DNA of 35,617 nt from Sphaerochaetaceae bacterium (GTDB lineage Bacteria > Spirochaetota > Spirochaetia > Sphaerochaetales > Sphaerochaetaceae): NCBI GenBank assembly GCA_028691695.1, contig JAQUYU010000004.1, forward strand, positions 13,343 through 48,959. The letters are read 5' to 3'. Of this stretch, positions 1 through 35,617 are shown piece by piece (positions within the stretch are counted from its first letter, which is position 1; each line of letters begins with the position of its first letter). The notes beneath the pieces were generated by a model. That model made no database searches. It was given only the letters and a program-made list of their open reading frames with translations, and was not told the DNA's origin. A program made the position numbers and the translations under genes.

Positions 1-35
1 AGCAGGCTTCTGGCCTTTACAAGATCAAAATCCAT
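1..35 (-). CDS. 5' end of an unidentified gene, cut by the window edge
   Basis: An ATG at 35-33 on the minus strand opens a frame reading MDFDLVKARSL to the window edge with no stop. A strong SD (GGAGGAG, complement of 41-47) lies 5 bp upstream and overlaps the last codons of the ATPase gene that ends at 38. The 2-bp gap to that gene's stop implies translational coupling in the same minus-strand operon as the YhaO/YhaN-like pair. Eleven codons are too few to name a product. The call rests only on the SD, the start codon and the spacing. Confidence 0.6.
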   Translation of the reverse strand, partial: MDFDLVKARSL

Positions 36-37
36 AA

Positions 38-3000
38 TCACTCCTCCGGGCAGAAAAGCTCAAGATAGCGCTTTGCGCAGCTTAATGCCCTGATCCCCAG
101 CTCTTCATGATGCAATGCCTCAAGAATCAAGGCATTGTCTTCGATGGTTCCAGAAGGATAATAACTACTCTCTTGAAGATAAGCTTCAATGGAAGGCGCA
201 AGATCCCTCAATTTCTTGGTTGAATCGGACTTAAGCTTATCAATGAAAGCCTTTCCATCAAAAGGCTCGCAATCTCTTGCCATCTGGAGAACATCATTCC
301 AGTATTTTGCTCCGGGCTTTGCATCAGGAAAGCCATGCAGGACAGCCTCTGTGACAGGCTTCGAGCGCCCTCTCTCTGCACGTCTCTGGGCAAATTTCAT
401 AGCCTTGATTGAATTCTGCACATCTTCATCGCTGCTGTACCTGACTGAATTTGCTGCCTGATACACATGCTCAAGGCCTGCATCCAAGCATTCAGCCAGC
501 TCCTCACTGCTTTCAAACAGGAACCAGCACGGAAGCTGGGCAATGGGAGTGAACAGAGTCCCTGAAGGAATATTGTTTTCCTTCATCCACTGTCCGTAGC
601 AGGCGGGGTATAGGAAGACCTTCTCAGGCTTCTTCTCATACGACAGCGCTTCAGTCAGATTCTGTCGCCCACCGATGGAAATCAGGTTGCAATTCGGGCA
701 GCTATGGGCAAGCCTTGAATACTCATCGTCCTGTGCTGTGAAGTAGAAGACCTGCCTGCTTTTTGCAATTTCGGAAATTGCCGAGCATAATGCAGAGGTT
801 CTGGGCTCATCGCTGGTGGCCATGAGCTCATCGAAGATAAGCGGATATCGCACCGTGGTTTCGGCAAGCTCGATTGCTGCAAGCCTGAGCGAGAGGAGCA
901 TCTGGACTCTTGTTCCACTTGAAAGCTCATCGAGAAGATAGGTCCGATCCTTCTTCGCATCGTATGATCTGAACTGAGAATCAGAGAAGCTTATATCATG
1001 CTGACCAGATGTGAATGTCTTCATCCAGGCACTTGCCTTGCTCAGAATTGCAGGACAGTCCGTTTTCTGAGACTCGGATTCAACAGCGGCGGATAGCAGC
1101 CCGACAGCTGTTGCTATGGCATATTCCTCCCATGAGTCGGATAGCTTCTGACGCTTTCGCTCAAGGTCAAGCTTAGCCTCGGAGACAGCGCTGGAATCAA
1201 TAAGTCCTTTGTATCTGGTCTTCAGGCTTCCTAGTTCCTGCATGGAGAATTCGCTATCAGCTATCTGCTTTTCCAACTCCTCCTTGCGAGCCTGAAGTTC
1301 TGTGCTGTCAAGGCTGCAAAGCTCATCATCGGCCTGAACCAGTGAAATCTGTGCAATCTGATTGCAGACTTTGGTATAATCGTCCAGCTCTGAACACAGA
1401 ATGGAAAGCTGCTGTTCATCTCCATCGGCAATTCCTGTCTGCTCCCAGAATCTTCCCATATCCTGCTTCGCCTTGCAAAGCGAATGCTCATCAGATTCAA
1501 TCAAGCGGGCAATCTGCTGCTGCTTTGCCTCGGCTTCTTTCAAACCAGCAAGCTGATCGGCCATTGCCTTCGCCTGAACTAAAGCGGCCTCGTAAGAAGC
1601 AAGATCTGTTTCAAGCATAAGGCCAATCTTCTGTATCAAGCTTTCAAGCTCAGACTTGCGATCTGAGGCGATCTTCTCGGCCTTGTCACGCTTTCCTATT
1701 TCATTTTGCCATCTGATGATCTCCGAAGAGAAGTTGAACAGTATTCCTGTTTCAAATGACGGAGACGAGGCATTGATTCCAAGAGCTTCAGCAGCCTCTT
1801 CTGAACCTTTTCTCCATGCATCGAACTGTCTTTGAGCTTCTTCCAGCTTAATTCTTGCATTCTCAAGTGCGTTAAGCTTCTGCTGATCTGCCAGCAAGCT
1901 ATCGATTCTGAGCCCGATCCTGGCAATTGCATCGAGGCACATCTGCTCCGTAATCCTTCCTGTGACACCATCGAAATTTCGTGACTTCAGAATCGGCGAA
2001 AGGCTTATCGGCTTCAAGCTTGAAAGGACTGAATACAATGCAACGGCAATTGCTGTCGCTGCACCTGCAATCCAGCTTCCAAGAACAGCGGCAAGAACAA
2101 TTCCAACTGCTGCAATGCAGATTGGAATCCAGATGCTGCTTCTGCTGGGCTTCATAGCCTGAGAGATAGCTTGCCTGTCAGCTTGAAGAGTCTCAAGCTG
2201 CTTTTGATCGAATGCTGATGGAGCATTGGCCTTGAGCTCATCATAGGTCTGCCTGGCAGTGATGAGATTTCCCCTTGCTCTTTCCGAATCCTGAGCCACC
2301 TTCTTGAGAGCTGTTGCCTTTTCCTGAAGGCTAGCAGTCTCAAGGTCTGCTCCCAGCCAGCTGTACTGCTTGGAAAGTATGCTGCATTCGGCTTGAGCAA
2401 GGAACAGAACATCATCGGCAGAGCTTGAGTTGCGCTTTGCGTCCCTAAGCTCATCCATCAGAAGCTCAAGGTTCTGCCTTGCATTTGAATCCGAACGAAG
2501 GCTTTCCGGTATGCTGAATCCAGCAATCGTCTGGTCGTTATCCTCCTGCTCCTGCCTTTCTGATTCAAGCTTCTTAGCAGAATCATCAAGGCTATGCCTG
2601 ATGGTCTTGTACAGGTTCATCGTATCGGATGTGATGCGATCCATGTTCTCTGGGAAGCTGCTCTTGCGAGCTTCAAGTGAATCAAGAAGAGCTTTCTGTT
2701 TTTGGAATTCAAGTGCCTTCGAAACTTGCTCAGACTGTAATCTAATCTCAGGAATCGATTGTGAAAGAGTTTCAAGTTCATGGATACGCTCAAGAACCTC
2801 AGTACCATGCGCCTGCTCATACTGAAGCTTAGTCAGGTTTGCCTGCGCCGCTTTGTATTCATCAGATAATGCTTTAGGGCCAGTCGGCTTGCATCCCGCA
2901 TCCGCTGCCGCTTTTGAAACATCTATTCCATAGTAAAGCTCGCCTTTGACTTTCTCTGCAAAAACACTGCCTTTCTCGGAATTCTGAAGAAGATCCACGA

Positions 3001-3334
3001 TGCTGAGGCTGTAGATATCATTTCCGCCATCCACAAGAGCCGGAAGCCCTGTGGAAAGATCTTTCTTGTTCTTCTGTGACAGGCTTCGGCCATAAAGAAG
3101 AATGCTGTACTGCTTTTCGGCGCATGAAGCCTCTGATTCTACTTCATAGCCTTCCTTCTTCTGGTTCCACAGCGAGCCTGAAATAGCTCTGGAAAGGGTT
3201 GTCTTTCCTGATCCGTTCGGACCTGTTACAACGTTGAGCCCATCAGTGAAATGCGGAACATCAGGAAATTCACCGGAAGCAAAACCTGGAGCCCGTATTA
3301 CTTTGATCTTGTCAATGCACAGCTTGTCGTTCAT
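38..3334 (-). CDS. SMC/SbcC-like coiled-coil ATPase (YhaN type) with membrane hairpin
   Basis: 1098 residues. The N-terminal ABC half has Walker A GPNGSGKT at residues 38-45. Long coiled-coil arms follow (about 155-400 and 450-760). The C-terminal half has an ABC signature LSSGT near 804-808 and Walker B ending in IFDE near 833-836. This split-ABC layout is that of Rad50/SbcC/RecN proteins. No CxxC zinc hook is seen mid-arm. Instead residues about 401-438 form a very hydrophobic stretch long enough for two membrane passes, which from memory resembles Bacillus YhaN rather than SbcC. A tail of about 209 residues (890-1098) follows the ABC domain and is not recognised. The gene overlaps the phosphoesterase by 4 bp (ATGA), with SD AGGAGG upstream, so the two products probably form one nuclease complex acting on DNA, perhaps at the membrane. 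Family confidence is high; exact function is inferred. Confidence 0.85.
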   Translation of the reverse strand: MNDKLCIDKIKVIRAPGFASGEFPDVPHFTDGLNVVTGPNGSGKTTLSRAISGSLWNQKKEGYEVESEASCAEKQYSILLYGRSLSQKNKKDLSTGLPALVDGGNDIYSLSIVDLLQNSEKGSVFAEKVKGELYYGIDVSKAAADAGCKPTGPKALSDEYKAAQANLTKLQYEQAHGTEVLERIHELETLSQSIPEIRLQSEQVSKALEFQKQKALLDSLEARKSSFPENMDRITSDTMNLYKTIRHSLDDSAKKLESERQEQEDNDQTIAGFSIPESLRSDSNARQNLELLMDELRDAKRNSSSADDVLFLAQAECSILSKQYSWLGADLETASLQEKATALKKVAQDSERARGNLITARQTYDELKANAPSAFDQKQLETLQADRQAISQAMKPSRSSIWIPICIAAVGIVLAAVLGSWIAGAATAIAVALYSVLSSLKPISLSPILKSRNFDGVTGRITEQMCLDAIARIGLRIDSLLADQQKLNALENARIKLEEAQRQFDAWRKGSEEAAEALGINASSPSFETGILFNFSSEIIRWQNEIGKRDKAEKIASDRKSELESLIQKIGLMLETDLASYEAALVQAKAMADQLAGLKEAEAKQQQIARLIESDEHSLCKAKQDMGRFWEQTGIADGDEQQLSILCSELDDYTKVCNQIAQISLVQADDELCSLDSTELQARKEELEKQIADSEFSMQELGSLKTRYKGLIDSSAVSEAKLDLERKRQKLSDSWEEYAIATAVGLLSAAVESESQKTDCPAILSKASAWMKTFTSGQHDISFSDSQFRSYDAKKDRTYLLDELSSGTRVQMLLSLRLAAIELAETTVRYPLIFDELMATSDEPRTSALCSAISEIAKSRQVFYFTAQDDEYSRLAHSCPNCNLISIGGRQNLTEALSYEKKPEKVFLYPACYGQWMKENNIPSGTLFTPIAQLPCWFLFESSEELAECLDAGLEHVYQAANSVRYSSDEDVQNSIKAMKFAQRRAERGRSKPVTEAVLHGFPDAKPGAKYWNDVLQMARDCEPFDGKAFIDKLKSDSTKKLRDLAPSIEAYLQESSYYPSGTIEDNALILEALHHEELGIRALSCAKRYLELFCPEE

Positions 3335-4536
3335 ACTGCGGCCTCCTGTCGGAGCATCTGCCGAAGAAGCCGCTTTGCAGCCTCTTTGATTTCGTTGTCG
3401 AAGTCATTGTCTCCTTTGATGTCAAGGCAAGAGAAGTATGGACCGTTCTGCACTCTGGCAAGGCTTTCAGATATGCCATTCTCAATAGTATTCGACCTCG
3501 AAAGAAGGTATTTTGCAAGAACACCTATAGGGCCTGGCCTTCCCGAGAGCTGTTCAAGGTCTGTGTCAAACTCAGTGTGATCGGTGAATCCAGTAACAGA
3601 AACCTCGGTCTCTTCTATTGTCAATGAGAAATCCTTTATTCCAGCCAATGCCGAATCAAGATCAAGATTCCTGTCTGTTGCACCAGTGAATTCAAGGTTC
3701 AGGCCTACGCTCTTCAGGGGAATCGCTGAAGCATCCGACAGCGAATAGAAAGCAGCCTTGCACCCAGATGCAATCCTGTTTTCAAGTTCCTGCCTGTCAT
3801 GAACAGAACCTGCTTTTATTTCCCAGTCCGAATAGACAGCAGGGCTGATCTGGACAAATTCAGGAGAGAGAAGCACCCCGTTCTTCTCTTCAATGCTCCA
3901 GATTCCATGGAATCCCTTCTCTGACCGGTCCAGAGGTACCGGGGAACCGCAGTAGAATGCCTTGCCTTGAGCTCCGCTCTGGTGAATATGGCCAAGCATC
4001 CAGCAGCGGGCCTTCGTATTCTCAAGCTCAGAAGAGAGCACTCCCGCATAGTTAGAACCATGCAGAGAGCTCATCAAGTCGCAGTGAAGCAGTCCGATCA
4101 TAGGACCGCTGAAGTCTTCCAGCGTTCTATCGTATGACAGCATCGGGTCTGTCTTGAACCAGGAATCAGGGAACGACCATCCTATGAATCTGACTCCATT
4201 GAAGTCTTCGAAGCTCCACTTCCCATCATGTCCCAGAATCGAAAGCTTGTCGGAATCGCTTCCGGCAATCTGCGAGAATACTCTGAAGTCATGGTTTCCA
4301 GCCACTGCAATTACATGGACTCCTGCATTCTTAAGTCGCTGAAGCTGCAATACAAGCGGGCCGTAGCAGGAGAACCATGAATCTTCGCTGTCCATCACAT
4401 CTCCGGAGAGCAGCAGCACATCATAGCCATGGGCTATTACATAGTCAGCAACAAGCCTCATAGCATAGTCGCCTCCGCTTGAAAGGAAGGCAGGAACTCT
4501 ATCAAGATGAAGATCCGCACATGCCGCTATTTTCAT
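3331..4536 (-). CDS. SbcD/YhaO-type metallophosphoesterase, DNA repair exonuclease
   Basis: 401 residues from the preferred start. The calcineurin-like metal motifs occur in order: DLHLD near the N-terminus, SGDVMD, GNHD and GHIH. They mark a two-metal (usually Mn) phosphodiesterase of the Mre11/SbcD family. The ATG at 4536 is chosen because AGGGGG lies about 6 bp upstream; a GTG at 4554 would add six residues but has no SD. The stop overlaps the start of the SMC-like ATPase by 4 bp, the usual SbcD-SbcC or YhaO-YhaN arrangement. The partner carries a membrane hairpin, so the YhaO label fits better than SbcD. The likely role is nucleolytic processing of DNA ends or hairpins together with the ATPase. 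Confidence 0.88.
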   Translation of the reverse strand: MKIAACADLHLDRVPAFLSSGGDYAMRLVADYVIAHGYDVLLLSGDVMDSEDSWFSCYGPLVLQLQRLKNAGVHVIAVAGNHDFRVFSQIAGSDSDKLSILGHDGKWSFEDFNGVRFIGWSFPDSWFKTDPMLSYDRTLEDFSGPMIGLLHCDLMSSLHGSNYAGVLSSELENTKARCWMLGHIHQSGAQGKAFYCGSPVPLDRSEKGFHGIWSIEEKNGVLLSPEFVQISPAVYSDWEIKAGSVHDRQELENRIASGCKAAFYSLSDASAIPLKSVGLNLEFTGATDRNLDLDSALAGIKDFSLTIEETEVSVTGFTDHTEFDTDLEQLSGRPGPIGVLAKYLLSRSNTIENGISESLARVQNGPYFSCLDIKGDNDFDNEIKEAAKRLLRQMLRQEAAV

Positions 4537-4557
4537 AAAGCCCCCTACAGACACGAA

Positions 4558-4578
4558 AAGGGCTGAATCCCAGCCCTT
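4558..4578 (-). terminator. hairpin terminator after the repeat-rich membrane-anchored gene
   Basis: The 8-bp inverted repeat AAGGGCTG/CAGCCCTT with a 5-nt loop lies 18 bp past the stop of the gene ending at 4597. On the minus strand it is followed by TTCGT, so the U-tract is short. It lies just before the phosphoesterase start, so it may only attenuate transcription, allowing some read-through into the downstream pair. Confidence 0.55.
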
Positions 4579-4596
4579 GTCATATAAAAAAGCTGC

Positions 4597-6003
4597 TCAG
4601 TTCTTGAGCTTGCTCTTGAAATCGGAAAGCACTGATTCCTTCAATGAAGATTCCTTCTCTGAATACTCCTGATCGGTGAGATCCTCTGTAGCTGCTGTGC
4701 CTGACAGCACATCAGAAGCATTGCTCTGGCTGCTCATGCTCTGAGCAATCGTAGGCTCAACTGGTGCAGCAGTTGCCGGCTCATCAATAGTAGGAGTCGC
4801 TGTTGTTGCTGTTGCGGAAGGCTCTGCAGTCTTGACTGCAGTTTCTGAAGCTGCTTCTGTAGTCTTGGCCGTAACTTCTGAAGTTGATTCCGTGGTCTTG
4901 GCCGTAACTTCTGGAGTTGATTCCGTGGTCTTGGCCGTAACTTCTGGAGTTGATTCCGTAGTCTTGGCCGTAACTTCTGGAGTTGATACCGTAGTCTTTG
5001 CTGTATCTGCAGCAGAAGCGGCAGGAACTACAAGCGGCTCGATTGCATCGGCTATTTCCTGCTTGTGCTCTAGGATAAGCGGAACCACTGCATCGGCTAT
5101 TTCCTGCTTGCTCTCAAGAACCAGAGCAACCAGCTTTTGAGCTATCGCAGGATCGGATTCAAGGGCAGAAACCACTAGGCCTGAAATGAACTGACTATTA
5201 TTCTCTTCAAGAGCAGTCACTATCGCAGGGCCAAGTGTGCCGGCATTTGCAGTGATAATTGAAACAACGGCATCCGATAGCTCCTTGGAGCTGACAATGG
5301 TGGATATGATGCTTGTAACAAGCTCATCCTGATTGGCAGCCATCCAGTCGACCATTGCTTTCTGAAGCTGACTGGAATCCGAAACTGTCTTCAAGACAGC
5401 CGACTGAACCACAGGGGTGACCTGTGCAATGATCTCTGGAATGCTCTTGGATATCTGATTTGAAACAGTAGCAGACAGGCTGGAATTCACTGCATCTGTA
5501 ATCTGAGGCACAAGCGGCTTGATGTCGTCCATGGTCACAGAAGGCTTTTCCACCTTGGCAGCTATTGCGTCAGTATCGACCTTGGCAGCAACGGCGGATA
5601 CATCAATCTTGGAAGCAGCCTTTGAGGCGATGGCATCAGTATCAATCAAAGCGGCAGCATCTGAAGCAACTGCATCAGTATCAATCCTTGATGCAGCTTC
5701 AGAAGCAATTGAATCGATATCAATCTTTGATGCAGCTTCAGAAGCAATGGCCTCAGTATCAACCTCTGGAACGGAGGAGAGAGCAAGCTGCTTGGAAACT
5801 TCCTCAGAAATCAATGCCCTTATCTGGTCATCCGTTGCTGAAGGTGCAGAAGGTGCTGATTGCACCGCAACACCTGTCTTCTCTGAAATCTTCTTCTGAA
5901 CCTTCTCATTGTAACCAGGCTGTGTCACGACAATGATCGCCAGAAGGTACACCAGAACCACAATAAGAACAGCGAGCAATATTTTCGGACCTTTTCTAGC
6001 CAT
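4597..6003 (-). CDS. membrane-anchored repeat protein of unknown function
   Basis: 468 residues from the ATG at 6003, chosen because GAGG lies about 8 bp upstream; it overlaps the coaE stop by 8 bp. A longer frame would add 30 residues inside coaE. The N-terminus MARKGPK plus a hydrophobic segment (residues 8-27) looks like an uncleaved N-in anchor, leaving the rest outside the cytoplasm. Residues 82-151 are helical repeats of 13 residues (pattern DTDAIASEAASKI, four copies, then two 9-residue versions). A helical middle section ends in two 15-residue repeats with KQEIADA. A Thr/Glu/Val-rich stretch is built of four 11-residue units (STPEVTAKTTE), followed by Ala/Thr/Pro/Ser-rich sequence and a charged tail ending KSKLKN. 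No catalytic motif is visible. A structural or envelope-spanning role is a guess. Being last in the polA-coaE run says little about its job. Confidence 0.75.
   Translation of the reverse strand: MARKGPKILLAVLIVVLVYLLAIIVVTQPGYNEKVQKKISEKTGVAVQSAPSAPSATDDQIRALISEEVSKQLALSSVPEVDTEAIASEAASKIDIDSIASEAASRIDTDAVASDAAALIDTDAIASKAASKIDVSAVAAKVDTDAIAAKVEKPSVTMDDIKPLVPQITDAVNSSLSATVSNQISKSIPEIIAQVTPVVQSAVLKTVSDSSQLQKAMVDWMAANQDELVTSIISTIVSSKELSDAVVSIITANAGTLGPAIVTALEENNSQFISGLVVSALESDPAIAQKLVALVLESKQEIADAVVPLILEHKQEIADAIEPLVVPAASAADTAKTTVSTPEVTAKTTESTPEVTAKTTESTPEVTAKTTESTSEVTAKTTEAASETAVKTAEPSATATTATPTIDEPATAAPVEPTIAQSMSSQSNASDVLSGTAATEDLTDQEYSEKESSLKESVLSDFKSKLKN
4859..4990 (-). repeat. four tandem 33-bp repeats inside the anchored protein gene
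   Basis: Units lie at 4859-4891, 4892-4924, 4925-4957 and 4958-4990. Each is exactly 33 bp and they differ at only a few positions. They encode the 11-residue unit STPEVTAKTTE. A decayed fifth copy begins at 4991. The exact period and high identity point to recent duplication by slippage or recombination, so copy number may vary between strains without shifting the frame. Confidence 0.9.
5044..5110 (-). repeat. direct 22-bp repeat, 45-bp period
   Basis: The same 22 bases occur at 5044-5065 and 5089-5110. They encode KQEIADA within two successive 15-residue helical units of the anchored protein. This is an internal duplication in the same gene as the 33-bp array, with more divergence around the matched core. 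Confidence 0.8.
5551..5760 (-). repeat. degenerate 39-bp (13-residue) repeats, then two 27-bp units
   Basis: Residues 82-133 of the anchored protein are four 13-residue units of the form D-x-D-x-I-A-S-x-A-A-S-x-I. Residues 134-151 are two 9-residue units (DVSAVAAKV, DTDAIAAKV). DNA identity is lower than in the 33-bp array, indicating an older expansion. The pattern suggests an amphipathic helical or coiled rod. Confidence 0.8.
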
Positions 6004-6607
6004 GTTTAACCTCAGTTTCCCTGCTTCTGAAAAGTTTATCACAAATCCTATTGATTTGTCGATGCATTTTATTGCAGTTATTGCCATTATCAACGACGTA
6101 AACGGGAATGCCCGGACAGAAACAGCGACTGTTTATATCTCTCTGGCTCATGCATCGCCTGATGTAAGAATCCTTTGAAGTCCCGTTTCTGAGATATGCC
6201 CTATGCCATCTGACAGAGAACGGGCATTTGACAAAGATCACTGCATTGCATAAGCGGTCAAGCTTCATTCTATGCAGGATGGCAGCATTGATAATGACCA
6301 CATCGCTGGTGCATTCCGAAACTGTTGCAATCACCTTCTCAACCATTTTTGGGTGGACGATCCGCTCAAGAGCATGGAGCTTGGCAGGGTCTGAGAATGC
6401 AATCCTTCCAACAGCCTTCCGGTCGACCTTGCCATCAGGAAGAATCACATCACTCCCGAATGCTCTTGAAACCTCAGAGGCAGCCTGATCGATTACATCA
6501 TGACCCACCTCATCGACATCAATCGACTGCCAGTGCTTTTCCTGTTCCAGGTAGCTTACAACATAGTTCTTTCCGCTGCAGCTCTTTCCCGCAACCCCGA
6601 TAATCAT
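5996..6607 (-). CDS. coaE: dephospho-CoA kinase
   Basis: 203 residues. It catalyses the last step of coenzyme A synthesis, phosphorylating the 3'-hydroxyl of dephospho-CoA with ATP. The N-terminus MIIGVAGKSCSGKN is the P-loop, followed by the family pattern SIDVDEVGHDV near residue 30, a FSDPAKLHALERIVHP segment near 75-90 that is characteristic of CoaE, and a short lid region. The P-loop ends in GKN rather than the usual GKS/GKT. The ATG at 6607 lies 2 bp after the polA stop, suggesting coupling. An in-frame TTG at 6628 would extend it seven residues into polA but has no better SD. The 3' end overlaps the following gene by 8 bp. Confidence 0.9.
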   Translation of the reverse strand: MIIGVAGKSCSGKNYVVSYLEQEKHWQSIDVDEVGHDVIDQAASEVSRAFGSDVILPDGKVDRKAVGRIAFSDPAKLHALERIVHPKMVEKVIATVSECTSDVVIINAAILHRMKLDRLCNAVIFVKCPFSVRWHRAYLRNGTSKDSYIRRCMSQRDINSRCFCPGIPVYVVDNGNNCNKMHRQINRICDKLFRSRETEVKHG

Positions 6608-6609
6608 CG

Positions 6610-9417
6610 TCAATGCATCTGCCCCCAATCGGTACCAGTCTCAATGCTGCAGCGAAGCGGCACGGAAAGCTTTGCAGCAGAAGTCATCACCCTGCTCACC
6701 ATCGCCTTCATCGATTCAACTTCAGCTTCAGGAACTTCGAATATAAGCTCATCATGAACCTGAAGAAGAAGCTTGGAAGAGAATTTCCCATCAATCAGCG
6801 TCTGGGAGACCCCTATCATCGCCTTCTTCATGATCTCGGCGGCAGTGCCCTGAATCACGGAGTTTACGGCAATGCGCTCTGCTCCTGCAAGCTCGACCTT
6901 GTTGGAGGAAGCCATCTGAGGAATAAGCCTCTGATGCCCGAACATCGTATGGATCATCAAGTCCTTCTTCGCCTGCTGCTGAGTCTGTTCAACGAACTTC
7001 TTCACTCCCTTGTACATCAAGAAATAGGAATCGATGAACCCCTGGGCCTCCTTTCGTGAAATGCCCAATTCATTGGAAAGCCTGAAGGCAGACATGCCAT
7101 AGATCACCCCGAAATTAATCGTCTTTGCAATCCGTCGCTGATCCGGAGTGACAAGCTCCGGCAGCTGTCCGAAAATCATCGATGCAGTGCGCCTATGGAC
7201 ATCCTCTCCGCTTCTGAAAGCATCAAGAAGCGCCGGATCATTGCTGTAATGTGCCAGAACGACAAGCTCGATCTGACTGTAGTCAGCCGAAAGAAGCACG
7301 CATCCAGGAGCTGAAGGGAATGCACCCCGGATCATCCTTCCTTCTTCTGTCCTTACCGGAATGTTCTGAAGGTTCGGATTCTTGCATGAAAGCCTTCCAG
7401 TCCCTGTTCCGGTCTGAAGGAAGCTCGGATGGATTCGTCCAGTAGATGGATTGACCAGCGCAGGAAGCCCTTCGCAGTAGCCCCGGAGCTTTGTGAGGAA
7501 ACGGCTTCGCAGGATAAGAGAAGGAACAGGATCATCTGTCTTATTGGCCAGATCCTCCAGCACATCAGAATCAGTGGAGAAGCCCGAACGGGTCTTCTTT
7601 CCGGTTGGAAGATTCCGATCGACGAACAGCACTTCCTGAAGCTGCTTCGGAGAATTGAGGTTGAACTCCTTTCCGCAGGCTTTGTAGACCTGCGCTTTTA
7701 TTCCGATCCTTTCGTCTTCAAGCGTCTTGGAAAGAGCTGCAATCTTGTCCGTATCAAGCAGGATGCCGTTGTATTCCATATCGGCAATCGTCTTCACAAG
7801 AGGCATCTCGATTTCAGTGAACACATTCATCAATCCCGCTTTCTCAAGCCTATGCCCGAAAAGCTGGTACAAGGCCCATGTGACATCGCTGTCCTCGGCA
7901 CCGTATCTGACAGAATCTGAAAGGCTGATGTCAGAGAATAGCTTTCCCTTTGGAACGACATCCTCGAATTTCACAGTGTCATAGGCAAGATTTCTCTTCG
8001 CAAGGTCGTCCATGTTGTACACCCCGCTGTCTGAAGACAGAAGCCATGCTGCAATCATCGTATCGAAATGAAGGCACCCAAGCACTAGCCCGGCACGCCG
8101 GAGCACATTGTAGTCATACTTTATGTTCTGACCTACGACCTTCACGCCCTCAAGCCTTCTGGAAAGAATCTCAAGGACCTTCTTCTCATCAAGCATCCGT
8201 CTTCCTTCGCATACGAGAGGAACATAATAAGACTTTCCGATCTGCGAGCAGAATGAGAATCCGACAAGACTTGCCTGCATCTCATCCACGCTGGTAGTTT
8301 CAGTATCCAAAGCCATGATGCCCAATGAGGCCGCTTCTTTCAATGTCCTGTCAAGCTCTTCTAGAGTTGTTATAGCCTTGTAATCGGGATTTAGAGACAT
8401 TGTTACTCGAAATCCATCATCTTGCATAGCAGCAGGCTCTGGATTGGCTTCTGGAGGGGGAGCCTCATGAGAGACACTCTTCCCGCTTATCCTGGCAGCA
8501 AGAGCTGCAAGGGTCTTGGATCCCGCCTGATAGAAGAGAGGAACAGCCTTGGACCAGTCCAGATCTTTTGCAGAGAATCCTTCCTTGTCAAAGTCATCAA
8601 CCTTGAACAGGTCATCCTTCAGGACTATCAACGTATGAGAAAGCCCAATGTGGTCCTTCGCCGCTTCGAGCTTGGCCTGCACAGAGGGAGAAAGCTCATC
8701 GATATGGCTGTACACGCTGCCAAGGGTGCCATACTGTCCAAGGAGTTTCTCTGCACCCTTGGGACCGAGCCCGTCTATTCCAGGAACGTTGTCCGAACTG
8801 TCACCTAGAATGGTAAGATAATCCACTATCTGATCCGGCTTCACTCCATAGATCTGAGGCACTTCATCCTTGGTGCAGAGCATGTAATCCTTCTCGCCTT
8901 TGCGGGGAGGCCTGAGGACGGTAACGCCATCCCCTACCAGCTGCATGAGATCCTTGTCGCCGGTGACGATGACTGTCTCAAGCCCGCTTCTTCCAGCCTG
9001 GCGGCAGAGAGTGGCAATGATGTCATCGGCTTCCATTCCGACCTGCATCCTGTATGGGATGCCAGCAGCCTTGAGGATATCAAGAATCATCGGAACCTGA
9101 GCATGAAGGTCCTCAGGTGCTGCATCGCGGTTTGCCTTGTACTCTGGGTACAGCTCATGGCGGAACGTCTTTCCATGGGCATCCATGGCAACCACAAGAT
9201 ATTCGGGGTTGTATTTCCCGATGATCATCATCAGAGTATTGAAGAATCCGAACACAGCCGACACGTTACGTCCCTGAGCATCAGTCAGCGGCCTGTTAAT
9301 GAAGGCGAAATACGAACGGTAAATAATCCCGTACCCATCTACTGCAAAGAGCCTTCCTTTTGCAGAAGGCTTGGCCGGCTCGTCATCAAAAAGACTGCCC
9401 TGTTCGTATCCGCTCAT
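6610..9417 (-). CDS. polA: DNA polymerase I
   Basis: 935 residues, the normal full length. The 5' nuclease domain spans about 20-310 (AVDGYG, MEADD at 128-132, GDSSDNVPGI near 205-214). The 3'-5' exonuclease domain spans about 345-530 and keeps Exo I DTE (371-373), Exo II NxxxD (431-435) and Exo III YxxxD (505-509), so proofreading should be active. The polymerase domain has motif A DYSQIEL (712-718), motif B with R761, K765, F769 and Y773, and motif C HDE (888-890). One oddity: the residue after DYSQIEL, usually Arg, is Val719. The ATG at 9417 is preceded by SD GGAGGA. The role is gap filling and RNA primer removal in replication and repair. It lies 10 bp after a small membrane protein gene and 2 bp before coaE. 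Confidence 0.97.
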   Translation of the reverse strand: MSGYEQGSLFDDEPAKPSAKGRLFAVDGYGIIYRSYFAFINRPLTDAQGRNVSAVFGFFNTLMMIIGKYNPEYLVVAMDAHGKTFRHELYPEYKANRDAAPEDLHAQVPMILDILKAAGIPYRMQVGMEADDIIATLCRQAGRSGLETVIVTGDKDLMQLVGDGVTVLRPPRKGEKDYMLCTKDEVPQIYGVKPDQIVDYLTILGDSSDNVPGIDGLGPKGAEKLLGQYGTLGSVYSHIDELSPSVQAKLEAAKDHIGLSHTLIVLKDDLFKVDDFDKEGFSAKDLDWSKAVPLFYQAGSKTLAALAARISGKSVSHEAPPPEANPEPAAMQDDGFRVTMSLNPDYKAITTLEELDRTLKEAASLGIMALDTETTSVDEMQASLVGFSFCSQIGKSYYVPLVCEGRRMLDEKKVLEILSRRLEGVKVVGQNIKYDYNVLRRAGLVLGCLHFDTMIAAWLLSSDSGVYNMDDLAKRNLAYDTVKFEDVVPKGKLFSDISLSDSVRYGAEDSDVTWALYQLFGHRLEKAGLMNVFTEIEMPLVKTIADMEYNGILLDTDKIAALSKTLEDERIGIKAQVYKACGKEFNLNSPKQLQEVLFVDRNLPTGKKTRSGFSTDSDVLEDLANKTDDPVPSLILRSRFLTKLRGYCEGLPALVNPSTGRIHPSFLQTGTGTGRLSCKNPNLQNIPVRTEEGRMIRGAFPSAPGCVLLSADYSQIELVVLAHYSNDPALLDAFRSGEDVHRRTASMIFGQLPELVTPDQRRIAKTINFGVIYGMSAFRLSNELGISRKEAQGFIDSYFLMYKGVKKFVEQTQQQAKKDLMIHTMFGHQRLIPQMASSNKVELAGAERIAVNSVIQGTAAEIMKKAMIGVSQTLIDGKFSSKLLLQVHDELIFEVPEAEVESMKAMVSRVMTSAAKLSVPLRCSIETGTDWGQMH

Positions 9418-9427
9418 TGATCCTCCG

Positions 9428-9901
9428 TCAGTTGATCTTGTCCATTATCGTATCGATAGCCCCTGAAGCAAACGAAGCAATGCTGGCTCCGAGCTTCTTG
9501 AAATCGATGCTCGAGATTGCCTTGCTGATGCTTTCGGCGCTGATGTTTATATCAAGCTCCTTGGCTGCATCCTTGACAAAGGAGGAAACCGCCTGTGCTC
9601 CATCGGAAGCCCCATCCTTGATTGTATCCCATACATCTGAATTCTTGAGCTCATCGATTATCTTCGAAATCTGCTCATCGGTAGCACCTGAAGCCTTCAG
9701 TTCTGTCTTGATATCAGCAACCATGTCAGTGATTTCTGCGGTGCTTGAAGCCATCTTGGCAGAGACATCACCGTTCTTGAAGCTCATCCCGAAGTACTTC
9801 TCGGAAGCATTCGGGAAAAGGAAATAAACCACCGCAAACATCACTGCGCACAGAATCAGCGCTCCAAGGAAACCTTTCATTACGCTTTTCTCTTTACCCA
9901 T
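9428..9901 (-). CDS. small membrane-anchored protein, unknown function
   Basis: 157 residues. The start is set by SD AGGAGG about 6 bp before the ATG at 9901. After MGKEKSVMKG a hydrophobic segment at about 9-29 forms a signal anchor. The rest is hydrophilic and predicted helical, rich in Ala, Ser, Asp and Lys, with no Cys outside the anchor and no known motif. It sits 33 bp after the PatB/MalY gene and its stop is 10 bp before polA, so it is probably co-transcribed. Its anchor-plus-helical-domain plan resembles the repeat-rich protein at the other end of the polA-coaE pair, but I see no clear sequence similarity. Confidence 0.7.
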   Translation of the reverse strand: MGKEKSVMKGFLGALILCAVMFAVVYFLFPNASEKYFGMSFKNGDVSAKMASSTAEITDMVADIKTELKASGATDEQISKIIDELKNSDVWDTIKDGASDGAQAVSSFVKDAAKELDINISAESISKAISSIDFKKLGASIASFASGAIDTIMDKIN

Positions 9902-9934
9902 GGAAATCCTCCTGTCATGATAATACCATATAAA

Positions 9935-11149
9935 TCACTGCACGTGGAATACATGCTTTGAAAGCCTTGCAAATGCCTCTTGCACACGTGACAGAGGAAG
10001 CGCAAGATTCATCCTTATCGTGTGCTCTCCGCCGAACGGACGGCCATCCTGCCAGGCAACACCGACATCGCTGCCCGCCTTTAGAAGCTCATCAATTGTC
10101 TTTGAATGATCACGGCACCATGAAGAGCAGTCCAGGAACAGCATGTAAGTGCCTTGAGGCTTTGAAACCTCTATGCCTTCGTAATGAGACTTGATGTAAT
10201 CGAAGGCCCAGTTGATGTTGCCTGAAAGAACCTGGCAAAGCTCATCCACCCATTCATAGCCCTCGCTTCTGTATGCTCCGATGAGGGCATGCATTGAAAG
10301 CACATTCATATCGTTGTAGTGCGAGAGGCTCGATTCCTTGGCTACTCTGTCACGAAGCGCCGGATTGTATATGATCCTGTAGCTTCCGATCAGTCCAGCA
10401 AGGTTGAAAGTCTTCGATGGCGCATAGAGCGCTACCGTGTGGTTTCTTGCATAGTCGCTGACCATCTGAGTCGGTATGTGGGTATTGCCATTGAGGATGA
10501 TGTCGGACCAGATCTCATCTGAAACGATGTTGACCTGATGCTTCTCGAAGATCGCCATGGCCTTCTCAAGCTCCCACCTCTCCCAGACGCGCCCGCATGG
10601 GTTATGAGGAGAGCAGAACACAGCTGCATGGATCTTATTGTCGATGATCTTCTTTTCCATGTCCTCGAAGTCGATCCTCCAGATCCCCTTTGAATCAAGC
10701 TTCATCTGGTTATGGACGATATTGTATCCGTTGTTGCCAAGGGCATGGGTAAATCCTATATACGTCGGCCCCTGGAGAAGCACGTTGTCACCCTTGGAGC
10801 AGAACACGCCAAGCGCAGATACCACACCGCCAAGCACTCCGTTCTCGTAGCCGATGCATTCTTTCGAAAGGCCGGTTACTCCATGGCGCTTGCTCTGCCA
10901 TGCGATGATCTCATCGTAGTATTCATCTCTTGGAAGGAAATAGCCGAATGCAGGATGCTGGGTCCGTTCAATCACAGCTTGCTGGATAGTCGGAACAACT
11001 GGAAAGTTCATGTCGGCGACCCACATCGGGATCACATCGAATCCTTTCTCAGGCCTGCCTGGGGCAAAGCCATCTCTCATGCCCAAGGCATCTACTGCCA
11101 TGGCATCATTTCCTTTTCTGTCCAAAATGCTTGTGAAATCATACTTCAT
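9935..11149 (-). CDS. PatB/MalY-type PLP C-S lyase (cystathionine beta-lyase-like)
   Basis: 404 residues, a fold-type I aminotransferase-like enzyme. Visible PLP-site elements are SPHNP with Asn183, SDEIW with Asp211, the lysine in APSKTFN (Lys246) and the C-terminal Arg in TIRMNLALP. The N-terminal VIPMWVADMNFP is typical of the MalY/PatB subgroup, which cleaves cystathionine or cysteine-type thioethers to homocysteine or H2S, pyruvate and ammonia. Substrate cannot be fixed from sequence; MalY also has a regulatory role in E. coli. The ATG at 11149 has GGAG 9 bp upstream; a TTG at 11164 is the longer alternative. It lies 56 bp after an outer-membrane protein gene with no clear terminator between them. 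Confidence 0.88.
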   Translation of the reverse strand: MKYDFTSILDRKGNDAMAVDALGMRDGFAPGRPEKGFDVIPMWVADMNFPVVPTIQQAVIERTQHPAFGYFLPRDEYYDEIIAWQSKRHGVTGLSKECIGYENGVLGGVVSALGVFCSKGDNVLLQGPTYIGFTHALGNNGYNIVHNQMKLDSKGIWRIDFEDMEKKIIDNKIHAAVFCSPHNPCGRVWERWELEKAMAIFEKHQVNIVSDEIWSDIILNGNTHIPTQMVSDYARNHTVALYAPSKTFNLAGLIGSYRIIYNPALRDRVAKESSLSHYNDMNVLSMHALIGAYRSEGYEWVDELCQVLSGNINWAFDYIKSHYEGIEVSKPQGTYMLFLDCSSWCRDHSKTIDELLKAGSDVGVAWQDGRPFGGEHTIRMNLALPLSRVQEAFARLSKHVFHVQ

Positions 11150-11205
11150 GATAATTGTCTCCAAATATCAGCATGATACAGCTTTTCTGCGTTTATTGCA
11201 CCAGA

Positions 11206-11832
11206 TCATACAAGAGTCATCTGAAGAACAAGCGAGAAAGAACCTTCCTTGAGATTGTCGCTGTTTGGAATGAGCATGTTCATGTCATGCGTCTCAAGAG
11301 TGAAATCAGTCGGAAGCGTGAATGAAACGCCTAGCTTGATTACAGGGCCAAGGAAGAAATCCAAGGTCGTCCTTATATTGAAGTGGCTCTTGTTAAGAGC
11401 ATCGGTGAACGAAGCCGCCTCAATCGAATTTCCGTCAATCACAAGCGTGCCCTTCTTTCCATCATGCACATAGTCAACAACCGGGCCAAGGCAGATTCCA
11501 AGCCTTGCAGTTCCGAACAGGTCCTCAGAGATTCCAGCAACCAGCAGGCCGGAGAACTGAAGTCCATTGGATTCAGTGACGCCAAGCTCACCGGAGGCAT
11601 CAAGTTCCAGAAATAGCATCTTCGTCCTTAGCTCGACGCCGAAATTGATGTCCTTTGCCGTTATGTTCTTTATATCTGATAGTGAACTGAGGGCTCCGTC
11701 TCTGAAGGTGAAATTGAATCCGGCTGATAGGTCGAACCAGTTCCAGCTCTGATTTGAATTCCCATCATCCGCAGCATATGCACAGGAGCAGAGAATGCAA
11801 GCAATGATCAGAACAACAGCAAACTTCTTCAT
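11206..11832 (-). CDS. putative outer-membrane beta-barrel protein
   Basis: 208 residues. It has an N-terminal signal peptide (MKKFAVVLIIACILCSCAYA). Cleavage after AYA is plausible, but LCSC also resembles a relaxed spirochaetal lipobox, so a lipoprotein cannot be excluded. The mature part alternates polar and hydrophobic residues in short strands broken by Gly/Asn/Asp turns, as in a small barrel. It is paralogous to the gene at 11980-12681: both share the blocks R-T-x-DF-LG-x-I-x-LGV and LPT near the C-terminus and LR..LDAS/EIDAG near the middle. It has its own promoter and leader hairpin. The SD (AAGGCGG) is weak and distant. The role could be porin-like or structural; unknown. Confidence 0.72.
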   Translation of the reverse strand: MKKFAVVLIIACILCSCAYAADDGNSNQSWNWFDLSAGFNFTFRDGALSSLSDIKNITAKDINFGVELRTKMLFLELDASGELGVTESNGLQFSGLLVAGISEDLFGTARLGICLGPVVDYVHDGKKGTLVIDGNSIEAASFTDALNKSHFNIRTTLDFFLGPVIKLGVSFTLPTDFTLETHDMNMLIPNSDNLKEGSFSLVLQMTLV

Positions 11833-11852
11833 AAGTCAGGAACCGCCTTGAA

Positions 11853-11870
11853 AAGCAGAATAATCTGCTT
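11853..11870 (-). promoter_or_regulatory. leader hairpin of the outer-membrane protein gene at 11832
   Basis: The 7-bp inverted repeat AAGCAGA/TCTGCTT with a 4-nt loop starts close to the expected transcript 5' end. It ends 3 bp before the AAGGCGG SD-like sequence. It may protect the mRNA end or modulate ribosome access. Confidence 0.5.
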
Positions 11871-11877
11871 CCGTAAG

Positions 11878-11907
11878 AATATAACATTTCACTCTGAAAA
11901 AGGATAC
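11878..11907 (-). promoter_or_regulatory. promoter with extended -10, shared with the paralogous gene
   Basis: On the minus strand the -10 is TATATT with an upstream TG (TGTTATATT). The -35 region starts GTATCC and is followed by a T-run. The whole 30-bp block matches the one before the paralogous gene (12749-12778) at 21 of 30 positions with no gap. The expected transcript start is near 11871, giving a leader of about 40 nt. Confidence 0.6.
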
Positions 11908-11918
11908 AGTTTTTATAT

Positions 11919-11954
11919 AAAAAAAAGACACCCCATCACAAGACAGGGCATCTT
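11919..11954 (-). terminator. rho-independent terminator after the gene at 11980
   Basis: On the minus strand an 11-bp stem (AAGATGCCCTG paired with TGGGGTGTCTT, including G-U pairs) with an 8-nt loop is followed by eight T residues. It lies 26 bp after the stop at 11980 and just before the promoter of the next gene, so the 11980-12681 gene is probably transcribed alone. Confidence 0.8.
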
Positions 11955-11979
11955 TGATCTTTCTGAAGGATTTGAAGTC

Positions 11980-12681
11980 CTAGATAAGATTGAATCCCAG
12001 GTAGATTCCAACCTGAGTCGCCTTCCAGTTGGTAGTAGCATCCTTGTAAGCGGCCTTCCATGCTTCACCATCGCTGATTGCAGCAATGCTGAGGTTGGTC
12101 GGAAGAACAGCATTCACGCCGAGCGTGATCGCATCGCCAAGAAGGAAGTCAACAGTGGCTCTTACGTTGATAGGAGCAGTAAGGGCCCAGTTTGCCATGT
12201 TACCGGCTCCGCCTTCCATGCTGGCAATCAGAGTCTGTCTCTTGGTATCTCCAACGGTCGAAGGTCCAATTATGAACTGCTGACCTTCTGGATTGGTAGG
12301 CTTGTATGCGAAGTCAAGTCCGGCTGTAACACCAAGACGGATGAAACCAAGAAGGTCAAATGAAAGACCTACGTTCCCGTAGCCTGAGTAATCGAACGTC
12401 TTGTAGAACTCTTTTGCACCAGATCCATTGGTGTTCATAAGAGCTCCGGCATCAATCTCGACGATTGCAAGACGAATCCTGAGTTCAGGTCCGAACTGGT
12501 AGTTGTCCAGCTTAAGGAAAGGAGAAGGATCTGTTCCAGCCTTGACTTCATCAATCATTTCCCCAAGTCCATAATTGTACTTTGCTACTGCGCCGATGAT
12601 GAGATCGAACGCGCCTCTTCCTGCAAACACTGCTGCTGGAATGAGCAGAGCAACCATTAAGACAATCAATGTTTTCTTCAT
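11980..12681 (-). CDS. putative outer-membrane beta-barrel protein
   Basis: 233 residues with a clear signal peptide (MKKTLIVLMVALLIPAAVFA, cleavage before GRG). The mature protein is rich in Gly, Asn and alternating hydrophobics, with repeated short strands and a final strand ending GIYLGFNLI, as expected for a barrel inserted by BamA. It is a paralogue of the gene at 11206-11832. SD AGGAGA lies 8-10 bp before the ATG at 12681. It has its own extended -10 promoter, leader hairpin and strong terminator, which suggests independent and perhaps abundant expression. No enzymatic motif is seen; porin or structural envelope protein is the likely class. Confidence 0.75.
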   Translation of the reverse strand: MKKTLIVLMVALLIPAAVFAGRGAFDLIIGAVAKYNYGLGEMIDEVKAGTDPSPFLKLDNYQFGPELRIRLAIVEIDAGALMNTNGSGAKEFYKTFDYSGYGNVGLSFDLLGFIRLGVTAGLDFAYKPTNPEGQQFIIGPSTVGDTKRQTLIASMEGGAGNMANWALTAPINVRATVDFLLGDAITLGVNAVLPTNLSIAAISDGEAWKAAYKDATTNWKATQVGIYLGFNLI

Positions 12682-12697
12682 TTTCTATTTCTCCTTG

Positions 12698-12714
12698 TGA
12701 CGGCGAACCCGTCA
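12698..12714 (-). promoter_or_regulatory. leader hairpin abutting the SD of the gene at 12681
   Basis: The 6-bp inverted repeat TGACGG/CCGTCA with a 5-nt loop ends directly against the AAGGAGA ribosome binding site (12692-12697). It would leave the SD single-stranded but at the base of a stable stem, an arrangement often linked with mRNA stability. Confidence 0.55.
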
Positions 12715-12748
12715 TCAATTTGCAACACGAAGCATACGCCTCGCAATT

Positions 12749-12778
12749 AGTATAACAAGAGTCTTTTAAAAAAGATAC
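12749..12778 (-). promoter_or_regulatory. promoter of the outer-membrane protein gene at 12681
   Basis: Minus-strand -10 TATACT preceded by TGT (an extended -10), with GTATCT and a T-run at the -35 position. It shares 21 of 30 positions with the promoter of the paralogue (11878-11907). The expected start is near 12742, giving a leader of about 61 nt that contains the hairpin at 12698-12714. Confidence 0.6.
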
Positions 12779-12818
12779 AGAAAAAAACTCAGAACTTATA
12801 GAATTTTCATACAGAACC

Positions 12819-12837
12819 AAAGAAAGCTGAGCTTTCT
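12819..12837. repeat. inverted repeat in the divergent control region
   Basis: Perfect 8-bp arms AAGAAAGC/GCTTTCTT flank TGA. It lies between the two divergent transcription units (outer-membrane protein gene and pepF-like gene), upstream of both proposed promoters. It could be an operator or a remnant terminator; there is no U-tract on either strand long enough to decide. Confidence 0.5.
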
Positions 12838-12876
12838 TGTGCAGCATCAATGACTATATCTTTTCTGCTTCTGAGG

Positions 12877-12905
12877 TTGATTTTTGGACCAGTTGGAAAT
12901 AGTAT
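12877..12905 (+). promoter_or_regulatory. candidate promoter for the pepF-rlmD-nadE run
   Basis: TTGATT at 12877-12882 and TAGTAT at 12900-12905 are separated by 17 bp. Transcription would start near 12912, about 32 nt before the pepF ATG. Both hexamers are 4/6 matches to the vegetative consensus, so the call is moderate. Confidence 0.4.
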
Positions 12906-12914
12906 CAAGGCATG

Positions 12915-12928
12915 GCATGAAAGCATGC
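12915..12928 (+). promoter_or_regulatory. short leader dyad before the pepF SD
   Basis: GCATG and CATGC flank AAAG and lie 3 bp before the CAGGAGG ribosome binding site (12932-12938). The stem is only 5 bp, so it is weak by itself. It is listed because the same position is occupied by dyads in five other leaders in this window. Confidence 0.35.
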
Positions 12929-12943
12929 AGCCAGGAGGACATT

Positions 12944-14731
12944 ATGGAAGAGACAATCCGCTGGGATCTGAGCAACATCTACCCATCGATAGATTCAAAG
13001 CAGTACACAGCTGCTCTGGAGAATACAGCAAGAGACATCGAGGAATTCGAGAAAACTCTTAAGGGCTACAAGCCTGGAACGCTATCTGGAAAGGAATTCG
13101 AAGCCTTTGCAGTTCAGGTCATACGCCATTATGAAGCAATAATTGATTCATGTACCACCGCCAGTGCCTATGCATATGCATGCCTGACAGTAAACACCTC
13201 CGACAAGAAAGCAGTGACCGGAGTCAACAAAGCCGATGAGCTTTCAGTGAAGGCCGAGGGAGCAAGCGTCCTGTTTCACAAGTTCATAGCCGACAGCAAG
13301 GATGCTGTCCTTGCGCTTACAGCGAAAGGATGCGTGCTCGAAGAATACGGGTTTGTCCTGAAAGAGACCATCACCGAAGCGGCCCACATGATGAGCCCTG
13401 AGATGGAGAACCTGGCAAGCGACCTGAACAGAACCGGCTGCGATGCGTTCTCTAGGCTTCAGGAATCGATCTCATCAGTTGCAAGCGCCGAGATCGGTGG
13501 CGAAATGAAGACTGTGATCCAGCTTAGGACCATGGCCACTGATCCTGACCGTGCGGTGCGAAAGAAGGCATACGATGCCGAGGTTTCAATCTGGAAAGAG
13601 CATGAGGTCGCATTTGCAGCAGCGCTCAACGGCGTGAAAGGCAGCTGCCTGACCCTTGAGAAGAGGCGTCTCTGGAACGACCCGCTCGAACATGCAGCGT
13701 TCCTTTCAAGGGTGAACATGAAGGTCATCGACGCCCTCACAGGGACGATTGAGAAGAATTTCCCTACATTCAGACGCTATCTTCATCTAAAGGCCAAGGC
13801 ACTTGGGATCAAGCAGCTTGCCTACTGGGACCTGTTCGCTCCGATCGGCGAATCGGCAAGGAAGTGGACTTACGAAGAAGCTCAGAAGTTCATCGTCGAG
13901 CAATACACCGCTTTCAACCCCAAGCAGGGAGCATTTGTCCAGAATGCATTCGACAAGCATTGGATCGACCCATTCCCAAGAGCTGGAAAGACCGGTGGAG
14001 CCTATGATACCTACATGCCTGATGTAAAGGAATCAAGGGTATTCGCAAACTTCAACTACGATTATGACGGAGTGTTCACCCTGTCACATGAACTTGGACA
14101 TGCCTGGCACGACAGGATAGTAAGCACAAGACCGGCATTGCTTCGCGCCTACCCGATGACTCTTGCCGAGACTGCCTCGATCTTCGGAGAGTTCACGGTA
14201 TTCAAGGGCGCTGTTGCCGAGGCCAGCGACTGCGAGAAGGCAATCCTGATTGAGAACTACCTTTCAAGCGCCACACAGACATGTGTTGACATCCTGGCAA
14301 GGTTCTACTTCGAGCGCAATCTGTTCGAAGAACGGGCAAAGGGAGAGCTTGTTCCATCCGAGCTGTGTGAAATGATGGTTGCCGCCCAGAAGAAGGCATA
14401 TGGAGACGGACTTGATCCAGATACGATCCATCCGTACATGTGGGCTGTGAAAGGCCATTACTACAACGCAGGATACTCGTTCTACAACTATCCGTACGCA
14501 TTCGGGCAGCTGTTCGGCCTAGGGCTTTTCAAAGAAGCCCAGAAGAACGGAAGCAGCCATCCATTCTGCGAGGATCTAAACAGAATGCTGTCCATCACCG
14601 GACAGTACGATGCGATGACAGTCGCCGCAACAGGCGGGTGTGACATCCAGAGCCCGGAGTTCTGGCAGGAAGGCCTTGATATCATAGCTGACTACACCGA
14701 CCAGTTCGAAGAGCTCGTTGCAAAGAAGTGA
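12944..14731 (+). CDS. M3 family oligoendopeptidase (PepF type)
   Basis: 595 residues. The ATG at 12944 is set by SD AGGAGG 5 bp upstream; a frame open from 12884 would add 20 unsupported residues. The zinc-protease motif HELGH (His382, Glu383, His386) is followed about 25 residues later by the metal-ligand Glu region (TLAETASIFGEF). The long helical N-terminal half and total length fit M3B oligoendopeptidases, which degrade peptides of roughly 6-20 residues in the cytoplasm. No signal peptide is present. It overlaps the start region of the next gene, so pepF, the methyltransferase and nadE form one plus-strand operon. Confidence 0.93.
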   Translation: MEETIRWDLSNIYPSIDSKQYTAALENTARDIEEFEKTLKGYKPGTLSGKEFEAFAVQVIRHYEAIIDSCTTASAYAYACLTVNTSDKKAVTGVNKADELSVKAEGASVLFHKFIADSKDAVLALTAKGCVLEEYGFVLKETITEAAHMMSPEMENLASDLNRTGCDAFSRLQESISSVASAEIGGEMKTVIQLRTMATDPDRAVRKKAYDAEVSIWKEHEVAFAAALNGVKGSCLTLEKRRLWNDPLEHAAFLSRVNMKVIDALTGTIEKNFPTFRRYLHLKAKALGIKQLAYWDLFAPIGESARKWTYEEAQKFIVEQYTAFNPKQGAFVQNAFDKHWIDPFPRAGKTGGAYDTYMPDVKESRVFANFNYDYDGVFTLSHELGHAWHDRIVSTRPALLRAYPMTLAETASIFGEFTVFKGAVAEASDCEKAILIENYLSSATQTCVDILARFYFERNLFEERAKGELVPSELCEMMVAAQKKAYGDGLDPDTIHPYMWAVKGHYYNAGYSFYNYPYAFGQLFGLGLFKEAQKNGSSHPFCEDLNRMLSITGQYDAMTVAATGGCDIQSPEFWQEGLDIIADYTDQFEELVAKK

Positions 14732-14733
14732 AG

Positions 14734-15840
14734 ATGAGAATCAGAATCACAGACCTGGTTCAGAAAGGACAGGGAATAGGACGCTGCGAGGACGGAAGAG
14801 TGATCTTCGTCTCGGGCGCCCTTCCCGGAGAGCTTGTAGATGTCCAGGTGACCAGGGAGAAGAAGGACTTCCTGATGGGAAATGCCGTTTCGGTGATCGA
14901 AAGCTCGCCGGACCGGACAGTCCCCGTCTGCCCGCTGTACGGAATCTGCGGAGGCTGCAACCTGATGCACCTCAGATACGAGGCGCAGCTTTCAGCGAAG
15001 AAGAAGTTATTCCTGGACACGCTGCACCAATTCCATGCGCTTGACAAGTCCCCGTCCTTCCAGATGGAGGCGCCGGCATCAGGCAAGAGCCTAGGCTACA
15101 GAACCAGAGTCCGATTCGAGATCAAGGACTCAAGCGCCGGTTTCTTCCGATCAGGAAGCAATGAATTCGTCGCTGTTCAGTCCTGCCCTGTGCTTGATCC
15201 CGAGATTAATGCCTTGCTCGTTCATCCTGAGAAGCTGGCTGCAGTGGCCAATGGAGGAGAAGCAGCAGTATGCATGAGTTCAAACGGTCCTCTTTTAGGA
15301 CGTGAAAACGGATTTGCGACCATCATGGGCAAGACGCTGCCTGTTTCAAACAGCGTGTTCTTTCAGTCAAACCTCTCTCTGCTGCCTGAGATGATTGATT
15401 ACATAGTCTCTCTCGTTCAAGGAGAGAACGTCATGGATCTGTTCTCTGGAATCGGAACGTTCTCTGCTTTCCTTGAGGACCATCACAAGGTCATCGCCGT
15501 TGAAAGGGATCCCCATTGCCTGGCTCTTGCCAGAATGCATCTGAAATCAACTGAGTTCTTCACAAGAAGCGTGGAGGATTTCAAGTTCACCAAGTGGGCT
15601 CAGACCATCATCGTCGACCCGCCTAGGACAGGACTTGACAAAAAAGTGCCTGCCCAGCTAGGAAAGCTCGGCGCAAGTCGTATAATATATGCAAGCTGCG
15701 ACAGCGTAACGTTCGCACGCGATGCCGCTTTGTTCAGCGAGCTGGGCTATGCCCTGACAAGCTCAAGGATATTTGATTTTTACCCGCAGACATCCCACAT
15801 GGAGTCTGTGAACGTTCTTGACAGGAGGACTGGGAAATGA
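14734..15840 (+). CDS. RNA m5U methyltransferase with TRAM domain (RlmD/RumA family)
   Basis: 368 residues from the ATG at 14734; a GTG at 14728 overlapping the pepF stop is the alternative, and neither has a strong SD. Residues about 3-60 form a TRAM RNA-binding domain. C66-x5-C72-x2-C75 plus C151 form the Fe-S cluster of this family. The SAM-binding region is LFSGIGTFS near 236-244. DPPRTG (296-301) and the nucleophile Cys322 in ASCDS complete the catalytic site. It makes 5-methyluridine in RNA using SAM. The TRAM domain and Fe-S site favour 23S rRNA (RlmD or RlmCD) over tRNA (TrmA). At 368 residues it is shorter than E. coli RlmD (433). Confidence 0.88.
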   Translation: MRIRITDLVQKGQGIGRCEDGRVIFVSGALPGELVDVQVTREKKDFLMGNAVSVIESSPDRTVPVCPLYGICGGCNLMHLRYEAQLSAKKKLFLDTLHQFHALDKSPSFQMEAPASGKSLGYRTRVRFEIKDSSAGFFRSGSNEFVAVQSCPVLDPEINALLVHPEKLAAVANGGEAAVCMSSNGPLLGRENGFATIMGKTLPVSNSVFFQSNLSLLPEMIDYIVSLVQGENVMDLFSGIGTFSAFLEDHHKVIAVERDPHCLALARMHLKSTEFFTRSVEDFKFTKWAQTIIVDPPRTGLDKKVPAQLGKLGASRIIYASCDSVTFARDAALFSELGYALTSSRIFDFYPQTSHMESVNVLDRRTGK

Positions 15841-17744
15841 AAGACGGATTCATCAAGGTGGCTGCAGCCACTCCTTCGATAAGGGTGGCAGACTGCGTTT
15901 ACAACACATCCAAGATCCTTGAGCTCATCAAGAAAGCCCAGAGCGAAGACGTGAAGCTGCTTGTGCTTCCTGAGCTCTGCGTCACAGGCTACACCTGCGG
16001 CGACCTGTTCTTCCAGCAGGCGCTGATTGAAAGCTCAAGAGAAGCTGTAGGCAAGATTGTCGAAAGCGTTCCGAAGGATCTCATCGTGATATTCGGCTGC
16101 CCTGTGGAATTCCGCGGCAAGCTGTTCAACTGCGCCTGCGTTGCAAACGATGGCAGGATCCTCGGGCTGGTGCCCAAGGTCAACATCCCGAACTATCAGG
16201 AATTCTACGAATGCCGCTGGTTCACCCCTGCCCTGAGCCAGCCTCAGAAGATCAGCTTCGCGGGATACGATACCGTACTGTTCAACAAGCTCATCTTCGC
16301 ATGCAATCAGATTCCGCTGTTCAGGCTCTCGGTCGAAATATGCGAAGATATCTGGGTTCCGAATCCGCCTAGCGTATCTCATGTGGTAAATGGAGCCACT
16401 GTCATAGCAAACCTTTCCGCAAGCGATGAGTTTGCAGGCAAGTCCGCATACCGCTCAAGTCTCATTTGCGGGCAGAGCGCAAGGCTCATCTGCTCTTACA
16501 TCTATGCAGATGCCGGTGAAGGAGAATCAACATCCGATCTGGTGTTCGTAGGTCACAACATGATCTGCGAGGATGGCGAGTTTCTCGCCCAGCACAGGGA
16601 ATCCGAGGATAGCCTCCTGATCTCTGAGATCGATGTCAAGAAAATTGACCATGAGCGCAAGCTAAGGAACACTTTCGGCTGTGCAGACGACCCGACGTAC
16701 ATCTATGTCCCGTTCGACATGGATCTGGAGCAGACCGTTCTTACCAGGAAATTCGAGAAGTTCCCATTCGTTCCGGAGAAGGACTCCCAGCTCTATTCGC
16801 GCTGCAACAACATCATCAGGCTTCAAGCCCTGGCACTAAAGAGACGGTTCATCCATACCGGCTCCAAGACAGCCGTGATCGGGCTTTCAGGCGGTCTGGA
16901 CTCGACCCTTGCGCTTCTGGTGACAGTCAAGTCATTCGAAATGCTTTCAAAGAACCGCAAGGACATCATTGCTGTTACCATGCCATGCTTCGGGACAACG
17001 TCGCGGACCCGTTCCAATGCTGAGAAGCTTGCCCAGGCCTATGGCTGCACACTCAGGGTGATCGACATCAAGGATGCAGTGGACCAGCACTTCTCTGACA
17101 TCGGACATGACCCAGAGGTACACAACGTAGTATATGAGAACTCGCAGGCTCGCGAAAGGACTCAGATCCTTATGGATATTGCAAACGAACTCAACGGTCT
17201 GGTCATAGGAACGGGAGATCTTTCAGAGCTTGCTCTAGGATGGGCAACCTTCAACGGCGATCACATGTCCAACTATGCAGTCAACGCCGGAGTTCCAAAG
17301 ACCCTTGTAAGGGCGCTTGTGACGGTGATTGCCGACAATAGCTCTGGAGAACTCGCTGAGGTGCTGCATGACATTGTGGACACCCCTGTGAGTCCTGAGC
17401 TTCTTCCATCCGATCCGAACGGCAGGATAACCCAGAACACAGAGAATATCGTGGGGCCGTATGAGCTTCACGACTTCTTCCTCTACCATATGCTCAGATG
17501 GGGTCATGCGCCTTCAAAGATCTTCAGAATGGCCTGCTATGCATTCCAGGACACATATGCTCCAGAAATAATTGAAAAATGGCTTAGAATCTTCTATCGC
17601 AGGTTCTTCACCCAGCAGTTCAAGCGTTCATGCATGCCTGACGGACCTAAGGTAGGATCTGTTGCTCTTTCTCCACGAGGGGACCTGAGAATGCCGTCCG
17701 ATGCCTGCATGGCAATATGGATGGATGATCTGGAAGAAGTCTGA
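15837..17744 (+). CDS. nadE: glutamine-dependent NAD+ synthetase
   Basis: 635 residues. It makes NAD from nicotinate adenine dinucleotide, ATP and glutamine. The N-terminal nitrilase-like glutaminase domain (about 1-290) has the Glu46-Lys114-Cys169 triad in [17 protein letters not shown] and EICEDIW. The C-terminal synthetase domain has the pyrophosphatase P-loop SGGLDS (351-356) and the conserved [15 protein letters not shown] block. Both halves are complete, so ammonia can come from glutamine without a partner. The ATG overlaps the methyltransferase stop by 4 bp (ATGA), with AGGAGG upstream. The stop codon directly abuts the stop codon of the convergent response-regulator gene, with no intergenic base. 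Confidence 0.96.
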
Positions 17745-19106
17745 TCAGATATCCAGATTGTACTCTGCAATCTTAGAAATAAGGGTTCGCCGGGTTATGC
17801 CAAGCTCTGAAGCAGCCTTCGTCCGGTTGCCTTCCCATCGGTGAAGTGCATTGATGATGGACTCTTTCTCAATTTCCTTGAGGCTTTTCTGAGGAGGAAG
17901 CTTTGAAGGAACCATCATTGCATCAGGTGCCTGCTCTGTGCCGGGGCGTGATACGCTGCCTCTGAGATCCAGGCAGTCTTCGTTGATCAGGTTTGAATCA
18001 GCAAAGATCACAGCCCGCTCGAGAATGTTCTCAAGCTCTCTGACATTGCCATAGAAGCTATGGTTCTTGAGCATGTTCATTGCCTCGACGGTGAATCCAT
18101 CGATATGCCGCCCCATCTCCTTGTTGAGCCTTGAGAGGATCTGAGCCGAAAGCGGCTCGATGTCCATGGGCCTTGCCCGAAGCGGCGGTATGATTATCCT
18201 CACAACATTTAGCCTATAGAACAGATCTTCACGGAAATCACCATTGCGAACCATCTCTTCGAGGTTCTTGTTGGTTGCGCAGATTATCCTTGCATTGATC
18301 GGAATCTGAACAGTGCCTCCGAGCCTGGTGATCTTGCGGTCCTGGAGAACTCTGAGGATCTTCACCTGCAGAGGACGAGGCATATCGCCAATCTCATCGA
18401 GAAACAGCGTTCCGCCGCTTGCAAGCTCGAACATTCCTACCTTGCGTGCAATGGCACCGGTGAAAGCGCCTTTCTCATGCCCGAACAGTTCGCTTTCAAG
18501 CAGGTTCTCAGGCACTCCGCCGATATTGATCGCCACGAACGGGCCGCCTGATACAAGCGAATGGCCGTGGATGCTTCTGGCGACTACTTCCTTTCCAGTG
18601 CCGCTCTCACCAGTGATGAGAACATTCGCATTGCTCTGCGAAACTTTGGAAATGACATCCCTGATCTGCATTATCTCCGGAGAAATCCCTGTAAGCATGT
18701 CTGCTGGGACATTCTTCAGCTCAGTGCTCTGGACCATCCTTGCCAGGTCACGGGCCTTCACAAGGGTCGAGATCCGAAGGATCAGCTCCTCGGGGTTGAA
18801 AGGTTTGACCAGATAGTCCTGCGCCCCTTCCTTGAGAGCCTCGACGGCATCGGATATCTCGCCATGAGCGGAAATCATTATAGCCGGCATTGAAAGCCCA
18901 TTGAGCCTCATCCATTTGAGCAGCTCGATTCCATCAATTCCCGGCATCTTGAGATCAATCACGCAGATGTCATAGGGACTGTCGCAGAGCATCCGCTGTG
19001 CCGAAAGTCCATTCTCGGCGCCATCGCACTCCATGCCCTCGACCTTGAGGTATCTTGCAAGCACATTTCTGATGTTATCTTCATCGTCTACAATAAGAAC
19101 TCTCAT
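17745..19106 (-). CDS. NtrC-family sigma-54-dependent response regulator
   Basis: 453 residues. The receiver domain (1-120) has acidic pocket residues Asp7-Asp8, phosphoacceptor Asp51 and Lys101. The AAA+ domain has Walker A GESGTGKE (166-173), the sigma-54 contact loop GAFTGA (213-218) intact, and Walker B FLDE ending at 238. A Fis-type helix-turn-helix ends the protein (about 415-450, KAASELGITRRTLISKI). It should activate RpoN-dependent promoters when phosphorylated by the kinase encoded just upstream, whose stop it overlaps by 4 bp. Co-transcription with the efflux genes suggests it responds to envelope or toxic-compound stress, but no clear -24/-12 site was found before the operon, so its targets may be elsewhere. 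Confidence 0.95.
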   Translation of the reverse strand: MRVLIVDDEDNIRNVLARYLKVEGMECDGAENGLSAQRMLCDSPYDICVIDLKMPGIDGIELLKWMRLNGLSMPAIMISAHGEISDAVEALKEGAQDYLVKPFNPEELILRISTLVKARDLARMVQSTELKNVPADMLTGISPEIMQIRDVISKVSQSNANVLITGESGTGKEVVARSIHGHSLVSGGPFVAINIGGVPENLLESELFGHEKGAFTGAIARKVGMFELASGGTLFLDEIGDMPRPLQVKILRVLQDRKITRLGGTVQIPINARIICATNKNLEEMVRNGDFREDLFYRLNVVRIIIPPLRARPMDIEPLSAQILSRLNKEMGRHIDGFTVEAMNMLKNHSFYGNVRELENILERAVIFADSNLINEDCLDLRGSVSRPGTEQAPDAMMVPSKLPPQKSLKEIEKESIINALHRWEGNRTKAASELGITRRTLISKIAEYNLDI

Positions 19107-20464
19107 GTCGTGCTCCCTTTCCTTTCATCTTCTGCACGGGTCTTGAGCATAGCATGTGCGAACTTGATAGGAATCATTGAGATCACCACTTCAGCTTTCG
19201 TGCCGCCGCCTTCACGTTCGGAAAGCGTAACCGTGCCGCCGCGCGCTTTCAGAAACTGCCTGGTTATCGAAAGACCAATGCCGGATCCGTGTATCTTTGT
19301 CGTGAAGAACGGATCGAAGAACTTGCTCCTATCACCCTTTGGAAGCCCGTCGCCACGGTCGAGAACCGAAATCGAAAGCTGGCTCTTGCGGCGCTCGACG
19401 ATATCAACCTGGACCTGAGGATCACGGCCTGTGCAGCTTTCAGTGGCATTCTTAATCAGATTCTCGAACACAGACCTTGCACGATCGGGATCGAACTCAA
19501 TGTATGCCTCCTTGAGGCTTGAAGGCGTGAATTCAATCCTGTTCGGAAACAGATTCTTGATCCCTTCAAGAAAGCTTCGAACTTCAATCAGCGCAGGATC
19601 TCCAAGCGGGTTGCGCAGGAAATCGCTCACTTTATTGGTAAGCTGGGTAAGCCTCAGAATCTCCTGATCGATTACAGCAAGGTCGCTTCTGTACTCAGGA
19701 GGCAGCTCCTTCTTCAGCAGGGCAGTCTGGATGGTCATCGCCGAAAGCGGATTCTTTATTTCATGGGCAAGCGTCCTTGCAGCAGCTCCTAGGCTCACAA
19801 GGCTTTCCTGACGTGAAAGCATCTCCTTGTACTTGCGGTTGTTGTTGAAAAGCCTGATGAACACCAGAAAGACAAGAACAAGAGCTGCTAATGCGATTGC
19901 AGTGAGCAGCCAGATTCTTGTGACGGCCCGTGAATACGAGCTTCCATCCATCACGACATAGAGAATCTCCGGAAAATCAAGATCAGTGGAAAGCGAGCCG
20001 CTCTCATCGAGGACCAGAGCTCCGGCATCAAGGTCAATCGAAAGGCGTGCAAGCCTCATGTAACGAAGAACGCCTGTCTTGCGGTCAAAGCTGTAGATTC
20101 CATATGAGGCATCGCCATCCTGGGTGGAATTGAATTCCATGTTCCCATATGGAAGTGCATAAGGTACCGATCCGAGGTATCGATAAAGACGTCCAGTGCT
20201 GGAATAGATGCCGATTCCAATGACGCTTTCATCGCTCATGATCTGAGTGGCTTTGGTCGAATCCTGATTCTCCGACCATGCCATGTAAATCGAATTGAAA
20301 GAGCGCTCTGCTTCTGTCTTCATCAGAAGGCTCTCTTTCTCAACAGAAGAGAATCCGACGAAAAGAATCATCGCTGTGATCAGACAGAAGAGCAGTCCAA
20401 GCAGCACATACGCCACTATCTTGTCCTTGGAAGCAAAAAAATCAGCAAAGCTCTTTGTATTCAT
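19103..20464 (-). CDS. NtrB-like membrane sensor histidine kinase
   Basis: 453 residues. TM1 is at about 15-37 and TM2 at about 184-205, enclosing a sensor domain of about 145 residues outside the membrane. The dimerisation/H-box has His234 in LAHEIKNPLSA. The catalytic domain has N-box ENLIKNA, G1 DRGDGLP and G2 GSGIGLS. The HEIKNPL form is typical of NtrB-like kinases that pair with NtrC regulators, matching the next gene. The gene starts 2 bp after the permease stop with a weak SD, so translation is probably coupled to the permease. The ligand is unknown. Confidence 0.93.
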   Translation of the reverse strand: MNTKSFADFFASKDKIVAYVLLGLLFCLITAMILFVGFSSVEKESLLMKTEAERSFNSIYMAWSENQDSTKATQIMSDESVIGIGIYSSTGRLYRYLGSVPYALPYGNMEFNSTQDGDASYGIYSFDRKTGVLRYMRLARLSIDLDAGALVLDESGSLSTDLDFPEILYVVMDGSSYSRAVTRIWLLTAIALAALVLVFLVFIRLFNNNRKYKEMLSRQESLVSLGAAARTLAHEIKNPLSAMTIQTALLKKELPPEYRSDLAVIDQEILRLTQLTNKVSDFLRNPLGDPALIEVRSFLEGIKNLFPNRIEFTPSSLKEAYIEFDPDRARSVFENLIKNATESCTGRDPQVQVDIVERRKSQLSISVLDRGDGLPKGDRSKFFDPFFTTKIHGSGIGLSITRQFLKARGGTVTLSEREGGGTKAEVVISMIPIKFAHAMLKTRAEDERKGSTT

Positions 20465-20466
20465 CT

Positions 20467-21648
20467 CTATTCGTAGTTCAACGATTCAATAGGATCAAGC
20501 TTGGCTGCCTTCCTGGCTGGATACCATCCGAAGAACAAGCCGATGACCATTGAAAAGCCCACTGCAATAATATATGAAGAATACGAAATGTGCAACGTCC
20601 ATGAAACAAGGTTAGTCACTGCAACGCTTATTCCAGTGCCTAGGATTATTCCCAGGAAGCCACCAACAAGCGTAAGTGCAATCGCCTCGGTTATGAACTG
20701 TCCCATTATATCGGAATTGGTCGCCCCAAGAGCTTTGCGCACCCCGATTTCCCTGGTTCGCTCAGAGACGCTCACAAGCATTATATTCATGATTCCAATT
20801 CCGCCGACAACAAGCGAAATCGCCGCTATTGCCGCAAGGAAAGTGCTGAATGTCCCTGTTATGCTCTGAGCCATCTCGGCAAGAGTAGCTGGCGAAAACA
20901 GATTGTATGAATCGCTTCCAACAAGCGAATCAAGATAAGATGTGATCGAATCTCCGATGGCTATCGGATCCTCTCCATCGGCGGTCCTGACAACGTAGGT
21001 TCCAACCATGCTTACCTTTCGGAAACGCTGGGTGTATGTATTGTAAGGAACATAGACATAGTTATCGAACGCTACCGACAGCATGGCATCCTTGCTCTCC
21101 ATGACGCCAACCACCTGATAGCTCTTCGCCTGGGTTCGGAAGATGCTTATGTACTGTCCTACGGCATTGCCGTCAGGGAACAGCTCCTCTGCAACATCAG
21201 CTCCAAGAACGCAGACCTGACGCTTGAAGATATTATCCTCCTGCGAGAAGAATTCCCCGCTCTCGGCATCATAGTTCATGAGCTCAGCGTAGTTCGAAGG
21301 CACTCCTGCAAGCTGTGCAGTAGTCGTCTCCTGCTGATTCCTGAAATTGGCATTGCTCGTGTTCATGGGAAGCACGAAATCTATTCCGTTGATTTCGCTC
21401 TTCAGCGTCTCGCAGAACTGCTCATCGAACGTCTCAGAGCTCTTCTGTCCAGATACGGGGAAGATCGAGACCATCTCAAGCCCGCCTGCTGAAATGCTGT
21501 CAGTGATGCTCTCTGTAGCGCTGTTTCCAAGCGTCAGGATTGCCACTACGGCTCCGACGCCTATAATGATTCCCAGAAGAGACAGAAGCGTTCTCATCTT
21601 GTTGGCCTTCATCGAGGCAAATGCAAGCTTTGTATTCTCCCAGATCAT
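20467..21648 (-). CDS. MacB-type ABC transporter permease
   Basis: 393 residues. The ATG at 21648 is chosen because GGAG lies 7 bp upstream and it starts 1 bp after the ATPase stop; the longer frame from 21672 overlaps the ATPase gene. One N-terminal membrane segment (about 20-42) precedes a large extracytoplasmic domain (about 45-260), followed by three C-terminal segments. The cytoplasmic loop has the family pattern ERTREIGVRKALGA, and the end reads PARKAAKLDPIESL. This is the MacB/LolC fold, a mechanotransmission pump that works with an adaptor and TolC instead of carrying substrate across the inner membrane. Substrate (peptide, macrolide, lipid or toxin) is unknown. Confidence 0.92.
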   Translation of the reverse strand: MIWENTKLAFASMKANKMRTLLSLLGIIIGVGAVVAILTLGNSATESITDSISAGGLEMVSIFPVSGQKSSETFDEQFCETLKSEINGIDFVLPMNTSNANFRNQQETTTAQLAGVPSNYAELMNYDAESGEFFSQEDNIFKRQVCVLGADVAEELFPDGNAVGQYISIFRTQAKSYQVVGVMESKDAMLSVAFDNYVYVPYNTYTQRFRKVSMVGTYVVRTADGEDPIAIGDSITSYLDSLVGSDSYNLFSPATLAEMAQSITGTFSTFLAAIAAISLVVGGIGIMNIMLVSVSERTREIGVRKALGATNSDIMGQFITEAIALTLVGGFLGIILGTGISVAVTNLVSWTLHISYSSYIIAVGFSMVIGLFFGWYPARKAAKLDPIESLNYE

Positions 21649-21649
21649 A

Positions 21650-22327
21650 TCACTTCTCCAATTTCCCATCACGGATCAGAATCTGACGGGAACAAGCCAT
21701 TCCAAGCTCTCTGTTATGGGTGACGAGCACTATGGTCCTGCCCTCAGAGTTGAGCTGCTCAAACAGTTCCATTATCTGATTGCCTGTCTTCGTATCAAGC
21801 GCTCCTGTCGGCTCGTCCGCAAGGATCAGCGAAGGATTGTTCACCAGAGCCCTGGCTATTGCCACTCTCTGCTTCTGCCCGCCGGAAAGCTCATTTGGCT
21901 TGTGCTTCATCCTGTCTGCAAGCCCCACGCGCTCCAGAGCCTCAGTGGCAAGTTCACGCCGCTCTTTTGGACTGACTCTTGCATAAAGCAGCGGAGTCAT
22001 GACGTTCTCAAGGGCATTGAGCTTTCCCAGCAGGTTGAACTGCTGGAACACGAAGCCTATCTTCTCGTTTCTGAGGTATGCAAGATCCCGTTCTGAGAAA
22101 TCACTGGTGTCAGTGCCATCGATTTTAAGAATCCCGCTTGTCGGCCGGTCAAGACACCCGATCAAGTTCATCAGAGTGGACTTGCCAGAACCTGACGGAC
22201 CCATGATCGAGACGAACTCGCCTTTCCTGATGTCCACATCCACACCATCGAGCGCTTTTACCAGATAATCGCCCACTATGTAGTACTTGCGGACATCAAC
22301 TGCTTCAATTACCGAATCAGATGCCAT
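21650..22327 (-). CDS. MacB/LolD-type ABC transporter ATPase
   Basis: 225 residues, a single ABC domain. Walker A is GPSGSGKS (43-50), the Q-loop is in FVFQQFNLL, the signature LSGGQKQR is near 148, and Walker B LILADEPTGALD and the switch His in VTHNRE follow. All catalytic residues are present. In MacB of E. coli the ATPase and permease are fused; here they are separate genes 1 bp apart, as in many bacteria. The gene begins 5 bp after the adaptor stop, with SD AGAGG. Confidence 0.95.
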   Translation of the reverse strand: MASDSVIEAVDVRKYYIVGDYLVKALDGVDVDIRKGEFVSIMGPSGSGKSTLMNLIGCLDRPTSGILKIDGTDTSDFSERDLAYLRNEKIGFVFQQFNLLGKLNALENVMTPLLYARVSPKERRELATEALERVGLADRMKHKPNELSGGQKQRVAIARALVNNPSLILADEPTGALDTKTGNQIMELFEQLNSEGRTIVLVTHNRELGMACSRQILIRDGKLEK

Positions 22328-22332
22328 TGGAT

Positions 22333-23484
22333 TTACCTCTGAGGCGGTTCTCCGCCGCCACCGCCTGGACCGCCGCCGGTATCGGAACCGCTGCTCATGC
22401 TCATCATCATCGAGGACGCTGCGTTAGTTGAAGCAGTGGTCTGCATCATCACAGTATCGCCATCAGCAATATCCCCAGAGAGAACTTGATAATACCCTTC
22501 TCCAAGGTACTTCACCGAAACCTCAACAGACTGAGTCGTTCCATCTGAAAGCTTCTTCTGGACGGTTGATACGCCTCTGGTCGTCTTGACTGCATTCTGA
22601 GGCACGAGGAGCATTGATTGAGGCTCCTGAACATCTATCACCCCTTCGAACGAGAACCCAGGCTTGAAAGCCTCTGGGAAGTCCTCGAAAAGGATCTCGA
22701 CATCCATTACTCCGATTCCAGAGCTTGTGTACCTTCCTACCATAGGAATGTATGACACTGTCGCCGTCATCGTCTTGCCGGGAACGCTGTCCGATGTCAC
22801 AGTGGCAGTCATTCCAACCTTGATGTTCTGAATATCAATCTCGTCGATCTCGACAGTTGCCTTCAGCTTGCTGTTGTCAATGATTGTAATGACAGAGCTT
22901 CCAGCCTCAAAGTAATCGTTCTCATCGACATTCACCGATGTCACGACTCCGTCGAAGTTCGCATATAGCTTGGTGTTCTCAAGAGCTTTCGTCTGGCTTT
23001 TCAGCTTCATTTCAAGCAACTTGAGCTGGCTGGCATTGCCATCGATCTTCGCAGCTTCGATGTCGTTTGTCGTGGATTCTATTGCATACTGGGCATCGCT
23101 GTCATCCAAAGTGGCAAGAAGCTGTCCTTTCGTGACCTTGTCGCCTTCAGATACAAGAACGGAAGTCACGGTTCCAGAGGACCTGAATTTCACCGACTGG
23201 GTGTCGTAAGCCTCGACCGAGCCGGAAATATCAACGGCAACCGAGTACTCTCGCTGTTCCACCTTGCCCTCTACGGTCTTCGTCACTGCTGGTGCCGCCG
23301 GCTCTTGCCATGGCAGCCTTAAGTTGACCTTGTAGAAATTGTACAGGTACACTCCGAATCCGATTATTGCAAGCACGATCACCCAGATGATGATCGAGCG
23401 GATTCTTCTCTTGGTCTCACGTTTCCTTCGATCCTGACGAATCTTGTCTTCCGTTGAAAGTACAGGTTTCGGATTATTTTCCAT
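22333..23484 (-). CDS. MacA/HlyD-family membrane fusion (adaptor) protein
   Basis: 383 residues. A basic N-terminus and one membrane segment (about 30-50) are followed by a biotinyl/lipoyl-like half motif (SGTVTSVLVSEGDKVTKGQ, about 103-121), a short helical hairpin (about 130-175) and beta-barrel domains to about 350. The tail is unusual: Met/Ser-rich, then Gly/Pro-rich ending GGGEPPQR. The role is to bridge the inner-membrane ABC pump to the TolC-like channel. SD AAGGAG is 8 bp before the ATG at 23484. The hairpin is shorter than that of MacA, so contact with TolC may be mediated differently or by a long TolC. Confidence 0.92.
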   Translation of the reverse strand: MENNPKPVLSTEDKIRQDRRKRETKRRIRSIIIWVIVLAIIGFGVYLYNFYKVNLRLPWQEPAAPAVTKTVEGKVEQREYSVAVDISGSVEAYDTQSVKFRSSGTVTSVLVSEGDKVTKGQLLATLDDSDAQYAIESTTNDIEAAKIDGNASQLKLLEMKLKSQTKALENTKLYANFDGVVTSVNVDENDYFEAGSSVITIIDNSKLKATVEIDEIDIQNIKVGMTATVTSDSVPGKTMTATVSYIPMVGRYTSSGIGVMDVEILFEDFPEAFKPGFSFEGVIDVQEPQSMLLVPQNAVKTTRGVSTVQKKLSDGTTQSVEVSVKYLGEGYYQVLSGDIADGDTVMMQTTASTNAASSMMMSMSSGSDTGGGPGGGGGEPPQR

Positions 23485-23495
23485 ATTCGTTCTCC

Positions 23496-24908
23496 TTAAA
23501 GCTGAAGAAGCGCAATCTTCTTGTTAAGCGATATTGCATCAAGATAATAGCATTCAAGTGCAGTCTCGGCTTTCTTCTGTGAAAAAACCGCATCATCGAC
23601 ATCGGTCTGGCTTGCAAGCCCAAGATCCAGCTTGGCCTGCTCGGTCTGGACAAGCTTCTCGGCATAGTCGACATCAGCCTGGGCTTTCTTGATATCCCCT
23701 TCAAGAACCCGGATTGAAGACCTCATGTCCACGGCATCGTCCAGATAGCCGGAAAGCTCATTCTCCCAGTCAAGCTGTGCAGTGAGCTTGTCATATTCAA
23801 GCTCCTTGATCTCAATCTGGTCTGTTTCATCGGTATTTGACGGGACGTACTTGCCGGACAGAGTCACGCTCGGACTGAAAGTCGAGCTGCTTATGTTCCA
23901 TCCCAGATCCACAGACCCGCTTGCCGTCCAGCCATTGCTTGTTGAATACTTCACCCCGGCCGAAGCAGCCAGCGAATCAGAAGACCCAGTGCCCATCCCG
24001 ACATTGCCTGAAAGCGAAGCCAGCGCATCAAGCGTCTTGGCTGTTTCAGTCTTGTTCCTGTATGCTTCCAGAGCCAGCTGGTATTTGTACCAAGCCAGCT
24101 TCACCGAGGAATTCCCATCTTCCAATGATTCAAAATCCACAATCTGCGTCTCGCTGATCTCAGGCCTGACATATTCAATTCCGTATTTGGTCTTGAAGTT
24201 CGCCTTTGCTATGTCAAGCTTGTCCTGAAGATTCTCAAGGGCAATCGTCTGCGAATCAATAGCATTCTGGAGGTTGGAATACTTTGAAGTTCCCTCTGTG
24301 ACAGTCTTGAGCGCAACTGCCTTGTCAAGCTGCTTCTGTGAATCATCGAGGGATCTCTGCGCACTTTCTATGTTGATTTCCTGGTTGATAAGAGCTTTGA
24401 GGGCATCAATGAAATTCATCTGGAACTCAAGCAGGCTTGTCTGGTAGGAAGTCTCGATTGAAAGCAGCTGCCGTGCCATCGTAATGTCGTCCACATCGTA
24501 TACGTATCCCAGGTCAAACTCCCATACCAAGCCGGCATTGGGCGAGATGCTGCCGGACGTGCTGGAATTCTTCACAAGAAGCGAGGTATCAAGCCCAAGC
24601 GAATAAGTGATTCCGCTGTCCGTTTCAGGAAACTTCAATGTGAAGCCAGGATTATAGCTCAGTACAGATTCCTCTGTCGGCTGATACTTCATGGTTCCTA
24701 GATCCACAGTCCATGCCATCCCGTCCTGGGCATCAATCTTGCTTACAGAAAGAAGGCTGTTCTCCCTGTTGATCTCATATCGCTTCACCTGAGTGCTTGA
24801 GCTTTGAGCCTCAGCCATAAGTTCTTCAGCAGTTCCTGCATAAAGCGAGAAGAAAGAAGCGGCAAGGACTGTTATCAAAGTACAGGCAATTCTGATTTTT
24901 CTGTTCAT
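23496..24908 (-). CDS. TolC-family outer-membrane efflux channel
   Basis: 470 residues. The ATG at 24908 has GAGG 6 bp upstream; a frame from 24923 would add five residues. Signal peptide MNRKIRIACTLITVLAASFFSLYA is followed by two repeated halves of long amphipathic helices rich in Lys, Gln, Glu and Asp (about 140-230 and 370-470) around beta segments, the TolC/OEP pattern. It is the first gene of a six-gene operon (channel, adaptor, ATPase, permease, kinase, regulator) with gaps of 11, 5, 1, 2 and -4 bp. It forms the outer-membrane exit duct of the efflux complex. Confidence 0.88.
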   Translation of the reverse strand: MNRKIRIACTLITVLAASFFSLYAGTAEELMAEAQSSSTQVKRYEINRENSLLSVSKIDAQDGMAWTVDLGTMKYQPTEESVLSYNPGFTLKFPETDSGITYSLGLDTSLLVKNSSTSGSISPNAGLVWEFDLGYVYDVDDITMARQLLSIETSYQTSLLEFQMNFIDALKALINQEINIESAQRSLDDSQKQLDKAVALKTVTEGTSKYSNLQNAIDSQTIALENLQDKLDIAKANFKTKYGIEYVRPEISETQIVDFESLEDGNSSVKLAWYKYQLALEAYRNKTETAKTLDALASLSGNVGMGTGSSDSLAASAGVKYSTSNGWTASGSVDLGWNISSSTFSPSVTLSGKYVPSNTDETDQIEIKELEYDKLTAQLDWENELSGYLDDAVDMRSSIRVLEGDIKKAQADVDYAEKLVQTEQAKLDLGLASQTDVDDAVFSQKKAETALECYYLDAISLNKKIALLQL

Positions 24909-24928
24909 CTGTTTCCTCAACATATCGA

Positions 24929-24957
24929 AAAATAAAGCTTTATCAGCAAGTAATCAA
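24929..24957 (-). promoter_or_regulatory. candidate promoter of the efflux operon
   Basis: Minus-strand TTGATT and TATTTT are separated by 17 bp. The transcript would start near 24922, leaving only about 14 nt before the ATG with the GAGG SD inside. A perfect 12-bp palindrome ATAAAGCTTTAT (24932-24943) overlaps the spacer and -10. The match is modest; no -24/-12 (sigma-54) element was seen in this gap. Confidence 0.3.
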
Positions 24958-25001
24958 CAACCGCTGGTCAATTGCTCCATAAAAGTCCGTGTTTCTACAT
25001 A

Positions 25002-25023
25002 ATCGGATTATTCATCTTCCGAT
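25002..25023. repeat. inverted repeat upstream of the efflux operon
   Basis: ATCGGA and TCCGAT flank a 10-bp centre. It lies about 45 bp upstream of the proposed -35 in the 181-bp gap between feoB and the efflux operon. The 22-bp dyad with one-turn spacing of the arms has the size of a dimeric regulator site. This is a candidate enhancer or operator only. Confidence 0.4.
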
Positions 25024-25089
25024 TGCAGCACATAGAACTTTGACGTAGGAAACTTAAATGAGCTTTAAATCGATTCAATCTCCACGTTT

Positions 25090-27099
25090 TTACACAAAGA
25101 ACAGAAGCGCAGCCCTATAGACCAGCAAGGCAATCACCCAAGCCACTGTGCACTGAAACAGAATCATCAGCAATGTCTGATGAAGATTTCCGAGTTCTCT
25201 CCTGATAGCCGCAATTGCAGCCACGCATGGCGAATACAGCAAGGTGAACGTCAGAAACGACAGCGCAGAAGCCGGCGTGAAAAGCGCTGACAAAGCAACT
25301 GTCAATCCTGCAGTGGATGTATCAAGAAGCACGCCAAGAGTGCTCACCACTGCTTCCTTTGCGGTGAACCCTGTGATAAGCGCAGTAGTAATCCTCCAGT
25401 CAGTGAAGCCAAGCGGCTTGAATATCGGTGAAAAGACCCTTCCAAGCGCAGCCAGAAGGCTAGTGCTGTTGTCCATCACCACATTGAGCCTTGTGTCGAA
25501 TGTCTGCAGGAACCAGATGATCACAGTGGCGACAAGAATGACCGAAAAAGCCCTTTCGATGAAATCCTTCGCCTTCTCCCACATCAGGATCACAACAGAC
25601 TTGACCGAAGGCAGCCTGTAGTTCGGAAGCTCCATCACGAACGGCATTGAATTGCCCTTGAACAGCGTCTTCTTCCCTATAAGCGCAACAACAATCCCTA
25701 TTAGAATTCCCATGACGTACAGTCCGATCATCACCAGCGCCCTGTATCGCTGGAAGAATGCAGCTGTGAACACAGCATAGATAGGAACCTTCGCCGAGCA
25801 GCTTACGAACGGCACTAGCAGCATCGTCATCTTGCGGTCCCTCTCCGAGGAAAGAGTCCTCGTGGCCATGATTGCCGGAACGCTGCAGCCGAATCCGAGA
25901 AGCATCGGTACTATGCTCCGTCCGGACAATCCTATCTTCCTCAGCAGCCTGTCCATTACGAATGCTATTCTTGCCATGTACCCTGAATCCTCAAGAATCG
26001 ACAGGCAAAGGAAGAGAACAAGTATCACAGGCAGGAAGCTAAGCACGCTTCCGATTCCTGCAAATATTCCATCTATCACCAGGCTCTGCACCACTGGGTT
26101 GAGCTGATAAGCCGTCAGCCACCCATCTACCACCCCAGTGAACCAGTCTATCGCCTGAGCAAGCAGATCTGAAAGATTCTGTCCGACAAGATCGAATGTC
26201 AGATAGAACACCAGCAGCATTATTCCAAGGAATACAGGTATTCCCCAGTACTTGCTTGTCAGCACCTTGTCGATGCGCACGCTCTTCCTGCGCTGGATGC
26301 TTTCCGCCGGCTTCTTCACCGCTTCCTTGACAACCGTCTCTATGAAGTCGTACCTCATCGAAGCAATCGCCTCATTGCGGTCCATCTGGCTGTCAGTCTC
26401 CATCTCAAGAACGCTGTGCTCGATCAGATCATGCTCGTTCTCTGATATTGCAAGCAGCTTCTCAATCTGAGCATCGCCTTCCACGAGCTTTGTCGCCGCG
26501 AACCTCGGTGATATATGGCATCTTGCCGCATGGTCTTCGATTACATGGGAAACCGCATGGATGCATCTATGCACCGGTCCCGGTCCGCAGAAGTCAAGCT
26601 TCGCGGGAAGAATTCCATCATGCGCGACCTTGATCGCCTGCTCGACAAGTTCTTCTGTTCCCTGATTCTTCACTGCACTGATCGGGATGACCGGCACTCC
26701 GAGCATGTCGCTCATCTTCTCCGAATCCACGCTGCCGCCGTTGAGGACCACTTCATCCATCATGTTAAGTGCAACCACCATCGGAATGCGCATGACAAGC
26801 AGCTGCAGTGTCAGATAAAGATTCCTCTCAATATTCGTCGCATCAACGATGTTGATTATTCCATCGGGCTTTCCATTGATGATGAAATCCCTGGTAATGA
26901 TTTCTTCGTTTGTGAATGGCCTGAGCGAGTATATTCCAGGAAGATCCACTATGGTGCAGTCCTCATGCCCTTTGATCACTCCTGACTTCTGATCGACCGT
27001 CACGCCAGGGAAGTTCCCGACATGCTGATTCGCTCCGGTAAGCTGATTGAACAGCGTCGTCTTTCCGCAATTCTGGTTTCCTGCAAGCGCAAAATTCAT
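25090..27099 (-). CDS. feoB: ferrous iron transporter FeoB
   Basis: 669 residues from the ATG at 27099, which overlaps the feoA stop (TGATG) and has GGAGG 7 bp upstream. The N-terminal G domain shows G1 GNQNCGKTT, G3 DLPG and G4 NMMD. A helical linker follows, then a membrane region from about 285 with many segments and the two Gate motifs: GCSVPAIMATR and SCSAKVPIYAVF with their conserved Cys. It imports Fe2+ across the inner membrane in a nucleotide-dependent way. It is somewhat shorter than E. coli FeoB (773); no feoC follows. The gap after it has no strong terminator. Confidence 0.97.
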   Translation of the reverse strand: MNFALAGNQNCGKTTLFNQLTGANQHVGNFPGVTVDQKSGVIKGHEDCTIVDLPGIYSLRPFTNEEIITRDFIINGKPDGIINIVDATNIERNLYLTLQLLVMRIPMVVALNMMDEVVLNGGSVDSEKMSDMLGVPVIPISAVKNQGTEELVEQAIKVAHDGILPAKLDFCGPGPVHRCIHAVSHVIEDHAARCHISPRFAATKLVEGDAQIEKLLAISENEHDLIEHSVLEMETDSQMDRNEAIASMRYDFIETVVKEAVKKPAESIQRRKSVRIDKVLTSKYWGIPVFLGIMLLVFYLTFDLVGQNLSDLLAQAIDWFTGVVDGWLTAYQLNPVVQSLVIDGIFAGIGSVLSFLPVILVLFLCLSILEDSGYMARIAFVMDRLLRKIGLSGRSIVPMLLGFGCSVPAIMATRTLSSERDRKMTMLLVPFVSCSAKVPIYAVFTAAFFQRYRALVMIGLYVMGILIGIVVALIGKKTLFKGNSMPFVMELPNYRLPSVKSVVILMWEKAKDFIERAFSVILVATVIIWFLQTFDTRLNVVMDNSTSLLAALGRVFSPIFKPLGFTDWRITTALITGFTAKEAVVSTLGVLLDTSTAGLTVALSALFTPASALSFLTFTLLYSPCVAAIAAIRRELGNLHQTLLMILFQCTVAWVIALLVYRAALLFFV

Positions 27100-27323
27100 C
27101 ACTGAACCTCCACTTCAATTTCACTGACGTCTTCCTTCCTCAGCGTCAGAGCATATCCTCTGACCTTGAGTTCTATAGGATCGCCCATTGGAGCAGTCTT
27201 CACGATAATGACCTTTGTTCTTGGAAGCAGTCCCATATCGAGCAGTCTCAGTCTGAATTCATCTTTTCCGCCTACTTTGGTGATTACCGCTTCCTTGCCT
27301 ACTGGCAGCTCGCTTAGTTTCAT
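27099..27323 (-). CDS. feoA: FeoA, small SH3-like partner of FeoB
   Basis: 74 residues with the FeoA core: LPVGKEAVI, LRLLDMGLLPRTKV, APMGDPIELKVRGYALTLRKEDVSEI. It is a cytoplasmic SH3-like domain thought to regulate or support FeoB. SD TAGGAGA lies 6-7 bp before the ATG. It shares 1 bp with feoB and is preceded by a promoter and a DtxR-like dyad, so iron-repressed expression is likely. Confidence 0.95.
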   Translation of the reverse strand: MKLSELPVGKEAVITKVGGKDEFRLRLLDMGLLPRTKVIIVKTAPMGDPIELKVRGYALTLRKEDVSEIEVEVQ

Positions 27324-27332
27324 TCTGTTCTC

Positions 27333-27351
27333 CTAGGTTAGCTATGACTAA
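27333..27351 (-). promoter_or_regulatory. DtxR-like iron box in the feoA leader
   Basis: On the minus strand the 19-bp sequence matches the published DtxR consensus (TTAGGTTAGSCTAACCTAA) at 13 of 19 positions, including the intact half CTAACCTA and the opposite TTAG. It lies downstream of the -10 and directly before the SD, so it would block transcription when a metal-bound DtxR/TroR/IdeR-type repressor sits on it. The core GTTAG-N6-CTAAC could also form an RNA hairpin. Confidence 0.55.
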
Positions 27352-27365
27352 CTACCTATACAAGA

Positions 27366-27394
27366 AACTAACACATCAAACCGCCCGATGTCAA
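27366..27394 (-). promoter_or_regulatory. feoAB promoter
   Basis: TTGACA (a perfect -35, complement of 27389-27394) and TTAGTT (complement of 27366-27371) are 17 bp apart. The start is expected near 27359, placing the DtxR-like dyad at +8 to +26. Confidence 0.65.
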
Positions 27395-27440
27395 CAAATC
27401 AAGAATGATTTTCTGCCATAGTCGCCCACGGGTTGCCCTC

Positions 27441-27469
27441 TTGCAATATTCTTATTATAGTGCTATTAT
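27441..27469 (+). promoter_or_regulatory. promoter of the CDF-like gene
   Basis: TTGCAA at 27441-27446 and TATTAT at 27464-27469 are separated by 17 bp in an A/T-rich stretch. The expected start near 27476 gives a leader of about 60 nt. The promoter is divergent from that of feoAB, with about 46 bp between the two -35 boxes. Confidence 0.6.
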
Positions 27470-27499
27470 ATAGAAACTAGGGGTTTTTAAATAAACTAA

Positions 27500-27517
27500 G
27501 CGCACCGTTTATTGCGC
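27500..27517 (+). promoter_or_regulatory. leader hairpin before the CDF gene SD
   Basis: GCGCA/TGCGC arms with an 8-nt loop end 1 bp before the AAGGA ribosome binding site (27519-27523). The position relative to the SD repeats that seen in other leaders in this window. The SD itself is 13 bp from the ATG, longer than usual. Confidence 0.45.
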
Positions 27518-27536
27518 CAAGGAATTCTTTCTCATT

Positions 27537-28508
27537 ATGTGTCAGTCAAAGAAAGAGCTTCGCCTTATAAGGGGAGCTACTGTTGTCTGTTTCTTGTTCG
27601 GAATCCTTGGAGTTGTACTTTCAGTAGCATCATCTTCAAGATCCATTCTCTTCGATGGACTTCGGTCATTCATCCAGAGCGGCTTCATACTGTTCTCAGG
27701 ACTTCTTCTCAAGCTCCTGTACCGCGGTGAAACCAAGCAGTACCCATTCGGCTATTCAGCATTCGAGCCATTCTTCATCATAATCAGAGTGGTGATTCTC
27801 ATGTCTGCGAATATCTTCCTTCTGATCGGATCGGTCCAGGCGATATTCCAGGGCGGCTATATGATCAATACAGGCATAGCGCTGACATTCGCTGGGATTT
27901 CAATGACAGTATGCTTCGCCGTGTACATTGTACTCTCGAGAAATGCAAAGAAACTCGGATCGCCGATGCTGAAGAACGAAGCCATCAGCTGGCTTAACGA
28001 TACATTCCTCAGCGGAGCAATGCTCATAGCACTGGCTGTGATGAGCATACTTGAGCGAACCAGATTCGCATATCTGGCACCGTACACTGATCCTGCTGTA
28101 TCAATCATCTTCATTCTTACGATGTTCCCATCACTCTCTCGCCAGCTCATAAGCAACGCAAAGGAACTGCTGAATGCAGCCCCGCCTGAGAACATCCAGA
28201 AAGACCTTGAAGAAATAATCAAGTCCGAAGTGAAGCTGTTCGGGTTCAAGGACTTTGCCCTTTATTGCACGAAGTCCGGCCGGATGATCTCAGCAATAGT
28301 GTACATCACTCTGTTCAAGGAGCGCCCGATAGTGGAGCTCGATGCAATCAGAGCCAGAATCATCAGTGCAATGAAGGAATACTGGGAATTCTGCGACATA
28401 GACATAGTGTTCTCCATCGACACCAAGTGGATGGATCTCAATGAGCCGCCTCGCATCGACACAGAAGGCGATGATGACGAAGAAGACAAGGACAAGATAC
28501 TGGCTTAG
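27537..28508 (+). CDS. CDF-like membrane transporter with degenerate metal site
   Basis: 323 residues. About six membrane segments (about 13-32, 36-60, 80-105, 112-133, 155-172, 183-197) precede a cytoplasmic domain of about 120 residues and an acidic tail (DDDEEDKDK). The order and landmarks (FDGLRS in TM2, YPFGY loop, NEAISWLND in TM5, YTDPAVSI in TM6, then NAKELLNAAPP) fit the cation diffusion facilitator family. However, the site A ligands are mostly replaced: HxxxD of TM2 reads R43xxxQ47, and HxxxD of TM5 reads S151xxxD155. Zn/Fe/Mn export by the usual mechanism is therefore doubtful. It is divergent from feoAB, which hints at iron-linked control. The ATG follows AAGGA at 13 bp. Confidence 0.8.
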   Translation: MCQSKKELRLIRGATVVCFLFGILGVVLSVASSSRSILFDGLRSFIQSGFILFSGLLLKLLYRGETKQYPFGYSAFEPFFIIIRVVILMSANIFLLIGSVQAIFQGGYMINTGIALTFAGISMTVCFAVYIVLSRNAKKLGSPMLKNEAISWLNDTFLSGAMLIALAVMSILERTRFAYLAPYTDPAVSIIFILTMFPSLSRQLISNAKELLNAAPPENIQKDLEEIIKSEVKLFGFKDFALYCTKSGRMISAIVYITLFKERPIVELDAIRARIISAMKEYWEFCDIDIVFSIDTKWMDLNEPPRIDTEGDDDEEDKDKILA

Positions 28509-28520
28509 CCAGTGAATGCA

Positions 28521-28548
28521 GAAAGGGATGCCGCAAAGCATCCCTTTC
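28521..28548. terminator. bidirectional terminator between convergent genes
   Basis: A perfect 11-bp stem GAAAGGGATGC/GCATCCCTTTC with a 6-nt loop lies between the stop of the CDF-like gene (28508, plus) and the stop of rlmL (28557, minus). U-tracts are short on both strands, but stem strength and location support termination in both directions. Confidence 0.75.
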
Positions 28549-28556
28549 TTGTATAT

Positions 28557-30791
28557 TCAGTCTTCCTTATCCTGCTTGAGCTTTATTGAAACATTCTTCT
28601 TCAGGCGAATCTTCACCGGAACAGGAGCGAGCTTGTGCTTGCGGATCTCGAAGCAGTAGTGAATCTTACGATTGCGAGAGAAATCATCACCTATCGTCTC
28701 CTGGCTTATATCCTTCACATCGAAGATCTCTGCAATGTATTCATCGAGCTGGAAACGGGTGTAGTTGGTCGAGAAGATCAAAAGCCCGTCATCTGCAAGG
28801 TGAGCCATGCAAGACTTGATAAGCCGGCTGTGGTCATACTGGACATCAAAGCTGTCACGGCTCTTGCTATTTGAGAACGTCGGCGGATCGCAGAAGATCA
28901 GGTCGAACCTGTCACGCGTGCCGTCAAGATATCGCATGCAGTCATCAAGGTAGAAGAAGTGGTTGAGACTCTCAAACCCATTGATCTGCATATTCTTCTG
29001 CGCCCAGTCAAGGTATGTTCCGCTGGCATCTACGCTTACGGTTGACAGTGCCCCGCCAGCAGCGGCGTAGACAGTTGCAGTAGCCGTGTAGCAGAAGAGA
29101 TTGAGGAATCTCTTTCCCTTGGCCAAACCCTCGATCTTCGCCCGCACCGGCCTGTGGTCAAGGAAAATCCCGGTATCCAGGTAGTCGGTGAAGTTCACCA
29201 TGAACCTGTGCCCGCCCTCCCTGACAATGAAGAACCTGCTGTCAGAGGCATTGAGCTTGCTGTACTGTCTGTTTCCCCTCTGGATGGACCGCTGCTTCAC
29301 GAAGATGCAGTCCATATCGATTCCTGTAACACGCTCGGTTGCAAGCACAAGCTCGTCAAGCCGACGCTGTGCATCATCAGGATCGATTGTCGAAGGAGGT
29401 GCATACTCTTGGAGGCTTATCCATTTGCCTTCGTAGATATCGATGGCAGCCGAATACTCTGGCATGTCCGCATCATAGAGGCGATAGCAGCTTACACCCT
29501 CTTTATCCATCAAAGGCTTCAGGGCCTCAAGATTCTTCTTAAGCCTGTTGGCCGCCATCTGGGCACCATCGGAAAGAGGAGCGGAAAGCCTCTCCTCTCG
29601 CTTGGCCTTGGCACGTTCGATCAGAGCATTGCGCTCATCGTCAGTGTAGATGTAGTAGTGAGCAAGCTGGCATTCCATTCCGCCGTTGTACAGCGAATTG
29701 GTCCGGTCAGGCTTCATGTCCACGTAGCCAAGGAGGCTGCTGTCCCCGCAGAGAATAGAAGCATTCCATCCTCTGAAGCAATCAGTGATCACCTTTCCTA
29801 TTCCTGTATACAGCTTCTGGATCTGGACATCCGAATCACCCATCCGTATCCCATACGGAGGATCGGTAACAATGCAGCCTTTGCTGTCAGTCACATCGGA
29901 AGGCTTGGTATCGAGAAAGTCGCGGCACTGGAAGTCAATCAAACCGTCCACTCCTGCCGCCTTGGCATTGGCTTTTGAAATTCTGATAGCCTCAGGATCG
30001 ATATCCCATCCAATAATCTTGCACTTTGGAACAACGGTGCTATCATCAGCCTCGCTGAATACTTCGTTCCAGACCTTCTCGTCATGGAATGGAAGCTTGT
30101 AGAAAGCAAAGCGGTACGGATCGACCAGCCCAGGCGCAGAATGGGAAGCCGTCATCGCTGCTTCGATGCACAGCGTTCCGCTTCCGCAGAAAGGGTCAAG
30201 GAAAGTGCACTGCTGCCCATCCTTGAACCACTGGCTCCTGCATACGACCGAAGAAGCAAGGAACTCAGAAAGGCAGGCTTCAGTCTGCTGCTTGCGGTAG
30301 CCTCGCTTGGCAAGCGAACGGCCGGAGAAATCAATATAGTAGGAAACGCTGTCTCCATCTATATGGAGAGCGAATGCGATATCAGGATCATCGACATCCA
30401 CCGAAGGCCGCTGGTCATCGAACTTGTCTCGCATCCTGTCAACGATTGCATCCTTGAGCCTGATTGAAACAAAGTGGGTGTTCATCAGCCAGTTACAGCC
30501 GGAGACTGTCTCAGTCACTGCAAAAGTAGTATCAGGAGTAAGGAAATTCTCCCATGGAAGCTCGACGCTGTGGTCATAGAACTCATCAATCGAGGAGATC
30601 TCCGCCTGATGGAAAAGCACCAGAACGCGTGTTGCGCATCTTGTCCACAGGCAGAACCTGTATCCGACTCTCAGATCGCCTTTGAAGTACACTCCTCCGG
30701 ATGTGACCTTCACATCCTCGGATCCTGCCTGACGTGCCTCCGTCTCGACCAGATCAGTCTGGTTCGCTGAAGTTGCTGCAAAATAAATCAT
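28557..30791 (-). CDS. rlmL: bifunctional 23S rRNA guanine methyltransferase RlmKL
   Basis: 744 residues. It begins with a THUMP RNA-binding region (about 40-160). The first methyltransferase domain has DPFCGSGT (199-206) and a DPPYG motif, the RlmL activity that makes m2G at the 2445 position of 23S rRNA. The second Rossmann domain has LFCYTATATVYAA and FCDPPTFSNS, the RlmK activity that makes m7G at 2069. Length and both active sites match the fused enzyme of E. coli. The ATG at 30791 overlaps the hslO stop by 4 bp and has SD GGGGAGGA. Its operon links it to Hsp33 and Fic. The C-terminal LRLKKNVSIKLKQDKED is basic and may help bind rRNA. Confidence 0.93.
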   Translation of the reverse strand: MIYFAATSANQTDLVETEARQAGSEDVKVTSGGVYFKGDLRVGYRFCLWTRCATRVLVLFHQAEISSIDEFYDHSVELPWENFLTPDTTFAVTETVSGCNWLMNTHFVSIRLKDAIVDRMRDKFDDQRPSVDVDDPDIAFALHIDGDSVSYYIDFSGRSLAKRGYRKQQTEACLSEFLASSVVCRSQWFKDGQQCTFLDPFCGSGTLCIEAAMTASHSAPGLVDPYRFAFYKLPFHDEKVWNEVFSEADDSTVVPKCKIIGWDIDPEAIRISKANAKAAGVDGLIDFQCRDFLDTKPSDVTDSKGCIVTDPPYGIRMGDSDVQIQKLYTGIGKVITDCFRGWNASILCGDSSLLGYVDMKPDRTNSLYNGGMECQLAHYYIYTDDERNALIERAKAKREERLSAPLSDGAQMAANRLKKNLEALKPLMDKEGVSCYRLYDADMPEYSAAIDIYEGKWISLQEYAPPSTIDPDDAQRRLDELVLATERVTGIDMDCIFVKQRSIQRGNRQYSKLNASDSRFFIVREGGHRFMVNFTDYLDTGIFLDHRPVRAKIEGLAKGKRFLNLFCYTATATVYAAAGGALSTVSVDASGTYLDWAQKNMQINGFESLNHFFYLDDCMRYLDGTRDRFDLIFCDPPTFSNSKSRDSFDVQYDHSRLIKSCMAHLADDGLLIFSTNYTRFQLDEYIAEIFDVKDISQETIGDDFSRNRKIHYCFEIRKHKLAPVPVKIRLKKNVSIKLKQDKED

Positions 30792-31711
30792 TTGTCCTCC
30801 CCGAAGATCTCTTCCTTTGAAAACTCATAATCAGTCCCGCAGTTGAGGCATGAAACAGTCACAGGGAATTTGTCATCCTTGAGAATGCCGTCCTTCTCAT
30901 CCTGTGGAAGGCTCCGCAGATGAGCAAGGAAATTCCCTCTCGTGCATGGGCAGGAGAACCCGACGGCAGCCTTTGAAAGGAACTGGGGCTTAAGATCAGA
31001 GAACACTTCATCCACAAAAAATTTCATGTCTTCCCCTTCGCTGATCTTCTTTCCGACATACGGAAGCTTTGCTGAAAGCTTCTCCATCTTGTCAAGGCTC
31101 TCTTCAGAGCAGCCAGGAAGAACCTGAACAAATAGACCGCCGGCACCAATCAAAGTGCCTTTCTTGTCAAACTTCAGGCTTAGGTCGAATATAGAAGGAG
31201 TCTGCTCGCTCTGCTGGTAGTACAGAGCAAGATCCTTTGCAAGATCGCCGTACTCCATCATCACATTGCCGCAGAACGGCTCCTTGGATCCTTCGATGAT
31301 CTTCGTGATGCTCAAAAAACCAGGCCCGTAGAGAAGGTTAAGGTCCTTGCCCTCCATCGGCTTGTCCAATGGAATCGGAACCTGCTGAAGATACCCTCTT
31401 ACTGCTCCGCAAGCCCAGGCTTCAACGCTGAAGCCCTTTATCGGGCCGCCGCACTGGACTGTGAGAACAATTCTGTCGTTTCCCTTGACCTCGCCAGCAA
31501 GAAGCCCGCCGGCAACATAGGCCTGCCCGAGAACCCAGGTTTCAAGAAAGCCCAGGCCGAAGTTGGCCCTCATCTGATTCACCATCGCAGTGCATTGCAT
31601 TGCAGTCAACCGGAATTTCCCATCATCTAGCGTGTAGATGTAACGGGAATCTTCTGGCAGCTTGGAAAGCTGTTCCAGCACTGCAGCATCATCTATTTTC
31701 TTTTTTATCAT
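30788..31711 (-). CDS. hslO: redox-regulated chaperone Hsp33
   Basis: 307 residues from the ATG at 31711; a TTG at 31750 would add 13 residues but neither has a good SD. The core fold is marked by SRYIYTLDDGKFRLTA, QCGGPIKG and the Gly-rich YGPGFLSI blocks. The C-terminal zinc switch is complete: C254-x-C256 and C288-x2-C291. Under oxidative or hypochlorite stress these cysteines release zinc, form disulfides and turn on ATP-independent holdase activity in the cytoplasm. The gene lies 43 bp after the Fic gene and overlaps rlmL by 4 bp, so ribosome modification and proteostasis genes are coupled here. Confidence 0.93.
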   Translation of the reverse strand: MIKKKIDDAAVLEQLSKLPEDSRYIYTLDDGKFRLTAMQCTAMVNQMRANFGLGFLETWVLGQAYVAGGLLAGEVKGNDRIVLTVQCGGPIKGFSVEAWACGAVRGYLQQVPIPLDKPMEGKDLNLLYGPGFLSITKIIEGSKEPFCGNVMMEYGDLAKDLALYYQQSEQTPSIFDLSLKFDKKGTLIGAGGLFVQVLPGCSEESLDKMEKLSAKLPYVGKKISEGEDMKFFVDEVFSDLKPQFLSKAAVGFSCPCTRGNFLAHLRSLPQDEKDGILKDDKFPVTVSCLNCGTDYEFSKEEIFGEDK

Positions 31712-31754
31712 AACTCTGGTAAATGTAGTGGAATAAAGCCTTTTATTCAATCGC

Positions 31755-32510
31755 TTACTGGACTACAACATCGCTCAGAACAGCCACAAGGCTCTGGTAT
31801 TCTCCATCAATCGCCGAAATATCGGCTTCAAGAAGACGGTCAGGATCCATTTCATACCATTTCACGTCATAGCCTGCATTCAATGTCAGAAGATAGAAGA
31901 ACAGCCTTGCCGTCCGTCCGTTGCCATCGGCAAACGGATGAAGCGCTTCGACTTCTCCCATGTAGAATGCAAGGTCGTTGATGAACTGATCACGTTCCCT
32001 GCCCTTGAGGTACCGGTCCGAAAGAAGCTTAGAGAATATGCTCTGCGACATCTGCCCGATGTATTGAGGCTTGCAGAACGAAGTCCGCTTTGAAGCATTG
32101 AACGTCCTGACCTCTCCTGCCGACGGATAAAGATCCCCGAACAGGGTTGAATGTATTTCCTTGAGGGTCTCGAAGTCGAACTTCAACGGAAGCGGTCTCA
32201 TGAGAATCTCCGCAAAGCGGAAAGGCACTATCTGGTTTTCCAGCATGCGGAGCCGGTCACGCTCCTGGATGTTGAAGTAATTAACCAGAGTCTTGGTGGA
32301 CGGATAACGACCGTTCTCCTCTTCGGAGGGAATGAAGTTATCATCAAGCGATGACTCCCTCACAATGGTCTCCACCGCATCGTCTGCGGAAAGATCACCG
32401 TCAAGCACAGAGCATATCTGCGACTCCTGCTCGTCTTCAAGCGAAGAGCCTTCAACCTCCAAAGAAAACCTTATCAAGTCGATGCAAGCCTGCATCTGGC
32501 CGCTTTTCAC
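31755..32510 (-). CDS. Fic-domain enzyme with N-terminal VbhA-like inhibitory segment
   Basis: 251 residues starting at GTG 32510, chosen because AGGGGG lies 6 bp upstream and overlaps the preceding stop; a frame from 32579 would run into the neighbour. The active site HPFADGNGRTAR (His191 to about Arg202) is the full Fic motif, so AMP (or another NMP) transfer from a nucleotide to a target hydroxyl is expected. Near the N-terminus S16LEVEG21 matches the Fic inhibitory motif SxxxE(G/N), followed by SSLEDEQ...LDGDLSADDAVETIVRE, which resembles the small antitoxin VbhA of Bartonella. Inhibitor and toxin thus appear fused in one chain, with Glu20 predicted to block the ATP gamma-phosphate. It sits in one orientation between outer-membrane protein genes and hslO-rlmL. 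The target is unknown. Confidence 0.87.
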   Translation of the reverse strand: MKSGQMQACIDLIRFSLEVEGSSLEDEQESQICSVLDGDLSADDAVETIVRESSLDDNFIPSEEENGRYPSTKTLVNYFNIQERDRLRMLENQIVPFRFAEILMRPLPLKFDFETLKEIHSTLFGDLYPSAGEVRTFNASKRTSFCKPQYIGQMSQSIFSKLLSDRYLKGRERDQFINDLAFYMGEVEALHPFADGNGRTARLFFYLLTLNAGYDVKWYEMDPDRLLEADISAIDGEYQSLVAVLSDVVVQ

Positions 32511-32520
32511 AACAATCCCC

Positions 32521-33363
32521 CTAGAATTTATAGCTGAATGACAAACCGGCAGAGAACGTCTGCTCGGTAGTAAGAACATGGAAAAGTCCTTCTATTTCAG
32601 CCATGAAATGCTTTCCCATCATAAAGCCAATGTAAGCCCCTGCGCTGCCGCCGATCCCGAACTTGAACGAGCCTGTCTCAAGATTCCCTGCCATTTCGAT
32701 TCCGACAGGAATTCCTAAATACAGCTTATCGCTTAGCATCATAGACCAGACGCTCAGAGCTGAGACGTTGATTGAATCAAGCCTTGCAGGACTGCGCGGA
32801 TAGAAATCGGCAATCGCATTGAAACGAAGCCCCAGATTGAAGATCGTTCCGAACTTCCAAAGATTGGGCATTCCGAACACAGCGCCGGCTTCGAAAGTCT
32901 TGCCGGTATCTGAAGTCAGGTCGCTCTTGAGAAGAAGCCTCAGCCCAATGTCATATTTAGGAACATATTCTGCAATAACGGGAGTCTCTGCTTCCTCTAC
33001 TGGAGTAGATTCAACAACTGCTTCCTGTGCTGGAGATTCCTCTACTGCCTGCTCTGCTACAATCTCCTGCGCCGAAACAGAAACTTCGGAAACAAGAGAA
33101 GAAGACTCGCTCCAGTTGATGCCATCGTAGGATTGCTGGACATACAGCGTATGAGGAACACTGAGATCAATGCTATCGAAAGCGGCGGATGTTTCGTAAT
33201 ATTCGCACTCGGTCCAAAGCCCTTCAGTCTGCGCATCAAGCTGATAGCGGAACCTTGTCACATCAAAGTCATCCCAGTCCCACAGAAAGGTAAGTACCTG
33301 GCCTCCTGCAAAAAGAGACAGGCAAGCGACCAGCAAAGCTAAAGTGCAAAGAATACGTTTCAA
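32521..33363 (-). CDS. two-domain outer-membrane protein, paralogue of the next upstream gene
   Basis: 280 residues. The start is a TTG at 33363 with AGAGG 7 bp upstream, giving a proper signal peptide MKRILCTLALLVACLSLFA; the longer frame from 33390 also starts TTG but lacks an SD. LVAC resembles a lipobox, so lipidation at Cys14 is possible; cleavage before GGQ is the alternative. A domain of about 65 residues with WDW, FRYQLDAQ and HTLYVQQSYDG is followed by an acidic, Ala/Pro/Val-rich linker and a C-terminal barrel ending SFSYKF, with the terminal Phe used for BAM recognition. The same plan is found in the gene at 33401-34192. The function is not recognised; envelope attachment or surface roles are guesses. 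The Fic SD lies across its stop. Confidence 0.77.
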   Translation of the reverse strand: MKRILCTLALLVACLSLFAGGQVLTFLWDWDDFDVTRFRYQLDAQTEGLWTECEYYETSAAFDSIDLSVPHTLYVQQSYDGINWSESSSLVSEVSVSAQEIVAEQAVEESPAQEAVVESTPVEEAETPVIAEYVPKYDIGLRLLLKSDLTSDTGKTFEAGAVFGMPNLWKFGTIFNLGLRFNAIADFYPRSPARLDSINVSALSVWSMMLSDKLYLGIPVGIEMAGNLETGSFKFGIGGSAGAYIGFMMGKHFMAEIEGLFHVLTTEQTFSAGLSFSYKF

Positions 33364-33400
33364 TTCAGAACCTCTTTCCTTCCCCCGCAATCATCATATA

Positions 33401-34192
33401 CTAAAGTGCAAACGACTTGAACGGATAGACATAGGTGAACTTTGCACCAATTGCGAATCCATCGGAGAATGCAAACCTCAGTCCTGCTTCTGCATAGGCT
33501 GAAAGATTGATCGAATCATGCACCTTCACATCCATGTCGCCCATTACTCCGGCGCCGGCTGCAAGAGAGAACTTCTTTCCGAGTTTAAATGCGAAATCCG
33601 GTCCTATCTTGACTCCGAACACAAGCGGCTTGTCCCAGAAGACACCAAGACTGTATCCCATGCCGAAATTCTTTCCTTCTTTGAAGAAATCCTGTGAGAA
33701 TGTTCCTGCAAGAGCCTTTGAATGGCCGGATCCAGTCTTATACATCACGAACGAGCCGTCAAGGCTAATCATACTCTGAAGCGAACTCTTCGTGTTGGAA
33801 ACGGCCTCGGTCTTCTCCACAGCTGCCTGCATCGGCTCTTCTACAGAGCTTGCCGGTTCCTCTGCTGAAACAGCAGAGGCAGGGGCAGATTCCGAAGCTG
33901 CAGCGGCAATGGCCACTGAAGAGGCCTTGCCATAGAGGGTTCCATCATAGGAAGCCTGTACATAAACAGTATGAGAAACCGTTTCATCAAGATTCAGAAG
34001 AATCCCGGAAGCGGATGCATCGCCAGCAGTCCAGCTGCCATCGGCCTGTCCATCCACCTGATATCTAAGATAGGTCGGAACAGGACTGATTCCTGTCCAG
34101 TCGAATGAGACGAAGACGTCGCCTGCAATCAAGGAAGCAGGAACGGCTGCAATCAATATAACCAAGACGAAAGTCCAAATTTTCCTTTTCAT
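33401..34192 (-). CDS. two-domain outer-membrane protein with Ig-like N-terminal domain
   Basis: 263 residues. SD GAGGAG is 8 bp before the ATG at 34192. Signal peptide MKRKIWTFVLVILIAAVPASLIA is cleaved before GDVF. The N-terminal domain (FDW, LRYQVDGQADGSW, HTVYVQASYDG) aligns with that of the downstream paralogue and has a beta-sandwich look. An Ala/Ser/Glu linker follows, then Gly-rich strands (FGMGYSLGVFW, LAAGAGVMGDM, AEAGLRFAFSDG) typical of a barrel. It is the first gene of the series ending at rlmL and has its own promoter. The paralogous pair lies 37 bp apart. No known family name can be given from the sequence alone. Confidence 0.77.
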   Translation of the reverse strand: MKRKIWTFVLVILIAAVPASLIAGDVFVSFDWTGISPVPTYLRYQVDGQADGSWTAGDASASGILLNLDETVSHTVYVQASYDGTLYGKASSVAIAAAASESAPASAVSAEEPASSVEEPMQAAVEKTEAVSNTKSSLQSMISLDGSFVMYKTGSGHSKALAGTFSQDFFKEGKNFGMGYSLGVFWDKPLVFGVKIGPDFAFKLGKKFSLAAGAGVMGDMDVKVHDSINLSAYAEAGLRFAFSDGFAIGAKFTYVYPFKSFAL

Positions 34193-34205
34193 TTAAAAGC
34201 TCCTC

Positions 34206-34218
34206 GGCATCTGATGCC
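34206..34218 (-). promoter_or_regulatory. leader dyad abutting the SD of the gene at 34192
   Basis: GGCATC and GATGCC flank a single base. In RNA this would fold as a 4-bp stem with a 5-nt loop. It ends directly before the GAGGA ribosome binding site (34201-34205). Confidence 0.4.
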
Positions 34219-34220
34219 TG

Positions 34221-34250
34221 ATTAAACCAATATTACCCAAAACCTTTCAA
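34221..34250 (-). promoter_or_regulatory. promoter of the outer-membrane protein-fic-hslO-rlmL series
   Basis: Minus-strand TTGAAA (complement of 34245-34250) and TTTAAT (complement of 34221-34226) are 18 bp apart. The start is expected near 34214, inside the leader dyad, giving a very short leader of about 20 nt. Confidence 0.5.
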
Positions 34251-34262
34251 TAAATCCACTGT

Positions 34263-35174
34263 TCAGCTCAAATCAGAGCTCGAAATTGACTTGAAACCCT
34301 CTCCAAGAACATTATAAGCATCCGAAACAATCATGAAAGCCTTAGGATCGGCTGAGTGAACGATTTTGGTAAGCTGGCTGATCTTGTTGTTCTTGATTAC
34401 AGTCATGATCACTGGACGATCCTGCCCGCTGTACATCCCTGTTCCGGCGAGAATCGTGCCGCCATGACCCAGCTGCTCGAGAATGAATTTCTGAATCACT
34501 TCCCTGTTCGGGCTTCCGCTGCAGATTATGAACACTGTCTTGGCATAGTTCTTACCGATAGAAAGCACCACCTTGTCAATCATAAGCCCTGTGATATAGA
34601 CAGTCATCACTGCATAAAGCGCGCTGGTGATGCCGAACACGAAGATCGATGAGAAGATGATCATGCCATCAACCAGAGTGAGAGCGGTCCCGAGAGTGAT
34701 CGGAGTGTACTTTGCAATGATCTGGGCTATGATGTCGGTTCCGCCTGTGTTGGCGCCGCTCTTCATCACAAGTCCCATTCCGGCGCCTGCGATTGCTCCG
34801 CCGAAGATTGCAGAGAGCATCACCGAAAGCGAGTCATTGTAGTCAAGAAAGCCCTGCGAACCGAAAGCCTTGATCAGAATTGAGGTGAATGCAGACAGGC
34901 ATACAGTTCCAAGTATCGACTTGAAGCCATAAGTCTTTCCGAATATTGCCAGCCCAGCGATGAAAAGCGGAACACTCAGGATGAAGATCATCTTTCCTGG
35001 CTCCCAGCCTAAGGTATGGAAGAGGATCGTAGCGATGCCGCTTACCCCGCCAGCTGCAATCTTTCCCGGGTTGATGAAGAACACTAGGGAGACCGCAGTC
35101 ACGAACGACCCGCATATGATGTACAGGTAGCCAGGCAGCTTCTCCTTACACCATGACATCAGTCCTTTGCCCAT
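34263..35174 (-). CDS. YitT family membrane protein
   Basis: 303 residues. A short basic N-terminus is followed by about six membrane segments (about 15-35, 47-65, 70-90, 112-135, 165-180, 185-205), with the family landmarks FINPGKIAAGGVSGIATI and GANTGGTDIIA. The C-terminal DUF2179-like cytoplasmic domain (about 210-300) has the pattern LGHGGTILAGTGMYSG and ADPKAFMIVSDAYNVLGEGF. The family is an uncharacterised transporter or channel family. The start is ambiguous: ATG at 35174 (GAGA upstream) overlaps the preceding gene by 16 bp, and ATG at 35159 shares its TGA. I keep the longer form. Confidence 0.9.
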   Translation of the reverse strand: MGKGLMSWCKEKLPGYLYIICGSFVTAVSLVFFINPGKIAAGGVSGIATILFHTLGWEPGKMIFILSVPLFIAGLAIFGKTYGFKSILGTVCLSAFTSILIKAFGSQGFLDYNDSLSVMLSAIFGGAIAGAGMGLVMKSGANTGGTDIIAQIIAKYTPITLGTALTLVDGMIIFSSIFVFGITSALYAVMTVYITGLMIDKVVLSIGKNYAKTVFIICSGSPNREVIQKFILEQLGHGGTILAGTGMYSGQDRPVIMTVIKNNKISQLTKIVHSADPKAFMIVSDAYNVLGEGFKSISSSDLS

Positions 35175-35617
35175 AGCTTCTCAGGGTAATACCCTGTCGC
35201 AGTCTTCTGCGAAAGGTTCTGATGAACGACTTCCTTGTCTTCCTTGTAAGTCATTCCGAACCACTTCTCAGGAGTGTTGAACACACGGATCCGCCCCTGC
35301 CCGCTCGTGACGATATCGCTGGCGGCGCTAGGAAGGAGGCTCTCGCCCTTCGGAGTATCCACATTGGCCTTGATGAAGTCCTGGAAGAACTTGCCGAAGC
35401 TGTCAAAGGCGACAGGTGTGAACCCGAAGAAATTCATCGAGACAGTCTCGTCTCCGGAAAGAATCGCATCGCCCTCAGGAAGGTGAGATACGATCTTCCC
35501 ATCTGGAGCGAACTCGATCTTGGTATTCTCCCTCATCGAAACGAGGAAACCGTCATTCACAATGCAGACTCCGCGTGAAACAGAACCCATCGGGCTCATC
35601 GTATTGCAGAGCTTGTA
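35159..35617 (-). CDS. nucleotidyltransferase-like protein, 5' end outside the window
   Basis: The last 152 residues are visible, in frame to the edge (YKLCNTMSPMGSVSRG...). The pattern ILSGDETVSMNFFGFTP, the ESLLPSAASDIV segment and the C-terminal WFGMTYKEDKE followed by TGYYPEKLW are characteristic of a family of sugar-nucleotide or choline-like nucleotidyltransferases (related to GlmU/RmlA-type enzymes, with a GxG-KxxxP signature expected in the missing N-terminus). It precedes yitT by an overlap and is probably co-transcribed with it. Substrate cannot be told without the N-terminal half. Confidence 0.8.
   Translation of the reverse strand, partial: YKLCNTMSPMGSVSRGVCIVNDGFLVSMRENTKIEFAPDGKIVSHLPEGDAILSGDETVSMNFFGFTPVAFDSFGKFFQDFIKANVDTPKGESLLPSAASDIVTSGQGRIRVFNTPEKWFGMTYKEDKEVVHQNLSQKTATGYYPEKLWAKD

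Follow-up and report, generated by a model that had tools for sequence, protein, structure and literature searches.

Two neighbouring genes in the draft genome of a Sphaerochaetaceae bacterium (GenBank assembly GCA_028691695.1, contig JAQUYU010000004.1) are predicted to encode outer-membrane barrels, and each is preceded by a similar block of 30 nucleotides. This raises the question whether the blocks are promoters and, if so, which sigma factor reads them. The window, meaning the whole stretch of DNA that was analysed, comprises 35,617 nucleotides; the source genome is a draft of 1.88 Mb (86% complete), and the relatives used for comparison are recorded as Sphaerochaetaceae and Spirochaetales. 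The features of the locus are the following:

6610–9417, minus strand: polA, one anchor of the conserved locus nadE-[barrels]-polA
11206–11832, minus strand: barrel gene 1 (P0001, 208 aa), paralogue of barrel gene 2
11878–11907, minus strand: putative promoter block of barrel gene 1, with GTATC as -35 (11903–11907), a pyrimidine/T-run (11897–11902) and TGTTAT as -10 (11881–11886)
11924–11955, minus strand: hairpin resembling an intrinsic terminator, between barrel gene 2 and the promoter of barrel gene 1
11980–12681, minus strand: barrel gene 2 (P0002, 233 aa), with a signal peptide and a predicted 8-stranded outer-membrane beta-barrel of OmpA/OprF-type fold
12749–12778, minus strand: putative promoter block of barrel gene 2, with GTATC as -35 (12774–12778), a T-run (12768–12773) and TGTTAT as -10 (12752–12757)
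15837–17744, plus strand: nadE, the other anchor of the locus

The sequence-only reading had described the two genes as paralogous barrel genes. P0001 and P0002 share 28% amino-acid identity (BLASTP E 2e-15), which confirms the paralogy, and the barrel label is supported by structure prediction. The AlphaFold2 model of P0002 (pLDDT 82.8, pTM 0.75) displays a signal helix followed by eight long antiparallel strands; Foldseek analysis of this model lists OprF, OmpA, NspA, Ail and OmpX as top hits, with the transmembrane barrels of OprF and OmpA coming closest among solved structures. No Pfam or NCBIfam family scores over its cut-off for either protein; hence, the resemblance to OmpA is one of fold and not of family membership. 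P0002 weakly matches the N-terminal half of the NCBIfam entry NF049866 (TDE1717 family outer membrane beta-barrel protein; E 0.0012); with a score of 18.8 bits, where the cut-off is 135, it is not a member by the curated test. A literature search on TDE1717 returned nothing usable. The model supports the prediction that P0001 and P0002 are outer-membrane barrels. A third barrel paralogue is found elsewhere in the source genome (G000:C29:11823-12193), with a GTAAC-type site, GTAACCTTGCTTTTCCCTGATTGTTCTG, upstream. In one relative (L075, G001:C161), a decayed additional barrel copy with an in-frame stop adjoins the orthologue of barrel gene 2, pointing to gene turnover at the locus.

In minus-strand orientation, barrel gene 1 has the block GTATCCTTTTTCAGAGTGAAATGTTATATT (11907 to 11878) and barrel gene 2 the block GTATCTTTTTTAAAAGACTCTTGTTATACT (12778 to 12749). 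Direct reading confirms the ungapped alignment noted before, with 21 of 30 positions identical. The terminator-like hairpin separates the two genes and thereby suggests that they form separate transcription units. A joint pattern of the blocks, allowing up to 3 mismatches, occurs in the window at the two blocks only and in none of 100 shuffles, and in the 1.88 Mb draft at the same two places only (reversed control: 0), counts that are partly circular because the pattern was derived from these very sites. A less circular test compares the best-matching 30-mer pair of the two 160-bp upstream regions with that of dinucleotide shuffles. The pair agrees at 22/30 positions, a value reached in 4 of 1000 shuffles. 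By itself, the pairwise similarity is only moderately improbable (about 0.004) and suggestive only.

As pairwise similarity alone is insufficient, it is conservation across genomes that settles the promoter reading. GTATC-N17/18-GTTAT is located upstream of the first barrel gene at nadE-[barrels]-polA in most Sphaerochaetaceae genera examined, and the same-genus orthologue of barrel gene 1 carries GTATCTTTTTTTCCTGAGAGTTGTTATATT. Sister genera display the plain GTAAC form at the same barrel locus, other genera GTATC. In genus g8, the syntenic barrel locus has near-perfect ECF sites (G026: GTAACCTTTTTTGTGTCAGGATTGTTTAGAG, 24.3 bits; G009: 21.1 bits), and this links both forms, GTATC and GTAAC, to a single regulator. 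The element is not confined to barrel genes: GTATC-N17-GTTATA precedes a large 5'-nucleotidase lipoprotein (metallophosphatase and 5'-nucleotidase domains) in at least 6 genera, and a lipoprotein of the same genus as the source (G002, PF02872) has GTACC-N17-GTTATATT upstream; the promoter of its orthologue in the source genome could not be identified. The earlier proposal that the promoter has been kept while the coding regions diverged holds up, since the element persists where the barrel proteins are only about 30% identical, with conserved boxes and a variable spacer. We regard these comparisons as good support for reading the block as a genuine promoter element that has been conserved. Four loci (L012, L013, L017 and L006) contain, upstream of the second barrel gene, a conserved inverted repeat, GAAACC-N4-GGTTTC (imperfect in L006), with TGTTAT behind it at a spacing like that of ECF sites. 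This element may be a hairpin, a promoter, or both; the GAAACC sites were set aside because their inverted repeat may be a hairpin.

The source genome contains one canonical ECF sigma factor (P0003, 173 aa; G000:C136), whose gene follows cysS and is itself followed by that of a zf-HC2 anti-sigma. P0003 displays PF04542 at residues 15–81 and PF08281 at residues 112–164, both over cut-off, as is TIGR02937, and the neighbouring open reading frame scores over cut-off for zf-HC2. The barrel alignment was too diverged for a scan of the collection, and the ECF alignment was used in its place. Among named Spirochaetia loci, an anti-sigma with an Hx3Cx2C motif and a hydrophobic segment follows the sigma gene in 80 of 80. 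Since the ECF factor is present in 112 of 119 of the family, that is nearly universal, its co-occurrence with the block cannot serve as a test of the link between the two. Known hallmarks of ECF promoters are AAC at -35 and CGT at -10; the anti-sigma is co-transcribed, and autoregulation is usual (PMC8103513). The promoter of the sigma gene itself, GTAACCTTTTTGCGAGGATAGTTGTTAAG, has the same two boxes as the blocks, with a spacer of 18 nt versus 17 nt; the sequence upstream of the gene reads GTAACCTTTTTGCGAGGATAGTTGTTAAGCTT-ATG. GTAAC lies at -31/-32 from the sigma ATG in 77 of the 80 named loci; a further locus has it at -33, and no such site was found in the remaining two, where the start contains masked bases in one case and could not be aligned in the other. 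This conserved ECF-type site suggests that the sigma factor may activate its own gene through a site of the type seen in the blocks. In nearly all Spirochaetia examined (G000:C136, L083; L168-L247), the -10 box of the autopromoter ends a few bases before the sigma ATG; with the site so close, a leaderless sigma mRNA is to be expected, its 5' end coinciding with the ATG or adjoining it.

For an independent test, a weight matrix was built from 37 unique ECF autopromoters only, with no sequence of the window among them, and about 71,000 positions of the window were scored with it. Block 12749–12778 ranks first (15.5 bits) and block 11878–11907 second (10.6 bits), followed by a third position at 8.6. 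Shuffled windows contain on average 0.76 hits at 10.57 bits or more and 0.045 hits at 15.46 bits or more, and shuffled local upstream regions reach the two block scores 53/5000 and 13/5000 times. The score of each block is modest singly and strong jointly. A variant of the -10 hallmark is found at the right spacing, as (T)GTT follows GTATC after 17 nt in both blocks, and ECF autopromoters have (T)GTT 17–18 nt after GTAAC. The -35 of the window blocks is GTATC, thus ATC versus the AAC typical of ECF promoters; GTAAC occurs in the promoter of the sigma gene, upstream of the third barrel gene and at some barrel sites of sister genera.

We consider it likely, with good confidence, that the two blocks are promoters of the single ECF sigma factor and drive two outer-membrane barrel genes. 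In this model, a site would consist of a GTAWC -35 followed by pyrimidine/T-rich bases and, at a distance of 17–18 nt, a -10 of the form TTGTTA or TGTTAT. A membrane-anchored zinc-finger anti-sigma would hold the ECF sigma factor until an envelope signal releases it. The freed sigma factor would then transcribe the barrel genes along with its own operon and, in relatives, the 5'-nucleotidase lipoprotein gene, so that the supply of outer-membrane barrels would be tied to the state of the envelope. The model draws on what can be read from sequence, namely the motif, its spacing, its syntenic conservation, the matching promoter of the sigma gene, the anti-sigma architecture and the predicted barrel fold. 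From these we infer the binding of the sigma factor to the block sites, and also which signal induces the response and in which direction it goes.

The blocks may also be composite promoters read by both ECF and sigma-70 polymerases, with a basal supply through the extended -10 and an extra supply under envelope stress through the ECF factor. Among the sites compared, the weakened ECF -35 GTATC is coupled to TTAT (18/18 versus 4/11, p 2.1e-4) and to TATAnT (13/18 versus 0/11, Fisher p 1.3e-4), the sites of comparison being of the GTAAC type and excluding that of the sigma gene. The site lists were assembled by hand, and the p-values, uncorrected for relatedness, overstate independence because the sites are related by descent. 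The coupling could equally be compensation within ECF recognition, and the composite reading overlaps with the ECF explanation and does not exclude it. We hold it as a tentative possibility, less probable than not. With similar reserve, one may suppose that across Sphaerochaetaceae the weakening of GTAAC to GTATC has been kept together with a full extended -10 at barrel and 5'-nucleotidase promoters, serving both polymerases. If true, one promoter would provide a constant base level and a stress-driven top-up.

That the blocks are plain sigma-70 promoters with an extended -10 TGTTATAnT and no need of a -35, the GTATC and T-run being a binding site for an activator, which the sequence-only reading had allowed as an alternative, appears improbable to us. 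The same coupling of TATAnT to GTATC speaks in its favour, and TGTTATACT and TGTTATATT do match TGnTATAnT. However, the third base of TGn is T in every case, and the distance between GTATC and GTT stays at 17–18 nt, as would be expected of a -35. In a sister genus, the syntenic barrel locus has GTAAC...TTGTTTAG, which does not constitute a sigma-70 -10, and the ECF autopromoter matrix recovers both blocks. A TTGACA-type -35 is absent, and a scan for the sigma-70 consensus called neither block. The extended -10 proposed by the sequence-only reading is borne out insofar as the GTATC form fits TGnTATAnT, but an ECF-type promoter (-35 GTAWC, -10 GTT) is the best reading of the element, and the sigma-70 reading is probably secondary. 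A functionless remnant of gene duplication, or chance between AT-rich regions, would fit the AT-richness of both upstream regions and the shuffling value given above, yet it is very improbable, given that the element persists with conserved boxes and a variable spacer in genera whose proteins are about 30% identical and that an independently trained matrix recovers both blocks.

The idea of a kept promoter for envelope proteins, read by one sigma factor, gains support across genomes; its extension to a broad regulon does not, as the literal motif proposed as its marker matches only the two known sites in the source genome. A model based on sequence only adds the sigma promoter and one weak match at C125 without an obvious target gene, and the well-scoring sites in the source genome are the two blocks and the sigma gene only. 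A family-wide motif search outside sigma and barrel genes returned roughly as many matches as the reversed control. In a family-wide search for GTAAC, signal-peptide genes lie downstream of 16 of 40 fetched non-sigma hits versus 4 of 20 reversed-pattern controls by a crude rule; the four control cases look by eye like internal methionines of membrane-protein open reading frames, a judgement made after seeing them. The contrast is weak by the rule as written, and a broad envelope regulon is not claimed on this basis. Recognised across genomes, the regulon seems to be small: the sigma operon, the barrels and the 5'-nucleotidase lipoprotein.

The RpoE (sigma E) system of Escherichia coli lowers porin supply through small RNAs. 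Compared with it, the motif described here is located directly upstream of barrel genes, suggesting activation, and the anti-sigma is of the zf-HC2 type. RpoE and its partner RseA share with the present circuit an ECF sigma factor with a membrane anti-sigma and, by our model, an envelope function; RpoE is positively autoregulated, as the conserved site before the sigma gene suggests for P0003, and responds to unfolded outer-membrane proteins (PMC8103513). In Pseudomonas aeruginosa, SigX is an ECF factor of envelope homeostasis that drives oprF (PMC4477172; PMC3832394). This likewise pairs an envelope-homeostasis ECF factor with the gene of a major outer-membrane protein, whereas our circuit is deduced from sequence only; the N-terminal barrel of OprF is the top structural hit of P0002. 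Our case differs in belonging to another phylum, and the barrels are small and stand-alone, without room for an OmpA-like C-terminal domain. By analogy, the circuit most likely resembles SigX-oprF and other envelope ECF circuits. ECF factors of the sigma E type are also present in Leptospira, a distant relative, where they are numerous, and the targets of sigma-24 are hard to predict because -35 elements are poorly conserved (PMC12655853); here, in contrast, one conserved ECF factor goes with a sharply defined site. In the open-access literature, our search met no description of an ECF regulon in Sphaerochaeta, which is no proof of absence, and a search on the Treponema RpoE regulon returned nothing usable. 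Little is known about the outer-membrane proteins of free-living and gut spirochaetes or about how they are controlled. Together, a single conserved ECF factor, its sharply defined target site and the syntenic barrel locus would make a testable envelope-homeostasis circuit in cultured spirochaetes, e.g. Sphaerochaeta.

Some further ECF-like sites were observed in relatives. In one genome (G139), identical GTAACCTTTTTCTCTCATTGTTGTTT sites occur at three places (L266, L268, L271) with near-identical sequence after them, which looks like a repeated element carrying an ECF-like promoter. In several genomes of g9 and g19, TTCTTGACAGTT directly follows an ECF-like site (L274, L277, L279, L282, L284), possibly representing tandem ECF and sigma-70 promoters. 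In g19, an ECF-like site also lies upstream of an apparent larger protein of the sigma-70 family (L278, L283), which may suggest a possible sigma cascade.
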